A DNA stretch of 64,000 bases. It comes from Sphaerochaeta pleomorpha str. Grapes (lineage in GTDB: Bacteria; Spirochaetota; Spirochaetia; Sphaerochaetales; Sphaerochaetaceae). The notes under the pieces are model-generated. The model saw only the letters and a list, made by a program, of their open reading frames with translations, searched no databases and was not told where the DNA came from. The DNA lies in NCBI RefSeq assembly GCF_000236685.1, contig NC_016633.1, forward strand, positions 1,798,001 to 1,862,000, in the 5' to 3' direction. Below, in pieces: positions 1 to 64,000 of the stretch. Position numbers and translations under genes: made by a program. Position 1 is the stretch's first letter. Every line of letters begins with the position of its first letter.

Positions 1-33
1 TTTCATTTCAATATCACTAATAGCTTGTAAACA

Positions 34-183
34 CTAATTCTTCAATTCGATTACCAGATAGAGCGTTTTCAGTTTTATCCTTGCCTGCTCGGTAGAGAAT
101 TGCTAGTAGACACCTTTTTGTCTGGCATTTTTGCTCGCAGACCATGCCAGGACTTCCTTTCTGAGGTCTTCAAGGTCACTAGC
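34..183 (-). pseudogene. IS630-family transposase, C-terminal fragment
   Basis: On the minus strand this stretch reads ASDLEDLRKEVLAWSASKN, then about ten residues, a TAG stop where a Trp is expected, and QFSTEQARIKLKTLYL before a final stop at 34-36. The tail with WxFxxxxARxKLxxLYP is typical of the C-terminus of IS630/ISTc-type DDE transposases. The upstream part of the same gene lies 5 kb away at 5199-5494, on the other side of the IS3-type element, so the gene was split by that insertion. The internal TAG shows that the copy is also decayed. Family assignment is from motif recognition only. Confidence 0.7.
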
Positions 184-203
184 TGTCATGATAGTTTTCG
201 CCA
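184..203. repeat. Left terminal inverted repeat of the IS3-type element
   Basis: TGTCA-TGA-TAGTTTTCGCCA matches the reverse complement of 5179-5198 at 17 of 20 positions. The three mismatches are contiguous (TGA against ACG). Confidence 0.75.
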
Positions 204-221
204 CTAGGAGGGCAAAACATC

Positions 222-710
222 ATGAGATATTCAACAGGATTCCAGGCTTCGGTAGTCCGGAAAGTACTGCAGCGTGGAGACAAAAGCGTCTATCAGGTTT
301 CAAAGGAAACGGGTATCAGTTCTACTACCATTCACAGCTGGATGCTACGGCACAAAGCTGGTAAGCTTGACCTGGACACAGCGGGAGAGCCGACGGTTTC
401 CCAGCGGAGTCCCGGAGAGAAGCTTGCACTTCTGCTTGAAAGCAAAACCCTCGGAGAAGAAGATCTGGGGGAATGGCTGAGACGGCAAGGTCTGCACTCC
501 GAGCACCTCCCCTTGTGGGAACAGGAGTTGACCGGTATGGCAAATGACAAGCAGGGAGAAATACGCAACGAGAACTCGGCACTGAGGAAAGAGAACAAGC
601 GTCTGGAAAAGGAGCTTGCCCGGAAGGAGAAAGCCCTGGCCGAGGTCGCGGTGTTGCTCACATTAAAAAAAAATCATCCGAACCTGTTCGGTCAGGACGA
701 GGACAACTGA
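222..710 (+). CDS. IS3-type transposase OrfA
   Basis: This 162-residue protein supplies the DNA-binding half of the transposase. Residues about 1-50 form a helix-turn-helix (STGFQASVVRKVL ... VSKETGISSTTIHSWMLR). The last third is a charged coiled coil (KENKRLEKELARKEKALAEV), matching the leucine-zipper region of IS3 OrfA proteins. The ATG follows GGAGGGCAAAACATC, a good ribosome site. The gene ends at 708-710, and orfB lies in the -1 frame, reached through the A9 run at 665-673. IS3 elements normally make a fused OrfAB by -1 slippage. Confidence 0.85.
   Translation: MRYSTGFQASVVRKVLQRGDKSVYQVSKETGISSTTIHSWMLRHKAGKLDLDTAGEPTVSQRSPGEKLALLLESKTLGEEDLGEWLRRQGLHSEHLPLWEQELTGMANDKQGEIRNENSALRKENKRLEKELARKEKALAEVAVLLTLKKNHPNLFGQDEDN
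665..673 (+). other. A9 slippery tract, probable -1 ribosomal frameshift site
   Basis: Nine consecutive A residues lie near the end of orfA, in the codons for LKK. A -1 shift here leads into an open frame reading KKKSSEPVRSGRGQLISEQE and then into orfB with no stop. Programmed -1 frameshifting on A-runs is the established way that IS3-family elements make the OrfAB fusion. Its use here is inferred from position and frame. Confidence 0.7.
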
Positions 711-745
711 TATCGGAGCAAGAGAAAGCCGAGATCCTTGCCTTT

Positions 746-1318
746 GTGGATGAGGCAATGCTTCTCGGAGTTTCCCAGAGAAAGACCTGCGAATTTCTTG
801 GAATTGCCGCCAGAACCATCCAGAACTGGCGGCATGAAGGTCTCTGCGACAAGAGGAAAGGGAGCAGCCGGAGGGTTGCCCACAGCCTCACCCAGAATGA
901 GCAGGATGCCTTCTTTTCATTGGCTACCAGCCCCCGGTTCCGGGACAATACGCCCGAGCAGATAGTTGCAACGCTTGCCCAGGAAGGAACTTATATTGCA
1001 AGCGTATCCTCGTTGTACAGGATCCTGCGCAAGCGCGATGCACTCCGTCACCGGCAGGAGTCAAGGAAACCAGCAAAGGCCCAGGTCATGGAAAGGCTTT
1101 CTGTCACCGGTCCCAACCAAATTTGGGCCTGGGATATCACCTGGCTGAAAACCGAGGTGCGTGGTATCTTTCTCTATGCCTATACGATCATCGATGTCTA
1201 TGACCGTAGCATCATAGGCTGGACCATAGAGGACCATGAGTCAGACATCCTTTCCCAGAGGCTCTTTTCACGGGTAACCCGTGACCTGAGGGTGGTACCA
1301 GCTGTGATACACGGCGAT
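746..1318 (+). pseudogene. IS3-type transposase OrfB, 5' part (interrupted)
   Basis: The sequence reads from a GTG at 746, or in the native fusion from the frameshift at about 670. An N-terminal HTH (FLGIAARTIQNWR) and an HTH_21-like region are followed by the rve integrase core. The first catalytic Asp is in WAWDITWLKTEVRG, and the second is in VIHGD, whose GAT codon ends exactly at 1318. There the RIT element interrupts the gene. Joining 1318 to 4746 restores the continuous reading VIHGD-NGHPMRGM and gives a protein of about 329 residues. As it stands the frame runs into the insert and stops at 1370-1372. Confidence 0.85.
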
Positions 1319-1399
1319 TTCAACGATAAATTAGTTTTGCCGAGACCTGTCAGTAATCTTTCCGTTGCCTAGAATTACCAACAAAGATTCGGCAAAATC
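1311..1399. repeat. Left inverted repeat of the RIT element
   Basis: About 89 bp here is inverted at 4631-4719. The outer part is almost perfect (TTCAACGATAAATTAGTTTT onward, including CAGTAATCTTTC and TTGCCTAGAATTA). A short diverged block follows, and the inner GATTCGGCAAAATC matches again. The outermost 8 bp, ACGGCGAT (1311-1318), belong to the IS transposase gene and recur directly at 4738-4745. Confidence 0.85.
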
Positions 1400-1405
1400 A
1401 TTTAT

Positions 1406-2424
1406 CTATAATCCCATTAGCCGCTTGAGAATTTGGGGGTCTTCCCAGTCCTTACTTGTTCCTACCACGTTAGGATTCGCTTTCTCCACTGCCGCGGTGA
1501 TCATGGCAAGATTGGCTGTGGCATAATGCGATATGCTGGAAGAATCAGCATGACCGAGGAATTTGGCCACATTCTCCAACGGCATCCCGTTCAGGTACAG
1601 GTGCATGGCACGGGTCGACCTCATCAGATGAGGGTGTATGCCAGAAAGAACCTCGATGCAAGTTTTGCTTGCCTCTTCCCCATGCTTCTTGAGCAATACG
1701 GCAATGGCATCTGTAGACAACTTCGAAGGCCCATTTCGCTTCCTAGCATAAAACAACGGCCTCTTGGGATCCTTGTAGGATGAAACATGTGGATGTAGGC
1801 ATTGAGATGGGCTACCGTCTTCTCCATCAACGGTATCAGCCTGGTCTTGTTCCCCTTTCCCGTAAGCACTACATAGCATGGAGAGGCTTCCAGATGGAGA
1901 GATCCAAACTGCACATCAACCAACTCCTGTACCCGGCATCCGGTATCATACATGAAGATCATAATCATACAATCTCTTCTTCCCAGCCTTGTATTGGGGT
2001 CTGGAGCCAAGAGCAAAACTTTGAGAGCCTTCTCTGAAAGGTATTCCACAGGCTTTTGCTCTTCCCTGGCTTTGGGCATGGTCCTGATTGATTGGTAGGT
2101 GGCATACAGGGGTACATACTCATCTGCACAATAGCGGAGAAAACTTTTCAGGATTGAGAGCCTGAGGTTACATGTAGAGTCCGCAAGCTCATCTACCAAA
2201 TGCAGGTGTGCTATGAACTCCTTGACATTATCCCTGGTGAAATGATCCAAGGAAAGAAGCGAGGCCTCAACATTTCGGTGCTTACTCATGTAGGAGACAA
2301 AGGAGTACAACCCATACCGGTAGGTCTCAATCGTCCCTTTGCTCATTCTTCTGACATCCTTCAGGTAGACGTCAAAGTAATCCGTTACAAGACGCCACAG
2401 GTCAGCCTTTTTAGTCTTAGCCAT
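1406..2424 (-). pseudogene. Third tyrosine recombinase of the RIT trio, frameshifted
   Basis: The first 215 or so residues read in one frame (MAKTKKADLWRLVTDYFDVY ... AYIHMFH) and contain a SAM-like N-terminal domain and the catalytic Arg in YDTGCRVQELVD. Near 1775-1790 the coding potential moves to another frame, which starts at SSYKDPKRPLFYARKRNG and carries the HxxR-type PHLMRSTRAM, the LGHADSSS box and the Tyr of HYA. The two halves overlap by about 255 nt, so a single small indel near CATGTTTCATCC accounts for it. The start overlaps the end of the middle recombinase by 8 nt, which suggests coupled translation. Programmed frameshifting is possible but there is no obvious slippery motif. 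Confidence 0.75.
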
Positions 2425-3415
2425 GGCTCACCTCCGGCAGGTTGTCCCCAAGCTTTCCATACAGACGCTCGAAGACTGGAAAGAATTCAGGTACCCAATG
2501 CAGATAATACTCGGTATTTTCAATGCAAGAATGTCCAAGATACAGCCTGAGGTAAGGCAGCAGGGCATACACATCCTTTCCATCCTCAATCCATGTGTTG
2601 ATGTTCCTGAATACAAAATGATGCCTCAGGTCATACAACCTGGCATTGTTCCCATTGGAGGATTGCCCTATGCCTGCATCCCTTAGGATGTGACTGAATG
2701 CAATTGAAAGGGAGGAACATTTGTAACTGTCATTAGCTTTTGTAGGAAAGAAATATTTTCTTTCTGGCAAGCGTTTCTGCATGATGAGGTCATATTGCTT
2801 CAATTCCAACAGCAACATCTCTCCAATTGGCAATCTCCTGTCCCTATAGGTCTTTGTCCCCTTGATGTCGAGCCATCCATGTTCCAGATCTACATCCCCG
2901 ACCAGAAGTTTCCTAGCTTCTCCAGGCCTGAGCCCGCAGCAATGGATGGTTGAGAACAGTTGTGGAAGCACATACTGTCTGCTCATCGCTTGGGAAACCG
3001 GGTGGAGGGAACCCATGACCTCGTCAGAGAAGAGTTTTCTTAGCTCATCCTCAGCAAAGAAATAGGGAACATAATCAGGGACTTTTGGGCAAATGCCGTA
3101 GGGAAGGACGTATTGGTCGCTTTCCCCGATTGATTGTAGGTATCTTCCCAGATAGCGTACCAGCAGGATCCTACAGACCTGGCGCTGGACGGACTCCTCA
3201 TCCAACCTGCATATCCACCCGGAGAGCCTCTCCTTGGTAAGCAATGGAGGATACTGGTGTGAATCCCAATATGTGTCGAACATCTTTGTATAGAACAGCA
3301 AGGAGCCAGACTTGTGGGAGTACATATAATGTTCATCAAATCTTTCTATCCTTGAAGCCAGGCTGCTGATATAGCTCATACCGTTGCCCCCTTGTAGTAA
3401 GGGGCAAGGCAACAC
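2417..3415 (-). CDS. Second tyrosine recombinase of the RIT trio
   Basis: This 332-residue phage-integrase-family protein is predicted to act at the element ends together with its two neighbours. Visible catalytic positions are the Arg of CCGLRPGEARKLL, the H/R box LYDLRHHFVFR and the nucleophile region YLGHSCIENTEYYLHW. Its first codons overlap the end of the upstream recombinase by 40 nt, so the annotated ATG may be upstream of the true start; an internal ATG at MSYISSLASR is an alternative. The overlapping three-gene arrangement fits one transcript entering from the right end. Confidence 0.8.
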   Translation of the reverse strand: MLPCPLLQGGNGMSYISSLASRIERFDEHYMYSHKSGSLLFYTKMFDTYWDSHQYPPLLTKERLSGWICRLDEESVQRQVCRILLVRYLGRYLQSIGESDQYVLPYGICPKVPDYVPYFFAEDELRKLFSDEVMGSLHPVSQAMSRQYVLPQLFSTIHCCGLRPGEARKLLVGDVDLEHGWLDIKGTKTYRDRRLPIGEMLLLELKQYDLIMQKRLPERKYFFPTKANDSYKCSSLSIAFSHILRDAGIGQSSNGNNARLYDLRHHFVFRNINTWIEDGKDVYALLPYLRLYLGHSCIENTEYYLHWVPEFFPVFERLYGKLGDNLPEVSHG

Positions 3416-4572
3416 GGCCTGATCTTCTCATATTCGACGGTGGTATAGATAGTGGTCGAATCCATATCCTTATGACCAAGCATGTTGCTGATGGTTCCCA
3501 AAGGTACCCAATTCTGCAGCTGTTTCGATGCTGCATGATGTCTCAGCAGATGTGATCCTTTCCGCTTGGAATCCCGAATCCCAAGTTCAGCAAAAACCCT
3601 CCGGATAATTGCATATATGGCAGAATGCCCTCCAAGTTTATGATAGGGTTCACGATATGATAAAAATACATAACGAATATTGCTTCTAGGTCGCTCCTCC
3701 AGTAGATATTTCTGCATACAGTTGCCTATGACAGGCAAGAGAGGGAGAACCAACAGGTTCCGGGTCTTTGACTGAACTAATGACAAGGTCCCTTTGATCC
3801 AGTCTATATTTTCCAGTTTCAAGTTTATGATATCATTGGCCCTGACACCGAGATAGTAGGTCAATGAAAGAATTGTCCTATCCTTCCAGGAGCCATTCCC
3901 ATTGCAAATGTAGCTGGAGATGGCTGCATCCTCCTCTATTTCAAGCATGGGGATGATGGGAGTATGCCGGGGACAATTGGTTGGTATTGCTTGAAATATT
4001 GCACCCTCATAGCCCAAATACCAGAAAAACTTTCGCATGGCAGAGGCTGCAACACGAATATTAGTCGATACCCATGTGCCTCTCAACACCTCAAAGAAAG
4101 AAATGACCAAGGATCCATTGATTTCTGCGATGTTATGAATATCATTTGCACCCAGATGATTGAGAAACTGGGTTGCTACGTTCCTGTAGCTGTCAATAGT
4201 AAAGACTGACTTCCCTTCAGATTGCAGGTATGCCAGGTATTGTTTCAGCACAGGCTTGAAGGTATCCTGGATAAGGACTGTCTTGGTAACGTTATATCGG
4301 AGATACTCATCGTGAATTGTTCCTGTTTCCAGATAACATAGCATGCGAGAATAGGTAGGATAAGCAATTATACTGGTTTTTCCCTGCCTGATGAGTTCAT
4401 TTGCCTGGTATCTGACAGCTTCGAGCAACCCCATTCCTTCTTCAAGCGGTTGTTGCAACTCCTTCTCTACCCTTAGATAGCAAAGTTCATATAATCGCAA
4501 GGTGGCTTTGTTAAGATAGCGGGTTTGGTCATAGTCCTGCAGAACTTTCAAAACTGCTGACAATTGTTCCAT
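3376..4572 (-). CDS. First tyrosine recombinase of the RIT trio
   Basis: This 398-residue protein is the first gene of the trio. A long N-terminal arm/core-binding region (residues about 1-230, with YLAYLQSEGKSVFTIDSYRN) precedes the catalytic domain. Catalytic residues can be placed in YYLGVRANDIINL (Arg), GSHLLRHHAASKQL (His/Arg), MLGHKDMDSTTIY (His and Tyr). The ATG at 4572 is preceded on its strand by AAGGAGAATATTGT, a strong Shine-Dalgarno. Domain order and length match RIT/Tn554-type recombinases. Confidence 0.85.
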   Translation of the reverse strand: MEQLSAVLKVLQDYDQTRYLNKATLRLYELCYLRVEKELQQPLEEGMGLLEAVRYQANELIRQGKTSIIAYPTYSRMLCYLETGTIHDEYLRYNVTKTVLIQDTFKPVLKQYLAYLQSEGKSVFTIDSYRNVATQFLNHLGANDIHNIAEINGSLVISFFEVLRGTWVSTNIRVAASAMRKFFWYLGYEGAIFQAIPTNCPRHTPIIPMLEIEEDAAISSYICNGNGSWKDRTILSLTYYLGVRANDIINLKLENIDWIKGTLSLVQSKTRNLLVLPLLPVIGNCMQKYLLEERPRSNIRYVFLSYREPYHKLGGHSAIYAIIRRVFAELGIRDSKRKGSHLLRHHAASKQLQNWVPLGTISNMLGHKDMDSTTIYTTVEYEKIRPCCLAPYYKGATV

Positions 4573-4630
4573 ACAATATTCTCCTTTGGATGAATACAGT
4601 ATGTAGTCATTTCAGATATTGGCGTGAAAA

Positions 4631-4719
4631 GATTTTGCCGAATCCCTAGTGTTAATTCTAGGCAACAGAAAGATTACTGACAGGTCTCGGCAAAACTAAT
4701 TTATCGTTGAAATCGCCGT
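4631..4719. repeat. Right inverted repeat of the RIT element
   Basis: This is the inverted partner of 1311-1399. Its outer end, AATCGCCGT (4711-4719), is the reverse complement of the target-side ACGGCGATT at the left end. It runs straight into the perfect palindrome at 4712-4745. Confidence 0.85.
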
Positions 4720-4745
4720 TTTGTTGAATTCAACAAAACGGCGAT
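4712..4745. repeat. 34-bp perfect palindrome at the right end of the RIT element
   Basis: ATCGCCGTTTTGTTGAA is followed directly by its exact reverse complement, centred on GAATTC. It lies between the right inverted repeat and the IS gene and has no counterpart at the left end. The outer arm ends in ACGGCGAT, the same 8 bp as the target at 1311-1318. It may be a recombinase-binding or crossover site, or a trace of the previous insertion site. Confidence 0.9.
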
Positions 4746-5162
4746 AACGGCCACCCGATGCGGGGCATGACACTGGCTGTATTCCTTGATTCGCTGTTCA
4801 TCAGCCGGAGCTATTCGAGGCCCCGCTGCAGCAATGACAACGCATTCATCGAATCCTGGCACAGGACACTCAAATACTCGGTGGGTTACCCAAAGCAATT
4901 TTCTACGATTTCCACCGCAAGGATCTGGTACGCCGATTTCGTCGCTTGGTACAACAGTTGCCATCTACACTCAGGCCTGTCCTACGTTACCCCTATACAG
5001 GTAAGGAAGGGCGAGGCCCAACAGTTGTATTCCGAACGAAACAAGACAATCATAGAGGCAAAAGCCGCTCATCCGGAACGCTGGAGAAAGGGAAAAACCA
5101 GAACCTATGCACTCCCAGCGGTAACGGCATTCTACCGTCCGGCAGAAAAGGCAGTTTGCTGA
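4746..5162 (+). pseudogene. IS3-type transposase OrfB, 3' part
   Basis: This continues the interrupted OrfB from the codon after the second catalytic Asp: NGHPMRGMTLAVFLDSL, then the third catalytic residue, the Glu of CSNDNAFIESWHRTLKY, and the conserved WYNSCHLHSGLSYVTPIQV. It ends with a stop at 5160-5162. No intact start precedes it, so it is silent unless the RIT element excises precisely. Confidence 0.85.
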
Positions 5163-5178
5163 AATTGTTTATAAAAAA

Positions 5179-5198
5179 TGGCGAAAACTACGTTGACA
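5179..5198. repeat. Right terminal inverted repeat of the IS3-type element
   Basis: TGGCGAAAACTACGTTGACA is the inverted partner of 184-203 and ends in CA-3', as expected for IS3 termini. Confidence 0.75.
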
Positions 5199-5494
5199 AA
5201 TACCGAGGTTGTCGATTCTGCGATTTTCAAGGGATTGGTTTGAAAGGGAGGAAAGCTCGCACTCCGCAATATCAAACCAGCTCCCATGCTTCGGCGTATA
5301 GTGGATTTCCAGCCGCAAAGCCAGAGAAAATGCCTCTTGCGAAGGGGGGATGTCTCATATAAGAATGAAATTCCATGAGTGTTGAGATTGTCGTTCACAA
5401 GCACCGCTTTCTTGGCCTTCGGGTATTGCTCATCCAACAACCATTTGATTTCCCGGAACGTCGACAGCGAATCCCTCATGAAGATGAGAAACAC
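5199..5494 (-). pseudogene. IS630-family transposase, central fragment
   Basis: The minus strand reads MRDSLSTFREIKWLLDEQYP, then VLVNDNLNTHGISFLYETSP, the D-N-x-x-T-H catalytic box of IS630 transposases. A frame change follows, after which LEIHYTPKHGSWFDIAECEL, the equally characteristic Y-T-P-x-H-x-S-W-x-x-x-A-E box, can be read down to the IS3 junction at 5199. The 5' end of the gene is missing beyond about 5540. Together with 34-183 this is one dead gene cut by the IS3-type insertion. Confidence 0.75.
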
Positions 5495-5664
5495 CAGGGA
5501 CTCAGGGAAACCAGACCCGACAAGGACCGAAGCCTATATATTCAGGGGGTGTTCTCTAGTAAAAATTGGCCAATGGACGCTTACTGTTAAAACCTAATTA
5601 ACACCAGATACAGTAGTTTTGAATCAAAAAGACACCATTTGCGATCGATGCTAAACTAGGATTA

Positions 5665-7080
5665 TTACAGGCAAATATACAAGTTCTGATTTTGTTTAAC
5701 CCTATTCGGAAAAGAAGCAAATGTAATAATAACCCAACAAATCACAAGGGTTCTCGAAATAATATTCCAGTTGAAAGCAAAACTAGCAAACATTGCAAAA
5801 GAAAGTCGGGCATAGATGATGCACATAATGTACTGAACTTCCAGATATTTCACATAAACGATTTTTCTTTCAACCCATGCAGCAACAGCCATGTTGAAAC
5901 AAGTGAACAGCGGTGCAAGAAGGGGCCCTAAATATAGATACCCGTACGCCACTACTGAAAACAGATATCCAGAAGTTTTCGTACCTGAATAAATATACAA
6001 ATTATAAAGTTCGCTGGTCGTATAACCGGTGTTCTTAAAAAAGTAATGCAATCCAAAAGTATTTCTTAAAAAATCAAAAATTATTGTAAAGAAGGATACA
6101 TTGGAAATCATGGCAAACTCAAGATTTCTTGCAACCGTCTTCACAGAATAGAAATAGGAGTCTATCTGATTGGATAGCAAATATAAATCAAAATTGTTAT
6201 TTTTTATCGCTGATAGATACGAATCATAACTAAAAACATAGAAAACTTTATAAATTGTCAACAAACCGATGACTATACAGGCAATGACTAAAACATTTCG
6301 AATAATTTCCTTCCGGTACCGTGGGAATAATCTTGGTAGTATCCATATGAAAACATAAACAAGATATACTTGAGACAATCTGCCTTCCGAAGATATCAGG
6401 CAAAGCCTAATAAGTGCACAAAATAAAGCAAAGTACACATATTTCTTCTGTGCTGTTTTCTGATAACAGATATATGATTTATAGAATATCAGAATTACCA
6501 GGAACATAAGACCGAATGAAATGATTGCACTAATAATGGGATTATCGCCTATTTCCCCTGCAAGACGCAATGACGTTGCCGGTTTAAGAGCAATAAAAGT
6601 GAACGCATCTGCCCCAGTAAGGAAAAACAGAATAATTGAAGTAAAAATAAAAACAATATAAATTGCCGGTACACCCTTGATTTTAATTGACTGTTTTTCG
6701 ATTTCTCCTTTCCGTTTTCTACTAAACTGAAGAATGATAAAACAAAAAAGCGAAGAAATTACTAATTCTGCAATTAAAAGCCAAACAGCAACCAATGCAG
6801 ATTTATTACTGACATAGGGCCCCAAATCAGAGAAGTAGCCAGAAACACTGCCGATAGCCGGCAATACTACAAACCTTAACCATTGAATCGCAAGAAAAAT
6901 ATAAATTGTAATTTTCGCAGTGCTACTAGACCAGCGCAACTTGCGATATATTATAATGGCAAACTGCGCATAAATCAACGGCAGGATAGTGATCGCTTGA
7001 TAAGATGAGCAAACATTGTTGATGTTCAGAAGATAAATAATAAATGCGATTGCTGAAGATAATACAATTGTAATTGACAA
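5665..7080 (-). CDS. O-antigen polymerase-like membrane protein (Wzy type)
   Basis: This 471-residue, strongly hydrophobic protein has about 11-12 predicted membrane spans separated by short charged loops and one longer loop in the C-terminal third (residues about 300-400). That topology is typical of Wzy-type O-antigen polymerases, which join repeat units at the outer face of the inner membrane. Sequence conservation in this family is poor, so the call rests on topology and on its place as the last gene of the polysaccharide cluster, 17 nt behind a glycosyltransferase. It is very AT-rich relative to the genes around 19 kb, as such genes often are. A distant alternative is another multispanning exopolysaccharide protein. 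Confidence 0.7.
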   Translation of the reverse strand: MSITIVLSSAIAFIIYLLNINNVCSSYQAITILPLIYAQFAIIIYRKLRWSSSTAKITIYIFLAIQWLRFVVLPAIGSVSGYFSDLGPYVSNKSALVAVWLLIAELVISSLFCFIILQFSRKRKGEIEKQSIKIKGVPAIYIVFIFTSIILFFLTGADAFTFIALKPATSLRLAGEIGDNPIISAIISFGLMFLVILIFYKSYICYQKTAQKKYVYFALFCALIRLCLISSEGRLSQVYLVYVFIWILPRLFPRYRKEIIRNVLVIACIVIGLLTIYKVFYVFSYDSYLSAIKNNNFDLYLLSNQIDSYFYSVKTVARNLEFAMISNVSFFTIIFDFLRNTFGLHYFFKNTGYTTSELYNLYIYSGTKTSGYLFSVVAYGYLYLGPLLAPLFTCFNMAVAAWVERKIVYVKYLEVQYIMCIIYARLSFAMFASFAFNWNIISRTLVICWVIITFASFPNRVKQNQNLYICL

Positions 7081-7097
7081 CTCAGATTATCCTCCCT

Positions 7098-8183
7098 TCA
7101 ATCACAAAAATTTTTCATCGCAATCTCACTGAATTTATCATTCTCCACAGAAATTTGCGCCAAATAATCGGCACTTCTCTTTTCAAGTTTGTTGAATGAA
7201 AGCTGATGATACCATTTATATAAGTTGTTCTTCATATTTATATCAATACAACAGTCGCTTACTTCAAAGCCAAATCCTAGTCCTTTGGCAATCTCGCCCA
7301 CATAAGTATCAGGAGAAACCAGGATAGGAATCCTAGCATATAATGCATGGAAGAACTTAATGGAAATAGCCAAGCGTACATTGATCGTATCATTACCGTA
7401 AAGATTGTTGATGATATCGATCTTTCCCAGGTATTTTGCCGTATCACCTACAGGGAAAGAATCATGGAATATGGTATTTTTGATACCATTTACTTCCGAG
7501 TAGTCCTTCAATACATTTGCATGGGTGCCGTAATAGTGCAGTTCAAACCGCGAATCATTAGCAAACACATCAAGAAGCTTCTGATTTCGCTCAAAATAAC
7601 GCACATACCCGATAAAACCGATACGTATGGGCTCATCAGGCTGACGTATTCCGTTATGACGCTGTATTTCTGCAAGAACAGAAAGGTTCAGGCTATGCAC
7701 TGGTATATAATCTATTCCAGTAGGTAAAAAATCTAAAAAACCCTTGGACGAAATGGTAATGAACGCTGCATTTCTAAAAACCGCGTCGTAACGTTTCTGA
7801 CGACTAGGCTTTGTATAACCCATGTCATCGCGAACATTTAGGCAATATTTTCCCTTATATTTTCGACTGAGGTACCAAGCAAATATAAAAATGGCAACAT
7901 CGTTCCAAACAATCACAAAATCATACTTATTCTTATTCAATATCCTCGTTGCATATGGAAGGAACATCATATACTTGATTTCCTTAATTATTCGAGGCCA
8001 ACCAGGCTTTACAACGTTTACATAACGATACTTCTTTCTACACTCAAATTCCTCATCCTCATTGTATTTATCCATATATATAATATCGTATTCTATACCA
8101 CATGTTTTAAGTAAATCAGTATACAAAGAAATCAGTGACATATGCTTGATATTAACTGCGCTTAAAATAGCTATCTTTTTCAA
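7098..8183 (-). CDS. GT-B fold glycosyltransferase
   Basis: A 361-residue cytoplasmic protein. It has an N-terminal Rossmann-like start (KKIAILSAVNIKHMSLISLY) and a C-terminal donor-binding half with IRIGFIGYVRYFERNQKLLD and FHALYARIPILVSPDTYVGE, as in GT4-like transferases, though the usual E-x7-E motif is not clear. The likely start is a TTG at 8183 preceded by AAAGGAAAAAACAC. It probably adds one sugar to the lipid-linked repeat unit and is co-transcribed with the Wzy-like gene. Donor and acceptor cannot be read from the sequence. Confidence 0.75.
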   Translation of the reverse strand: MKKIAILSAVNIKHMSLISLYTDLLKTCGIEYDIIYMDKYNEDEEFECRKKYRYVNVVKPGWPRIIKEIKYMMFLPYATRILNKNKYDFVIVWNDVAIFIFAWYLSRKYKGKYCLNVRDDMGYTKPSRQKRYDAVFRNAAFITISSKGFLDFLPTGIDYIPVHSLNLSVLAEIQRHNGIRQPDEPIRIGFIGYVRYFERNQKLLDVFANDSRFELHYYGTHANVLKDYSEVNGIKNTIFHDSFPVGDTAKYLGKIDIINNLYGNDTINVRLAISIKFFHALYARIPILVSPDTYVGEIAKGLGFGFEVSDCCIDINMKNNLYKWYHQLSFNKLEKRSADYLAQISVENDKFSEIAMKNFCD

Positions 8184-9162
8184 GTGTTTTTTCCTTTTTC
8201 TGAAGAGTATCTAATTATCAAACGGTAAAGATAAAAGTTAGTTTTTACCAAAAGGTATTTGATGGAAATCATAACACCCTCATCTATCTTGAAGTCACGA
8301 AACTTTATATCTAGGATATAAAGAATATTAAAATACCTGCCTGAATATCCTATCAGAGTATTGCCATATAGAAAAAAAGATAAAAATTACATCTATAAAG
8401 GGTTGGCTATAGCAACGAGGGATAGCCAAGTAATCAACGGTGTAACGTAAGTATATGAGAACATGGCATTCTGGAATACAGAGAAGGGCCGGAACGAACA
8501 CAAAAGAAACTAAATCGGCAAGATGGTTGATGGATATGAATATCAAGGATCTTCTTCATTGAGAAAATATCATACCTTACAATGGAAAAACATTATTGGG
8601 GTGAGAAGCAAAAACGTCCTTACCCTTAAAATTGTTCTCGACACTAGCAACGGTAATTCTCTCCTGAAAGGGACAATTGCCAGCAGTGGGGAGAATGCTT
8701 GGTTACCGATACCATTTTATTATCCGCGTTCCTGTCTCCGGCTGCCATTTTAGAATATCTTACAGTCTCAACTAACAGTAAAGTGGGGTTCTGGGGATTC
8801 CTATCGAATTTGCGAAAATGCCTACCGGTTGCCCTCTCTTGACGAACTCGAAACTTTGCTTGACCAGCTTGATTCTTTTTCTTTAACGGAAAATTTGCCT
8901 TGGCTATACCTATCTTCCAACAAAAAGATAGGACAATAACGGTTATTCAGTAAGTAATGATGAAAAGATGCTTACTCTCAAGGAAGGGTAATCGAGGTAA
9001 GCAATATGTTTTATAGAGATTTCAATAAAGTCTTTCCAATCTCTGGAATGAAGAAGTTTGCCTACTTTATTCGAGCTAGATATTCAAGGAACCAATACCA
9101 CTTAGTTTTATAGTGGCAACCAGGGTTTTAAATGTAACGACATTACCGTGTCCATTCACTAA
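8184..9162. other. 979-bp gap in the polysaccharide cluster with gene relics
   Basis: No intact gene is visible between fcl and the glycosyltransferase, although the spacing elsewhere in the cluster is tight. On the plus strand 8523-8753 is open (KYHTLQWKNIIGVRSKNVLT), with a weak resemblance to the middle of DDE transposases, but it has no ribosome site. A second open stretch, 8793-8939, is listed separately. The region reads as debris from lost genes. Confidence 0.5.
8793..8939 (+). pseudogene. Relic of a DUF1566 (Lcl)-like domain
   Basis: The plus strand reads GDSYRICENAYRLPSLDELE, then TLLDQLDSF and on to a TAA stop. The WRLPTxxEL-like box is characteristic of DUF1566/Fibrobacter-type surface protein domains. 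No start or upstream domain remains. The call rests on a single short motif. Confidence 0.3.
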
Positions 9163-10104
9163 TCAACGGTCTTTTCTAAAATCTCTTTCAAGAAAATCCT
9201 CATAGGCCATTCTGATTCCTTCTTCCAGTTCTGTCTTGTACCGCCAACCAAGAGCGTTGAGTTTTGTCACATCCAACAGTTTTCTAGGAGTCCCATCCGG
9301 CTTTGATGTATCAAATTCAATCTTGCCTGAATAGCCTACAACTTCTTTAACCAATTCCGCCAATTCGGCAATGGCGAGTTCCTTGCCTGTTCCCAGGTTC
9401 ACTGTCTCGCTCCCGCTATAGTTCTGCATGAGGAACACACAAGCATCGGCAAGGTCGTCGACGTACAGGAATTCCCTTAAAGGCTTTCCAGTTCCCCAGA
9501 TGGTAACACTCGAGGCATTTTCCATCTTTGCCTCGTGGAATCTTTTGATGAATGCGGGAAGCACATGGGAATTTTGTGGATGGTAATTATCATTCGGACC
9601 ATAGAGGTTGGTTGGCATAGCACTGATATAATCTGTGCCATGCTGCCTGTTCAGATATTCACAATACTTGAGCCCTGAAATTTTAGCAAGCGCATACGCT
9701 TCGTTCGTCTGCTCCAAGGAACTAGTAAGCAGACAGCTTTCCTTCATAGGTTGAAGAGCCAGACGAGGATAAATACAAGAGGAGCCAAGAAACATAAGTT
9801 TTTTTACTTTGTTCTCGAAGGCACTATGGATAACGTTCATTTCCATGATCATGTTGTCGTACATGAAATCAGCAGGATACGTGCTGTTGGCCATGATACC
9901 ACCAACTTTGGCAGCTGCTAGGAAAACATAATCGGGTTTCTCTTCTTTGAAAAAATCCTCCACTTCCATTTGTCTGCGAAGATCCAGCTCTTTGCTCGTA
10001 CGGCTCACTATATTTTGGAAGCCTTTTGCTTCAAGATTCCTCACAATTGCAGATCCGACCATCCCTCTATGTCCTGCCACATAGATTTTTTCCTGTTTCT
10101 CCAT
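9163..10104 (-). CDS. fcl: GDP-L-fucose synthase
   Basis: This enzyme converts GDP-4-keto-6-deoxy-mannose to GDP-L-fucose by epimerisation and NADPH reduction. The extended SDR fold is visible: the nucleotide motif [13 protein letters not shown] at the N-terminus, [20 protein letters not shown], the catalytic [13 protein letters not shown] (Tyr-x3-Lys), and [12 protein letters not shown]. The length of 313 residues is normal. The ATG at 10104 (MEKQEKIY) has GGGAG ten bases upstream; another ATG at 10113 is too close to that site. It lies 1 nt behind gmd, the enzyme that makes its substrate. Confidence 0.93.
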
Positions 10105-10105
10105 A

Positions 10106-11185
10106 TTAGTCATACTCCCGTCGTATACGCTCTTCATGTTTGACCAAATCAATATCATGAGCGACCATAAGTGAAACCAATTTTTCAAAAGAGGTCTGCC
10201 TTGGGTTCCATCCAAGCAAATTTCTTGCTTTGGTGGGATCTCCTAGCAACTGTTCTACTTCTGTCGGTCTATAGTAGCGTGGGTCTACTTCAACAACCAC
10301 CTTTCCTGTTTTCTGGCAAATACCTTTTTCTTCTTTGCCAATACCTTCCCATCGCAACTCAAGTCCAGCTTCCTTGAAAGCAAGTGTAACAAATTCCCGA
10401 ACAGTATGCATTTCACCAGTGGCGATTACAAAATCTTCAGGTACTTCATGCTGGAGCATAAGCCACATACACTGTACATAGTCTTTTGCATATCCCCAAT
10501 CTCGCTGTGCACTAAGATTCCCTAAATACAATTTCTCCTGGGTTCCCTTCATAATTCTAGCTACCGCAAGAGTAATTTTTCGCGTTACAAAGGTTTCTCC
10601 CCTTCGCTCTGATTCATGGTTAAACAGAATGCCGTTTACTGCAAACATGCCATATGCTTCACGGTAATTACGGGTTATCCAATACCCATAGAGCTTAGCT
10701 ACTCCATAGGGACTACGTGGATAAAACGGGGTGTTTTCTGTTTGTGGGATTTCTTGAACCTTGCCAAACAATTCTGATGTTGAGGCCTGATAAATCCTTG
10801 TTGTTTTTTCATACCCAAGAAACCGAACAGCCTCAAGCAGTCGAAGTGTTCCAAGACCATCAGCATCTGCCGTGTATTCAGGTACTTCAAAGGAAACTTT
10901 TACATGAGACATTGCAGCCAGATTATAAATTTCATCAGGTTTGATTTCACGAATAAGGCGGATCAAATTTGTTGAATCAGTCATATCTCCATAATGAAGA
11001 TGGATCTTTCTCTCACTGTGCATATCTTTCAAAAGTTCTTCGATATATAGATGTTCAATCCGAGAAGTATTAAACGAAGAACTCCGACGTATTATTCCAT
11101 GAACTTCATATCCCTTTTCAATGAGGAACTCAGCCAGATATGAACCATCTTGGCCGGTGATACCAGTAATTATTGCTTTTCTCAT
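10106..11185 (-). CDS. gmd: GDP-mannose 4,6-dehydratase
   Basis: This enzyme dehydrates GDP-D-mannose to GDP-4-keto-6-deoxy-D-mannose, the first step to GDP-L-fucose. The N-terminus [20 protein letters not shown] is diagnostic, followed by [18 protein letters not shown], the Tyr-Lys pair in [20 protein letters not shown] and [17 protein letters not shown]. The start chosen at 11185 (MRKAIITG) has AAGGTGGGTGC immediately upstream; a longer reading would add 34 residues with no family match. The 359-residue length is normal. Confidence 0.95.
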
Positions 11186-11347
11186 GCACCCACCTTTCGT
11201 CATCATAAAATATCTACAGGAGATCAAATGCCAAACCTTTTCGCTACAAATATTTGAATATCTTAATTTGTATAAAAAAACAAACAAGCCTTACCTATAC
11301 AATTCCATGTATAGAAAAAAGGCTTCATTCTTAGCCTATTTTAACTC

Positions 11348-12586
11348 TCACCTTTTTGAAGAAACTGATTTGATAACTTCTATATATTTTGAAACACATA
11401 AATCTTTATCCAATTCCTTCATCACAAACTTTCTTCCGTTCAGCCCCATTTGACTTAAGTTGTTCCGAGAATAAAACAATTCGAGAATTGCAGAATATAA
11501 CAAATCAGGATTATCAGCTTCCACAACTACCCCACATTCATTTTCAGTAATAACTTTATCTAAAGTACTACCTAAATCAAAGGACGCTAGAACAGGGCGG
11601 GCAGCAGCCATAATACTCCAAGTCTTGCTGGGAACAGAGTTTTGAGAAATATGTGGCTTTGATATTATCAAACCAACATCTCCTAAACTAAATACATTAG
11701 CAATATCTTCATATGGTTGAAAAGGAAACCTCAAAACATTATTACAATTATCTGTTTTTATTTTCCTATCGAATTCCTCTGTATAAGAACCTTCCCCAAA
11801 AAGGATAAAACTAATTAAGGGCTCGCTATCACACATTTTTGCAACCGATAGTAGCAGGTCAAGATTCTGAGTATGCCCAATGTTACCGCAATAAGTAACA
11901 TAAAAATGTTCTCGACTAAGACCATATCTGTCAAACAGAGGATTCTGAGAACGAGTTACAGGAAAAACTTGTTTTGTATCAACCCAATTATAGATGAGTT
12001 CAATCTTTTCTTCAGGCACCCCTTTGTTTATAATATTTTTTTTAAATTCTTCCGAAATAACAATTATTTTTTCGGCCTGCTTATAAGAGTAGTTTTCAAT
12101 AGTTCTACCAATTTTCCAAACCAAAGAACCTTTCTTAGCCATCTTTGCATTTACTAATGAATCTGGAAATATATCCTGAAGATTATATATAAAAGGAACC
12201 TTCAATTTTTTTGCAATTTTAGCTGCCAAGACACCTTGTGTGGGAGGAGTACTTCCAACAAGAATAATATCAATATTTTGCTGTTGAATACATTTTCGAT
12301 ATATCTTCAAACTGGATAAAAAATATCTCCATGCCCGACATACTGGATTTCTTCCTTCTTTGAAAATTGGAACTCGAAATATCACAACTTTCCCATCAAA
12401 TTTCTGTTCATATTTTTTCTTCTTGTAAGTATTTCTAACCTTTTTTATAATCCCTCTTGTGGGAGTAGGCGTAACTATTATAGATTCAAATCCAGCTTGA
12501 ATAAAGGCTTCTTCAAGATCCCTATCTAAATGAGAACTAGAAAATTGTTCTGGCTCATAATACGCAGTCGGTCTCAAAATTTTCAT
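11348..12586 (-). CDS. Glycosyltransferase family 4, WbuB-like
   Basis: This 412-residue GT-B glycosyltransferase has an N-terminal acceptor half with FEYN-like segments and IDIILVGSTPPTQGVLAAKI and FIYNLQDIFPDSLVNA, which are typical of WbuB/WcaI-type transferases. Its C-terminal donor half has VTYCGNIGHTQNLDLLL and FGEGSYTEEFDRKI. WbuB-type enzymes transfer an N-acetylated deoxy-amino sugar such as L-FucNAc to the lipid-linked primer, but specificity here is inferred. It overlaps the ATP-grasp gene by one base, so the two are translationally coupled. Confidence 0.85.
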   Translation of the reverse strand: MKILRPTAYYEPEQFSSSHLDRDLEEAFIQAGFESIIVTPTPTRGIIKKVRNTYKKKKYEQKFDGKVVIFRVPIFKEGRNPVCRAWRYFLSSLKIYRKCIQQQNIDIILVGSTPPTQGVLAAKIAKKLKVPFIYNLQDIFPDSLVNAKMAKKGSLVWKIGRTIENYSYKQAEKIIVISEEFKKNIINKGVPEEKIELIYNWVDTKQVFPVTRSQNPLFDRYGLSREHFYVTYCGNIGHTQNLDLLLSVAKMCDSEPLISFILFGEGSYTEEFDRKIKTDNCNNVLRFPFQPYEDIANVFSLGDVGLIISKPHISQNSVPSKTWSIMAAARPVLASFDLGSTLDKVITENECGVVVEADNPDLLYSAILELFYSRNNLSQMGLNGRKFVMKELDKDLCVSKYIEVIKSVSSKR

Positions 12587-13782
12587 TAGCTGACCACTTT
12601 TAAATCAAGAAAAATTTGTTTCATTGCACACTCACAACTCAAAATAGCTTGATCAGCAGTTGCACTCTCAGATATTACAAAGCCAACCCTATCTGTACTT
12701 GATTGTATATTTTTTATTGATTCTCCTACCTTCTTTACAAAATCAATAACAAAAACACCTGGAACTCTTTTTGCTTCTTCAATTCCTGTAATGTTTTGAA
12801 TCACTCCTGAATGGGAATTAAAATATCTAATTGCAGCACCTTTATTCCATTTTACTAATATATCGGGAACTTCTCCTAAAGCAATCTTAATACAGCACTC
12901 TACCATATCAACCCCATTTGATAGAGGAACCAAATGGGTTGTTATACAATCCCCTCCAAGGCGTGCACCCAACTCAACAATCTTTGCTCCATCTCGTGTA
13001 ACAATAATTTCAGTATGAGAAGGGCCGTTCTTAATTCCAAGGGCTTTCACAGCCTTTATAGCAACATCTTTAATATCAATTTGAATTTCTTTATCTAAAT
13101 GTGTAGGTTGAGAATGCCCCATTTCAACAAAGAAAGGAGCTCCAGTTGTCATTTTATCTGTAATCTGAATGATATGGACTTCTCCGTCAAGACTTATTGT
13201 CTCAACACTCACTTCTGGCCCTTGCATATATTCTTCGACAACAATATCACCACTTCTTGAGAACTCTTTACTATGATGATAAGCTTCATCCACTGAAATT
13301 GCATTACTAGTGTCTTGTATCAAATAGACTCCACGACTCCCTGAATTATCTGCCGGTTTTACAATACAAGACTGGAAGGTAGTAATGATTTCATAATATT
13401 GATCAAGATCACTAACCCTACAATATCGTGGTATTGGGACATTATTTTCTTTAAGACATTTACGCATCTCTGCTTTATTTGTGGCTTTTAATGCGGAATC
13501 TTCTGAAATACCAATCAATCCCATTTCCTTTGCAACCGCAGCAACTGTTTTCATCGGCATGTCACTGGCAAGGGTCATAATGCCATCAATTTGGTTTCTT
13601 TTTGCGGATTCAACAACTTTTGGAATATCAATTGTACTTATAACTTCACAAACATCTGCTATTGTAAAGCCTATTGCATCTGGGTTCATATCCACTACAA
13701 CAGTTTCCAAGCCCATTTGCTTTGCCTTTTCAATTGCTGGTAATTGAAGTATACTTCCACCAAGTATCATTATTGTTTTCAT
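12586..13782 (-). CDS. ATP-grasp ligase (first of a pair)
   Basis: This 398-residue member of the ATP-grasp superfamily (carbamoyl-phosphate synthase/PurK-like) is expected to activate a carboxylate with ATP and join it to an amine. It has an N-terminal pre-ATP-grasp Rossmann domain (MILGGSILQLPAIEKAKQMG), the ATP-binding loop VKPADNSGSRGVYLI and VEEYMQGPEVSVETI, and the metal-binding end THTEII-like/KIVELGARLGGDCITTHL. The second ATP-grasp gene at 14218 shares the same plan, and an acetyltransferase lies between them. In this cluster the likely substrate is an amino sugar or a small acyl/amino-acid decoration, but that is inference. Confidence 0.8.
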   Translation of the reverse strand: MKTIMILGGSILQLPAIEKAKQMGLETVVVDMNPDAIGFTIADVCEVISTIDIPKVVESAKRNQIDGIMTLASDMPMKTVAAVAKEMGLIGISEDSALKATNKAEMRKCLKENNVPIPRYCRVSDLDQYYEIITTFQSCIVKPADNSGSRGVYLIQDTSNAISVDEAYHHSKEFSRSGDIVVEEYMQGPEVSVETISLDGEVHIIQITDKMTTGAPFFVEMGHSQPTHLDKEIQIDIKDVAIKAVKALGIKNGPSHTEIIVTRDGAKIVELGARLGGDCITTHLVPLSNGVDMVECCIKIALGEVPDILVKWNKGAAIRYFNSHSGVIQNITGIEEAKRVPGVFVIDFVKKVGESIKNIQSSTDRVGFVISESATADQAILSCECAMKQIFLDLKVVS

Positions 13783-13787
13783 TTAAC

Positions 13788-14237
13788 TCATAATCCTAGA
13801 ATCATTTCTTTGTCATAAATTCCATCAATTTGTTTTACTTTTCCACTAAATTGAAACCCAAAATTTGTATACAACTTTATCGCTCTATAATTATCAGGTG
13901 AAACATGTAGTTTAATGGTCGAAAAATGTCGGCTTCGGCATATATTAATTGCGGTTAATAACATTTCATGAGAAATACCTCGTCTCCGATAATCGGGTAG
14001 AACAAACACATTGCCAATATAAGCTTCTTTTGTCTTAAAATTGTTGCAATATAGATTTAGCATAGCTAAAACTCGATTATTTTCCACTACACCAATCACA
14101 TCACCAAGATGCAAAAATTTATTAATTCCTTTTACAAGATCATCTTCGGAGATGACTCTACCAATTTCTCTATTGTGCTGATACAACAAATCAAATGCAT
14201 TATCCAATTCATTGATTCTAATTATTTGCAAAATCAT
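13788..14237 (-). CDS. GNAT-family N-acetyltransferase
   Basis: This 149-residue protein is a complete GNAT domain: the central strand motif NRVLAMLNLYCNNFKTKEAY, the acetyl-CoA loop VLPDYRRRGISHEMLLTAI (the R/Q-x-x-G-x-G/A signature) and the C-terminal LHVSPDNYRAIKLYTNFGF. It probably acetylates an amino group on a sugar or amino-acid intermediate of the polysaccharide. It starts 20 nt inside the end of the upstream ATP-grasp gene and is separated from the next by 5 nt, so the three genes form one translational unit. Confidence 0.85.
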   Translation of the reverse strand: MILQIIRINELDNAFDLLYQHNREIGRVISEDDLVKGINKFLHLGDVIGVVENNRVLAMLNLYCNNFKTKEAYIGNVFVLPDYRRRGISHEMLLTAINICRSRHFSTIKLHVSPDNYRAIKLYTNFGFQFSGKVKQIDGIYDKEMILGL

Positions 14238-15348
14238 TATCCTCTAGACAAATTCTATGGTTTGCTTGATAAATTAAATAGCCAGAAATTGAAGAATCAG
14301 TATTCCCAAGCATTTCTGAAAGTTTATAATCAGCTACCTCACATTCGATGCACCAATTCTTCCCTTTTGCATTCCTAAAAAGAGGAACCAACCATTCTGT
14401 TTGTTTGCACAAGAAATAGATACCTGAATGAGCTATATTGGTAGGCGCAGTATAATGAAACTGTCTAAGTGCTATATCAATTGCTGCGCTATAATAGTCA
14501 AAATCTGTACTTAACCCGACCAAAGTATCAGCAATTCTGTCACCACCGGCTCTAGCACCAACTTCAATGAAATAAATAACACTATCCACAATTTTCAGCT
14601 CAAGATGTGCCATACCAGAAGTTAAGCCTAAAGCATACAATATTTCATTTGATGCAATTTCTACTCTCTTTCTTAATTCATCATTCATAATTGCTGGTTG
14701 GTGATGCCCAAGCTCAACAAAATGAGGCGGTCCTGAGGTTTCTTTTTCTGTCAACTGAATCACAAAACACTTTCCATTATCAACTAGACATTCTATAGAA
14801 TACTCTTGGCCCCCTTCAATATATTCCTCTATTAGAACATTTCCATCTGTAGAATATTTCATCGCATATTGAATTGCTCTATTTAAATCATCTTCATCTT
14901 GTGCAATGCTGATGCCCTTTTTTCCACAAGAATCAATTGCCTTCACAATAATTGGGAATTCATATTGTTTCCCATTTTCGTATAGTGCAAATTGAGGTTG
15001 TTTTACGCATAAAAGTGGCTTAACACGCTGTCTCATCACATACTTATTTTTACATCCAAACCCTTTCTTAATACTATTTCCTGGTAGTTGTAAAGAATTA
15101 GCGATTATTGCAGTCACTTCGGTAGTACTTTCAGAAGATGCAACGATTCCATCTGGGGACATTGCCTTCAATTCTTTTACTACTTCTTCAACGTCAAATA
15201 TTGAAATATCAAGAAATTCGTCGCAAAAATCTCTTCCTATTGAATTACTATATTCTCCAACACAAATAGTATATACGTTTTTTTCTCGTGCTTTTTTTAG
15301 GAAAGGTATGGAAGCAACTCCCGCCCCAATTACTGCTAATTTTGTCAT
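14218..15348 (-). CDS. ATP-grasp ligase (second of a pair)
   Basis: This 376-residue ATP-grasp protein has the same organisation as its neighbour at 12586. It starts with LAVIGAGVASIPFLKKAREK, followed by the ATP loop VKAIDSCGKKGISIAQ, LIEEYIEGGQEYSIECLVD, GHHQPAIM and the metal-site strand VIYFIEVGARAGGDRIADTL. The E-L-G-A-R-x-G-G-D box shared by both genes suggests duplication of one ancestral gene. Its acceptor is unknown. A role in adding an amide-linked substituent to the repeat unit fits the neighbourhood. Confidence 0.8.
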   Translation of the reverse strand: MTKLAVIGAGVASIPFLKKAREKNVYTICVGEYSNSIGRDFCDEFLDISIFDVEEVVKELKAMSPDGIVASSESTTEVTAIIANSLQLPGNSIKKGFGCKNKYVMRQRVKPLLCVKQPQFALYENGKQYEFPIIVKAIDSCGKKGISIAQDEDDLNRAIQYAMKYSTDGNVLIEEYIEGGQEYSIECLVDNGKCFVIQLTEKETSGPPHFVELGHHQPAIMNDELRKRVEIASNEILYALGLTSGMAHLELKIVDSVIYFIEVGARAGGDRIADTLVGLSTDFDYYSAAIDIALRQFHYTAPTNIAHSGIYFLCKQTEWLVPLFRNAKGKNWCIECEVADYKLSEMLGNTDSSISGYLIYQANHRICLEDNDFANN

Positions 15349-15370
15349 AAATCCTACCTAACATAACAAT

Positions 15371-15961
15371 CTATTTGTTTAAGTTAATATTTTCTGATTT
15401 CAACACAGAAACGGCTGTTCTAAATATTATTCTCACATCAAAAATAAAAGATATATTGTCAGCATAATAGGCATCTTTCTTAAACTTTTCTTCTTGTGAA
15501 ATTGAATTTCTAAAATAGGCTTGACTATAACCTGTAATTCCCGGTCGCACCCTAAACCTTTCGCTATCGATTCCAATATACTGATTTGTTGCATATGGTA
15601 AATTGGGACGTGGTCCTATTAAACTCATTTCCCCTCGCAGGACATTAAGTATTTGAGGAATTTCATCTATACTAGTTTTTCTTAATACTTTTCCAACCTT
15701 AGTTAATCTGAAATCTGTATCTGAATTAAAAGTTGATCCATCAAAATTTCTTATGTCTGGGGCATTTACTTTCATAGAACGAAATTTGTACATCCTAAAT
15801 TTTGTACCATTCTTCCCAAGACGGTACGCACTATAGAACACAGGACCTCTATCTTCAACCCAAATCGCAGGAGCAATAAAAATATAAAGCACTATAAAAA
15901 AAGGTAAACCAATCAGAGAAAGAATAAGATCAAACATTCTTTTTAAAAAAAATCTATACAT
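15371..15961 (-). CDS. Initiating sugar-phosphate transferase (PglC/WcaJ type)
   Basis: This 196-residue bacterial sugar transferase moves a sugar-1-phosphate from its nucleotide carrier to undecaprenyl phosphate, starting the repeat unit at the inner membrane. It has one N-terminal membrane/re-entrant helix (DLILSLIGLPFFIVLYIFIA), then the conserved YRLGKNGTKFRMYKFRSM, LRKTSIDEIPQILNVLRGEM, SLIGPRPNLP and RPGITGYSQ blocks. The short form without extra N-terminal spans is the PglC-like monotopic class. It overlaps the aminotransferase gene by 8 nt. Confidence 0.9.
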   Translation of the reverse strand: MYRFFLKRMFDLILSLIGLPFFIVLYIFIAPAIWVEDRGPVFYSAYRLGKNGTKFRMYKFRSMKVNAPDIRNFDGSTFNSDTDFRLTKVGKVLRKTSIDEIPQILNVLRGEMSLIGPRPNLPYATNQYIGIDSERFRVRPGITGYSQAYFRNSISQEEKFKKDAYYADNISFIFDVRIIFRTAVSVLKSENINLNK

Positions 15962-17159
15962 AAAATCCTTTTTTCAAGCAGTCAATTACATTGCTGATAA
16001 TAAACCTAACATCTTCATTACTTAAAGAGGTATGCAATGGCAAAGTAACTTCATTTTCGTACTGGCTATAAGCATTTGGAAAATCTTTCATATCAAAACC
16101 CAGTTTTTTATAGGCAGTATGCATAGGCAGTGGTTTGTAATGCACGTTTGTTGCTATTCCAACTTCGGCCATCTTGATAATAAAGGCATTCCTTTGCTGC
16201 TCTGAATATCCATCTAACCTTAGCAGGTACAGATGACCACTCGATTGATCAGTTTCGGTGAAATGGTTCATTACTGATACTGGTAAATCTTTGAATGCAG
16301 CCTCATACATATCAATTATTTCCCTGCGTCTTGCCAACAATTGAGGATACCGCTTCAACTGGACAATACCAATTGATGCCATGATATCGGTCATGTTGCA
16401 TTTATAGGCAGGATATACAATGTCATATTCCCAGGAACCTAGTGTAGTCTTTGCCAGTGCGTCTTTGCTTTGCCCATGCAGCGATAACAATTGCAGTTCA
16501 TGATACATGAATTCATTATCAAGGCCATCACGATCTTTCCAAGTCAACGCACCACCTTCTGCGGTGGTAAAATTCTTTACCGCATGGAAAGAAAAAGCAG
16601 TAAAGTCAGCAACAGAACCAGCAACTTGGCCATTATAGGAAGCTCCCAAGGCATGGGCAGCATCACCGATAACAATGACTCTATCAAAAGCTCCCTGTAT
16701 TTCATTGGAAGGTTTATAAAAACTCTTTTTTTCTTCAAGTATTGAGAAAAGTTGATCATAGTCACACATCACTCCACCGATATCAATGGGAATGATGGCT
16801 TTTGTATTTGTAGTAATTTTCTTTGCTACCTGATCATAATCAAGGTGGAAAGAACCTGGTGCAACATCAACAAGGACAGGAGTAGCTCCCACATGTATAA
16901 TCGCGCTACAGGAAGCAGTATACGTATAAGCACAGGTAATAACTTCATCGCCAGGACCAACTCCTAAGAGATACAAAGCCAATTCCAAGGCAGCTGTTGC
17001 AGAATTCAAACAACATACTTTGCTTGTATGACAGAATTGGGCAAGTTGCTTTTCAAGTAGTTTTGTTTTTGGACCAGTGGTAATCCACCCAGATTTTAAG
17101 GTATCAACAACTTCATCTATTTCGGCTTGGGTAATATCGGGAGGAGAAAAAGAAATCAT
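15954..17159 (-). CDS. DegT/DnrJ/EryC1/StrS-family sugar aminotransferase
   Basis: This 401-residue PLP enzyme of fold type I transfers an amino group to a nucleotide keto-sugar. Visible landmarks are the N-terminal LKSGWITTGPKTKLLEKQLA, VCCLNSATAALELAL, the cofactor Asp in IGDAAHALGASYNG, and the Schiff-base Lys in FSFHAVKNFTTAEGGAL. The C-terminus has TNVHYKPLPMHTAYKKLGF. It probably acts on the 4-keto sugar produced by the CapD/WbpM-type dehydratase at 18457, giving an amino-deoxy sugar. The ATG at 17159 follows TTGGAGATAAAATT. Confidence 0.9.
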   Translation of the reverse strand: MISFSPPDITQAEIDEVVDTLKSGWITTGPKTKLLEKQLAQFCHTSKVCCLNSATAALELALYLLGVGPGDEVITCAYTYTASCSAIIHVGATPVLVDVAPGSFHLDYDQVAKKITTNTKAIIPIDIGGVMCDYDQLFSILEEKKSFYKPSNEIQGAFDRVIVIGDAAHALGASYNGQVAGSVADFTAFSFHAVKNFTTAEGGALTWKDRDGLDNEFMYHELQLLSLHGQSKDALAKTTLGSWEYDIVYPAYKCNMTDIMASIGIVQLKRYPQLLARRREIIDMYEAAFKDLPVSVMNHFTETDQSSGHLYLLRLDGYSEQQRNAFIIKMAEVGIATNVHYKPLPMHTAYKKLGFDMKDFPNAYSQYENEVTLPLHTSLSNEDVRFIISNVIDCLKKGFYV

Positions 17160-17275
17160 AATTTTATCTCCAATACAAAAAATTTAAATTATTCGTGAAA
17201 TTCATAAATCCTCTGAAGCAATCCCTCCTCTTCCCCATCTTCTTTCTTTGAATCTTAGTTTTGGAGGTATTACTC

Positions 17276-17791
17276 GTGAATTATCAATTGGCTCTTAGGT
17301 TGTTCCTGAAGGAACAACACAAAACCGTTTCAGATCTGTCTTTGGCAACTGGCTTCTCAGAACGTTGGCTTCGCTCTGTCTGCCAGGATTGCTCCTGGGA
17401 TCCCCATCTCGATACGCTGTTCATTCTTTGCAACGCGTTCTGTATCGATGCTGTCGATTTCCTAGCCTGTGCAGAAACAGAGGCAATGAGGGGAGAGGTC
17501 ACACACACACACACACACACACACACAGTGGTACAAGGAATTAGCCCAACAGCGATAACCAGTACCCTTCGATCAATTCGCCTGGAGAAGCATCTTTCCC
17601 AGTCTCAGCTTTCTGTTCTCACGAAATTCCAAGTCAGCTCAATCAGCTTTCGGGAAAGTCCCCGGTACCAGAGCTATCCTACTTTGGATACCCTTGAAAT
17701 CTATTGCAAGGCATATGGAATCAGCATCAGTGAGTTTCTTCAATGTGCAGCTCAGTGGCAGGGGGAAGAAGAAACAGCATGCGCTATCTAA
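17276..17791 (+). CDS. Two-domain XRE-like regulator with a (CA)14 tract
   Basis: About 171 residues from the GTG at 17276, which has GGAGG eight bases upstream; a TTG at 17261 overlaps that site. The protein is two similar HTH modules in tandem: residues about 8-60 (KTVSDLSLATGFSERWLRSV ... LDTLFILCNAFCIDAVDFLA) and about 100-160 (KHLSQSQLSVLTKF ... YPTLDTLEIYCKAYGISIS). They are joined by THTHTHTHT, encoded by a dinucleotide run. A slip of one or two repeat units puts a stop at 17542 or 17556, right after the first module. It runs against the polysaccharide genes, from a divergent region shared with the aminotransferase. A role in controlling the cluster is an inference. Confidence 0.75.
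   Translation: MNYQLALRLFLKEQHKTVSDLSLATGFSERWLRSVCQDCSWDPHLDTLFILCNAFCIDAVDFLACAETEAMRGEVTHTHTHTHTVVQGISPTAITSTLRSIRLEKHLSQSQLSVLTKFQVSSISFRESPRYQSYPTLDTLEIYCKAYGISISEFLQCAAQWQGEEETACAI
17500..17527. repeat. (CA)14 microsatellite inside a regulator gene
   Basis: Fourteen uninterrupted CA units make 28 bp within the linker of the two-HTH gene. Changes that are not multiples of three units shift the frame. Both other frames close within 11 codons (stops at 17542-17544 and 17556-17558). Confidence 0.95.
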
Positions 17792-18078
17792 CAAGAAAAC
17801 AAATCAACCTGATAATACAAGAAACAAGCAGTTCACCCTATCTGAGTGGGGAACTGCCGTATCGGTTGAAATATGACAGGTTTCAATATCTTACGGTGTA
17901 TGAAGCCGCTTCATTATTCGGCTTCAATCCCTCAGATTTCAAGGACTTCTTCGAAACCTATCCAGAGAAAATACCCCATGAGTTCTTTTCCGGTAGCATA
18001 GCCTTTACACGAAACGCCTTGGTAGTGTGGTATGCACATACGGCACTACCAATGATGAGAGAAGCATCAGGAGGATAA
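17779..18078 (+). CDS. Small protein of unknown function coupled to the HTH gene
   Basis: The 99-residue product starts MRYLTRKQINLIIQETSSSP and overlaps the last four codons of the HTH gene, so its translation probably depends on it. The middle, YLTVYEAASLFGFNPSDFKD, looks like a helix-turn-helix or excisionase-like fold, but I do not recognise a family. No signal peptide or membrane span is present. A strong terminator begins at its stop codon. If the (CA)14 tract slips, loss of coupling could also silence this gene. Confidence 0.6.
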   Translation: MRYLTRKQINLIIQETSSSPYLSGELPYRLKYDRFQYLTVYEAASLFGFNPSDFKDFFETYPEKIPHEFFSGSIAFTRNALVVWYAHTALPMMREASGG

Positions 18079-18122
18079 GAAAAGACATTTGCAGTCTTAC
18101 TGCATAGTCTTTTCTTATTTTT
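18075..18122 (+). terminator. Intrinsic terminator after the HTH two-gene unit
   Basis: ATAAGAAAAGAC (18075-18086) pairs perfectly with GTCTTTTCTTAT (18107-18118), with a smaller TGCAG/CTGCA hairpin inside, followed by a T-run. It ends the plus-strand HTH transcript. Confidence 0.85.
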
Positions 18123-18268
18123 CACTATTTATTCTTCTTTATTCTAAATTCTTCTCTATTCTCGCATCTTCTTTTATTTCATGTTTCTGTTTTCTTGCTT
18201 TGTTTAGGATTTCTTATATAACTTCCCAACCTAGGAAAGTTGAATCATACTCACTGCATTGGGTTAGG

Positions 18269-18335
18269 GATTGGCAAGGGTAGCAACACAGGTTTTCATC
18301 AGGTACTACATCGTATGCTGCTACCGTTGCCAATC
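18269..18335. repeat. Long inverted repeat downstream of the CapD-like gene
   Basis: GATTGGCAAGGGTAGCA (18269-18285) pairs with TGCTACCGTTGCCAATC (18319-18335) with one mismatch, around a 33-nt loop. It lies in the roughly 330-nt stretch between the terminator at 18122 and the CapD-like gene and has no adjacent T-run. The rest of that stretch is T-rich on the plus strand and holds no gene I can see. Confidence 0.6.
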
Positions 18336-18456
18336 AAGACCCTGTAAACAAATACTATACAGGATTTCAAAAATCACGGATTCTGATTTCTTACTTCCTA
18401 AATTCTTTACCTGTTCTTTTCTTGCTTTCTTTTGTTCACTTTCTTGGGTTCTCTTC

Positions 18457-20271
18457 TTACAGCACAAACGTACTGTGTTGGTACTTGAACTCGGGAACCA
18501 GTTGCTGGAGTTCTTGTAATAGACCTTCGGTGGTTGCCGTGTTGAGCGTGTCATAGATAGGCTGGAACATCTCGGGTTTCAAGACATGGTTCTCGAGCTT
18601 CGCCTTGAAGACCAGCTTGTCTTCTGTGGGGATGGTCTCGTCCTTGTTGGCCAGAAGCTCCTCGTAGAGCTTCTCACCGGGTCGTAGGCCCGTGATAATC
18701 ACCTGGCTTCTTCCGTCGCCATAGTACTTGACCAGTTTCTGGGCAAAGTCATAGATCCTTACCGGTTGACCCATGTCCAGGACCATAACCTCCCCGCCCT
18801 TGGCCATCGAGGCGGCTTTGAAGACGAGGCCTACGGCCTCGGGGATGGCCATGAAGTACCTAATGATATCCTTATGGGTCACTGTTATCGGTACGCCGGC
18901 CTTGATCTGGTCCATGAAGAGGGGGAGCATGCTCCCGCGGCTTCCCAGGACGTTGCCAAAGCGGACACAGACCATTTCGGTCTCTTCATTGGTCAGCATG
19001 CTCGCCAGCATCTCGACCACGCGCTTGGTGGCCCCCATGACGTTGGTCGGGTTCACTGCCTTGTCGGTGGAAATAACCACTACCCGCTCGACCTTGTGGT
19101 CGACTGCGCCCTTGAGCACATTGTAGGAACCGCCGATGTTGGTGGTGATGGCTTCCTCGGGATAGAGCTCCTGTAAAGGAACATGCTTGTAGGCAGCAGC
19201 GTGGAAGACCAGCTGCGGCTGGAACTTCTCATATATCTGGTTGATCTTCCTAGCGTTCTTGATGTCGCAGACAACAGGGACGATCAAATCACTCCATTCT
19301 TTCTGGTAGTTGTGCAGCCTCAGTGAGAGGTCATGCAGTTCAGTCTCATCGATATCGAGCAGAACCAGCTGCGCAGGTTCATAGGTAAGGAGCTGGCGGC
19401 AGATCTCGCTGCCAATGCTTCCGCCCGAGCCTGTTACCAGTACCCGCTTGCCCTTCACCATATCGGCAATCGGCTTCTTGTCTATGAAGGTAAGGGGACG
19501 GCCCAAAAGGTCTGGATAGTCGAGGTTACGCAGATCGAGCTCCTTGGCCCCCTGCTGAACCTCGAACAGGCTTGGAATGACCTTCACGTCGCAACCATGT
19601 TCCTTGGCAGCGTCCACGGCCTTGAACATATGTTCCTGGTCAATATTGGATATGGCAATGATCAAGACCTTTGCCTGGGTCTCAACCAACACCTCGCCCA
19701 AGGCCTCGGTGGTCCCGAGTACCCTTGTCCCCACGATGTAGGTTCCAAGAATTGCAGGGTCGTCGTCGACGAACCCTACGATATGGAAGGGAATGTTCCC
19801 CTTCTGGAACTGGCGCACGATTGTCGAGCCGAGCTCCCCGGCCCCATATACGACAGCCTTTGGCAAACCATTGGCATGGATAATATTCTTTCGGTTGAGA
19901 AAACTCCGGTAAACCACCCTGATACCCATGATGCACAGAAAAGAGGACCAGTCCATCACAATGAGGAACGGAATCCAAATTGAGGAAAAGGAATCGAGGA
20001 GGGCAACTAACAGAATGCCGAGGACGAACACCGGGACAAAACCCAAAAGCCCACGGCTGAGCAGGTCAAGCGAACTCTCACTGACCCGGATCTTGTAGAA
20101 CCGGACAACAAAGAGCAGCAAAAGTACTGACACACCATTGGCCAGGACAACCCTGTACAGCAATTCCGGCATAGCATGCAATACTATCCACGAAGAGAGA
20201 AACCCACAAAAGACCAGCAAAAAGGCGTCGATCGCCATAAGCGAAACTTGCCGCATCCTGCGTTTTCTCAT
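18457..20271 (-). CDS. CapD/WbpM-type nucleotide-sugar 4,6-dehydratase
   Basis: This 604-residue inner-membrane enzyme converts UDP-GlcNAc to a 4-keto-6-deoxy intermediate. It has four N-terminal membrane helices (residues about 10-125), a first CoA-binding-like Rossmann domain (VVYGAGELGSTIVRQFQKGN) and a catalytic SDR domain starting VLVTGSGGSIGSEICRQLL. The active site STDKAVNPTNVMGATKR has Met in place of the usual Tyr of Tyr-x3-Lys, as in WbpM and PglF. The aminotransferase at 15954 probably uses the product. A 330-nt leader separates it from the NusG paralog upstream. Confidence 0.92.
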   Translation of the reverse strand: MRKRRMRQVSLMAIDAFLLVFCGFLSSWIVLHAMPELLYRVVLANGVSVLLLLFVVRFYKIRVSESSLDLLSRGLLGFVPVFVLGILLVALLDSFSSIWIPFLIVMDWSSFLCIMGIRVVYRSFLNRKNIIHANGLPKAVVYGAGELGSTIVRQFQKGNIPFHIVGFVDDDPAILGTYIVGTRVLGTTEALGEVLVETQAKVLIIAISNIDQEHMFKAVDAAKEHGCDVKVIPSLFEVQQGAKELDLRNLDYPDLLGRPLTFIDKKPIADMVKGKRVLVTGSGGSIGSEICRQLLTYEPAQLVLLDIDETELHDLSLRLHNYQKEWSDLIVPVVCDIKNARKINQIYEKFQPQLVFHAAAYKHVPLQELYPEEAITTNIGGSYNVLKGAVDHKVERVVVISTDKAVNPTNVMGATKRVVEMLASMLTNEETEMVCVRFGNVLGSRGSMLPLFMDQIKAGVPITVTHKDIIRYFMAIPEAVGLVFKAASMAKGGEVMVLDMGQPVRIYDFAQKLVKYYGDGRSQVIITGLRPGEKLYEELLANKDETIPTEDKLVFKAKLENHVLKPEMFQPIYDTLNTATTEGLLQELQQLVPEFKYQHSTFVL

Positions 20272-20601
20272 CGTTCAGAACCTCTGTTTCTTGGAATTTG
20301 GATACAACTTCCCCAACCCAGATATACTGGGTATACAGGTAACTTTCTACGCTTCCTTGCCAGGACGAACCTACAGCAGAAAAGACTATAACTAAAATAT
20401 ATAACTATGATATGGAACTACTATTATGATGATGTACCCTTATCACAGTAGCAACAGAAGAATAGCATTCTTTTTATTCTGTGTAAACAATAAAAACATG
20501 CAAAACAGCCCCTCCAACACCCATAATAATATGCTATAAGCTATAATTACTAGCTATGAACCTATGCATTAAAGACTTATGACACACACCCAAGGTGTTC
20601 A
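20272..20601 (-). promoter_or_regulatory. 330-nt leader between the NusG paralog and the CapD-like gene
   Basis: This non-coding, AT-rich region lies at the head of the main polysaccharide gene set. On the transcribed strand it contains the hairpin ACCCAG-TATAT-CTGGGT at 20332-20316 and a further weak hairpin near AGCTAGTAATTATAGCT. NusG paralogs of the LoaP/RfaH type act through a short signal in the leader of their target operon. The 20316-20332 hairpin is the best candidate here, but no ops or dfn consensus was recognised. Confidence 0.45.
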
Positions 20602-21132
20602 TTATTTGTCAGAACCAATGAACTCAACCGGCATACTCACCCTTCTGACCACCCCGGCAAAATCGAACTCAACCAGAACCCTTGAACCACGGTGGTCAAT
20701 GCGAACAATGTTACCGTGTAAATTCATCAGAGGCCCTTCGGTTACCTTGATCGGCTCCCCTTCATTGAAAATAACCTTCGACGGTTTGATAACCCCGTTG
20801 TTCCCCATGATCCAGGCAGCATACTCCATGTCCGAAGCCTTCAGGCAGATCGACTTGTCAATGTTACGCAAGAACCCATAGGAACCGGGGATTCGTTCCA
20901 CATCGATCATCATCAAATCAAGCGACTGTGCAGAAGACAGCATCAGATACCCGGGAAGAATAGGCTGGTCGGTGACCATCTGTTTCCCTTTGCGCCGCTC
21001 GAACATCTTGCGCATAGGGAAAAAGACCCTCACATCGTTAAGGTCCCCCAACTCGCGGGTGAAGAATTTGTTGAGGTGGGCTCTGACCTTTGCCTCCCCC
21101 CCAGTTCTACAAGCAACACAGTAATAATTCAT
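20602..21132 (-). CDS. NusG paralog, transcription antiterminator (LoaP/RfaH type)
   Basis: This 176-residue protein has the two NusG domains. The N-terminal NGN domain starts YYCVACRTGGEAKVRAHLN and contains PILPGYLMLSS (the conserved PGY that contacts RNA polymerase). The C-terminal KOW domain reads VTEGPLMNLHGNIVRIDHRG. Housekeeping nusG normally sits with rplK/secE. This copy sits between aroE and a polysaccharide cluster, the usual position for specialised NusG proteins that let polymerase read through long operons. Its target is inferred to be the adjacent cluster. Confidence 0.85.
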   Translation of the reverse strand: MNYYCVACRTGGEAKVRAHLNKFFTRELGDLNDVRVFFPMRKMFERRKGKQMVTDQPILPGYLMLSSAQSLDLMMIDVERIPGSYGFLRNIDKSICLKASDMEYAAWIMGNNGVIKPSKVIFNEGEPIKVTEGPLMNLHGNIVRIDHRGSRVLVEFDFAGVVRRVSMPVEFIGSDK

Positions 21133-21168
21133 AATCGCCGATAGTACTCCACTTCCCTCTATTTGTCA

Positions 21169-22050
21169 TCAGATCGCAAAGGCCTCCTGCAAAGCCTTTC
21201 TCATCACGGCCTTGTTTGCCTGTACTCCTGTCCACATATCAATGGCAATGGCCCCCTGGTCAACAAGCATGCCAAGCCCGTCGATGCAAAGACAATCACG
21301 TTGTCGCGCTCTCTTGAGAAACAACGTTTCCACCGGATTGAATACAACATCACAGGCAATAAGTTGCTTTTTTGTTTTTTCAAACGAGACATCCAAGCAT
21401 TTATCGGGTGAAAATAGCCCGACAGAGGTAGCCTGCACCACAATATCAGCATCATTTGGTATGACATAGGTACCTAACCACTGCTCAATTGCAAGCCTTG
21501 TAGGGGAAACATTGTCCAACCGTTTTACCAGAGAAACAGCACGGTCAGACGTCCTGTTTACGATAGTCACCTCCCCTGCCCTAGCCAAAACCAGCTCGGT
21601 AGCAATGGAAGAAGCAGCCCCCCCGGCACCCAGAATTACCACTTTCTTGCCTGCCACTTCACCGCTCATCCTCTCAAGGGAAGACAAAAATCCTTTACCA
21701 TCGGTATTGTCCCCACTGTAAGTCCCGTCGCTTTGGCGGGTAATGCAGTTTACCGCATGACTGAGGATAGCAGCCTCACTGAGGTGGTCCAGGAACTCCA
21801 ACACAACTTGTTTGTGGGGCGCAGTTACATTGCCACCGGAAAACGCAAGAGACCGCAAGCCCCACATAGCACTTGCCAGTTCTTTTTTATCGACAGTACA
21901 CGTAATATAGCGGTAAGGCAAACCCATTGCCTGGAAAGCCTGTTCCACCATATGTTGCGTAGGATTCCCAACCACAGGATCCCCGATACAAAAGAACAAA
22001 GAGGGAAGCGGACCCTTCATCAAAGCATGCAGGAGGTACTTCTCATTCAT
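21169..22050 (-). CDS. aroE: Shikimate dehydrogenase
   Basis: This enzyme reduces 3-dehydroshikimate to shikimate with NADPH in aromatic amino-acid synthesis. The substrate domain has GDPVVGNPTQHMVEQAF and the catalytic GGNVTAPHKQVVLEF (Lys) with GDNTDGKGFLSSL (Asp). The NADP domain has VVILGAGGAASSIA and VNRTSDRA, and the C-terminal GLGMLVDQGAIAIDMWTG is conserved. The length of 293 residues is usual. It is the first gene of the leftward block and ends 36 nt before the NusG paralog, so the two are likely co-transcribed. Confidence 0.9.
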   Translation of the reverse strand: MNEKYLLHALMKGPLPSLFFCIGDPVVGNPTQHMVEQAFQAMGLPYRYITCTVDKKELASAMWGLRSLAFSGGNVTAPHKQVVLEFLDHLSEAAILSHAVNCITRQSDGTYSGDNTDGKGFLSSLERMSGEVAGKKVVILGAGGAASSIATELVLARAGEVTIVNRTSDRAVSLVKRLDNVSPTRLAIEQWLGTYVIPNDADIVVQATSVGLFSPDKCLDVSFEKTKKQLIACDVVFNPVETLFLKRARQRDCLCIDGLGMLVDQGAIAIDMWTGVQANKAVMRKALQEAFAI

Positions 22051-22297
22051 ATAACACTTCCTTATTACTTGGTGCCTTATGTTACACCCATTTAGCGGAA
22101 ACAGGAAGATTGTAGCAAATGGTATGACATAGGTTAAAAAATTTCCCTGCGTTTTGTATCTTTTATCAACATAATCGGTTATACTGCCGATGACAGATAT
22201 TTACTATTTGACAACGATGTATAGAGAATGCTTGACTCATTACTATGTTACAAAAACCTTAAGCAAGGAATATGCAAGGAGCCAATAGGAAAGACGC

Positions 22298-23032
22298 ATG
22301 GAAAGCAACCAAGAAGAAACAAACACACAATCTGAATACCTCTCCGCTACAGAGCTTTTGGATTTCAATACAGAATCAATCCAGGAACTCATAAAAGAAA
22401 AGGGTTGGAAGAAGATCCCTACGAAAACAGCAATCATTGGTGCTATCTATACCTTTGTCCGAGACGAGATACCCTTCGGTTACAACACGAGCCTACCAAT
22501 GAAAGCTTCAGCCATCCTTTCTGAAGGATATGGCCAGTGCATTACAAAGACAATTCTCCTAATGGCTCTCTTCAGGGCAATGGATATCCCCTGTAGGTAC
22601 CATGCATTCACTGTAGATAAAATCATTTTGCGGGGAATTCTCAAAGGCAGTGGATATTCGATGGCACCCAAACAACTGTATCATGGCTGGGTAGAAATCA
22701 AATTCAGACGAACCTGGATTCAGCTGGAAGGCCATATCGTCGACCGTCCCTACATTTTGAAACTCCAGTCTAAGTTTCAGAATTACATGGGTAGCTTCTA
22801 CGCCTACGGCCTTGCCGTGCTCAATTTCAAGAACCCCCCGATCAACTGGGAAGAGTCGCACACCTACGTACAGAAACGAGCAATTGAACAGGACTTCGGT
22901 ATTTTCAACAGTCCTGATGAGTTCTTTCTCGAATATCAGCAGGCAGCAAAACTTACAAAGAAATTCTGCTATCGCCATTTCATCCAGCCAAACATCAACA
23001 AGAACATCAGGGCGATCAGGGAAGCAGAATAA
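22298..23032 (+). CDS. Transglutaminase-like domain protein
   Basis: This 244-residue protein has no signal peptide. The transglutaminase-like core is visible as the Cys in ILSEGYGQCITKTILLMALF, the region of ARAMGIPCRYH type (FRAMDIPCRYHAF) and the His of LYHGWVEIKF. The third position, usually Asp in a WxxxD context, reads TWIQLEGHIVD, with Glu where Asp is expected, so activity as a protease-like enzyme is uncertain. It is transcribed alone, divergently from aroE, and followed by a terminator. Role unknown. Confidence 0.75.
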   Translation: MESNQEETNTQSEYLSATELLDFNTESIQELIKEKGWKKIPTKTAIIGAIYTFVRDEIPFGYNTSLPMKASAILSEGYGQCITKTILLMALFRAMDIPCRYHAFTVDKIILRGILKGSGYSMAPKQLYHGWVEIKFRRTWIQLEGHIVDRPYILKLQSKFQNYMGSFYAYGLAVLNFKNPPINWEESHTYVQKRAIEQDFGIFNSPDEFFLEYQQAAKLTKKFCYRHFIQPNINKNIRAIREAE

Positions 23033-23085
23033 AGAACAGAATTGGGAAAACAAGGGAAACCTGAGAAACCCATAAATTTACCAAG

Positions 23086-23120
23086 AGCCGCCTGGTCTTC
23101 TGCCAGACGGCTTTCTTTTT
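23086..23120 (+). terminator. Intrinsic terminator after the transglutaminase-like gene
   Basis: AGCCGCCTGG pairs with CCAGACGGCT, with one C/A mismatch and a 7-nt loop, followed by TTCTTTTT. Confidence 0.8.
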
Positions 23121-23424
23121 CCCCAGGCTCACCTCACAGACAAGCAAAACAGATCATCTACCCTTTTTGTAAAACCCCTCACTTTCCCCATTTCTTTGCT
23201 TACGTTCCTTCCCCCCACATCAGCATGTAATGTTTCAGGCCAACAGCAGAGCATGACTGTACCTGATACATATGGTTCAGATCTCCTCCCTTGTCTCCTA
23301 TCCAGGAAGCAAGGGAGAAAAGGGAAACAGACTGAAAGCAAAGAAAAGAGAAGAGAAAAAAAAGAAAAACGAAAGGAATGAAAAAACGAAACTCCTTTCT
23401 TATCAGTAGTATCTCTTACCACCC

Positions 23425-25260
23425 TCAATTCCACACAGCATACAGCGTGGTGTCTTCATTGGGCATTGTAAAGGGATCATTCTCTTGATAGGTAACTCCT
23501 GATCCATCTGCCTTTGTATTCCAGCCACCAAAGGTAAAGCCTGCTTTGACCAAAGGATCATTACTGTCATATCCCTGAGCTAAGGTTTTCATCCCTGCAA
23601 AAAGGTCTTCTGGTTCATTACAGGTTCCAGAATCAGCGCCATTGCTATCATAAGAAAGGATATAGAAGTAGATCGTAGTGATCCGCTCCACAGAAAAAAA
23701 TCCCTCAACCTTATAATTCCCAAGGGACGTAGTGCCTTCCTCTGCCCCCTCCTTGTCCATCCATATTTCCACAGAGTCTGCTACGAGGCTCCCTCGGATC
23801 TTCTCTCCAACATTCCCGCAGGAAGTTACAGAAACATGTAAGGGAAACGTTGTAAAAGCGGAAAGGTGTTCTGTCGGTGAAGAACCCATAAAATCCAAAG
23901 ACAACATCGCACTCCTATAAATCTGGTCCTCCCCTGGCTGTGTTACCTGTTCAAAGTCCCCCACGCAATCCTGTGGGATGAACAGCGAAGTATTCGCTAT
24001 ATAATCGGCTAAATCTCCCTCTTGAGCCAAGGCTGGAACATCAGTAGCCATAAACAGTAAACCACTGATATTTCCTGAAGTTGACACTATTTTACAGACA
24101 AAGGGAATTCCTTTTCCCTCCAATTCAGGTTGCCCAAGAAAGAATAGAGATCCAATCGCCCCACACTCATACGTAAGCACATAACGGTCGGTAGGCGTAT
24201 CAAGGGAGGTCAGCCGGAAGTACATATAACCATGCACATCCTCTGTTACCAGCAAAGAAGATGATTGTGATACCTTCGCCTCGGATGAGGAGACTATCAC
24301 ATCGACGGTATGGTACCCTCGTGAAAGGGAAGACCCATATATGAGGTCCTTTCCAGTCTCATCGACAACCTCTCCATCAACATACCAGGTGTAGGTTACC
24401 TCGAATTCTGGGTCAGTAGTGACAATGAACTGAACATCCATGCCTTCACTGACCTTTTTTGTTCTTGAAAACAGGCTTGCCGCAAAGGAAGCAGAAGTCT
24501 GAGCGGGAAACGAAAGCGTTCCTTGCAGATACCCTTCTTCCCAAGAAGCTTTACAAGCTCCTTCAGTAGTTGTGTTTGACTCAACGCTGAATGCTTGTCT
24601 CCTCTTCACCACTAGGGGGTTGTTCTCATTTGGAGATCCGTCAGACAAGGTGATGAGCAAGGTGTAATCCCCCACAGGAAGGGTTTTTTGGAACTCAGTC
24701 TTGCCTTGGACCGTATCGATCGTTGCTGCAAGGTCTTGCTCTGTATCGCTGCCCTCTTTGCAAAGACTCAGGGAAACCTGTGGGTCGGTCAAAGCAGCAG
24801 GGGGCCAAGAAACATGGAGGGCAAACAACCCCTCCTCTACAAACCCCTCTACCGTAATGGTTGTAGAATGCATGGTGTCAGGCTGAATGGAGACAGTAGC
24901 AACACCTTCCCCTACCGGTTGATTGTCACTATTTAGCCCAATCGCCGTAATTGTCCAGGTTCCGCAGCAAAGGTCAAGCGTTACCGCTTCATATTGGCTG
25001 GTTATACCAGAAAAACCCTTTCCCTCCGGGCCTATCCCAGAAAGTGTATAGGATACAATCTCCGCTTCCAGCGAAGAGGGTATCTCTTCTTCTTTTTCCA
25101 AGGTAACTGTAAGTATCCCTTGCTTTGGGCTCTCTTCATCAGGCGTTTCAATATTTGGCGTTTCTTCGCTTGGTATTTGTGGGTTTGCAGGTTCGCACCC
25201 GATAAACAAAGCCAGGACACACAAAACAACAACGAGCAGAATATTCTTCTTCTGAGACAT
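23425..25260 (-). CDS. Lipoprotein with C-terminal InlB-type repeat
   Basis: The 611-residue precursor has a lipoprotein signal (KKNILLVVVLCVLALFIGC, Cys about 22). A Pro/Glu-rich stretch follows, then several Ig-like beta segments with Gly/Thr-rich strands (for example TYTWYVDGEVVDETGKDL). The last 75 residues form a Listeria-Bacteroides (InlB B-type) repeat: YILSYDSNGAD, FTFGGWNTKADGSGVTY and MPNEDTTLYAVWN. It is probably anchored at the cell surface or in the periplasm. The domain plan is the same as in the protein at 26781, so the two are paralogs. Ligand unknown. Confidence 0.8.
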   Translation of the reverse strand: MSQKKNILLVVVLCVLALFIGCEPANPQIPSEETPNIETPDEESPKQGILTVTLEKEEEIPSSLEAEIVSYTLSGIGPEGKGFSGITSQYEAVTLDLCCGTWTITAIGLNSDNQPVGEGVATVSIQPDTMHSTTITVEGFVEEGLFALHVSWPPAALTDPQVSLSLCKEGSDTEQDLAATIDTVQGKTEFQKTLPVGDYTLLITLSDGSPNENNPLVVKRRQAFSVESNTTTEGACKASWEEGYLQGTLSFPAQTSASFAASLFSRTKKVSEGMDVQFIVTTDPEFEVTYTWYVDGEVVDETGKDLIYGSSLSRGYHTVDVIVSSSEAKVSQSSSLLVTEDVHGYMYFRLTSLDTPTDRYVLTYECGAIGSLFFLGQPELEGKGIPFVCKIVSTSGNISGLLFMATDVPALAQEGDLADYIANTSLFIPQDCVGDFEQVTQPGEDQIYRSAMLSLDFMGSSPTEHLSAFTTFPLHVSVTSCGNVGEKIRGSLVADSVEIWMDKEGAEEGTTSLGNYKVEGFFSVERITTIYFYILSYDSNGADSGTCNEPEDLFAGMKTLAQGYDSNDPLVKAGFTFGGWNTKADGSGVTYQENDPFTMPNEDTTLYAVWN

Positions 25261-25802
25261 GGGTTCATCCCTCCATCAGATTTATAGACATAAGAAGCTA
25301 CTCCAACGATATAATCGTGGAGAATTACAAAATATGGCTAAGAGGATGTCGGAGCAGGAAGAAGAGGATAGGTGAAATGAAGCAAGCTTGAAAAAGTGTT
25401 TCGCCTTTTCCAAAATCTTTTCAATATATTGCTTGCAAATACAATGTATTGAGCATCCTCGCGACACTCACTGTAGTAGTGATATCTTGGTAAGCCAATC
25501 CTGAAAGTTGTTATTATTTTATTTACATACCGATAGTTACATATATTTATTCTATTCTGGTCTCCCAGTACTGGAATTAAAAACCCCAAGAACAAGGGTC
25601 AGTCCAATAAAAAGGAAGCTGACTAGGCAGGGAAGAAAAGCGATGTTGCAGGCCTGAAAAAGAAGAGTTGCAGGCAGATATCAGACAGCTATTCGAAGGC
25701 CTTGGGAAAAGCAACCTGTAAAGACAGATCATCATTGGAATAAAAAAACATTTCAAACCTTTCTAAAACACAGGTATACTGCTGGTCAGAAAAGGAAAAG
25801 CC
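25261..25802. other. 542-bp intergenic region, divergent promoters
   Basis: This region lies between two divergent genes for exported proteins. Apart from the expected promoter space and an A-run before the plus-strand gene I see no gene, repeat or RNA structure here. Confidence 0.5.
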
Positions 25803-26507
25803 ATGAAAAAACCGGGACTGTTTCTCCTCATGTTTCTCATATCGCTCTCTGCTCTGGCAGCACAGGATGTGATCGTATTATCGAATGGAACCATATTCAC
25901 TGCTGAGGTGCTCTCCTACGATGCAAAAACAACACTCACAGTCCAACTACCTGACAAAGTGGTCAAAGAATATCGAAGTAGTGAGGTCCTGGCAATTCGG
26001 ACAGGACTTGCCATCAACTCCCTGATTACCCAAACCTTTTCGCCTGCCTGGGAGCAGATCACCTACACCAAGGGGACAAGGGCAAACGGCTATTACATTC
26101 CTTCCCGATTTACCTGGAGAGGGGAACGATATTCCATGGAAACCCAATGGGGAATGGAAAGCCAGGTCTTTGAGTTTTTCCAAACCCTGGAAGCAGAGAA
26201 GCCAAAGCTTGACGATGAAACCAAAGCCCTCATTGCAGAACTCAAGGCTCGTATGATTCGACAGAATCAACTGGTGACCGGTGGATTGCTCAGTGAAGCT
26301 GCAGGACTCATCCTCACCTTGGTACCTTTCTTTGTCATGGAAGACAGTGTCGATCCTGTTGTTATTCCCGATTGGGCACTCTGGGTAGGTGTCGGGGGAA
26401 TAACGCTCAATGTAGCAGGTCTTGGGATGATGGCTTCCCAGCTGTTCGTTGACTATGAAAGCTATCTGCCTAGGATTGCCGAGTCCTACAACCGCCATCT
26501 CTTCTGA
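25803..26507 (+). CDS. Exported protein of unknown function with membrane helices
   Basis: This 234-residue protein has a Sec signal peptide (LFLLMFLISLSALAAQD, cleavage after AAA-type LAA). A beta-rich segment follows (VIVLSNGTIFTAEVLSYDAK), resembling the short SH3-like domains of spirochaete periplasmic proteins. Near the C-terminus are two hydrophobic stretches (LLSEAAGLILTLVPFFV and ALWVGVGGITLNVAGLGMM). It lies between two paralogous lipoprotein genes pointing away from or towards it. I do not recognise a named family. Confidence 0.65.
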   Translation: MKKPGLFLLMFLISLSALAAQDVIVLSNGTIFTAEVLSYDAKTTLTVQLPDKVVKEYRSSEVLAIRTGLAINSLITQTFSPAWEQITYTKGTRANGYYIPSRFTWRGERYSMETQWGMESQVFEFFQTLEAEKPKLDDETKALIAELKARMIRQNQLVTGGLLSEAAGLILTLVPFFVMEDSVDPVVIPDWALWVGVGGITLNVAGLGMMASQLFVDYESYLPRIAESYNRHLF

Positions 26508-26675
26508 TCCAAAATTCAGTATTCAATTCTTTCTGAATAATCGTAACAAACCGCCTTTTCTGCAGGACGGTAGTTAGCCGTTACCGCAAAGAGGGCATAG
26601 GGTTTCCCTTTTTCCAGCGTTGCTGAGGGGCAGCCTTGGCAAGCTTTGAAACGCCGCCCTTTTCGCTTCTTGCAT

Positions 26676-26735
26676 AAAAAAGAGGCTGTCCAAGTGTCAG
26701 ACTTTCATCATGACTCTTGAAACAGCCTCCTTTTG
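26676..26735. terminator. Bidirectional terminator between convergent genes
   Basis: GAGGCTGT (26682-26689) pairs with ACAGCCTC (26722-26729), with additional pairing inside. There are A residues on the left and T residues on the right, so it can serve both the plus gene ending at 26507 and the minus gene ending at 26781. The hairpin at 45263-45308 shares its core. Confidence 0.75.
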
Positions 26736-26780
26736 GGATAGGCAGGCCATCACATATAATTGTGCAGACCTATTTGAATC

Positions 26781-28589
26781 TTACCGAGGAATAGATTCTT
26801 CCCAGATAGCATACAAGGTTACGTCATGATCAGGGATAGTGAACGGAGCCCCACTCTCGTAGGCATCTCCAGTTCCATCACTCGCGGTGTTCCATTCGAC
26901 AAAAGTATAGCCTGCATACACCAAGGAGCTATCGTCACCTACTTGGTATTCAACAGCGGCAGGAGACTCATAGGTTTCAGGAACGATTCCTTCTGCTCCG
27001 TTGGCATCATAGGAAAGAGTGTAGAATTCGATGTTAGAGGATCGTTTCACATTGAAGGAACATTCCAGGCTATAGTTGCCCCTGCTCATTGATGGTGAGA
27101 CAAGTTCTGCAGAATCAACAACAAACGAACCAATAAGCCTCTCCCCGACCTCACCATAGGAATCGAGGGTAACAGCAATCGAAGCATTGCTAGAGTCATT
27201 GGTCAGATAGTTCAGCTGTTTCGGATTTGCAGGGTCGGAAGCATCAATGAATTGAAACAACATGTTCGGAGGAACGGTACCGAAATCCTCTGGAAAATCT
27301 GCAGCAGGGAATTCTCCCTCAGCAGACTGCGGTATAAAGAGCATAAGCATCGGGTCACCTATTTCGGGATTCCAAGTAGTTGTATCCATGGACTCATCAA
27401 AAGCCAAAAAGGCGGTTCCTTGGTTTGCTACTGAGGGAGCATTCATTTTGCTTGCATACACAGAACCATCCAATACGCCAGATATTCCCAAAGCAGACCA
27501 ATCACCGGTAGGTCCCGCTTCAAAACAGATATAATATGGTTTTTGCTCCGGTGTATCGGTACCTTTCAGCAAGAAGGTCATGTATTCGTCTTCACCTGCA
27601 TCGACCACGCTTAGGGTGCTGGATGCTGAGGTAAGCAATCCTTGGGTAGAGGCCAGCACATCAATATAGTGATAGCCAATGGCAAGGTTACCACCTATAA
27701 AGGCTACCTTTCCTGTATTAGAAAGTTTCACACCGTCGACATACCAAGCAAACTCACAGTCAACCGAATCGGGTACGGCTGCCGTAAATCTAGTGTATCT
27801 ACCCTCTGCAACCTGCTCGGCTTTCCTTGAGAGAGTAACTGCAAAAGGGTCTTCGATTCCATTAGTGATAGCTGCCCTCAGGTTTCCTTCTGTAGGAGTG
27901 GCTGACAAAGAGGTAAACGTATAGGTCCCTTCCGTAGTTACATCTTTTACAATACGGATGGTATGCACTGGACCATTATAGGAGACAGCTCCATCGGTTA
28001 GATTGACAGCAAGACTATAGGACCCGACAGGAAGATTATCTGAGCATGTTGCCGTATAGGTACTCGCATCGACTGTGGTAACCAACATGGAGGAACTGCT
28101 GCTTCCATTGCGTGTAAGAGTCAAGGTTACGTGCGGGTCAGCCAGGTTCGAAGTCGATGGCCAGACAACTGTAAAGGAGAGCGTTCCACTGCCGTCATAT
28201 TCTTCGACGAGTATGGTGGTTTCTGTGGTATGGGCTGCGACTATCGTAACCTGCATACTACCGTCTCCAATGGCAATGTCGTCAGCATTATAGGCAGTTG
28301 CCGTTATGGTCCAGGCCCCAGCGATCAAATCATTGATGGTCTCTGAACTAACTCCATCTGTAGTAACAGGGCCAAAGGTGGCAGTAACAGGACCACTGCC
28401 GGAGATTACATAGTGATCGACTGTCATATCGATTTCCGGACCATAAAAGCCACGGGAATTGAACCGGTTGAAGGAAATCTCGAGGGTTCCCTTCTGATTT
28501 ACATTCAGAGCCTGGGGGTCACAGGAAACAACCAGACCTAACATAATAAGACAGGAAAGCAACACAAACGTTATTTTTTTTTTAGTCAT
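26781..28589 (-). CDS. Lipoprotein with C-terminal InlB-type repeat, paralog
   Basis: The 602-residue precursor has the lipoprotein signal FVLLSCLIMLGLVVSC (Cys about 23). The body is a series of beta-rich segments in the same order as in the protein at 23425; compare CEFAWYVDGVKLSNTGKVAF here with the FEVTYTWYVDGEVVDETGKD segment there. The C-terminal InlB B-type repeat reads YTLSYDANGAEG, GYTFVEWNTASDGTGDAYE and DHDVTLYAIWEE. The predicted location is the outer surface or periplasm. The two copies are clearly diverged, so the duplication is not recent. Confidence 0.8.
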   Translation of the reverse strand: MTKKKITFVLLSCLIMLGLVVSCDPQALNVNQKGTLEISFNRFNSRGFYGPEIDMTVDHYVISGSGPVTATFGPVTTDGVSSETINDLIAGAWTITATAYNADDIAIGDGSMQVTIVAAHTTETTILVEEYDGSGTLSFTVVWPSTSNLADPHVTLTLTRNGSSSSSMLVTTVDASTYTATCSDNLPVGSYSLAVNLTDGAVSYNGPVHTIRIVKDVTTEGTYTFTSLSATPTEGNLRAAITNGIEDPFAVTLSRKAEQVAEGRYTRFTAAVPDSVDCEFAWYVDGVKLSNTGKVAFIGGNLAIGYHYIDVLASTQGLLTSASSTLSVVDAGEDEYMTFLLKGTDTPEQKPYYICFEAGPTGDWSALGISGVLDGSVYASKMNAPSVANQGTAFLAFDESMDTTTWNPEIGDPMLMLFIPQSAEGEFPAADFPEDFGTVPPNMLFQFIDASDPANPKQLNYLTNDSSNASIAVTLDSYGEVGERLIGSFVVDSAELVSPSMSRGNYSLECSFNVKRSSNIEFYTLSYDANGAEGIVPETYESPAAVEYQVGDDSSLVYAGYTFVEWNTASDGTGDAYESGAPFTIPDHDVTLYAIWEESIPR

Positions 28590-29525
28590 ATTATTCTCCT
28601 AACATTTTTACACAAACATCTATCCCCTGGGTACCCAGGGCTCTATACGCTCTTGAATTTGTTTTGATTCAAAAAATATGAGAGGCCGAACCAAACAAAA
28701 ACCTAGCTTCCCCTGGATAAAGACATACCACCCTCCTTCCTTTTGCCTATAAGAGATGTAAAAGGAGCCTGAAGGTTCGTCAGCACGGGAAGGGAAAGAG
28801 ACCGGATAAGGCATATTCTTCGGGGAATCCCTATAATAAGCAGGTTAATTGTCACCATCAGCTATATAACTCTAAGCCTATAAGAATCGCCATGTCAAGA
28901 GATAGGGAAACTGAATTTCGTTGTTTGCTGCAAGCCGTAAACTTTTTTAAGGAATACTATTAGGAACAGACCGAGACACTTTTCAAGAGGAATCCAGCAT
29001 TTCCCTTTACCCTATGCAGGGGCAAGGAAAATTGCCCAAGGAGGGAAGACTAAGCACCACATTGGGGTACATTCCTCCACCACGATACTGGCATATGCAA
29101 GCCTTCCAGCTACTATCGCAATGAAAGCAATCCCATCCCCGATTTTTTGACCTCTGGCTTGCAACCCAGTGGCGGTTATCAGTCCAAGCTCCCATATGGA
29201 CATTGGGAATGGTCACAGCCTCCTTTTCGCTGGTTACCCCCCGAGGAACTCCTTCCCTCTGGCCAAATACCGAAATCTCATTGGAAGCTATTTCCCTGTC
29301 GAAGGAAGGAGGCCCACAGACTACCAACACCTTTCCCCCACCAAAGCAAACCATACGTTTCCCTTCTCCCACCGTAACGAGGCTCTTTGCCTTTACTTTC
29401 CAAGCAATACTCAAAATGGGAATATTTCACATACATCTTGTGAATTTCTCACATACTTCTTTTGCATGTAGAGTCAAACCACTGCTATGCTGTGCATACC
29501 AAGATCCCCCCTAGGAGGAACAACC
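28590..29525. other. About 935 bp without a supported gene
   Basis: This region is upstream of the second lipoprotein gene (minus) and of the AAA-ATPase gene (plus). Several open stretches of 60-135 codons overlap each other on both strands between 28620 and 29500. None has a ribosome site, a family motif or a biased composition. No repeat array or RNA gene was seen. Confidence 0.5.
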
Positions 29526-30896
29526 ATGCTGGAAAGATTTACTGTAGGCAATTTCCTTTCATTTAATAAAAACCAGACACTTGCCATGATTGCAGGTAAC
29601 GTACAGAAAAACAAAGACCGTCTTTTCCTGGCAGATGACATAAAGCTACTCAAATTCGGGGCCGTCTATGGGGCAAATGCAGCGGGAAAGTCCAACTTGA
29701 TCAAAGCCATGGCGTTTGCCCAAGGCATCGTGCACCATGGGACCAAAACCATAAAAACCCCCAATGTGTATTTTCGCTTGGACGATATGAACAAAAGTAG
29801 ACCATCCTACTTTGAATTTGAAATCTGCATTGGCAGCAAAAGCTATGCGTATGGCTTCGAACTTGTATTGGATAAACGGGAAATCACCGAAGAATGGCTC
29901 ATCGAATTGGGGCCGGTAAAAGAAAAAGAAATCTTTACCCGCAATACCTCAACTGGCATGTACTCCTACGACCTGTCTCTCATCGAAGAATCCTCGAGGC
30001 AACGCTTTGAGATATATATCAGCGATGTGAAAACCGTAAAAAACAAGACATTTCTGAACTATATCGTAACAGATAAGGAAGAGCTGCATGAGCAAAACCC
30101 AAAGCTCAGCATTCTAAAAGAAACCTTCCGCTGGTTCCAAAAACTGAATATTTCCTTTCCCGACACCCCCATTACTATGTATGACTGTTTGGCTACCGAA
30201 AATCCTGAAGGCATAGAAAAGGCTATCAAATCGTTTTCGACGGGAATAACCAAAGTCAACGCTAAAACCATTACCCAAGAGGAAGCTTTGGAGGGTACCC
30301 CCACTGCAGTTAGGGAACAGATTGGGAAAGATATCCAAAACGATTGCAAGGAAAGACATTCCTGCGGATACAGGATGAACCTTGGGGGTCGATTAATCCT
30401 GGTGACCATCAAGGAAGGCATTGCTGATTTCAAGGAAATAACTTTTTCCCATAATAATTTAGACACCCAAAGCTTCTCGCTCAATGAAGAGTCACAAGGG
30501 ACACAACGACTTCTTGACCTGCTTTCGGTTTTGGTTACCTCTAAAAACAATTCTGTCTTTGTCATTGATGAAATAGATAGGAGTCTACACCCCAAATTGA
30601 CTGTTCACTTTGTGAAGAATTTTCTCGCTATTGCAAAGCACAAGGATATCCAGCTTATCATCACTACCCATGAAAGCCATCTCCTTGATTTGGAGATACT
30701 CAGACAAGATGAAATCTATTTTGTTGAAAAAAACAAAAACGGGGCAAGTGTTCTTTTCCCCTTCGACCAGTTCAAGGAACGCTTCGACAAAAAAATCGAG
30801 AAAGCCTATCTTGATGGACGGTATGGTGGAGCACCATTGTTTGATACATTCTTTATGCCACAGGAGATTATTGAAACTACAGAAGAAGGGGAATAA
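29526..30896 (+). CDS. AAA-family ATPase, RloA/AbiLi-like
   Basis: This 456-residue ABC/SMC-type ATPase of the AAA_15/AAA_21 group is related to RloA and to the AbiLi half of the AbiL phage-exclusion pair. Walker A is at residues 49-56 (GANAAGKS), after the FTVGNFLSFN start typical of the group. The ABC-like signature region is near FSLNEESQGTQRLLDLL, Walker B is FVIDEIDRSLHPKL and the switch His is in LIITTHESHLLDLE. The ATG at 29526 has AGGAGG nine bases upstream. It is followed after 3 nt by the RloB-like partner. In related systems the ATPase senses infection and the TOPRIM partner is the effector; this is family knowledge. Confidence 0.8.
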   Translation: MLERFTVGNFLSFNKNQTLAMIAGNVQKNKDRLFLADDIKLLKFGAVYGANAAGKSNLIKAMAFAQGIVHHGTKTIKTPNVYFRLDDMNKSRPSYFEFEICIGSKSYAYGFELVLDKREITEEWLIELGPVKEKEIFTRNTSTGMYSYDLSLIEESSRQRFEIYISDVKTVKNKTFLNYIVTDKEELHEQNPKLSILKETFRWFQKLNISFPDTPITMYDCLATENPEGIEKAIKSFSTGITKVNAKTITQEEALEGTPTAVREQIGKDIQNDCKERHSCGYRMNLGGRLILVTIKEGIADFKEITFSHNNLDTQSFSLNEESQGTQRLLDLLSVLVTSKNNSVFVIDEIDRSLHPKLTVHFVKNFLAIAKHKDIQLIITTHESHLLDLEILRQDEIYFVEKNKNGASVLFPFDQFKERFDKKIEKAYLDGRYGGAPLFDTFFMPQEIIETTEEGE

Positions 30897-30899
30897 GGT

Positions 30900-31571
30900 A
30901 TGCGTGTGGGACAAAAATTTGGCACTTGATACGAAGAAGACAACCAGACACGGGAGCCGAAGAGAAGATTTTTCATTGCCTGCGAAGGGGAAAGGACCGA
31001 GTACAAGTATTTCAAGGCAATTCTGGAAAACCGGGACGACTTGGGCATTTCACCTCTCATCGAAATGATTCCTATCCTTCATGAGCCAAACACAGCAAGT
31101 CATCCACTTCATATTTTCAGTGAGGCAAAGCAAGCCTTAAAGAATTGCGAGAATTATTTCCAAGACATCGACCACCTTTGCATCATCGCAGACAGGGATC
31201 TGCACAGTTTCATCGAGCCCCAGTATGATGAATTGGCTAAAAACTGCACAGATGAAAGGATTTTATTGTGTATAGCAAATCCCTGTTTTGAGCTTTGGCT
31301 TCTTATGCATTACAGCGACCTGACAGAATATGACCAAACGATACTACTTGAAAACAAGAAAAGCGGAGATCGTACCCAGACGGAGCTATATTTGAAAGAC
31401 AAATTGGGTGGAAGCTATAGCAAGATTCGATTACAATTCAATCAACGATACAAGGATCGTATTTCTACGGCACTTGTGAATGCTAAAAAATATGCAACTT
31501 CGATACAAGAACTAAAGGGTACTATCGGAACCAATGGAGGATTCCTCGTAGAAGAATTGCAGAAGGACTGA
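30900..31571 (+). pseudogene. RloB/AbiLii-like TOPRIM protein, stop at codon 10
   Basis: The frame from the ATG at 30900 reads MRVGQKFGT, a TGA (30927-30929), then YEEDNQTREPKRRFFIACEG and onward to 31571. The N-terminus GxKFGTR...R-P-K-R-x-F-x-I-x-C-E-G-E-x-T-E is the RloB start, so the TGA most likely replaces an Arg CGA. TOPRIM-type acidic residues are visible in CEGERTEYKYF and IIADRDLHSF, and NPCFELWLLMHY is a further RloB hallmark. There is no ATG, GTG or TTG between the stop and the EGERTE motif. The rest is intact over 214 codons, so the mutation looks recent; read-through is possible. Confidence 0.75.
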
Positions 31572-31664
31572 AAACCTTTTTCCTGCAATCTTGCGTTACC
31601 AAGAAAAAATACCAGTTGCAGGAAGAGTTTCAACAGGCAATCCCCTTACCCCCATGCAAGCAAC

Positions 31665-32452
31665 CTATTCTGCATCCGCTATCGCATAGAAAGTTGCTGG
31701 TCCTTTCCCTTGTTTTGAAATCAAACCTTTTTGTGTCAGTGCATTAAGAATTTTTTGGGTTCCCGATTTAGACAGGCCACTAATTTCCTCAATAGAAGCC
31801 CTTGAGAGTCTTTTCTCCTGCTCAAATGCTTCACGTATCAACTGCTCCGCATTTGAAGTACCTTCAAGGTGATATACTCTTTTTGCTCCAAATTCATACG
31901 TTACCTTGGGCAATGTCACGGTAATTGAGTTTTCCAGAACTTCAAAGTTTGGTTTTTCTGGAAAAGGTGTATAGGCCTCTTGAATTCTTTTTATGCCGGT
32001 TGCAAAACGCTCAATTATTGCCAGCCGAGGAAAGACCTCAGCTAGTAGGGTATTTCTGGGTACAAAGACCCTACCTGAAAGATATTCTTCCTTGCTTATG
32101 CCCCTAGGTAATCCCCCAGGTGAGGTAACTAATTTTAGCGGGATACATTGCAATTCGTATGGCAGAGGCATTTGATTAGTCTCGATGAACCAAACCGTTG
32201 GCAAGCACCTCCCGGAAGACTTCCCTTGGTATTTGAATTCTTTTTTCCCTAAAGAAACCTGTTACTTGTTCATATCTCTTATAGTATAGATCAAAAAGTT
32301 GCATCGCCTTCTCATATTGCATTCTCTATTTGCAGCTTTACTTGGTCTACGAAATCCAGCCCAACCACAACACCATCATCCTGTATGCCAAAATAGATTT
32401 TACCATCACGATAATTTGCGAATGCAGAAACCGTTTTCAGAAAAGAACTGCT
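31665..32452 (-). pseudogene. AlbA_2/RecG-like transcriptional regulator, multiply frameshifted
   Basis: Reading leftwards through at least two frame changes the familiar plan appears. There is an AlbA_2 (Schlafen-like) end (FANYRDGKIYFGIQDDGVVV), then RIQIPREVFREVLANGLVHR, then SPGGLPRGISKEEYLSGRV and AIIERFATGIKRIQEAY, and a C-terminal winged helix (SRASIEEISGLSKSGTQKIL). Only the last 179 codons are open. The N-terminal part of the AlbA_2 domain is not recoverable. Such genes are common in mobile and defence regions, and this one lies directly behind the RloAB-type pair. Confidence 0.75.
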
Positions 32453-33242
32453 ATACGCTACCTTGCGTTGGTCTCTTTCATTGTTCCGCACTCTTTACCA
32501 TCAAAGTAATTACACTCGTATATCCATGATAGAATATATGTTTCAGACATTCTACCATGAAAATGCTTTCCAAGGGACCTCTCCTCTCAATTGGCATATG
32601 CCTTGGAAACCCTATCGCCTACTGCTTCAGCAAGCCACTGCAGTACACCTGTATAAAAACTGCCAACCCCAAAGTGGTAAAAATCGAACATGATTGCGTT
32701 AATCATTGCATTTACGGCTTTTTGGATGCTGGTAGACTAGGTTTACATCGTTAAGATGGAATTACAAAAGGGGGGGAAATTGAGTGAAGATCGGGGTACC
32801 ACAGGCTATGGGGCCAGTCTCCCTTATGGCTATTACAAGCATAACGGCACCCTTAATACCGTGGTCATCGACGAAGAAAACCAACCACCTTCCCGAGCAA
32901 AGGTGTGTACCGACTACTATGCAATGCCGCTTAGGAGAAAGACCTGACAACCCTTCAAATGCAACCATTCCGCTCTCTATTGCCTCTTTTTTGTCCATGT
33001 CCCCTGTTCCTGCCTGTAAGGCCACAAAATCGTCCAAACTGTTTCCTTCGAGGAAAAAGAAGGGGCTTTTTCGATGATAATCCCAAAAGAGGCAAAAAAA
33101 GGAGTGACGTCCTTTCCCATTCGGTTTACAAGTAATGGGTAGAAGGTACCCTTGGGGTTGTCCTTTGACCACGAAACAGGCAGAGGCCTCTTTCGAAGGG
33201 AGGGGACAACGTCAGATACGAGAGAGCAAGAAGGAGCAAACA
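32453..33242. other. 790 bp of apparently decayed DNA before the cupin gene
   Basis: Open stretches of 60-136 codons on both strands (for example minus 33172-32762) lack ribosome sites and recognisable motifs. Nothing here can be supported as a gene. Confidence 0.45.
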
Positions 33243-33569
33243 ATGGAAACCGTGCAATTCAATGAGAAGGTGCCCCTCCAGGATGTAGGGAATGGGGTTT
33301 CAAGAAAACTATTGGCTTACAGCGAACGCCTTATGCCTGTTGAAGTCCATTTCGAAAAGGGGGCTACAGGTGCGGTCCACCAGCATGAGCACCAACAGGC
33401 AACGTATGTCCTGGAAGGTGTTTTCGAATTTACCAAGAACGGGATCCCAATCATTGTAAAAAAAGGTGACTCCCTGCTTTTCGAAGAGAATGAGCCCCAT
33501 GGGGCCCGGTGTCTGGAGAAAGGAGCTGTCCTCGACATTTTCACCCCCTATCGAAAGGATTTTGTCTAG
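33243..33569 (+). CDS. Single-domain cupin protein
   Basis: This 108-residue protein from METVQFNEKV is a small double-stranded beta-helix. The metal-binding cupin motifs are visible as GAVHQHEHQQATYVLEGVFE (His, His, Glu, with a second Gln/His) and GDSLLFEENEPHGARCLEKG (His). Such proteins bind or isomerise small metabolites, and some act as pectin-degradation factors of the KdgF type; the exact role is not readable. The start at 33243 has AAGGAG at eight bases; a longer reading upstream adds low-complexity residues without family support. Confidence 0.85.
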   Translation: METVQFNEKVPLQDVGNGVSRKLLAYSERLMPVEVHFEKGATGAVHQHEHQQATYVLEGVFEFTKNGIPIIVKKGDSLLFEENEPHGARCLEKGAVLDIFTPYRKDFV

Positions 33570-33866
33570 GATTCTTTGCAGAAGGCCTGTTTGAGCTACC
33601 TGTTCGCTTGGAAACAGGCTCTTCTCGCCAAGAGAAACAAAAACCCTATAGCACTGGGCAATCTCATTGGCAAGGCTATGGAGCTTTATGGGAAACATCT
33701 CATAACAAAAGAAAAGCATACCTATCTCTTGGGTTTTTCCAATTTGACCAAAAAGGCAATGGGAATCATAGAAGAGAAACCTTATAACCCGCCATCAGAT
33801 GACAAGCTACGGTCGATTATCAACCATAGTTACAGTAGCCTGGGTTTTGGCAGAGAAGGACAAGGC
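33570..33866 (+). other. About 300 bp between the cupin and YjdF-like genes
   Basis: A frame from a TTG at 33576 is open (QKACLSYLFAWKQALLAKRN, then KAMELYGKHLITKE) and runs on into the antisense of the YjdF-like gene. It lacks a ribosome site. The first 90 codons have a plausible composition and may be the end of a lost gene. Confidence 0.3.
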
Positions 33867-34757
33867 CTATTTCGATTCCCTGATTTGGCCTATATCGATA
33901 TTCCCTTGAGACTTGTTTGGGTATTCTGTTCTTGCAACATCATCAGTGTCTTTGCCTTCCCCTTCCTCCACTGCCAACGTCGGAATGAACCGTGTTACAA
34001 ACGCATGGGGGTTTCTCTTCTTGGCAAAGAAATACCCTACAATGGAAAACACCAAAGCCCCTAGGAAGTTAACGAACAAGTCCTTCATCGTGTCATACAG
34101 GCCTATATCCAGATAACCACCCAGAGCCAGGTCCTTTCCATTCACGGTCACAGAGACGATAGGCCCCAAGGCAACTACTTGCTGGGTGTGGGTAGGGTCA
34201 AGGGCAACCGAACGAATAGTATGCAGCAGGGTGTCTTTTTGCATATCCGTCCCAAAGACTAAATCCATGAAACACTCGAAGAACTCCCAGACAACCCCAA
34301 TGGTCATGGAAAAACAGAAGGCCACGATGACCACGAACAACGGGGACAGCTTGAAAGTGAACGTCTCGTTCCTGTTGAGGATGTCTACCAGGGAAAATCC
34401 GATTGCCGCTGCCAGAAACCCGTTTGTGGTATGGAGCATGGTATCCCAGAAAGGAAAGGCCACATAGTAGGAGCGCATCTCCCCTAGTATCTCGGCTGCG
34501 AAGATAAAAAAAAGTATGATATTTTCCAAAGTGTCGGGAATATCGATACGGGTATTGGTCTCGATCATACTGGGAATGGTAAACAAAACCAGCGTCAGGA
34601 CGCAGAGAAACACATTCTCATAGTTTCGGTTGAAAACCTGGGCGACCAAGATCAAGAGGACAAGGGCCCGTAACAGGTAATGGACGATCATGGCAGAGTT
34701 CCGCTCTCTTATCATTTGTTTGAACGGAAGCGTGCGGGGACGTTTCAATTTCTTCAT
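33867..34757 (-). CDS. YjdF/DUF2238-like integral membrane protein, copy 1
   Basis: This protein has 296 residues from MKKLKRPRTLPF. There are seven or so membrane spans, among them ALVLLILVAQVF, LCVLTLVLFTIPSM, ENIILFFIFAAEIL and LFVVIVAFCFSMTIGVVWEF. It has the FWDTMLHTTNGFLAAAIGF block that recalls the D-x-x-x-H-x-x-x-G of DUF2238. A soluble C-terminal tail follows FVTRFIPTLAVEE and differs from that of copy 2. The start at 34757 has AAAGG upstream; a longer reading adds nine residues. The gene is nearly identical in DNA to 55782-56618. Function unknown. Confidence 0.75.
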   Translation of the reverse strand: MKKLKRPRTLPFKQMIRERNSAMIVHYLLRALVLLILVAQVFNRNYENVFLCVLTLVLFTIPSMIETNTRIDIPDTLENIILFFIFAAEILGEMRSYYVAFPFWDTMLHTTNGFLAAAIGFSLVDILNRNETFTFKLSPLFVVIVAFCFSMTIGVVWEFFECFMDLVFGTDMQKDTLLHTIRSVALDPTHTQQVVALGPIVSVTVNGKDLALGGYLDIGLYDTMKDLFVNFLGALVFSIVGYFFAKKRNPHAFVTRFIPTLAVEEGEGKDTDDVARTEYPNKSQGNIDIGQIRESK

Positions 34758-34783
34758 GGCAATACCTTTGTTTCGAATGTGCA
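33962..34783. repeat. Long direct repeat, copy 1 (YjdF-like gene)
   Basis: About 820 bp matches 55823-56644 in the same orientation with only scattered single-base differences and a constant offset of 21861. Similarity stops a few bases upstream of the start codon region and about 60 bases before the copy-2 stop. Confidence 0.9.
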
Positions 34784-35055
34784 ATGGAGCGAAAGAGTAA
34801 CACTTGATGAAGATGTAAGGTGAATTTTTTCCCGCTCATCGTTCATGATACCATATCCACAGAACCTCAGTTCATAAAAACAGGACAATTCCACAGCTAT
34901 TGGCTATCAAGCACATCTGCAAAGGTATAGAATATTTCACTGCAGCCCACCCCTGTTTCTTTCGCCTGTATCTGTAGTTCCTTTCATTTCTCACAGGCCC
35001 AGCCTTGCCGGAAACCGCTTAAAGCACTCCTTGCTGTATAGATAGTAATTACTTA

Positions 35056-35094
35056 TTTGTTAAATTTGAATTTGACAAATTTAATTTTAACAAA
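35056..35094. promoter_or_regulatory. AT-rich dyad upstream of the DUF234-type ATPase gene
   Basis: TTTGTTAAA (35056-35064) and TTTAACAAA (35086-35094) are inverted copies with a second, inner pair, AAATTTG/CAAATTT. The dyad ends 23 bases before the start codon and spans likely promoter sequence, so it may be an operator. No regulator gene is adjacent. Confidence 0.5.
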
Positions 35095-35117
35095 CATACC
35101 ACTATCAAGAGGAAAAC

Positions 35118-36518
35118 ATGCTTATAAAGAGAACAAACGAACTCGAAATCCTGGATGCCGCCTACCAATCCGATAGATTGGAATTGATCATGGTCTATGG
35201 AAGACGACGAGTTGGAAAAACAACTTTGCTCGTGCAATTCTGCGAAAACAAGAAAGCCATTTTCCACGTCTCAACCAGTACGAATCCCCACCGCATACTC
35301 CAAGACCTTGCCAGGGATATCAGCAGCGAAATTGAAGTCGGAAAGCTTCAGCTTGAAACCTTTCAAGATGCCTTGGATATCATCGACACCTTATCAAAGA
35401 ACCAACGCATTGTAGTGGTCCTGGATGAATTCCCGATCATGGCAAAAACCCTGGAGTCCTGCATGGGTGATCTCCAACGTTATATTGATTTCCACAAAGA
35501 CAATAAAAACCTGACTATCGTATTGTGTGGATCGTCCCTCAGCTTTATGAAACAGCAAATTGAAGACTATCAAAGCCCACTGTATGGAAGAAAGACAGCA
35601 AAATTATACATCCAGCCCTTCACGCTCTATCAGAGCAGAGAATTGCTTCCCCATCTTTCGTTGGAAGAACTTTTGCAAGTCTATGCAGTTTGCGGTGGAA
35701 TAGCACAGTATCTACTTGCCTTTTCATCGGGCGAACCCATCAAAGAACAGATTAAGGCATTGTTTTTGCAACCACAAGGTATTTTATCAACCGAAGCCAT
35801 CCAACTGCTGCAGATGGAGGTAAAAGATGTGGGTACCTATAGAGAAATCATGGAACAAGTAGCAAATGGGGTTAACCAAAGCAACAAAATTGCAGATAAA
35901 ACCCATAAAAGCCCAGCTGTAGTTTCGGCAGCCTTGGCCAATCTGGAGACATTGGAATTAGTACGAAAAGAAAACCCTATCGGGAATACAACCCGACGTG
36001 GTCACTGGATGATAACAGATTCGCTGTTTGCTTTCTATTTCCGTTTTGTCTCGCCCTTTATAGGCCTCTTGGACAGAGGTGCAACCACAGGTCCCTACGC
36101 TTACTTCGAAAAGCATTACAATCAGTACTTGGGCTATGCCTTTGAAAATGTATGTGCAAACCATCTGTTCACACAACCATACCCATTTGTCAAGGCAGGA
36201 AAATGGTGGGGGCCAAATCCAGTGAATAGACAAGAAAAAGAAATCGACATCATGGCAGTAGAACTAAACGGAACAACCCATTTTGGAGAATGCAAATGGA
36301 CCAGGGAGCCCATAGACCTGGCAATCCTTGACACCTTGATTGCCCGTTCCTATCTCGCAGAACCAAACAATGCCCACGAATATTGGCTCTATGCTAAACA
36401 GGGATTCTCCAAGACACTTTTGGACAAATCGAAACAAGACCAGACCATACACCTTGTCAGTTTACAGGATCTGATTTCGCCCTTCCCCTTTGAAAATAAG
36501 GGAAGGCCTAGTGCCTAA
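35118..36518 (+). CDS. AAA ATPase with DUF234-type C-terminus
   Basis: This 466-residue archaeal-type ATPase has Walker A in VYGRRRVGKTTLLVQF (residues about 27-38), Walker B in VVVLDEFPIM, and a sensor-like LCGSSLSFMKQQI. A winged-helix part follows (QSNKIADKTHKSPAVVSAAL), and a C-terminal PD-(D/E)xK-like segment with EKEIDIMAVELN and FGECKWTREPID has the spacing of a restriction-endonuclease fold. Proteins of this family are widespread in accessory regions, and their role (stress or anti-invasion ATPase) is not established. It is a single gene with an AT-rich dyad in front and GAGGAAAAC before the ATG. Confidence 0.85.
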   Translation: MLIKRTNELEILDAAYQSDRLELIMVYGRRRVGKTTLLVQFCENKKAIFHVSTSTNPHRILQDLARDISSEIEVGKLQLETFQDALDIIDTLSKNQRIVVVLDEFPIMAKTLESCMGDLQRYIDFHKDNKNLTIVLCGSSLSFMKQQIEDYQSPLYGRKTAKLYIQPFTLYQSRELLPHLSLEELLQVYAVCGGIAQYLLAFSSGEPIKEQIKALFLQPQGILSTEAIQLLQMEVKDVGTYREIMEQVANGVNQSNKIADKTHKSPAVVSAALANLETLELVRKENPIGNTTRRGHWMITDSLFAFYFRFVSPFIGLLDRGATTGPYAYFEKHYNQYLGYAFENVCANHLFTQPYPFVKAGKWWGPNPVNRQEKEIDIMAVELNGTTHFGECKWTREPIDLAILDTLIARSYLAEPNNAHEYWLYAKQGFSKTLLDKSKQDQTIHLVSLQDLISPFPFENKGRPSA

Positions 36519-36559
36519 CCCCTGAGTTAGGTGTATCTTTAGGCAATACGAGGTAGAAC

Positions 36560-37066
36560 ATGGAAGCAATCAATACAAGAAGAAGTATAAGAACCTATAC
36601 AGACCAAGAAATAGAAAGCGATAAAATCGAGAAACTGCTAAGAGCCGGGATGCAGGCACCCTCGTCAGGAAACCAGCAAAGCTGGGAGTTTTTGGTCATC
36701 CAGGACAAAGAAAGCCTGGACATCCTCTCACTGATGAGTCCCTATTCAAGACTTGCAGCAAAGGCTTCCCTGGTTATCATTCCTTTAAACAACGATGATA
36801 GATTAAAATTTGCCGAGAACTGGCAGCAAGACCTGAGTGCAGCTACTGAGAACATCCTGTTGGAAGCTGTTGCATTAGGTTTGGGAGCCGTATGGCTCGG
36901 AGTGGCCCCCAACGAAGAGAAAATGGGCTATATAACCAATTGTTTCGAGCTCCCTGCCAATCTCAAACCCTTTGCCCTCATAGCCATCGGCTACCCGGCA
37001 AAAGGAAGCGAAAACAAGTTCGTAGACCGGTATGACAAGACAAGGGTACATTACGAGAAATATTGA
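36560..37066 (+). CDS. Nitroreductase-family flavoprotein
   Basis: This 168-residue FMN-dependent oxidoreductase has the N-terminal RRSIRTYTDQEI phosphate-binding block, MQAPSSGNQQSWEFLVI and the C-terminal ALGLGAVWLGVAPNEEK and ALIAIGYPAKGS. It reduces nitro compounds or quinones with NAD(P)H in related cases; the physiological substrate is unknown. The ATG follows AGGTAGAAC. It ends at a strong terminator and converges with the GH31 operon. Confidence 0.88.
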   Translation: MEAINTRRSIRTYTDQEIESDKIEKLLRAGMQAPSSGNQQSWEFLVIQDKESLDILSLMSPYSRLAAKASLVIIPLNNDDRLKFAENWQQDLSAATENILLEAVALGLGAVWLGVAPNEEKMGYITNCFELPANLKPFALIAIGYPAKGSENKFVDRYDKTRVHYEKY

Positions 37067-37070
37067 GACA

Positions 37071-37114
37071 ACAACCCCTGGCAGGCACTATATGGCCTAG
37101 CAGGGGTTGTTTTT
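37071..37114 (+). terminator. Intrinsic terminator after the nitroreductase gene
   Basis: ACAACCCCTG (37071-37080) pairs perfectly with CAGGGGTTGT (37101-37110), with a GGC/GCC inner stem, followed by TTTTTT. Confidence 0.9.
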
Positions 37115-37235
37115 CTATAACGAGAAAGGATCATCTCCAAGACAAGACTTTGGCGTCCGTTCCTTCATTGCCCATAGACTCCAACACCTGGATAGCGGGC
37201 TTCTCCTCAAGCTCCACTAACGGTACGTCTCAACG

Positions 37236-39521
37236 TCAACTTCCCAAAGGAATCGACTTTCCTAAAATCGAAAACCTGAGCCCTTTATAGGTAGTATCGA
37301 ATCGAATTTCTTGGACTTTCGAAAGATCCATCTCCTTCGTAGACTGGACAATTTGAGGATAAACAGAAATCACGGAATCCTTTTTGACATAGACAGGACA
37401 CAATTCCAGGGGGCTGACGACATTTTTCAGCCAATGCCCTCCCTTAACTGTCTCCCCGCTGAAGAAATCTATCCAGTTGCCCGAGGGGAGATACACATCA
37501 CGAATACCCGTAGCGTTCATGACCGGGGCGACAAGAAAAGAATCGCCACAGTAAAACTCATCGTCAATTGACCAACACATCGCATCATCAAAATGATCGA
37601 AGAGCAAAGCCCGCACCATAGGGTATCCTGTTTTAATAGCCTTGTTACCTTGCTCTGCAAGATAAGGAATCAAGGCATACCGAAGGTTCAGCCATTTACG
37701 GGCGATATCTGCTACCGCCGGATATTCATACGGTTCCCTGGGAGTTGTCCCATGGTACCGAAGATGGGAGGAAAACACACCCATCTGTGTCCATCGGATA
37801 TAGAGTTCATCAGAGGGCCTGCTGTTCATAAAACTCGGAATCCCCTGGAACCCTGGTACATCATGACTCCAAAAAGCGAAGCCAGAGAGTCCCAGATGCA
37901 ACCCTCCGCGAAGAGACCCCGCCATGCCGTCCCAGGAACAGGCACTGTCACCGCCCCAGTGGACAGGATACCGCTGGCAACCAATCCAGCCTGCACGGGC
38001 CCAGATAAGACACTGGTTTGGCCCTTTCACCTGTCTGCTGATTTCATATGCCGCCTTCTGATATAAAAGCGCATAGAGATTTTGCAGCTTTCGGTAAGGC
38101 ATTCCAAAATAATCGGCATTATCCTCGATCACTTCACCAAAATCCGTCTTTATCACGGCAACACCCATTTCAAGAAGGTTCTTCAATAACCCCTTATACC
38201 AGAGAACCGCCTCTGGATTGGAAAAATCAATATTCCCATCAAATTCCACTGCGCTGAAGTTGGAACCCAAGGCAACATGCTCGCTTTTGGGTGCGATATA
38301 GCGATTCTTATTGGCAATGTCATAATATACGGTATCCTTGGCGATGCAGGGCAGTTGCCAGAGACTGATCTTAATACCCTGGTCCTCCATTTCCTTGAGA
38401 TAGGATCTCGGATCGGGAAAGGTTTCCATGTTGAATTCCCACTCACATTTCCAATCCTTTTTAAACCAGCCAGTGTCAATATGGATTACATCACAGGGAA
38501 ACTTCCCTTCTTGCATCTTTTTTACGACAAGCCGTGTTTCTTCGGCAGAAAAATAACTCATGCGACTCATCCAGGTTCCATAGGACCAGAACGGAACATC
38601 TGAGGGGAACCCTGTAAGTCTCCGGTAATTCCAAAGAATCCGTTCGGCAGTCCCCCCACCTATGAAAAACAAATCCAGTACATCGTCCTCCACCAAAGCC
38701 TGCGCAGCACGGGTGGAAATATCAGATAGGGAAAGGCGGACATGGGCCGAAGTCATGATCAAAAGACCATAGCCCTTGCTGGAGATATAAAAGGGGACAT
38801 TCTTGTATGAACGACGGCTATTTACCCCCAGGCCATCGGTATTTTCCAACACAAAGGTTTTACCCGCCAGATTCATGCCACTAAAACGCTCACCTGTACC
38901 AACAAATTTTTCATTCTGTTCCGCATGGAGGGAATACAGGCACCGATCGACCTTATCATCCCGTTTTACATACCCCAAGCTATAGGATTCTGATTGTGAC
39001 GGAAAGAAATCATCATAGGCCATAAAGGAAACTGCAGCTGTATCATCCGGAAAAACAACCGCATCAAAAGTCTCGGGAGGTTCTGGCTGCAGGGTACTCC
39101 AGATTTGCCGGGGCACATCCTTTGTACGTATCTGCATTTTTACCTTCCCGTTCCCATCTTTGAGTTCCCAGATACCATCGATTTTTTCCGGGCATAGGGT
39201 TCCTTGCGACAGAGTCTTATCCCATAAAAACATAGGATTATCCTCATCGTGGGGAATAGTTCCTCCAAAAGATGTCGTAAGGCGAAGGATGGAGTCCCCG
39301 TAACAACGCACAACCATATCCGATACTTCGACTTTCGCCGGTTGTTCAGGATACAGGAACATATTCTTCATTTCCTGTTTATAAAAGGGAACACTCACCA
39401 CCGCCGATCCTGCTTCCTCTCGGACTGCCTGGGGTTTTCCGGCCCTAAAGATAGAATCTTTCTGGGCATCCGCTGAATCCTGGTCGAGCATATCAAAAAT
39501 AAACCGATTTTTTTGTTTCAT
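37236..39521 (-). CDS. Glycoside hydrolase family 31 (alpha-xylosidase/glucosidase)
   Basis: This 761-residue cytoplasmic enzyme (no signal peptide) removes alpha-linked sugars from imported oligosaccharides. The nucleophile is in VIKTDFGEVIED, the substrate-binding block is DVIHIDTGWFKKDWKCEWEF and the acid/base region is HWGGDSACSWDGMAGSLRG with SGFAFWSHDVPGFQG. The layout (galactose-mutarotase-like N-domain, TIM barrel, C-terminal beta domain) is like YicI alpha-xylosidases. It is the last gene of a LacI-controlled operon, 42 nt after the permease. Specificity between xylosides and glucosides is not certain. Confidence 0.9.
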   Translation of the reverse strand: MKQKNRFIFDMLDQDSADAQKDSIFRAGKPQAVREEAGSAVVSVPFYKQEMKNMFLYPEQPAKVEVSDMVVRCYGDSILRLTTSFGGTIPHDEDNPMFLWDKTLSQGTLCPEKIDGIWELKDGNGKVKMQIRTKDVPRQIWSTLQPEPPETFDAVVFPDDTAAVSFMAYDDFFPSQSESYSLGYVKRDDKVDRCLYSLHAEQNEKFVGTGERFSGMNLAGKTFVLENTDGLGVNSRRSYKNVPFYISSKGYGLLIMTSAHVRLSLSDISTRAAQALVEDDVLDLFFIGGGTAERILWNYRRLTGFPSDVPFWSYGTWMSRMSYFSAEETRLVVKKMQEGKFPCDVIHIDTGWFKKDWKCEWEFNMETFPDPRSYLKEMEDQGIKISLWQLPCIAKDTVYYDIANKNRYIAPKSEHVALGSNFSAVEFDGNIDFSNPEAVLWYKGLLKNLLEMGVAVIKTDFGEVIEDNADYFGMPYRKLQNLYALLYQKAAYEISRQVKGPNQCLIWARAGWIGCQRYPVHWGGDSACSWDGMAGSLRGGLHLGLSGFAFWSHDVPGFQGIPSFMNSRPSDELYIRWTQMGVFSSHLRYHGTTPREPYEYPAVADIARKWLNLRYALIPYLAEQGNKAIKTGYPMVRALLFDHFDDAMCWSIDDEFYCGDSFLVAPVMNATGIRDVYLPSGNWIDFFSGETVKGGHWLKNVVSPLELCPVYVKKDSVISVYPQIVQSTKEMDLSKVQEIRFDTTYKGLRFSILGKSIPLGS

Positions 39522-39563
39522 AAATTCTTATGACCTTTCTGGAAAAATTGTATACATATAGCG

Positions 39564-40397
39564 TTAGCCCTTCACTGCACCGCTATAGGATCCCATCGTT
39601 ATCTGCCTTTGGAAAAACATGAACAACACCAAGGGAACAAGGGATGCAGAAATAATCGCAGCGGTAAGTATCGTGTCATCCAAACCATATTGGCCCTGCA
39701 TCATGCCAATCCCTTGGGTAATCGTCCTGAGACTCTCACCCTGGAGTAAAAGCAGAGAGAAAGGCAATTCGTTCCACATAGACTGGAACCCAATGATTAC
39801 AATGATGACAATCATCGGCTTTGCTATGGGCACCATGATATGAAACAACATTTGCCAGATAGTAGTACCGTCAAGCCTTGCCGATTCTACGATTTCCATC
39901 GGGACTGTCGAGTAGTAGGTCGTCATGATATACGTACCGAAGGGACCAAAATAAGCGACCCATACAAGAATCAACCCAAAATAATTGTTGACCAGGTGCA
40001 AAGTACGGCAAATCTGGAAAATTTGTATCGATAGCAACATCTGCGGGAAAATCATCAAAAACAAAACAGCCAGGAAAATTGAGAATCGAAAAGGAAATCT
40101 CAATCGCCCGAAGGCAAACCCTGCCGAGATGCACACAAAAAGATAGAAAACAAGCCCACAAGGTATCAAGATGCAGCTATTGATAAAATACTTGAGCATG
40201 TGGCCCTTCACCCAGACATAATAATAGTTCTCGAAGGTGATTTCTTTAGGAAAGAATAATTTATTGTTGACATATTCAGTAGAAGATTTCAGGCTTGTAA
40301 TCAGCACAAAAAACATAGGATATAATGCTATCAGGGCAAACACCGTCAAGACAAGATACATGATTCCGTTCACCGTTTTTCTATAACTATTGAACAT
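39564..40397 (-). CDS. Sugar ABC transporter permease (MalG type)
   Basis: This 277-residue inner-membrane protein has six spans. The EAA loop that contacts the ATPase reads ESARLDGTTIWQMLFHIMVP, and the C-terminus FFQRQITMGSYSGAVKG is typical of MalG/CUT1 permeases. It overlaps the preceding permease gene by 11 nt. No ATPase gene is in the operon, so a shared MsmK-type ATPase elsewhere must energise it. Confidence 0.92.
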   Translation of the reverse strand: MFNSYRKTVNGIMYLVLTVFALIALYPMFFVLITSLKSSTEYVNNKLFFPKEITFENYYYVWVKGHMLKYFINSCILIPCGLVFYLFVCISAGFAFGRLRFPFRFSIFLAVLFLMIFPQMLLSIQIFQICRTLHLVNNYFGLILVWVAYFGPFGTYIMTTYYSTVPMEIVESARLDGTTIWQMLFHIMVPIAKPMIVIIVIIGFQSMWNELPFSLLLLQGESLRTITQGIGMMQGQYGLDDTILTAAIISASLVPLVLFMFFQRQITMGSYSGAVKG

Positions 40398-41280
40398 CAG
40401 CGTTTTTCCTCATCAACTTAACCTGGAAGAGTGCAATGATAGCGCAAAAAACAAACAAGACACTTGCCCACGTGCTTGCATACCCCATATTGAATGCGAC
40501 AAACCCAGCATTATAGATACCGTATTCCAAGGTAAAGGTGGCAAACCCAGGACCCCCTCGCGTGAAGGTATATATAAACGGGAAAGCCCGTGCCAATATC
40601 TCGATGAATGAGAGGACTATCCAGAATTCTATTGAAAAGCGAATGGAAGGAATCGTGACATTCCAGAAAGTCCGCCACCAGAGTGCACCATCAATTTTCG
40701 CCGCATCATACAGCGAATCGTCGATACTGCTCATTGCTGCAAGGAAAAAAATGCAACCAAAGCCCAGCCGTATCCAGACCCCGTACACCAACCCGAGGGA
40801 ATTGAGTGCCAACTTTGGTTTACTCAACCAATCGAGTGCAAAAGAGCCAAGCCCCAAGCTAGTCAAGCCTGCGTTCAAGGGACCAATTTTCCTGAATATG
40901 ATGCTGGAAATCATTCCGATGATTACATACCCCAGAATATTGGGCAAATAAATAATTGCCCTGAAAACTGGCCATCCCTTGAGACCTTCACGGAGAAAGG
41001 CCGATACCATTACCGGCACGATGACACCCAGTGGAATATAGAGAAGCAAGACCAGGGTATTTTTTATGGAAATCCAGAAGGTTTCATCCTTCAGCATGGC
41101 TCGATAATTAGCGAGACCGATAAAGGTTGCATGCCCCATGCCCTTCCATTTAAAAAAACTGAGGTATACGTTGGCAATTACCGGATACAGAATAAAAACA
41201 GCCAGAAGCAGAAGCAATGGCGCTATTAAAATGTATGAATCGAATGTTTCTTTTTTTATTTTCACCGTTTGTTTTTTCAA
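40387..41280 (-). CDS. Sugar ABC transporter permease (MalF type)
   Basis: About 298 residues from a TTG at 41280, which has AGGGGGG seven bases upstream. The longer ATG reading adds 23 unconserved residues and would begin 6 nt from the previous gene. There are six membrane spans (YILIAPLLLLLAVFILYPVI first) and the EAA loop DAAKIDGALWWRTFWNVTIP. It pairs with the next permease to form the channel of a CUT1 sugar importer. Confidence 0.9.
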   Translation of the reverse strand: MKKQTVKIKKETFDSYILIAPLLLLLAVFILYPVIANVYLSFFKWKGMGHATFIGLANYRAMLKDETFWISIKNTLVLLLYIPLGVIVPVMVSAFLREGLKGWPVFRAIIYLPNILGYVIIGMISSIIFRKIGPLNAGLTSLGLGSFALDWLSKPKLALNSLGLVYGVWIRLGFGCIFFLAAMSSIDDSLYDAAKIDGALWWRTFWNVTIPSIRFSIEFWIVLSFIEILARAFPFIYTFTRGGPGFATFTLEYGIYNAGFVAFNMGYASTWASVLFVFCAIIALFQVKLMRKNADVQ

Positions 41281-41354
41281 TCGATTCCCCCCTGGAAATA
41301 ATACTGGTTGTCTAAAAATTATAACATTTTCAGACAACCATTGGTTCAATTGAT

Positions 41355-42671
41355 TTATTTGGCGTTCTGTTTGTTATCCAGCATACCTTGGGCAGAATCA
41401 ATGAACTTATCCAAGCTGATTTCATTTGACACGAAAGCCTGTGCGCAATATCGATCGAAATTCCCGTTTGCATCTTCATTCAGCAAAAGGGTATTGAAGT
41501 CCAGGACAAATGGTTTTTCAAGAATCTTACCAACCAAAGGATACCCCAGGCTCTTGATATCGACATTCTTGTTCGGGGACAAAGCACCAGTCATTCCCAT
41601 CCAAATAGCATTTCCTTCACCGCGGGCATAGCCCTCGATAACCTTCGCTGCTTCATCCGGGTGCTTCGACCATTTCATGACACTGTACCCAATACCGGCT
41701 GGTTGACCAACTTGCTGGTCCTTGTATTTTGCTTCCGGGAAGTTAATGGTAGGGAAGTAACCGACATTATCATTTCCCAAGGCATCGCAGAACACCTTCC
41801 AGTGACATACATCAGAAAGCAAACCGATAAACATCGCACCCTTGGCAGCTGCGAAATTATTCGCGGCATCCATAAAGTAAGGAGTGGAGGTGCCAGCTGG
41901 ATCAACATATCCTTTTGCAAACAACTCTTGCATTATCTCCGTAGCTCTCTTGAACGCTGCATTTCCCTTGAAATTCTGTTTGCCCGTACCAAGATCCTGT
42001 ACATCAGGTCCATAGATATTGGCGATCAGACACCTGAACAGGAAGTCAACGGAATAGGGACTGCCTTGCAAGCCTGCAGTTATGGGAACAATTCCTGCTT
42101 TCTTAAGTTTTTCACAAGCATTCATGAAGGAAACGATGTCAGTCGGTGCCTTCTCAGGGTCAAGTCCGGCTTTTTTGAACAAAGCTTTGTTATAATAAAT
42201 GCCAAAACCCTGGGTTGTCAGTGGTACCAGATGAACCGGCTTGGTCTTATCCCCGCCAGCGGAGCAATATCCCCAGCTGAACTCTGAGATTTCAGATCTC
42301 CAGGGCTCGATATACTTGTCCAAGCCTATTGTATAGTCGTCAAACTCGTATGCTTGGACACCCCCATGGAACATGATGATATCAGGGCCTTCCCCTGCCT
42401 GTACGGCAGCCCTTACCAGCTGGTAATAATTGTCGTTGGACTGACCAACATGGTTGATCTTGATATTGGGATTCTGCTGCATGATAAGATCATCGATTTT
42501 TATCATGGCAGGCTGTACGTTCTGCACATCCCCATATTTGAAGTCCCAAATCGTGATAACCGCACTTCCCTTGTCCTTGGTTATTCCAGTTTCATTGCTT
42601 CCATTGGCCCAAACCATCATGGTCAAGGACAATAGAAGAACTACAAACACAACTCTCAATCGAATTTTCAT
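41355..42671 (-). CDS. Sugar ABC transporter substrate-binding protein
   Basis: This 438-residue exported protein has a Sec signal (VVFVVLLLSLTMMVWANG) without a clear lipobox. The body is a CUT1 family 1 solute-binding protein (ITIWDFKYGDVQN; VQAGEGPDIIMFHGG; YYNKALFKKAGLDPEKAPTD). It captures the oligosaccharide for the two permeases. It is the first gene of the operon, with AGGAGG before its ATG and an 8-bp-stem hairpin at 42689-42708 in the leader. Ligand inferred from GH31 to be an alpha-linked oligosaccharide. Confidence 0.92.
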   Translation of the reverse strand: MKIRLRVVFVVLLLSLTMMVWANGSNETGITKDKGSAVITIWDFKYGDVQNVQPAMIKIDDLIMQQNPNIKINHVGQSNDNYYQLVRAAVQAGEGPDIIMFHGGVQAYEFDDYTIGLDKYIEPWRSEISEFSWGYCSAGGDKTKPVHLVPLTTQGFGIYYNKALFKKAGLDPEKAPTDIVSFMNACEKLKKAGIVPITAGLQGSPYSVDFLFRCLIANIYGPDVQDLGTGKQNFKGNAAFKRATEIMQELFAKGYVDPAGTSTPYFMDAANNFAAAKGAMFIGLLSDVCHWKVFCDALGNDNVGYFPTINFPEAKYKDQQVGQPAGIGYSVMKWSKHPDEAAKVIEGYARGEGNAIWMGMTGALSPNKNVDIKSLGYPLVGKILEKPFVLDFNTLLLNEDANGNFDRYCAQAFVSNEISLDKFIDSAQGMLDNKQNAK

Positions 42672-42688
42672 ACAATCCTCCTATTAGA

Positions 42689-42708
42689 AGTCAACCAGAA
42701 GGTTGACT
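42689..42708 (-). promoter_or_regulatory. Hairpin just upstream of the binding-protein ribosome site
   Basis: AGTCAACC-TTCT-GGTTGACT is an 8-bp perfect stem with a UUCU tetraloop on the transcribed strand, ending a few bases before AGGAGG. It may stabilise the mRNA or affect initiation. It is at the end of a leader of about 390 nt (42672-43060) in which I see no gene. Confidence 0.6.
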
Positions 42709-43059
42709 ACAATACAATAATATCTTGAAATAGTAGGCCCCATATACTTTTCTACGAGATCGTTTGTCCCAGTCCAATCCTTGGCTTTTGTTCTTTTCAG
42801 CTCCTCGGAAGACGCAACCTTATCACCAAACCAACCAGTGCAATGTGTGTATCATATTTCAATTCTTCAGCCTATAACCACTCTCCTAGGTTTTCCTTTC
42901 TGTCAATGAACAGAACACTCAAAAAAGTGCTAGGGTCTCCCCTTCTTTTCCAAATCAACGGGCCGATGCGGAAAAATCCTTCAGGCTTCCCTCAAAGAGG
43001 ATTTCCCAGGGAAACTACCCGGAAATATAAGCGATAAACACATTTTCTTTAATTATTAG

Positions 43060-43105
43060 TTTAAGCGCTTAAATAACTATAATACCAGATTTCTAATCCT
43101 GTCAA
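43060..43105 (-). promoter_or_regulatory. Promoter and LacI operator of the GH31 transport operon
   Basis: On the minus strand TTGACA (43105-43100) and TATTAT (43084-43079) are 15 bases apart and are followed by the 14-bp palindrome TTTAAGCGCTTAAA (43073-43060), which covers the expected start point. The core TTAAGCGCTTAA recurs in front of the lacI-family gene at 44414-44425, which supports it as the site of that repressor. Confidence 0.8.
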
Positions 43106-43388
43106 GCAAAACAATTGTTCAATTTAGGGTTCGCGAGCAGTAGTATTAACTGTCCACTAAAAAAAGGACGAGATGCAGAAAAAATAGAAGCCCATGGGAA
43201 TCGTGCTATCTTTGGTTTAACCACAAATCAAAAAACACACGGAGACACCATGGGACGTAGGAATCTTACACTGGGAAAGCACTGCGGGGGAAGATACTTC
43301 ACTTGGGCCGAGAGGCTGAAATCGTAATACTACCGGGCAGACAGACCTTAGTCCATCAAAGAAAAAACCCAAAGGCACGGTACCTTTC

Positions 43389-44393
43389 TCAGGTGCTTTC
43401 CCTTTCCACCAGATGAGTTTGGATAATCGTGTGTGATGGCTGAATTCGTCTTTTTTCAATAACATCAACCAACAGTTCCGCAGCCTTGGCTCCCATATCA
43501 TAGGGACTCATATCAAGACTTGTTATGGAGGGGGCATGAATCCGGGTAATCATGGTATTTCCAGCACTGATCACCGCGATTTTTCCAGGGACGGGCAGGT
43601 TCTTTTCCTTAAGGGCCCTTAACACACCGACGGCAATGGTATCGTTAAAGGTGATAACTGCCGAAAAGTCAGGGATTTCTTCAATGGCTCGCTTGAATAC
43701 CTGATAGCCTTCCTCTTCCAACATCTGAACGTTCAATATCCATTCGTTGTTGAAACTCAAGCCATTGTCCTGATATGCCAGCGCATACCCTGCCTTTCTT
43801 TGTTTGCTCTGTGTATATTCGGCAGAACCATTCATCAATATGATTTTTCTATGCCCTTTTCTTATAAGGTAGTTAGCCGCTGCATAATAACCTGCCGTTA
43901 TATCTGCATCCACATAAAAGGAATTCTCCCGTTCATCGGGAGTACCAATGACAACAAAAGGAATATTTCGTTGCATGATATGCTGAATATACACATCGTT
44001 GATACGGGGATTCATAATCAAGGCCCCATCTATTGGCTGGGTCATGTTCAAATCAGGATGGTCCTTGTTATCTTCATTGAGGTAGTCAGCATACAGATGA
44101 ATCTGATATTTCTTTTCATGGAGGATATCGATAATTCCTGCAAGGATATTATTAAAAAAGTAATCTTCCCGAATATTTTGTGTCGGGGAAGCATAGAGCC
44201 CTACCGTCCAAGTTTTACTACTGGCAAGATTCCTGGCCGTGATACTTGGTCGATAATCAAGTTCATCCACTGCCTTCAGAATTCTGTCGGTAACCTCACG
44301 GCTTATTTTCCTTTTCCCGGAAAGGGCATAGGATACCGTTGCAGCGGATACTCCTACTTTTTTCGCAACAGTTTCTATTGTTACCTTTGGCAT
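43389..44393 (-). CDS. LacI-family transcriptional repressor
   Basis: This 334-residue protein has the N-terminal LacI HTH (TIETVAKKVGVSAATVSYAL) and hinge (DYRPSITARNLASSKTWTVG), then a periplasmic-binding-like sensor domain (IDGALIMNPRIND; HRKIILMNGSAEYTQSKQRK; SAVITFNDTIAVGVLRAL; ITSLDMSPYDMGAKAAELL). It is upstream of the binding-protein/GH31 operon in the same direction and has its own operator at 44414. It is therefore the likely sugar-responsive repressor of both. The ATG has AAAGGA five bases before it. Confidence 0.92.
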   Translation of the reverse strand: MPKVTIETVAKKVGVSAATVSYALSGKRKISREVTDRILKAVDELDYRPSITARNLASSKTWTVGLYASPTQNIREDYFFNNILAGIIDILHEKKYQIHLYADYLNEDNKDHPDLNMTQPIDGALIMNPRINDVYIQHIMQRNIPFVVIGTPDERENSFYVDADITAGYYAAANYLIRKGHRKIILMNGSAEYTQSKQRKAGYALAYQDNGLSFNNEWILNVQMLEEEGYQVFKRAIEEIPDFSAVITFNDTIAVGVLRALKEKNLPVPGKIAVISAGNTMITRIHAPSITSLDMSPYDMGAKAAELLVDVIEKRRIQPSHTIIQTHLVEREST

Positions 44394-44413
44394 ATTATCC
44401 TTTAAATCATTTG

Positions 44414-44425
44414 TTAAGCGCTTAA
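44414..44425. promoter_or_regulatory. LacI operator in front of the repressor gene
   Basis: TTAAGCGCTTAA is the perfect 12-bp core also present at 43061-43072. It lies 21-32 bases before the repressor start, so the gene is probably autoregulated. Confidence 0.75.
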
Positions 44426-44894
44426 ATGAGTTTAGGATTAATTACCCGCTTCGTCAACAGGTTTGAACTTCAATTTTCTCCAGGACGGGAAAACAGGCCG
44501 TAGAATCTACCTAGTTGGTCTGATAAAGCTGGAGGAGAGGGCAGCCGTCCATCCGCTGTGGATTTCTCCCAGTTTTTGCTTCTACCAAGTCAAGCTTTTT
44601 GAAAACAAGACAATCTGACGGGCCAGTAATTATAATAAATCCCTCATGGGACTTCTTTCCAGCGCAGAACAGGAAGAAATGCATCTGTAAGTTTTTTGCA
44701 TATCTTTTATAACAATATTTGATTGCCCTACAAAACAGGCATGACAGACATCAATGCTCACAGCTTACAGGTTCTTATAGCTTGGCCATCAGGAATTGAT
44801 GGATATATTTGCAATCAATGAAGAGTAGTTCGATGCAATCATACTTGCCAATACTTGGGGCAAGGGGCATCCCGAATCGATTATGGGTTTCCTT

Positions 44895-45111
44895 GACTCC
44901 ACCGTGGACAGAAGCCTCCAGGCAGAGGGGTCGTTCGCCCAGATCAAGGCAAACTGGTCGTTCAGGAAGTTCCTCAGTTCCGGGAAAACGAGGAGCTTCC
45001 AGTGAATGGGTCCTGATGAGGATCGCCCTAAACGCAGTCCATCTCGGCCACAGGATCGAGGGCAACCCATTCTGGTACGAGATACCGCCCGAGCAAGGAA
45101 AGGCAGGGTAA
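44895..45111 (+). pseudogene. IS1182-type transposase, C-terminal relic
   Basis: The plus strand reads DSTVDRSLQAEGSFAQIKAN, then WSFRKFLSSGKTRSF, and after a frame change SSEWVLMRIALNAVHLGHRI. The R-S-x-Q-x-E-G-x-F-x-x-I-K block followed by a hydrophobic A-x-N helix is the end of IS1182-type DDE transposases. The rest of the element is missing. It occupies the gap between the lacI-family gene and the FG-GAP operon; 44426-44894 otherwise holds nothing I recognise. Confidence 0.55.
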
Positions 45112-45262
45112 AGACAACGGAGTCCGGAATAGCGGTCCCTCGAGGGAAAAGCCTACGGCTGGTAGGGCAACGTTTCGCGTGCAAAGAGTTGCTCGACGGG
45201 TGGTTGTTGCCCCATATAATCCGAAACGGGTACCAAGTATTGTCTCAATGGTGCATGGATAT

Positions 45263-45308
45263 GAAAAGAGGCCATTTCAAAATCTGACTTTTGAAACAGC
45301 CCCTTTTC
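45263..45308 (-). terminator. Terminator of the FG-GAP/oxidoreductase operon
   Basis: GAAAAGAGGC..TTTCAAAA (45263-45282) pairs with TTTTGAAA..GCCCCTTTTC (45289-45308). On the minus strand it follows the FG-GAP gene and ends in TTTTC. It shares the GGCTGT...TTGAAACAGCC core with the hairpin at 26676-26735. Confidence 0.7.
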
Positions 45309-45399
45309 TTCGGGCTCATTCTTTTCATCCTGAGAGTTTGCCTTTAAAAGAACCGAGACAAGCCAATGCCTGTATGGCTGGCATCGGCTCACCTTCAGG

Positions 45400-47421
45400 T
45401 CATTTTTGTTCCCTTGCCTTCTCCCAGTGGGGAAAACAATATTCCCCGCGGTAGTTTGAAGAATTGTACAAAGGATACTTATGCGGGGCATATTCCATCC
45501 CCTGTGGTGAGATGTCTTGGTCCTGGGTATAGATGTACATGCGTTTTCGATCCCAAAGGACAATCTCGTCACGCCTGTCACCGGTACAATCCACCACCTC
45601 TGCGCAAAGATCGGGGTGCCCATCGTCAGGGAACCGCACCACCACATTGCCAGAGCCCTCGAGCATTCCCCCATTCATGGTGTTTCCATTCAAGAGCAGT
45701 AAGTCAACCCCATTTCCATCCCAGTTGACTGGAGCTATGATATTCCCATTGCAACGCATCTCTTTGTGCCACAATTCATGACCCTTGCAATCATACAGAT
45801 ACAGAATGCCCTGGCTTCCCCAGAAAGTGGTAGTGCATATCTGCAGCCCTGCTCTATCTGGGCAGTACGTACCCACACTGATACGCTGGCCATGGCCGTT
45901 GATATCCCTGAACAGAATACTGCCCTGTTTGTCCACCAGCATGAACCCTTCCCACCCTGACACAATGGCAAGCATCTCTTCCTTATCAGGATCAATCTTG
46001 CCAATGACAATCTCATCGGTATGGTCGATCTCAACAGGCAACTCCCAGACAAGGTTCCCCTTGCTGTCTATCATATTGTAGCAACTGAACAGCTCGTCGC
46101 AGCCATCACCATCGAAATCATACGCATAGGGGAAATGCCCCGTGTTGTTATGGGAAAATTTCCACAAAAGTTCAAGCTTGTCGTTGAATACCCACAATCG
46201 CGAATACCTATCCTTGATCAGGATATCCGAAGGCCTCTCCTTCCCTGACACATTCACTATCCTGATAGCATCAATGTTGAGGCGCTTGAATGCATGATGC
46301 CCGAACTCGACCCCGCACAAGGACTCCACCGGCTCAACATTCTCGGGAGTGGGAATGGATTTCTTAATCTCCCCTGTTCTTCCATCAAGGATGAACAGCT
46401 GGAAATCCCAGGAGGCAATGACTTCGTCTACCCCATCATTGTCAATATCATAGATCTGGAACGGCAAATCAGTGGTAATCTGGATTACATCCTCACTGTC
46501 CCTGCTTTCCCCTATCTGCCAAAGCACATCTCCCGTTACGAGGCTCACCGCCGTCATGCAGCTGATAAACGGGTAACGGTCTTTGTAAACCCTTCGTTGG
46601 TGCTGGCACATGACAAAAAACAGTTCATCGGTCCCGGTAAGATGCCCGAATCGAATCTGGCGCCCTGCACCGAAATCCTTGAGGTCAATGACGTTCCACA
46701 GACGTGGCTGAGCGTGGCTGAGCTTGAGCAAAGCCAATTCGCTTGCCTCTTTGGCCCGTTTTTCCTGCAGTCTTGAGACGACTGCAGCCGTTGCGGTAAC
46801 AGCAACCGAGGCGTACTGGGTGGGCATGCAGGCGCAAAGCGCAATGCACCCCGTCTGGTATTGCCCATCTGAATAGTGCAATAACGGCTTTCCATCCAGC
46901 GATGCGGTGATCAGAGGCCCTTCAACCTGCACTGTCAATTCTTGGAAGGTATCACAGGACCAGAGTACATCCACCCGGCAGAGAACCGTGCGCTCCAGCT
47001 TTGCAACCCGGTGGAGTTCAAGCCCTCCTGAAACCAGGAACAGGCCATAATGCATCATACTTGTCTGATAACGGAACAAAACCCCGCAGATCTGCTCAGA
47101 GGACAACGCCCGCAGCTTGGCAACCAGCGTATAGTCAGACCAATCCCCATCGCCGGCAACCAACGTAGGGATGGCCCCCTTGGCTTTCGGTTTTTCGATA
47201 CGCATTTGTTCCATGATCCTCGTGCCATTCAAAAAGGGTTGGCTTACCAACCAGGTAGGTCCTTTGTAATCGAAATTGGTAATAGGATCATACCATTTCC
47301 CCGTAAAGCCAGACTCTGGGTAATAATGGTATTCTCCCATGGCAGAATGCTCCGAATCAAAAGGAAATGGGCCCAAGGGAAAAAGAGAAAAATCATCTTC
47401 AAACAAACAGATATCGCTCAC
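45400..47421 (-). CDS. Large FG-GAP/beta-propeller protein of a glycan locus
   Basis: This 673-residue protein has no signal peptide. Residues about 1-215 look like a concanavalin/LamG-type sugar-binding domain (YTLVAKLRALSSEQICGVLF). The rest is a beta-propeller with calcium-binding D-x-D-x-D-G repeats (YDIDNDGVDEVIASWDFQLF; YDFDGDGCDELFS; VNWDGNGVDLLLLNG). Such propellers occur in PL11-type rhamnogalacturonan lyases, but I cannot show the catalytic residues. It is 48 nt behind the oxidoreductase gene in an AraC-box operon. It could be an intracellular lyase or a binding protein. Confidence 0.65.
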   Translation of the reverse strand: MSDICLFEDDFSLFPLGPFPFDSEHSAMGEYHYYPESGFTGKWYDPITNFDYKGPTWLVSQPFLNGTRIMEQMRIEKPKAKGAIPTLVAGDGDWSDYTLVAKLRALSSEQICGVLFRYQTSMMHYGLFLVSGGLELHRVAKLERTVLCRVDVLWSCDTFQELTVQVEGPLITASLDGKPLLHYSDGQYQTGCIALCACMPTQYASVAVTATAAVVSRLQEKRAKEASELALLKLSHAQPRLWNVIDLKDFGAGRQIRFGHLTGTDELFFVMCQHQRRVYKDRYPFISCMTAVSLVTGDVLWQIGESRDSEDVIQITTDLPFQIYDIDNDGVDEVIASWDFQLFILDGRTGEIKKSIPTPENVEPVESLCGVEFGHHAFKRLNIDAIRIVNVSGKERPSDILIKDRYSRLWVFNDKLELLWKFSHNNTGHFPYAYDFDGDGCDELFSCYNMIDSKGNLVWELPVEIDHTDEIVIGKIDPDKEEMLAIVSGWEGFMLVDKQGSILFRDINGHGQRISVGTYCPDRAGLQICTTTFWGSQGILYLYDCKGHELWHKEMRCNGNIIAPVNWDGNGVDLLLLNGNTMNGGMLEGSGNVVVRFPDDGHPDLCAEVVDCTGDRRDEIVLWDRKRMYIYTQDQDISPQGMEYAPHKYPLYNSSNYRGEYCFPHWEKAREQK

Positions 47422-47469
47422 CGTAAGCTCCTTTATAGAAACAACCCTTCAAAACGCAAAGCAATAGCA

Positions 47470-48759
47470 TTACCAGGAAACAAGGGAGTCGACATTGACA
47501 GGAAGACCCGAGGCAATGGACATATTTGCAGAAACCCCTGTTAAAATCGAACGGATACCGTCTACGTGGTCTGCTGCCCTGCAGAACTTGTCATAGGGGG
47601 GATGTTCCAGAAAAATGTCATCCAACATCGTAGGGTCGCCACCACCGTGCCCCCCTTCCTTCGTCTGGATAGGAACTGCATAGGGAGAGCCGAACTGAGG
47701 GCATATGCGTATCGTATGGTAGACAGTAGCACCTTCATCCCCCTGTTTTCCGCCCGCATTGATGTAGGGTCGCTCCAGTGCCGTATACTCGAGGCGGCCC
47801 TTTGAGCCGTTGATCGACACATTGAACCCCTCCCAAGGCATATAGGTGTTGAGGGAATAGGAAAGCATGGCCCCGCTTTTATACCTGACCAAAAGGGCCA
47901 TGGTGTCTTCGATGCCGATATCATCGCCAAAAACACTGCGGTCGCGGATATACCCGCTGTCTGCCTCTGCATCGAGATAGAGCCCCTTGAGCGTAGGGTT
48001 GTTTTCCATATCAATGGCAAAGGGGTCACCCTTTGCAGCCTCGCTGCCATGGCAACGGTAATAGAATGATTCGACCCCCCGTTTCTCGGCTGCAGCCTGT
48101 CCATAGAAATTCAAGGCCCCCAAGGCAAATACCGTAGAAGGTTGCGTCCCAAGCCAGAAATTCACCAAGTCAAAATGGTGGGTAGCCTTATGTACCAATA
48201 GCCCACCGCTGTTGCATTTGTTCCTATGCCAACGCCGGTAATAATCTGCCCCGTGCTGGGTATTCAAAAGCCATTCAAAATGTACGGAGAAAACCTCACC
48301 GACGACTCCTTCCAGGAGCAACTCACGGACCTTCGTGTGGTGAGGTGCGTATCGATAATTGAATGCAACCCGTATCTTTTTGCCGGTTCTCTTCTGGGCA
48401 TCGATAATCCGCTGGGCTTTCTGGGCATCGGTGGTGATCGGCTTCTCGGTAATAACGTCGCACCCTTTTTCCATTGCACGGATGATGTAGTCATCATGGG
48501 TCCGGTCTACCGTTGTTACAATGACAACATCCGGCTTCTCAGTCTCGATCATCTCGTCAAATGCCGAAGGTTTATAAGTGGGCACTGGAGCATAGGCGAA
48601 TTCTTGCTGCAAGACCCTGTTCGAATAGTCCATCCGTGTCTGGCTGAGATCACAGAAAGCAACAAGTTCACTTGTCTCAGCATACCGCTTGGCTATAGCC
48701 TCATAGTACATTCTTGCCCTTCCACCGGTACCTACCTGGGCATACCGTATTCTCTGCAT
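47470..48759 (-). CDS. Gfo/Idh/MocA-family oxidoreductase
   Basis: This 429-residue NAD(P)-dependent sugar or inositol dehydrogenase has an N-terminal Rossmann fold ([20 protein letters not shown]), the E-K-P motif in [17 protein letters not shown], and the catalytic-region [15 protein letters not shown] with VHKATHHFD. It is longer than simple members (about 340), with an insert in the C-terminal beta domain. It is the first gene of a leftward operon whose promoter region carries the AraC box at 48857-48878. Substrate probably a sugar freed from the imported glycan. Confidence 0.88.
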
Positions 48760-48856
48760 TTTCTGCCCCCTCTTCCTTGCAACCTGAGATGTCTATTGGA
48801 ACCATCTTGAGTATACGAAGAAAAAGGCCAGCTGTCGTTGGCAGAAAAAGAATACT

Positions 48857-48878
48857 ATTTATACTTTTTCGTAGGTTA
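48857..48878 (-). promoter_or_regulatory. AraC-type box upstream of the oxidoreductase operon
   Basis: The 22 bp, containing CCTACGAAAAAGTATAAA on the minus strand, are identical to 49832-49853 on the plus strand. Similarity continues for about 25 bp downstream in both (TATTCT, then CTTTCTGC-like sequence and AACGAC). The box overlaps the stop codon of the AraC gene and lies about 100 bp before the oxidoreductase start. Confidence 0.75.
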
Positions 48879-49709
48879 ATAATCGGTTCTGGTAGTCAAC
48901 CGTACCTTTGCAATATACTCAGAGGGGGTAATTCCCGAATGGTGTTTGAAGAACCTGGAAAAATATTGCAGGTTCTCGAATCCCAGATGCCATGCAATTT
49001 CCGACAAGGTCTGTTCTGTGTTTTGTATCAGGAACAGGGCTTTCTCAAACTTCACCAGATTGATATATTTTATTGCAGACAATCCTGTTCTGTTCTTGAT
49101 AACCCGGTAAAGATAATCCTGGTTGTACCCACAGGCAACCGAAAGGTCATGCAACGTGAAGGAATGCTCGAGATTTGAGTGTATATATTCATCAACCAAA
49201 TCCAAAGGATGCAAAGGGGAAGACCCTGGCGGACGCGCTTCCCGGTGCAGGGGAAATGATTCAAAGACAGGGATGGAGCTCTTCATACAGATCCGGTACA
49301 TAAGCAACAGGCACTCCATCAGCAACGTCCCCGACATAATTTTGTAGTTGAGGGCTTTTCGCTGCCCCTCAAGAACCAAACGGGACAGGAGACTGAACAA
49401 TTGCCTGTCTTGGTCTTCGAATTTTGTTTTGATTCCCTTGAGGATATCCTCCAGTTCATGATCGAGCGTAATGAATTTTACCTCGAGCATCTTCACTCCT
49501 TCCTGGGAAATTGTCTGGAAAGCATGGGTACTACCCTTTCTGGACAATACGATATCACCGGGAAATATGGAAAACTGTTCGCCATCCAAGACCATCAAAG
49601 AAGAACCGGCATAGACTAGCTGTATCTGGTAATCATTGTGGTAATGACTTTCCTTCCCACAAGCCTTCTTATAATGAAATCGGCCGGAAGAAGTAATTTT
49701 TACGTCCAT
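48876..49709 (-). CDS. AraC-family transcriptional regulator
   Basis: This 277-residue protein has an N-terminal cupin-like sensor (YHNDYQIQLVYAGSSLMVLD and GDIVLSRKGSTHAF) and a C-terminal pair of HTH motifs (SFTLHDLSVACGYNQDYLYR; TLSEIAWHLGFENLQYFSRF, ending HHSGITPSEY). It sits between two divergent operons for glycan use. An identical 22-bp box lies before each operon, so this protein is the most likely activator of both. A sugar is expected to be the signal. Confidence 0.92.
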   Translation of the reverse strand: MDVKITSSGRFHYKKACGKESHYHNDYQIQLVYAGSSLMVLDGEQFSIFPGDIVLSRKGSTHAFQTISQEGVKMLEVKFITLDHELEDILKGIKTKFEDQDRQLFSLLSRLVLEGQRKALNYKIMSGTLLMECLLLMYRICMKSSIPVFESFPLHREARPPGSSPLHPLDLVDEYIHSNLEHSFTLHDLSVACGYNQDYLYRVIKNRTGLSAIKYINLVKFEKALFLIQNTEQTLSEIAWHLGFENLQYFSRFFKHHSGITPSEYIAKVRLTTRTDY

Positions 49710-49831
49710 TTTTCCTCACTTTGGCAAAAACAATCAGTTTTACAGTAACTATCGGCACACCCTTGCAAATGTCAGATTATATTCGCATGAAGCTATTAGT
49801 CTTGCTACCGTTATGGTATCATACTATCCTA

Positions 49832-49853
49832 TAACCTACGAAAAAGTATAAAT
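49832..49853 (+). promoter_or_regulatory. AraC-type box upstream of the binding-protein/GH3 operon
   Basis: This is the 22-bp twin of 48857-48878, oriented towards the plus-strand operon. CCTACGAAAAAGTATAAA is followed by TATTCTCTCTTTCTGC and AACGAC, which recur with few changes at the other site. It lies about 125 bp before the binding-protein start. Confidence 0.75.
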
Positions 49854-49979
49854 TATTCTCTCTTTCTGCTAACGACGGCAAGAAGAAGCCCCCCTATACT
49901 TACCACGTGTGAACAACAGTGAACCGAGGTTCTTTACAACGTTCAACAGTATTCACCAAAGAGAAATAGGAGGAATAGC

Positions 49980-51455
49980 ATGAAAATGAAAAGAATTGCA
50001 TTGGTTGCCATGGCTTGTCTGGTCTCAGCTGGAACGCTCTGGGCGGCAGGACAAAATGAAAAATTGACACAGGGAATTCCCCATATTGTCATCGCGACTG
50101 CAGACAACACCTATGGGCTGAGCACCGATTCCGATCTCCAAGGTGCCATAACCTCGTTGATTGAATCAAAGACGAACACCAAGATTACCACCATAATCCC
50201 ACCACTCGCAAGTTATACCGACAAACTCGCAACCTTGGTCAACAGTGGCGATGTCCCAGACGTCTTTGTCGTTGCACAAGCAATGACAAAAATCCCTTCC
50301 ATGGTCGCCAGGGGGCAGCTTCTTGACTTGACCGATTACATCAAGAACTCCCCAGCCTTGTCAAAATTGGATCCTTCGCTTTTCCAGAATCTGCAGATTG
50401 ATGGAAAGACCTACTTCATTCCCTACAACTATCCCAAGTCGAAGGCCCTCTATCTCCGCAAGGACATCATGGACCAATATGGAATCACGTTATCAAACAC
50501 CCCTACAACCGAAGAATTCAGCAGGGAAATGCAGAAACTTGCAGGAACAGGTATCATTCCTTTCTGCTTCCCCAAGTGGGTCGATAATTTCCAGTTCTTC
50601 TACAACTCCTTCGGGGCTTGGGGCGGTGTCTACAATGAAAACGGACAAATCATCGACGGTTTTCAAACCCAGGAAATGAGAGACGCCCTTTCCTATGTCC
50701 ACCAGTTATATGTAGACGGTGTGCTCAGCCAGGAATTCATCACCACGGAAAACAGTGCAATGCGTGAGAAGACCTATACGGGAAAAGCAGCCAGTGACAT
50801 TGATTACGTCACCAACTACATCAATTACGTACAAAACACTACGGCCGCAGGCAAATATACGGAAATGCACCTCATTTACAAACTGGTTGGACCAAACGGT
50901 GACGGCGGAGCTCTCAACGAAGCTACGCAAACCGCATGGGTTGTTTCTGCCAAGACAGAAAACCCCGAGGCTAGCATCCGCGTTTTGGAAACCATCGTTA
51001 CCGATAGCGAAGTATACCCTGCCTTCTTTGGTATCGGAGTGGAAGGGAAGCACTATACCTTGGACGCAAACGGCGTGATTACCCCAACTGCAAAAGCAGC
51101 CAATTCCGGGTATAAATATACGCTCAATTACCTCAGCGACTCCTTTTTGGATATCGACCTCAACAACCTCTCCTTTACCCTCAGCGACTTGTTGAAACAG
51201 GGACTTCCCAAACAGATTGCACATATCCGTGCCGTGCAACCAAACCTGGGACCAAACCATGCCGCAGATATCAATGTAGGGGTTTCCGTTGCCTATGACA
51301 GGGTTGCCCCTTCAATCAAGAGCACCAGGGAATCGATTGCTACAAAGATTATCGTCGGGTCTGTGTCCCTGGAACAGGGCATGCAGGAATACAATAATTT
51401 CTGGAAGAGTATCAACGGCCCGGAAATCCTGAAAGAACTGAACGCTGCCAACTAA
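49980..51455 (+). CDS. ABC transporter substrate-binding protein (LplA type)
   Basis: This 491-residue exported protein has a Sec signal (IALVAMACLVSAGTLWAAGQ). The body is a family 1 solute-binding protein of the long LplA/YtcQ type (NSGDVPDVFVVAQAMTKIPS; YFIPYNYPKSKALYLRKDIM; VSAKTENPEASIRVLETIV). It should deliver a complex oligosaccharide to the permeases at 53737 and 54684. Its ATG follows AGGAGGAATAGC. An 11-bp-stem hairpin follows the gene, which may raise its mRNA level over the distal genes. Confidence 0.9.
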   Translation: MKMKRIALVAMACLVSAGTLWAAGQNEKLTQGIPHIVIATADNTYGLSTDSDLQGAITSLIESKTNTKITTIIPPLASYTDKLATLVNSGDVPDVFVVAQAMTKIPSMVARGQLLDLTDYIKNSPALSKLDPSLFQNLQIDGKTYFIPYNYPKSKALYLRKDIMDQYGITLSNTPTTEEFSREMQKLAGTGIIPFCFPKWVDNFQFFYNSFGAWGGVYNENGQIIDGFQTQEMRDALSYVHQLYVDGVLSQEFITTENSAMREKTYTGKAASDIDYVTNYINYVQNTTAAGKYTEMHLIYKLVGPNGDGGALNEATQTAWVVSAKTENPEASIRVLETIVTDSEVYPAFFGIGVEGKHYTLDANGVITPTAKAANSGYKYTLNYLSDSFLDIDLNNLSFTLSDLLKQGLPKQIAHIRAVQPNLGPNHAADINVGVSVAYDRVAPSIKSTRESIATKIIVGSVSLEQGMQEYNNFWKSINGPEILKELNAAN

Positions 51456-51464
51456 CGTCCCCTT

Positions 51465-51512
51465 GGTGAAACCGGATTCCGGCACAGGCTTGTTCTGGAA
51501 ACCGGTTTCACC
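51465..51512 (+). promoter_or_regulatory. Intercistronic hairpin after the binding-protein gene
   Basis: GGTGAAACCGG (51465-51475) pairs perfectly with CCGGTTTCACC (51502-51512). No T-run follows, so it is more likely an mRNA-stabilising or attenuating structure than a terminator. Confidence 0.75.
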
Positions 51513-51570
51513 CTATGCCCAATGATCATACAGAAACCACAAGCCTAATGCAGAACGAAGGAATAGTAGA

Positions 51571-53676
51571 ATGGACCTCACCGTATTCAGGGAACAAGCA
51601 AAACAACTGGTAGCACACATGAGCTTGAAAGAGATGTTCAGCCAATTGCTTCACGAAGCCCCTGCCATTCCTCGTCTGGGCCTTCCCCGCTACAATTGGT
51701 GGAATGAAGCCTTGCATGGCGCTGCCCGTAGCGGAACAGCGACGGTTTTCCCCCAGGCAATCGGTTTGGCCGCTATGTTCGACGACGTTTTCCTCAAGGA
51801 AATCGCAACGGTCATCTCAACGGAACAACGAGCCAAATATAACACTTTTTCAGCCTTGGGGGACCGGGGCATCTATAAGGGCCTAACCCTCTGGTCCCCG
51901 AATGTCAATATATTCAGAGACCCTCGATGGGGGCGTGGACAAGAAACCTATGGGGAGGATCCCTACCTAGCTTCCCAACTAGGGGTTTCCTTCATCCAAG
52001 GGTTGCAAGGAGACGGTCCCTATCTCAAAACTGCAGCCTGTGTGAAACATTTTGCAGTCCACAGCGGCCCGGAACCACTGAGACACGATTTCAATGCCAT
52101 TGTATCCAGAAAAGACCTGTATGAAACCTACTTGCCTGCCTTCGAGGCCTGTGTCAAAGAAGGAGAGGTCAATGCCGTCATGGGAGCCTACAGTGCAGTA
52201 AACGGGGAACCTTGTTGCGGAAGTCCCTTCCTTATAACGGATATTCTCCGCAATGATTGGGGATTCGAGGGTATGTACATCTCCGATTGTTGGGCTATAC
52301 GGGATTTCCACCTGAACCATGCAGTAACCAAAAACCAAGTAGATTCGGTAGCCTTGGCACTCAATGCCGGGTGTGACCTTAACTGCGGATGTGAATATCT
52401 CTCGCTGGAAAAAGCCTATCAGCAAGGGCTCATAGACCGAAAAACCATCACGCAGGCTTGTATACGGGTCATGACGACTCGCTTTGCCCTCGGCCTGTTT
52501 TCAGAAGACTGTACTTATAGCAACATAGGATATGAACAAAACGACACCGAGGAACACCGCAAGGTTGCCTTTAAGGCCTCCTGCAACTCCCTGGTCCTCC
52601 TCAAGAATGACGGGATGCTCCCTCTCGATTCCCGCTCTTTACACGCGATTGCCATCATTGGCCCGAACGCAGACAGCCGGGAAGCCCTTTGGGGCAACTA
52701 CCACGGAACGTCCAGCACCTATACCACGGTCTTGGAAGGGTTCAGGAAAACACTTGGGGAATCGGTTAAGGTCAAGTATTCCCAGGGAAGCGCAATCCAG
52801 AAAGAAAAACTGGAACGGCTTGCTGAACCCAATGACAGGATTGCAGAGGCGATTGCCGTTGCAACGGTATCCGATACCATCATCCTGTGTCTGGGATATG
52901 ATGAAACCGTCGAAGGGGAAATGCATGACGATGGCAATGGGGGCTGGGCCGGAGACAAGCAAGACCTCAGGTTGCCTCCCTGCCAAAGAGCGTTGCTCAA
53001 GGCCGTTGCCTCTACAGGAAAGCCGATAGTACTGGTACTCCTGTCCGGAGGAGCCATCGACCCTGAGATCGAAAGGTTCCCGAATGTAAAGGCCCTGCTG
53101 CAGGGATGGTATCCCGGGCAAGAGGGTGGACTAGCCATCGCCCATACCATACTGGGCCTGAACAACCCTTCGGGGCACCTTCCTGTCACGTTCTACCGCT
53201 CAGAAACTGTTTTGCCCGATTTCTGTGACTACCGAATGGAAGGAAGAACCTACCGATACGTACAGGAAAAAGTATTGTACCCCTTTGGTTTTGGACTTTC
53301 CTATACAACGTTTTCCTATGGGAACCTTTCTACTGGAAAGCAAGCAGACGGAAACCTTGAGCTTTCTTTCATCGTAAGCAATAGCGGAAACAGGGAAGGC
53401 CGGGAAGTGGTCCAGATATATTGCCATTCTGACCATCCCTTTTTTCCGCCGAATCCTGTACTCTGCGGTTTCACGAGTCTTGTGTTGCAACCGGGGGAAC
53501 ACAAAACCGTTACCCAGACAATTTTAGCTGAGGCGTTCTCAGCTATTGACCCAGAGGGCAAAAGGATTGCCCTAAAGGGATGGTTCGACCTCTATGTGGG
53601 AAACCACCAGAAGGCCCTTCCCCCTGCTGGGTTTTCAAAGTCTGACCTGCTGCACATCCGTATCCAAAGAGACTGA
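51571..53676 (+). CDS. Glycoside hydrolase family 3 (beta-xylosidase/glucosidase)
   Basis: This 701-residue enzyme without signal peptide releases terminal beta-linked sugars in the cytoplasm. The N-terminal barrel has YNWWNEALHGAARSG, WSPNVNIFRDPRWGRGQETY and the nucleophile region FEGMYISDCWAIRDF (Asp). The second domain has LVLLKNDGMLPL and GPNADSREALWGNYHGT, and the C-terminal FnIII-like domain ends the protein. The WSPNVNIFRDPRWGRGQETY block is typical of the xylosidase-like branch. Located between binding protein and permeases in one operon. Confidence 0.92.
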   Translation: MDLTVFREQAKQLVAHMSLKEMFSQLLHEAPAIPRLGLPRYNWWNEALHGAARSGTATVFPQAIGLAAMFDDVFLKEIATVISTEQRAKYNTFSALGDRGIYKGLTLWSPNVNIFRDPRWGRGQETYGEDPYLASQLGVSFIQGLQGDGPYLKTAACVKHFAVHSGPEPLRHDFNAIVSRKDLYETYLPAFEACVKEGEVNAVMGAYSAVNGEPCCGSPFLITDILRNDWGFEGMYISDCWAIRDFHLNHAVTKNQVDSVALALNAGCDLNCGCEYLSLEKAYQQGLIDRKTITQACIRVMTTRFALGLFSEDCTYSNIGYEQNDTEEHRKVAFKASCNSLVLLKNDGMLPLDSRSLHAIAIIGPNADSREALWGNYHGTSSTYTTVLEGFRKTLGESVKVKYSQGSAIQKEKLERLAEPNDRIAEAIAVATVSDTIILCLGYDETVEGEMHDDGNGGWAGDKQDLRLPPCQRALLKAVASTGKPIVLVLLSGGAIDPEIERFPNVKALLQGWYPGQEGGLAIAHTILGLNNPSGHLPVTFYRSETVLPDFCDYRMEGRTYRYVQEKVLYPFGFGLSYTTFSYGNLSTGKQADGNLELSFIVSNSGNREGREVVQIYCHSDHPFFPPNPVLCGFTSLVLQPGEHKTVTQTILAEAFSAIDPEGKRIALKGWFDLYVGNHQKALPPAGFSKSDLLHIRIQRD

Positions 53677-53736
53677 ACAGCAGTACCTGATCTTGGATAC
53701 ACAATATATACCCATCACGCGAAGGAGACCTTTCCC

Positions 53737-54672
53737 ATGGCAAACCATACACAGGACAATTTATCGGAACTCAAGTTACGGCCACCGTTGAAAACAAGAA
53801 TCAAGAAACAGAAATACCTGTTGCTTATGCTTCTGCCTGGCCTTGTGTATTATGCAATATTCAAATACATCCCCCTGTTGGGACTTGGGCTTTCTTTTAC
53901 CGATTATGGATTCCGGGCGAAAATATCCTTTGTCGGGTTGGACAATTTCAGACGCTTGCTTTCTTCCAGCATTTTCTGGAACGCCTTTAAAAACACTATG
54001 ATTATCAGCCTGGCTAACATTGTATTCTATTTCCCTGCACCCATTATCGTGGCTTTGCTGGTCAATGAACTGAAAAGCACGAAAGCAAAACGCCTTATCC
54101 AGTTTTTGATTTACATACCTTATTTTTTCTCCTGGGTTGTTGTAGGAAGCATTTTTGTGAACCTGCTTTCCCCTTCTTCCGGGCTCATCAACAATATCAT
54201 CACAAAGTTTGGGGGAAAGCCTGTTTACTTTATGGCCAGCGCTCATCATTTCCGCTCAATCCTGGTCTCCTCCTATATCTGGAGGCAAATGGGATACGGG
54301 GCTGTCATTTATATTGCTGCCCTGACTACGATTCCTCCCGAGCTCTACGAAGCGGCGACCATTGACGGTGCAGGGCACTGGGGAAAACTGCTATATGTCA
54401 CGCTTCCCAGCATCCGAACCACGATTGTCACCATGTTACTGCTTAACCTGTCACACGTACTGATGATCTTCGAACAAGTCCTTGTCATGTATAATGCTGC
54501 CGTTTATGATGTTGCAGATGTCCTGCAAACCTATGTGTTCAGGGAAGGCCTTCTGGCAGGGGATATCGGCTACTCTATTGCCGTCGGAATGTTTACCTCC
54601 CTTATCAGCTTGGTCCTGGTCATGTCGACCAACAAGGCAAGCAGCAAGTTCCTCGACGAACCAATTCTATAG
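53737..54672 (+). CDS. ABC transporter permease (LplB type)
   Basis: This 311-residue inner-membrane protein has six spans (LLLMLLPGLVYYAIFKYIPL first) and the EAA loop YEAATIDGAGHWGKLLYVTL. The N-terminal half, with FTDYGFRAKISFVGLDNFRR, is typical of LplB/YtcP permeases that accept large oligosaccharides. Works with the gene 11 nt downstream. Confidence 0.92.
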   Translation: MANHTQDNLSELKLRPPLKTRIKKQKYLLLMLLPGLVYYAIFKYIPLLGLGLSFTDYGFRAKISFVGLDNFRRLLSSSIFWNAFKNTMIISLANIVFYFPAPIIVALLVNELKSTKAKRLIQFLIYIPYFFSWVVVGSIFVNLLSPSSGLINNIITKFGGKPVYFMASAHHFRSILVSSYIWRQMGYGAVIYIAALTTIPPELYEAATIDGAGHWGKLLYVTLPSIRTTIVTMLLLNLSHVLMIFEQVLVMYNAAVYDVADVLQTYVFREGLLAGDIGYSIAVGMFTSLISLVLVMSTNKASSKFLDEPIL

Positions 54673-54683
54673 GAGAAAGGAAT

Positions 54684-55550
54684 ATGAAAAAGACACAGGC
54701 AATACAAGAATCTTCAGGCAGAAAAATCTTCTTATTCTTGAACTGGGTAATTCTGGGCATCATTTGTTTGATTTTCATCATTCCTATCTGGAACGTGTTG
54801 ATTACATCCTTTGCCACAGATATTGAGGTTATGGGAAATGACTATCTGCTTGTTCCCCATTCCTTCACCCTCAATAATTATTTCAGGGTCTTCAACAGCG
54901 GCTACATGGGGGCCTTCAAGAACTCCCTCTTTGTTGCCATCCTAGGGACCCTGCTTTCCATGTTCATCACGGTTCCCATGGGGTTTGCCCTTGCCCAGAA
55001 ACAGTTGATGGGACGAAGCCTCATCATGAAAATCATAGTATTTACCATGATTTTCGATGCAGGGATTATGCCCTTCTATATCGTGGTAAAATCCTTGGGC
55101 TTGATAAACAGCATGGCCGCTATCATCCTCCCCATGGCTGTCTCGACATTCAATTTGATAATTATCAAGAACTTCATGATGGGAATCCCCGAATCGCTTA
55201 TAGAATCGGCAACCCTGGATGGGTGCAATGACATGGGAATCCTTGTGAGAATCGTGGTTCCTCTATCTGTATCGATTATCTCTGCCATCACCCTGTTCTA
55301 TTTCGTCAGTTACTGGAACCGGTATTTTGAGGTAATCATGTTCATAAATGATAGCAGGAAGTATACCTTGCAGGTTGTGCTGCGAGGCTTGATGTTTGAA
55401 TCTGACGATTCCCTCGGGGGTGGTTCCTATGTCTACAACAACTTGAAAATGGCAGTCATGGTTCTGGGGATGTTGCCTGTCTTGGTTATCTATCCTTTTG
55501 TCCAAAGGCATTTTGTCTCAGGTCTAATAGTCGGCGGAGTCAAAGGTTGA
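54684..55550 (+). CDS. ABC transporter permease (LplC type)
   Basis: A 288-residue membrane protein with six spans and the EAA loop ESATLDGCNDMGILVRIVVP. The C-terminus VQRHFVSGLIVGGVKG is that of LplC/YtcP carbohydrate permeases. GGAGAAAGGAAT precedes its ATG. It is the last gene of the AraC-box operon; no ATPase gene is present, as for the other sugar operon. Confidence 0.92.
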   Translation: MKKTQAIQESSGRKIFLFLNWVILGIICLIFIIPIWNVLITSFATDIEVMGNDYLLVPHSFTLNNYFRVFNSGYMGAFKNSLFVAILGTLLSMFITVPMGFALAQKQLMGRSLIMKIIVFTMIFDAGIMPFYIVVKSLGLINSMAAIILPMAVSTFNLIIIKNFMMGIPESLIESATLDGCNDMGILVRIVVPLSVSIISAITLFYFVSYWNRYFEVIMFINDSRKYTLQVVLRGLMFESDDSLGGGSYVYNNLKMAVMVLGMLPVLVIYPFVQRHFVSGLIVGGVKG

Positions 55551-55781
55551 TCTAGATTATCCACAGTTCAATCAGAAGAACCCGTTCTATCAGAAAGGAA
55601 AAGCGCAGGCGATTCTCCTCTTGCAGGAAGATTTTCAGATAACCAGGAACCATCCATGCTCCTTTGCCGCTTCTTTTCCAGAACGCAAAGGAGCATCTGC
55701 AATAGAGTAGAAGCTCTTTTCAAAGAAGGCCCCTGGGATTTTTCCATCGGTTTTGGGCAAAAAGGACAACACCTGCTTTGG
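55551..55781. other. 230-bp gap before the second YjdF-like gene
   Basis: No gene or terminator-like hairpin of good quality was seen. The left edge of the long repeat is at about 55823, inside the gene. Confidence 0.4.
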
Positions 55782-56618
55782 CTATTCTGTATCCCCTGCA
55801 GCATCAGCATCTTTGTTTTCTTCCTCCTCCACTGCCAACGTCGGAATGAATCGCGTTACAAATGCATGGGGGTTTCTCTTCTTGGCAAAGAAATACCCTA
55901 CAAAGGAGAATACCAAAGCCCCCAGGAAGTTGACGAACAAGTCCTTCATCGTGTCATACAGGCCTATATCCAGATAACCACCCAGAGCCAGGTCCTTTCC
56001 ATTCACGGTCACAGAGACGACAGGCCCCAAGGCAACTACTTGCTGGGTGTGGGTAGGGTCAAGGGCAACCGAACGAATAGTATGCAGCAGGGTGTCTTTT
56101 TGCATATCCGTCCCAAAGACTAAATCCATGAAACACTCGAAGAACTCCCAGACAACCCCGATCGTCATGGAGAAACAGAAGGCCACGATGACCACGAACA
56201 ACGGGGACAGCTTGAAAGTGAACGTCTCGTTCCTGTTGAGGATGTCTACCAGGGAAAATCCGATTGCCGCTGCCAGAAACCCGTTTGCGGTATGGAGCAT
56301 GGTATCCCAGAAAGGAAAGCCCACATAGTAGGAGCGCATCTCCCCTAGTATCTCGGCTGCGAAGATAAAGAAAAGTATGATATTTTCCAAAGTGTCGGGA
56401 ATATCGATACGGGTATTGGTCTCGATCATACTGGGAATGGTAAACAAAACCAGCGTCAGGACGCAGAGAAACACATTCTCATAGTTCCGGTTGAAAACCT
56501 GGGCGACCAAGATCAAGAGAACAAGGGCCCGTAACAGGTAATGGACGATCATGGCAGAGTTCCGCTCTCTTATCATTTGTTTGAACGGAAGCGTGCGGGG
56601 ACGTTTCAATTTCTTCAT
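55782..56618 (-). CDS. YjdF/DUF2238-like integral membrane protein, copy 2
   Basis: This 278-residue protein is almost identical to copy 1 at 33867 over the membrane region, with changes such as VGFPFWDTMLHTANGFLAAA for VAFPFWDTMLHTTNGFLAAA. It ends with a different tail (EEEENKDADAAGDTE), where copy 1 has another 20 or so residues. The start MKKLKRPRTLPF at 56618 is chosen by comparison with copy 1. The spans and the D-x-x-x-H motif are the same. Function unknown. Confidence 0.75.
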   Translation of the reverse strand: MKKLKRPRTLPFKQMIRERNSAMIVHYLLRALVLLILVAQVFNRNYENVFLCVLTLVLFTIPSMIETNTRIDIPDTLENIILFFIFAAEILGEMRSYYVGFPFWDTMLHTANGFLAAAIGFSLVDILNRNETFTFKLSPLFVVIVAFCFSMTIGVVWEFFECFMDLVFGTDMQKDTLLHTIRSVALDPTHTQQVVALGPVVSVTVNGKDLALGGYLDIGLYDTMKDLFVNFLGALVFSFVGYFFAKKRNPHAFVTRFIPTLAVEEEENKDADAAGDTE

Positions 56619-56644
56619 GGCAATACCTTTGTTTCGATTGTGCA
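55823..56644. repeat. Long direct repeat, copy 2 (YjdF-like gene)
   Basis: This is the partner of 33962-34783, in the same orientation and with no length difference between the copies. Recombination between them would delete or amplify the 22 kb that contain the two sugar-uptake loci. Confidence 0.9.
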
Positions 56645-57098
56645 GTGCAAGGGAAAGACAGTCAAGGAGAAATAGCATACGAGTAGGTACCTACTATCTC
56701 TCGCCAATGGCTATATAGTACGTCTTCTGCCTTCATTATAACCATACAATCTCTTTTCTTTTAGGCAGGGATAAAAAAACACCATTGGATCGAAGCTCCA
56801 AATCCAATGGATTTTCACCATGCCGTGGCAATGCCAATTTCAGAGAAGCTACCTCCAAGCTACCTACAGGTTATACCCAATACAAAGAACATCAACAGCC
56901 TTTACATTCCATACTGTAAAACAGCTTAGCAAGTCGTTATTGGATGGGAAACTACCAAAGTCCTCCATAGTCCGCAAGGACCTTTCAGGTTGCAGGCTTT
57001 CTTCAACAAAGAAATCAATTCAAGCAAAGCAGGAAACCGAATTGAAAGCCTCTACAGGAATTTTCTTTTTACCCGTTTTCATACTACCCGGCAAGGAA
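56645..57098. other. About 450 bp without a supported gene
   Basis: A 96-codon plus-strand open stretch (56820-57110) runs antisense into the TRAP gene and has no ribosome site or motif. No other feature was recognised. Confidence 0.45.
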
Positions 57099-59009
57099 TC
57101 AACCCGCTAGTGCGGTTACCGTTTTTTTCCTCTTTGCCTGTATCTTGCGTACCGAATAAATAACCAGGAAACACAATGAAGCTAGCAACGAGGCTCCCTG
57201 ATTTGGGGTAATCGCTACACAGGCAATAGCAAAATATGCCAATCGTTCAAAGATTGAAATCCGTTCTTCCACGATACCTTGCAGACAGATTGCAACTGAC
57301 ATTGCAACCACCACAGCTGAAATCAAGGTAACCAAGGTCGTGAAATCGAACCCGATAGACAGGTATTCGGGATTGAACGCAAACGCAAAGGGAAGTATGA
57401 AACCGGTAATACCCAACGAAAAAGCCTTCCAACTCACTTTCATGGGATTCTCTTCCGCTATTCCTGAGGCAGCATAGGAAGCAACGGCTACAGGGGGCGT
57501 AATTGCTGAGATAGAAGCGAAATACAGTAAAAACAGATGTGCTGATAAAAGCGGCAGGCCCAGCTTGACAAGTGCAGGGGCAATAGCCGTTGCACAGACA
57601 ATATAAGCGGCAGTCGTAGGAAGTCCCATTCCGAGAATTGCGCAGACAATCATCGAAAGTACTAATGAGATGGCCAAAGAACTGTTACCCATTTGCACAA
57701 TGAAATTGGAGAACTTCAAACCAAGGCCAGTCAAGGAGAATATCCCCACCACGATACCTGAAGTTGCACAGGCGCTGAGAACAGTACAAAGGGATTTGCC
57801 TGCACCAACGGCACCTTTGAGAACCCCCTGGCCAGTCAAGCGTTCTTTGGAGTCAAGCAACCCACAAATGATAATAGTCAAGGTAGAATAAATGGCTGCT
57901 GTCATTGGGGTAGTCTTGAACCCAAGCAAAAGGACCAGCAGTACGATAACAGGAATAAACAGTTTCATACCCCTAGCTAAAGAATCTTTCAAATCAGGGA
58001 GATCAGCGGCATCCAAGCCTTTCAACTGATAGCGGACCGCTTCCAAATCCACCATCTTAAACAGACAGATATAATACATCATCGCAGGAATCACTGCGCC
58101 AATGCATACCGTCGCATAGGGAATACCGGCAACATCGGCAAGGACGAAAGCTGCAGCTCCCATGATCGGAGGCATAATCTGACCACCTGTGGAAGCGACA
58201 GCCTCGATAGCACCGGCAGTTGCCTTTGGATACCCGTTGCGTTTCATCAAAGGAATCGTGAAAGCCCCGGTACTTACGACATTTGCAACACAACTACCGG
58301 AGATAGTCCCGAACAAGGCACTAGCGATTACCGCCATCTTGGCGGGGCCCCCACGTTTTTTGCCTGCAAGGGCGATTGCGATATTCTGGAATATGACATC
58401 GGCTCCCGATGCGTTGAGGTACGCTGCAAACATGAGAAACAAATATACATTCGAGGCACTGGTTCCTGTAGGGACACCATAAATACCCCTGTCACTAAAA
58501 AGAGCCAACACTATCCGATGCAAAGAATATCCTCTATTGCCGAACAAACCCGGAATTGAGTTTCCTACAAGCGCATATATGACAGCCAATATCGCAATGA
58601 TGGGAAGAATGATCCCAAGTACCCGACGAGAGGCTTCCAGGACAATCAGAGACAGAATCAGTCCAAAATAGAAAATTTCATCAGTGATTATGTTATTCTG
58701 CATATTCTGAGAATATTCTTGGAAATTCAAAATTACATATAGGCTGATTATCAGAACCATTGCAATGATAATCCAATCGATAATGCGGCAAAGCGCCACC
58801 AGAGAGGTTTTGCCTCTTGCCCCATGGACATCCAAAGGATAATAAAGAAAAACCAAAATCAGGCCAATCATTACATGGTAGGCATAAAACTGGATGCTAG
58901 GCAGCGTAAAAACAGTATAATTGCCAACATGAAGAGCTATGGCAAATAGCGATACAAAAAGGATTAAGGCTGATATCATACCCTGATATTTTGATTCTGT
59001 ATGTTTCAT
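57099..59009 (-). CDS. TRAP transporter fused permease (DctQM, TAXI type)
   Basis: This 636-residue membrane protein has about 16-18 spans. An N-terminal four-helix DctQ-like part (residues about 1-170) is joined to the twelve-helix DctM core. Conserved DctM segments are LFGTISGSCVANVVSTGAFT, EAVASTGGQIMPPIMGAAAF and ILGMGLPTTAAYIVCATAIA. It imports an organic acid using a sodium or proton gradient, fed by the TAXI binding protein upstream. A hairpin at 59049-59082 lies between the two genes. Confidence 0.93.
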   Translation of the reverse strand: MKHTESKYQGMISALILFVSLFAIALHVGNYTVFTLPSIQFYAYHVMIGLILVFLYYPLDVHGARGKTSLVALCRIIDWIIIAMVLIISLYVILNFQEYSQNMQNNIITDEIFYFGLILSLIVLEASRRVLGIILPIIAILAVIYALVGNSIPGLFGNRGYSLHRIVLALFSDRGIYGVPTGTSASNVYLFLMFAAYLNASGADVIFQNIAIALAGKKRGGPAKMAVIASALFGTISGSCVANVVSTGAFTIPLMKRNGYPKATAGAIEAVASTGGQIMPPIMGAAAFVLADVAGIPYATVCIGAVIPAMMYYICLFKMVDLEAVRYQLKGLDAADLPDLKDSLARGMKLFIPVIVLLVLLLGFKTTPMTAAIYSTLTIIICGLLDSKERLTGQGVLKGAVGAGKSLCTVLSACATSGIVVGIFSLTGLGLKFSNFIVQMGNSSLAISLVLSMIVCAILGMGLPTTAAYIVCATAIAPALVKLGLPLLSAHLFLLYFASISAITPPVAVASYAASGIAEENPMKVSWKAFSLGITGFILPFAFAFNPEYLSIGFDFTTLVTLISAVVVAMSVAICLQGIVEERISIFERLAYFAIACVAITPNQGASLLASLCFLVIYSVRKIQAKRKKTVTALAG

Positions 59010-59048
59010 GTGGAGTACTCCTCTACGGTGGCAATACGTTTTAAATAA

Positions 59049-59082
59049 CCCTGTTTTTCCCTAGACTTAGGAAAAAACAGGG
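59049..59082 (-). terminator. Hairpin between the TAXI binding protein and the TRAP permease
   Basis: CCCTGTTTTTCC and its complement GGAAAAAACAGGG form an 11-12-bp stem with a 9-nt loop, 17 nt after the binding-protein gene. It may be a partial terminator or stabiliser giving more binding protein than permease. Confidence 0.65.
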
Positions 59083-59098
59083 CTTACGGGGAAAAAAA

Positions 59099-60100
59099 TC
59101 AGGGGTTCAAACGAGCGGGAACATCGATACCTTGTTCCTTCAGATATTTGACTACTCCCGGATGCAAAGGAATATTGAAATTCAAGGAATTATCGGAAGT
59201 ACAATACTTCAGGCTCTTGTGTACAGCGAGCAAATCGGGATTATGCTCATAGATAGTCTTGGCAATAAGATATGCATCATCATCAGAAAGGTCTGAAGAA
59301 CAAACTAGCATATTCCATTCAGAGACAGTCGGAACATCTGCTATGGCACCTGAATAAGAACCCTTGGGCATAGTGGAAGCCGTATAGAACGGGAAGGCTT
59401 CTGAAAGGAACTTCTGCTCATCTACGGTCAAGCCTATAAAACGCAGGGTCTTGGTAGCCTCCAATTCGGTAATTGCTGCAAACGGGGGATAAGAAAACAA
59501 TACGGCAACATCAACTTGTCCCTGGGATACAGCCGAAGCCGTTGCCCCATGTCCATCATTGAAAATCGAGGAAGGCTCTATGCCCATTTTCCCAAAGGCC
59601 TCCCGAAGGACGCCATCCATTGCAGCCCCCTTTGAACCAAGCCCGATGATTTTCCCAGTGAAATCGGAAATACTGTGAATACCGCTACTGGCAAGGGCAT
59701 ACATAGTCATGTAGGAAGGATACAGAGGAACCAATCCCCTCACCTTCGTCATGGGTTTGCCATTCGTCCATTTTGCTGTGCCATCCAAACCTGCACTGAG
59801 TGCAGAAGTCATCGCAAAACCAATCTCTGCATCACCATTCTCGATCATTGCAAGATTCGCAGCTGACCCACCGGTTTCCTCGGAAGTGAATACATACTTT
59901 TGGGGCAATGCATTGTTCAGGATTGTGGCAATACCACCCCCTATCAAATAGAAATTCCCGCCATTTGAACTGGTTCCTATGGAATACCTCTTTGGGGAAG
60001 ACGAAGCGCTTCCTGTTGTAGAACCATCTTTCTGCCCTTGACAGGGTGCCAGGAACAAAACAAAGACCAGGATGCCCAATACGCAAAACGCTTTTTTCAT
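59099..60100 (-). CDS. TAXI-family TRAP solute-binding protein
   Basis: The 333-residue precursor has a lipoprotein-like signal (FCVLGILVFVLFLAPC). The mature part starts YSIGTSSNGGNFYLIGGGIA and continues EETGGSAANLAMIENGDAEI, the substrate-site blocks of TAXI proteins, and later IIGLGSKGAAMDGVLREAFG. Ligand not known; glutamate-like or other organic acids are typical. Confidence 0.92.
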   Translation of the reverse strand: MKKAFCVLGILVFVLFLAPCQGQKDGSTTGSASSSPKRYSIGTSSNGGNFYLIGGGIATILNNALPQKYVFTSEETGGSAANLAMIENGDAEIGFAMTSALSAGLDGTAKWTNGKPMTKVRGLVPLYPSYMTMYALASSGIHSISDFTGKIIGLGSKGAAMDGVLREAFGKMGIEPSSIFNDGHGATASAVSQGQVDVAVLFSYPPFAAITELEATKTLRFIGLTVDEQKFLSEAFPFYTASTMPKGSYSGAIADVPTVSEWNMLVCSSDLSDDDAYLIAKTIYEHNPDLLAVHKSLKYCTSDNSLNFNIPLHPGVVKYLKEQGIDVPARLNP

Positions 60101-60149
60101 GGTAGTCTCCTCATAACATTTTTAGCCAACCAAATTGGCTTCATTTTCA

Positions 60150-60548
60150 TTACACAGAAAGCATAAATATCCTGAGGGAACGAAAGGCCTTACCCCCCCG
60201 GAATCCTCCACCGAAAACATGACCCCCTGCAGAGGCTGCGGCAACATGAATATGCACAAACAACGGACTATCCTTGTCTGGGTACATTGCCGCCAATTCA
60301 GTATCGACACACCCCCATTCCATGACTTCTCCCGTAAACCCAACAATCTCGCAAGAAGAATGAAACGGGATCTCCACACAACGAAGCGGCAGATCATTTT
60401 CCACAGGAGCTGCAACCCTGATATTCTTTGCCGAGCCAATGGCTCCGATGATATATACCGACGTCAATTTATGATCTGCAAGGAAATCGAGAATGCAACC
60501 CATAATATCAGCCCCGGCAGGAACAACCAATTGAAACAAGTTCTCCAT
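60150..60548 (-). CDS. PPC/DUF296-domain protein
   Basis: This 132-residue protein consists of one PPC (plants and prokaryotes conserved) domain: LVVPAGADIMGCILDFLADH, YIIGAIGSAKNIRV, then FVHIHVAAASAGGHVFGGGF, where the H-x-H and G-G-H are the metal-binding-like signature. The bacterial members are usually small trimeric proteins of unknown function. It lies in the organic-acid operon, 2 nt behind the oxidoreductase. Confidence 0.85.
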   Translation of the reverse strand: MENLFQLVVPAGADIMGCILDFLADHKLTSVYIIGAIGSAKNIRVAAPVENDLPLRCVEIPFHSSCEIVGFTGEVMEWGCVDTELAAMYPDKDSPLFVHIHVAAASAGGHVFGGGFRGGKAFRSLRIFMLSV

Positions 60549-60550
60549 TT

Positions 60551-61915
60551 CTAGGACCTCCCTACATGTTTTAGCGCTTGGCTGGCAGCAATAAGGATAG
60601 GATCATAGACAGGAGCTACCGGTGGGGCATACACCAAATCCAAATCGTTGACCTGCGATACCGTCATACCGGCGGTAATGCAGGCAACCAGGACATTGAT
60701 CCTTCCTGCAATCGATTCACTGCCATACCCTTGGGCCCCAAGCAATCTGCCGCTTGTCCCATCGAATACTATATTAAGGGTGTTAGGCTCCCCGCCTGGA
60801 TAATAGGAAGCCTTGTCATTCTTGGTAATGACTGACTCCATTGCATCATACCCTGCAGTTTTCGCCTCGTTGAGGGAAAGCCCCGTTGCCGCAATATACA
60901 GATCGAAAACTTTCGTAACCATAGAACCAAGCACCCCAGCAAAGGAATCCTTTTCGCCACCAATAACACTTCCGGCAACCTTCCCCATCTTGTTTGCAGT
61001 AGTCCCAAGGGGTATATGGACAGGTTTCCCAGTTATGATATGTCTCATCTGGGCACAATCCCCACAAGCCCATATAGCACTGTCGCTAGTCTGCATATGG
61101 TCATCAACGACAATACTGTCTTTGATTCCCAGTTCCAATCCTGCGGCCCTTGCAAGGGCAGTCGCAGGGTGAACGCCGACGGACAAGACAACGAGATCGG
61201 CCTTGACTTGAGTACCATCAACAGACTCTACAGCCCCAGCCACTCCGTTACTACTCAGAATTCGTGCAATCTTTGCATTAAGATGGACAGTAACCCCATG
61301 GGCATCCAAAGTCTCCTGTACCTTCCTGGAAAATGATTGAGGAAGGAAAGGAAGCAACCTGTCCATAGCTTCAAAGAGCGTTACATGCACACCAGCCTGG
61401 GTCAATTCTTCCGCTAGTTCCAAACCGATGAAGCCACCCCCCACCAAAACTGCTCTTTGGGTATCGTGCACATACCCTTTGAGCAAAATGCCATCTTCGA
61501 CTGTCCGAAGAAAAACAACCCTAGGGATATCTATCCCTTCTATAGCAGGCCTCACAGGAACTGCACCGGTTGCGATTACCAATATTTCATAAGGTGCAAC
61601 CAACATTGCACCTGTTTTCATATTCTGTACAGTTACCTGCTTATTCTCCCGGTCTATTGACAACACTTCATGGTGGATATGGACAGAAATCCCCCGCTTG
61701 TCTTGCATTTCTTCAACGGAAAAAGATACAAGTTGTTCGGGTTTCTCAATCAGGCCACCAACAAAATAAGGAAGACCACAGGCACCATAACTGATGTACC
61801 CGGATTTCTCGAACACCGTTATTTGCAAGTCTTGATCAAGACGCTTTGCCTTGGAAGCTGCACTCAAACCGGCTGCAGTGCCCCCGATTACTACCATACG
61901 TCGTGGTTTTGCCAT
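60551..61915 (-). CDS. CoA-disulfide reductase/NADH oxidase-like flavoprotein
   Basis: This 454-residue FAD-dependent oxidoreductase has the FAD fold VVIGGTAAGLSAASKAKRL, a single redox Cys in YISYGACGLPYFVGG (as in CoADR and Nox), the NAD fold VLVGGGFIGLELAEEL, the FAD-ribityl Asp in IWACGDCAQMRHI, and a C-terminal dimerisation domain. It has no rhodanese domain. In this operon it may recycle NADH or a CoA disulfide. Substrate not certain. Confidence 0.88.
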   Translation of the reverse strand: MAKPRRMVVIGGTAAGLSAASKAKRLDQDLQITVFEKSGYISYGACGLPYFVGGLIEKPEQLVSFSVEEMQDKRGISVHIHHEVLSIDRENKQVTVQNMKTGAMLVAPYEILVIATGAVPVRPAIEGIDIPRVVFLRTVEDGILLKGYVHDTQRAVLVGGGFIGLELAEELTQAGVHVTLFEAMDRLLPFLPQSFSRKVQETLDAHGVTVHLNAKIARILSSNGVAGAVESVDGTQVKADLVVLSVGVHPATALARAAGLELGIKDSIVVDDHMQTSDSAIWACGDCAQMRHIITGKPVHIPLGTTANKMGKVAGSVIGGEKDSFAGVLGSMVTKVFDLYIAATGLSLNEAKTAGYDAMESVITKNDKASYYPGGEPNTLNIVFDGTSGRLLGAQGYGSESIAGRINVLVACITAGMTVSQVNDLDLVYAPPVAPVYDPILIAASQALKHVGRS

Positions 61916-61929
61916 GATTGAGACCCCTT

Positions 61930-62850
61930 TTAGTAGCGTTTGACACCGTATTTGTCAATTACACCCATTTCACCCAGCATCTGTTCCAACTCATCCCTAT
62001 GATGCCCGGAATACTCTTGGTACGGTTTACGCAAATGACCACCTGGCAAACCAAGTATTTCCAAAGCAGACTTGATAACGATTGGGTTGGAGAAAGTATA
62101 GAGTTGCTGGAGAAGGGGGAACCATTTGAAGTATTCCTTGCGGGATGACTCTATAATTTCCATATCAGTCCAAGGCCTTGAATAAAATGCAACTTCCTCA
62201 GGAATAATATTCCCTCCGATATTTGCTGTGCCGGTTCCCCCTACGGCCAAAGTCGGCAGTACAATCGAATATTTGGGATAGTCGCAACACATAATCTTTA
62301 TTTTACCCGCACACAACCTCTGGACCTGTACCAGCTGTTCAACAGAAGGCATTGCTTCCTTGTCCACCACAAAATGGGGATGTCGATCAGACAATTTCTT
62401 AATGGTCTCAGGGGTAACCAAGACACCCAGACGGGAGGGGTTATTATAAATCCCGCAAGGAATGCCAATCGACCCCATGCAGGCATCGAAATGGGCAAAC
62501 ACCGCAGTCTGAGGGATCAACACATACGGAGGAACAGTGAAAACGACTCCATCGGCACCTTCCTTTTCACAATACTGTGCAAATTCAATGCTTTGCTCAG
62601 TAGTGAAAGAAGCGGCACTAAAGAATACGGGAATCCTTCCCTGGGTCATCTGTATCACTTCATGAACAATTTTCTTCTTTTCCTCAAGACTCAGAAGCGT
62701 GACTTCCCCTGCAGATCCCAATACAAACAACTGGGAAGTCCCATATTTAATCTGTCGATCGATCAATGTAGAAAAACCATCATAATCAATGGCATTGTCT
62801 GCCGTAAAGGGGGTTGGCATTGCAACAAATGAACCTGATAAACATATCAT
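61930..62850 (-). CDS. DHDPS/NAL-family aldolase
   Basis: This 306-residue TIM-barrel class I aldolase/lyase makes or breaks a bond to pyruvate. Visible are the GTTGE-like loop VLGSAGEVTLLSLEEKKKI, the Tyr-containing CGIYNNPSRLGVLVTPETIK, and the Schiff-base Lys in HFVVDKEAMPSVEQL. It is the first gene of a five-gene TRAP operon, so a catabolic role on the imported acid is more likely than lysine synthesis. The ATG follows GAGGAGCGAAAAT. Confidence 0.88.
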   Translation of the reverse strand: MICLSGSFVAMPTPFTADNAIDYDGFSTLIDRQIKYGTSQLFVLGSAGEVTLLSLEEKKKIVHEVIQMTQGRIPVFFSAASFTTEQSIEFAQYCEKEGADGVVFTVPPYVLIPQTAVFAHFDACMGSIGIPCGIYNNPSRLGVLVTPETIKKLSDRHPHFVVDKEAMPSVEQLVQVQRLCAGKIKIMCCDYPKYSIVLPTLAVGGTGTANIGGNIIPEEVAFYSRPWTDMEIIESSRKEYFKWFPLLQQLYTFSNPIVIKSALEILGLPGGHLRKPYQEYSGHHRDELEQMLGEMGVIDKYGVKRY

Positions 62851-62949
62851 ACTATTTTCGCTCCTCTCATCTCTAGAATGAATCTATTACCTACTTGTGC
62901 TTAGTACTGTATCGATGATTTTGATTGCCTGCGACATACTTCGATACTG

Positions 62950-62965
62950 TGTAACGTATGTTACA
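62950..62965. promoter_or_regulatory. Dyad operator candidate before the TRAP operon
   Basis: TGTAAC-GTAT-GTTACA is a perfect 6+6 bp dyad about 100 bp before the DHDPS-family gene. The shape would suit a GntR-type or similar dimeric regulator. No regulator gene is adjacent in the window. Confidence 0.5.
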
Positions 62966-62974
62966 AAAAAAGAA

Positions 62975-62999
62975 TTCCCCCAAGGGTGCCTTGGGGGAA
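62975..62999 (-). terminator. Intrinsic terminator of the CyuA/UPF0597 gene
   Basis: TTCCCCCAAGG pairs perfectly with CCTTGGGGGAA around a 3-nt loop. On the minus strand a T-run (complement of 62966-62972) follows directly, so the leftward gene at 63103 ends here. Confidence 0.9.
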
Positions 63000-63102
63000 A
63001 ATAAAATATAAAATCATTGTCTATCTTCTTACATAAACACATAATAGCTATGCATATACAGAATTTTCCACCCAAAAACCGTACGATGAAAAGGTCTCCG
63101 GT

Positions 63103-64000
63103 TTATCGTTCCAACATAATACGGAAAATCTCAAGATCGGTTTCCCGCATGCCGTCTCGGCCCAACCTTCCGATGCTTTGTATCGTTCGTTCGGTAGTAT
63201 CCTTCACCAAGCCATCCCCAGAAAGAAAGACATGCCCATCGGCAACCATAAAATATGCCATCTGGGCTGCCTCAACCGATGAAGCAATCTTTGCAGCACA
63301 GGAGGCCTTTGCCCCATCACAGACAATACCTGAGACATTTGCAAGGGTATTGGTAATTGTTGCTTCAATAACCTTGCGGGAAGCCTTATGAAGATAGGCA
63401 ATGCCTGCCCCTGATCCTGCCGAAGCAGAGACAGCCCCACAATAGGCACTCAGTTTTCCTAGATTTGTTTTTTGATAGATTGCAATCAGGTTGCTCAATA
63501 CCAGTGCACGATATTTGCACTCATCTGAGACCTTCAGGGAGGAAGCATATACCTCTATAGGCAGGCTCACAGTCATACCCTGGTTGCCGCTGCCACTATT
63601 GATAACTACTGGCATGCTGCATCCATTCATCCGTGCGTCGCTTCCCGCTGCAGGAAGGGCCCTGGCAAGGATGGAAACATCGTTGCCATAGTGTTTCAGC
63701 AACGAGGCCCCCACCATAGCACCGTAAGAGTTTTTCAACCCTTCTTTGGCGATTGCAAAATTATAGGTAACTTGTCGGTCTAGGATGGCTTTTACATCCT
63801 CTATTCGAACAGCTCCTACAAAATTAAATATGGTATCGAGATTCAGGATGCTATAGTCCAAAACAGTACCCTTATCTTTTGACAAGGCCTGAGATACGAG
63901 GACCTGCCCATTTTTTTCTATCCTACTGATAAAAGTATGGGAGTGAACAATCTCCACAAGAGAACTTGCATTGCCTGCATGCATTTCTACAATGATCTGT
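63103..64000 (-). CDS. CyuA/UPF0597-type L-cysteine desulfidase-like protein, 5' partial
   Basis: The open frame continues past the right edge, so the N-terminus is missing and the ATG at 63984 is probably internal. Visible are MNGCSMPVVINSGSGNQGMT with the conserved N-S-G-S-G-N-Q-G, SAYCGAVSASAGSGAGIAYL and VSGIVCDGAKASCAAKIASS, whose Cys residues are iron-sulfur ligand candidates, as in serine dehydratase alpha-type proteins. Family members (YhaM/CyuA) degrade L-cysteine to pyruvate, ammonia and sulfide. It has its own terminator and is probably independent of the TRAP operon. Confidence 0.85.
   Translation of the reverse strand, partial: QIIVEMHAGNASSLVEIVHSHTFISRIEKNGQVLVSQALSKDKGTVLDYSILNLDTIFNFVGAVRIEDVKAILDRQVTYNFAIAKEGLKNSYGAMVGASLLKHYGNDVSILARALPAAGSDARMNGCSMPVVINSGSGNQGMTVSLPIEVYASSLKVSDECKYRALVLSNLIAIYQKTNLGKLSAYCGAVSASAGSGAGIAYLHKASRKVIEATITNTLANVSGIVCDGAKASCAAKIASSVEAAQMAYFMVADGHVFLSGDGLVKDTTERTIQSIGRLGRDGMRETDLEIFRIMLER

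What the first reader, a model, noticed from the sequence alone, without database searches (positions are those of the whole stretch)
1311..4745. RIT element sits exactly behind the second catalytic Asp codon of a DDE transposase
The codon GAT of VIHGD ends at 1318 and the gene resumes with AAC at 4746 in frame, restoring HGDNG. The 8 bp ACGGCGAT occurs at both junctions, and its complement ATCGCCGT lies within the element's own right end. This suggests that the element chose a target matching its end, a conserved active-site sequence found in many transposases. That could let it move with host IS elements and spread by targeting transposase genes.
Basis: partly seen in the sequence, partly recalled or inferred. 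Interest (0 to 1): 0.7.

Follow-up and report, generated by a model that had tools for sequence, protein, structure and literature searches.

The report
RIT transposon aimed at transposase active sites
A small three-recombinase mobile element sits inside a rival transposon's enzyme gene, right at an active-site codon, and a survey shows that its relatives do the same in many bacteria, so it appears to home to the most conserved spots of other mobile elements' genes.

Summary
A 3.4-kb RIT element (RitA/B/C tyrosine recombinases, 93-bp inverted repeats, a 34-bp palindrome at one end) interrupts an IS3-type transposase at its second catalytic Asp; removing it restores HG-D-NG. A 99.9% identical second copy in the same genome lies at the same motif, (HT)-D-NG, of a different DDE transposase. 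One relative sits at D-NG of an IS30-type transposase and another at D-NG of a gene that is not a transposase.

I resolved about 50 further RIT insertion sites from Spirochaetota, Bacillota, Actinomycetota, Bacteroidota and Pseudomonadota. The window's clade (SH-aLRT 99) inserts almost only at H-x-D-x-G. Other clades insert at other conserved motifs, mostly of mobile-element genes: catalytic Glu and Asp of IS66, IS21 and IS481; IstB Walker A and B; HxxR-H of tyrosine recombinases; PQGG of intron reverse transcriptase; PCQ of C5 methylases.

The 8-bp match is the strand-exchange spacer (6-bp core), not a chosen homology, because it varies between junctions. Element orientation is random, but the palindrome always faces the same half of a given target. 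RITs in transposase genes were already known; codon-level targeting seems undescribed in the papers I could read.

The parts
188..1317 (+). 5' part of an IS3-type insertion sequence (orfA 222-710, orfB from 746), up to HG of HGD
   Evidence: NCBIfam NF033516 IS3 and Pfam rve hits; uninterrupted homologues L185-L187; outer limits are my reading of imperfect 18-bp ends
1312..1317 (.). target-side 6-bp crossover spacer CGGCGA (within ACGGCGAT 1311-1318)
   Evidence: deduced from the survey
1318..1403 (.). terminal inverted repeat, RitC side
   Evidence: pair 1311-1403/4627-4719, 92%
1406..2424 (-). ritC, frameshifted in this copy (ORFs 1624-2424 and 1406-1879); intact in the second copy
2417..3415 (-). 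ritB, tyrosine recombinase; 8-bp overlap with ritC; probable ATG at 3379 gives an ATGA overlap with ritA
3376..4572 (-). ritA, tyrosine recombinase, 398 aa
4627..4712 (.). terminal inverted repeat, RitA side
4713..4718 (.). inner 6-bp spacer (TCGCCG)
4719..4738 (.). P palindrome TTTTGTTGAATTCAACAAAA, part of the 34-bp palindrome 4712-4745
4739..4744 (.). outer 6-bp spacer CGGCGA (within ACGGCGAT 4738-4745)
4745..5162 (+). 3' part of the transposase gene (from the Asp codon; AAC GGC ... = NG...), with the catalytic Glu
   Evidence: Pfam rve_3

Best explanation
It is a RIT (recombinase in trio) element that inserts site-specifically. Its recombinases exchange strands across a 6-bp spacer lying on the codons of a transposase's second catalytic Asp (consensus CA[NNNNGA]YNNGG = H-x-D-x-G). 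The proposed circle carries TIR-spacer-P-spacer-TIR, with P an 18-20 bp palindrome. Either spacer can recombine with the target, so the element enters in either orientation, but the target's left arm always receives a TIR and its right arm always receives P. Target sequence is recognised as DNA and is inherited by RIT clade; different clades are tuned to other DNA motifs that encode conserved, often catalytic, protein motifs, mostly in mobile-element genes. Shown: anatomy, recent copying, codon-level sites, clade inheritance, polarity. Inferred: the circle, which recombinase binds which arm, and the advantage (an abundant, sequence-stable, dispensable target; possible silencing of competitors).
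For: Second copy 99.9% identical at a second transposase, same codon; uninterrupted homologues read CHTDNGAAMRDER with CACACCGA(C/T)AATGG or a near variant, matching that copy's ACACCGAT. L062: IS30-type D-N-G. Joined flanks restore open frames and intact motifs at most of 41 distinct sites; Pfam coordinates coincide between independent insertions: rve 71-73, IS66 259/260, IstB 104, C5 methylase 75, Transposase_31 76. D2-targeting RITs plus L061 form one clade, SH-aLRT 99; all target labels need 24 changes against 38.4 shuffled, 0 of 200. P on A side 22, C side 19, yet its side relative to the target gene agrees in 29 of 29 sites of ten classes. 15 of 23 DDE sites within 4 codons of a catalytic residue, binomial 5e-11. 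IS66 insertion positions at the 76th-100th conservation percentile of 12 unselected homologues, P 0.0003 for 5 distinct positions. A later sample (Burkholderiales, Bacteroidales, more Clostridia) repeated it: IstB DE-box, IstA Glu region, HxxR-H twice, IS66 GR-KN and CW-AHARR.
Against: Some RITs lie elsewhere: HlyD-like, phage HK97-gp10, GmrSD, unidentified or apparently non-coding flanks. About half of the trios fetched could not be resolved (no clear TIR or P, contig ends). Many motif calls were by eye; catalytic residues of DDE enzymes are defined beforehand, but 'conserved motif' for other families is partly after the fact. Sites within a clade are not independent, so the binomial overstates. 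No recombination was observed experimentally.
Confidence: 0.85

Rival explanations
1. Random insertion with survivorship: RITs insert anywhere, but copies in disrupted transposases persist because those genes are dispensable.
For: Most targets are dispensable mobile-element genes.
Against: Does not predict the same codon, same Pfam position and fixed polarity across independent insertions, nor clade-specific motifs.
Confidence: 0.05
2. Homology choice: the element selects targets carrying the 8-mer of its own end.
For: All three spacers are identical in the window copy, L146, L178 and L136.
Against: Spacers differ in L061, L063, L112, L127, L128 and L162; identity can arise from repeated use of the same target family. 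Partial spacer identity (GA end) may still help strand exchange.
Confidence: 0.08
3. The recombinase recognises protein-coding context or the transposase itself (for example, recruitment by the transposase) rather than a DNA motif.
For: Strong enrichment in transposase genes.
Against: L061 uses the same D-N-G DNA in a gene that is not a transposase; other clades use methylase, reverse transcriptase, ATPase and group II intron RNA sites.
Confidence: 0.03

Closest known systems
RIT elements (Cupriavidus metallidurans CH34, C. necator pHG1)
   Same: three overlapping tyrosine recombinase genes in order A-B-C, about 3.5 kb, inverted repeats, palindrome; reported inside an IS66 tnpA, a Tn6049-type transposase and radC (PMC2864759, PMC3414803)
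   Different: those papers, as far as I read them, give no codon-level target rule, spacer or polarity; the window clade is tuned to H-x-D-x-G. Ricker 2013 (Plasmid 70:226) could not be read
SE / GInt / Tn554-type elements
   Same: several tyrosine recombinases, short spacer (6 bp in SEs), site preference (PMC10214605, PMC5385486)
   Different: a fourth gene, essential in GInts; no palindrome mentioned in the two papers searched; GInts prefer the ends of ssb genes and tend to spare the target
Inteins, homing introns, IS-borne group II introns (from general knowledge)
   Same: sit at codons of the most conserved active-site motifs
   Different: those splice out and spare the host protein; RIT insertion breaks it

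Membership tests
RIT element | three adjacent overlapping tyrosine recombinase genes, same strand, order A-B-C | tested here: met
   overlaps of 4 and 8 bp read in the sequence
RIT element | each protein belongs to the distinct RitA, RitB or RitC family | tested here: met
   profiles built from Sphaerochaetales trios separate A/B/C and pick out trios on pHG1, the plasmid of described RITs (loci L137-L139)
RIT element | about 3.5 kb with terminal inverted repeats and an adjacent palindrome | tested here: met
   3427 bp
RIT element | mobility shown by near-identical copies at different sites | tested here: met
RIT element | catalytic R...HxxR...H...Y in all three enzymes | tested here: met
   read in the intact second copy: GVRAND/HLLRHH/LGH/IY; GLRPGE/YDLRHH/LGH/YY; GCRVQE/HPHLMR/LGH/HY; activity not tested
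SE / GInt / Tn554 | additional small gene (srap/ginD/tnpC) | tested here: not met
   no room for another gene between the ends; ORFs listed there overlap the three rit genes
Homing element (intein/intron) | self-removal from the gene product | not tested
   no splicing domain or intron structure was searched for; the interrupted ORF simply stops at 1372

The most novel reading that the evidence does not exclude
RIT elements as a whole are a bacteria-wide class that homes to active-site codons of other mobile elements, with target arms that are re-tuned between clades and a two-core palindromic attachment site that makes integration orientation-free but polarity-fixed.
Probability: 0.6. Interest if true: 0.8.

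Novelty: new variant of a known kind. Interest (0 to 1): 0.66.

Why it matters
If right, RITs get what inteins and homing introns get, a target that cannot mutate away, by breaking genes the cell can spare, and they may act as natural suppressors of IS, IS21, IS66 and group II intron activity. The rule gives a predicted attB of about 20 bp, so the mechanism of a three-recombinase system, for which mobility had not been shown experimentally in the papers I read, becomes directly testable. It also suggests tyrosine recombinases whose target arms have diversified naturally across many conserved motifs.

Tried and rejected
A RitC alignment of 17 was too diverse for the contig scan. RitA in viral contigs gave nothing. 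Most genome-contig hits (31 of 43) are not RIT trios; nearly all are lone Xer-like genes. An 18-bp palindrome with 8-bp spacer misread one base and put a stop in the IS66 sites L076/L071; a 6-bp spacer with 20-bp palindrome restored the frames. Rejected: flank halves read as assembly error, since chimeras (two 3' halves: L010, L103, L156; two 5' halves: L064/L065, L183) keep the palindrome on the predicted side where it could be read. Structure prediction was not used: it would not decide between the explanations.

Full report
Observation. The window holds a RIT element at 1319-4745 inside an IS3-type transposase. Deleting it restores ...VIHG-D-NGHP... in one frame. The upstream half stops at position 73 of Pfam rve, the second catalytic Asp. 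ACGGCGAT is at both junctions and, inverted, in the right end. Three recombinases (RitA, RitB, RitC) lie on the minus strand; RitC is frameshifted here but intact in a second copy at 1,216,509-1,219,945 of the same chromosome, 99.9% identical.

Second copy. Its RitA-side flank is the 3' half of another DDE transposase (DNGAAMRDER...); its RitC-side flank is the 3' half of a second copy of the IS3-type gene. Relatives carry both genes uninterrupted. The other transposase reads CHTDNGAAMRDER there, DNA CACACCGACAATGG or CACACAGATAATGG, which accounts for the 8-mer ACACCGAT on the copy's RitC side. So this copy most likely entered at HT-D|NG and later swapped its left flank, together with a palindrome, with a copy in an IS3-type gene. 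Similar chimeras occur in Eubacterium minutum (two 5' halves, HTD and QTD, no palindrome: L064/L065) and elsewhere.

Survey. RIT trios were collected from the order and phylum of the host, from GTDB contigs, from plasmids, and from genome samples centred on Butyrivibrio, E. minutum, a betaproteobacterium and a Bacteroidia MAG. The ends share one plan: TIR (often TTATGCCGAAG-like), a 6-bp spacer, an 18-20 bp palindrome P (such as TATCCTGAATTCAGGATA), a 6-bp spacer, target. Joining the flanks gave 41 distinct sites, most with an open frame through a conserved motif.

Targets. IS3-type D2: window, L063, L112, L136, L146, L178, and by one flank L124, L125, L144, L064. IS30-type D2: L062 (read from one flank). 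IS66: Glu (L053, L071, L076, L128, L177), D1 (L168), near D2 (L107, L141), GR-KN (L120, L206, L211), CW-AHARR (L210, L228), OrfB T-DMR (L069, L128) and PFSG (L140). IstA: D2 (L172) and the Glu region (L135, L160, L217). IstB: Walker A (L126, L176) and Walker B (L227). Other: DDE Glu of L046, L047, L051 (by eye); reverse transcriptase PQGG (L145, L151, L152); C5 methylase PCQ (L127, L179); Rpn/Transposase_31 EHQS (L108, L111); tyrosine recombinase HxxR-H (L139, L207, L226); a DESH box (L222). Pfam checks. Later sample. Exceptions include L149 (HlyD), L147 (HK97 gp10), L072 (GmrSD), L061 and apparently non-coding L159.

Statistics. 15 of 23 DDE sites lie within 4 codons of a catalytic residue, against 9% expected (5e-11, not corrected for kinship). 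In IS66, insertion positions are at the 76th-100th percentile of local conservation in 12 unselected homologues (P 0.0003 for five distinct positions). On a concatenated RitABC tree (quick search, LG+G4) the D2 group plus L061 is one clade (99), reverse-transcriptase and methylase targeters are clades (100), and labels cluster more than in any of 200 shuffles. Near-copies contribute to that clustering.

Mechanism. P lies on the RitA side in 22 and the RitC side in 19 elements, yet relative to the target gene its side agrees in all 29 sites of ten classes. A circle with two equivalent core sites around a palindrome explains this: whichever core recombines, the left target arm gains a TIR and the right arm gains P. 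In the D2 clade the target is CA[NNNNGA]YNNGG; L061 lacks the CA but keeps GATAATGG, in a gene next to an OLD-like ATPase. Spacer identity is not needed in full. The circle and the binding assignments are inferred.

Known versus new. RITs, their repeats and palindrome, and individual cases inside transposase genes are published (PMC2864759, PMC3414803; RitA/B/C families in PMC8138268). I found no description of codon-level targeting, spacer or polarity in the papers held; Ricker 2013 was not available, so priority is unsettled.

Noticed in passing
L010; L064/L065; L103; L156; L183; L151: Chimeric RIT insertions flanked by two 3' halves or two 5' halves of different target genes, pointing to recombination between RIT copies and genome rearrangement; a reciprocal product was not seen in the host genome.
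   Followed up: partly
L054, L134, L154, L166, L167 and other 3.0-3.9 kb contigs: Many draft genomes hold a RIT as a stand-alone contig of about 3.4 kb ending in or near its inverted repeats or palindrome: collapsed repeats or circles.
   Followed up: no
L052:8896-9058: A RIT sits beside a sequence that looks like domain V of a group II intron (GTACGTACGGTTCTG), so an RNA-coding rather than protein-coding target.
   Followed up: no
L108, L111 (Salmonella and Serratia plasmids): RITs interrupt Rpn/YhgA-like (Transposase_31) genes at the EHQS motif in two enterobacterial plasmids.
   Followed up: partly
L046, L047, L053: RitA in these elements has a frame of about 630 codons, against about 400 in others; the extra N-terminal part was not examined.
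   Followed up: no
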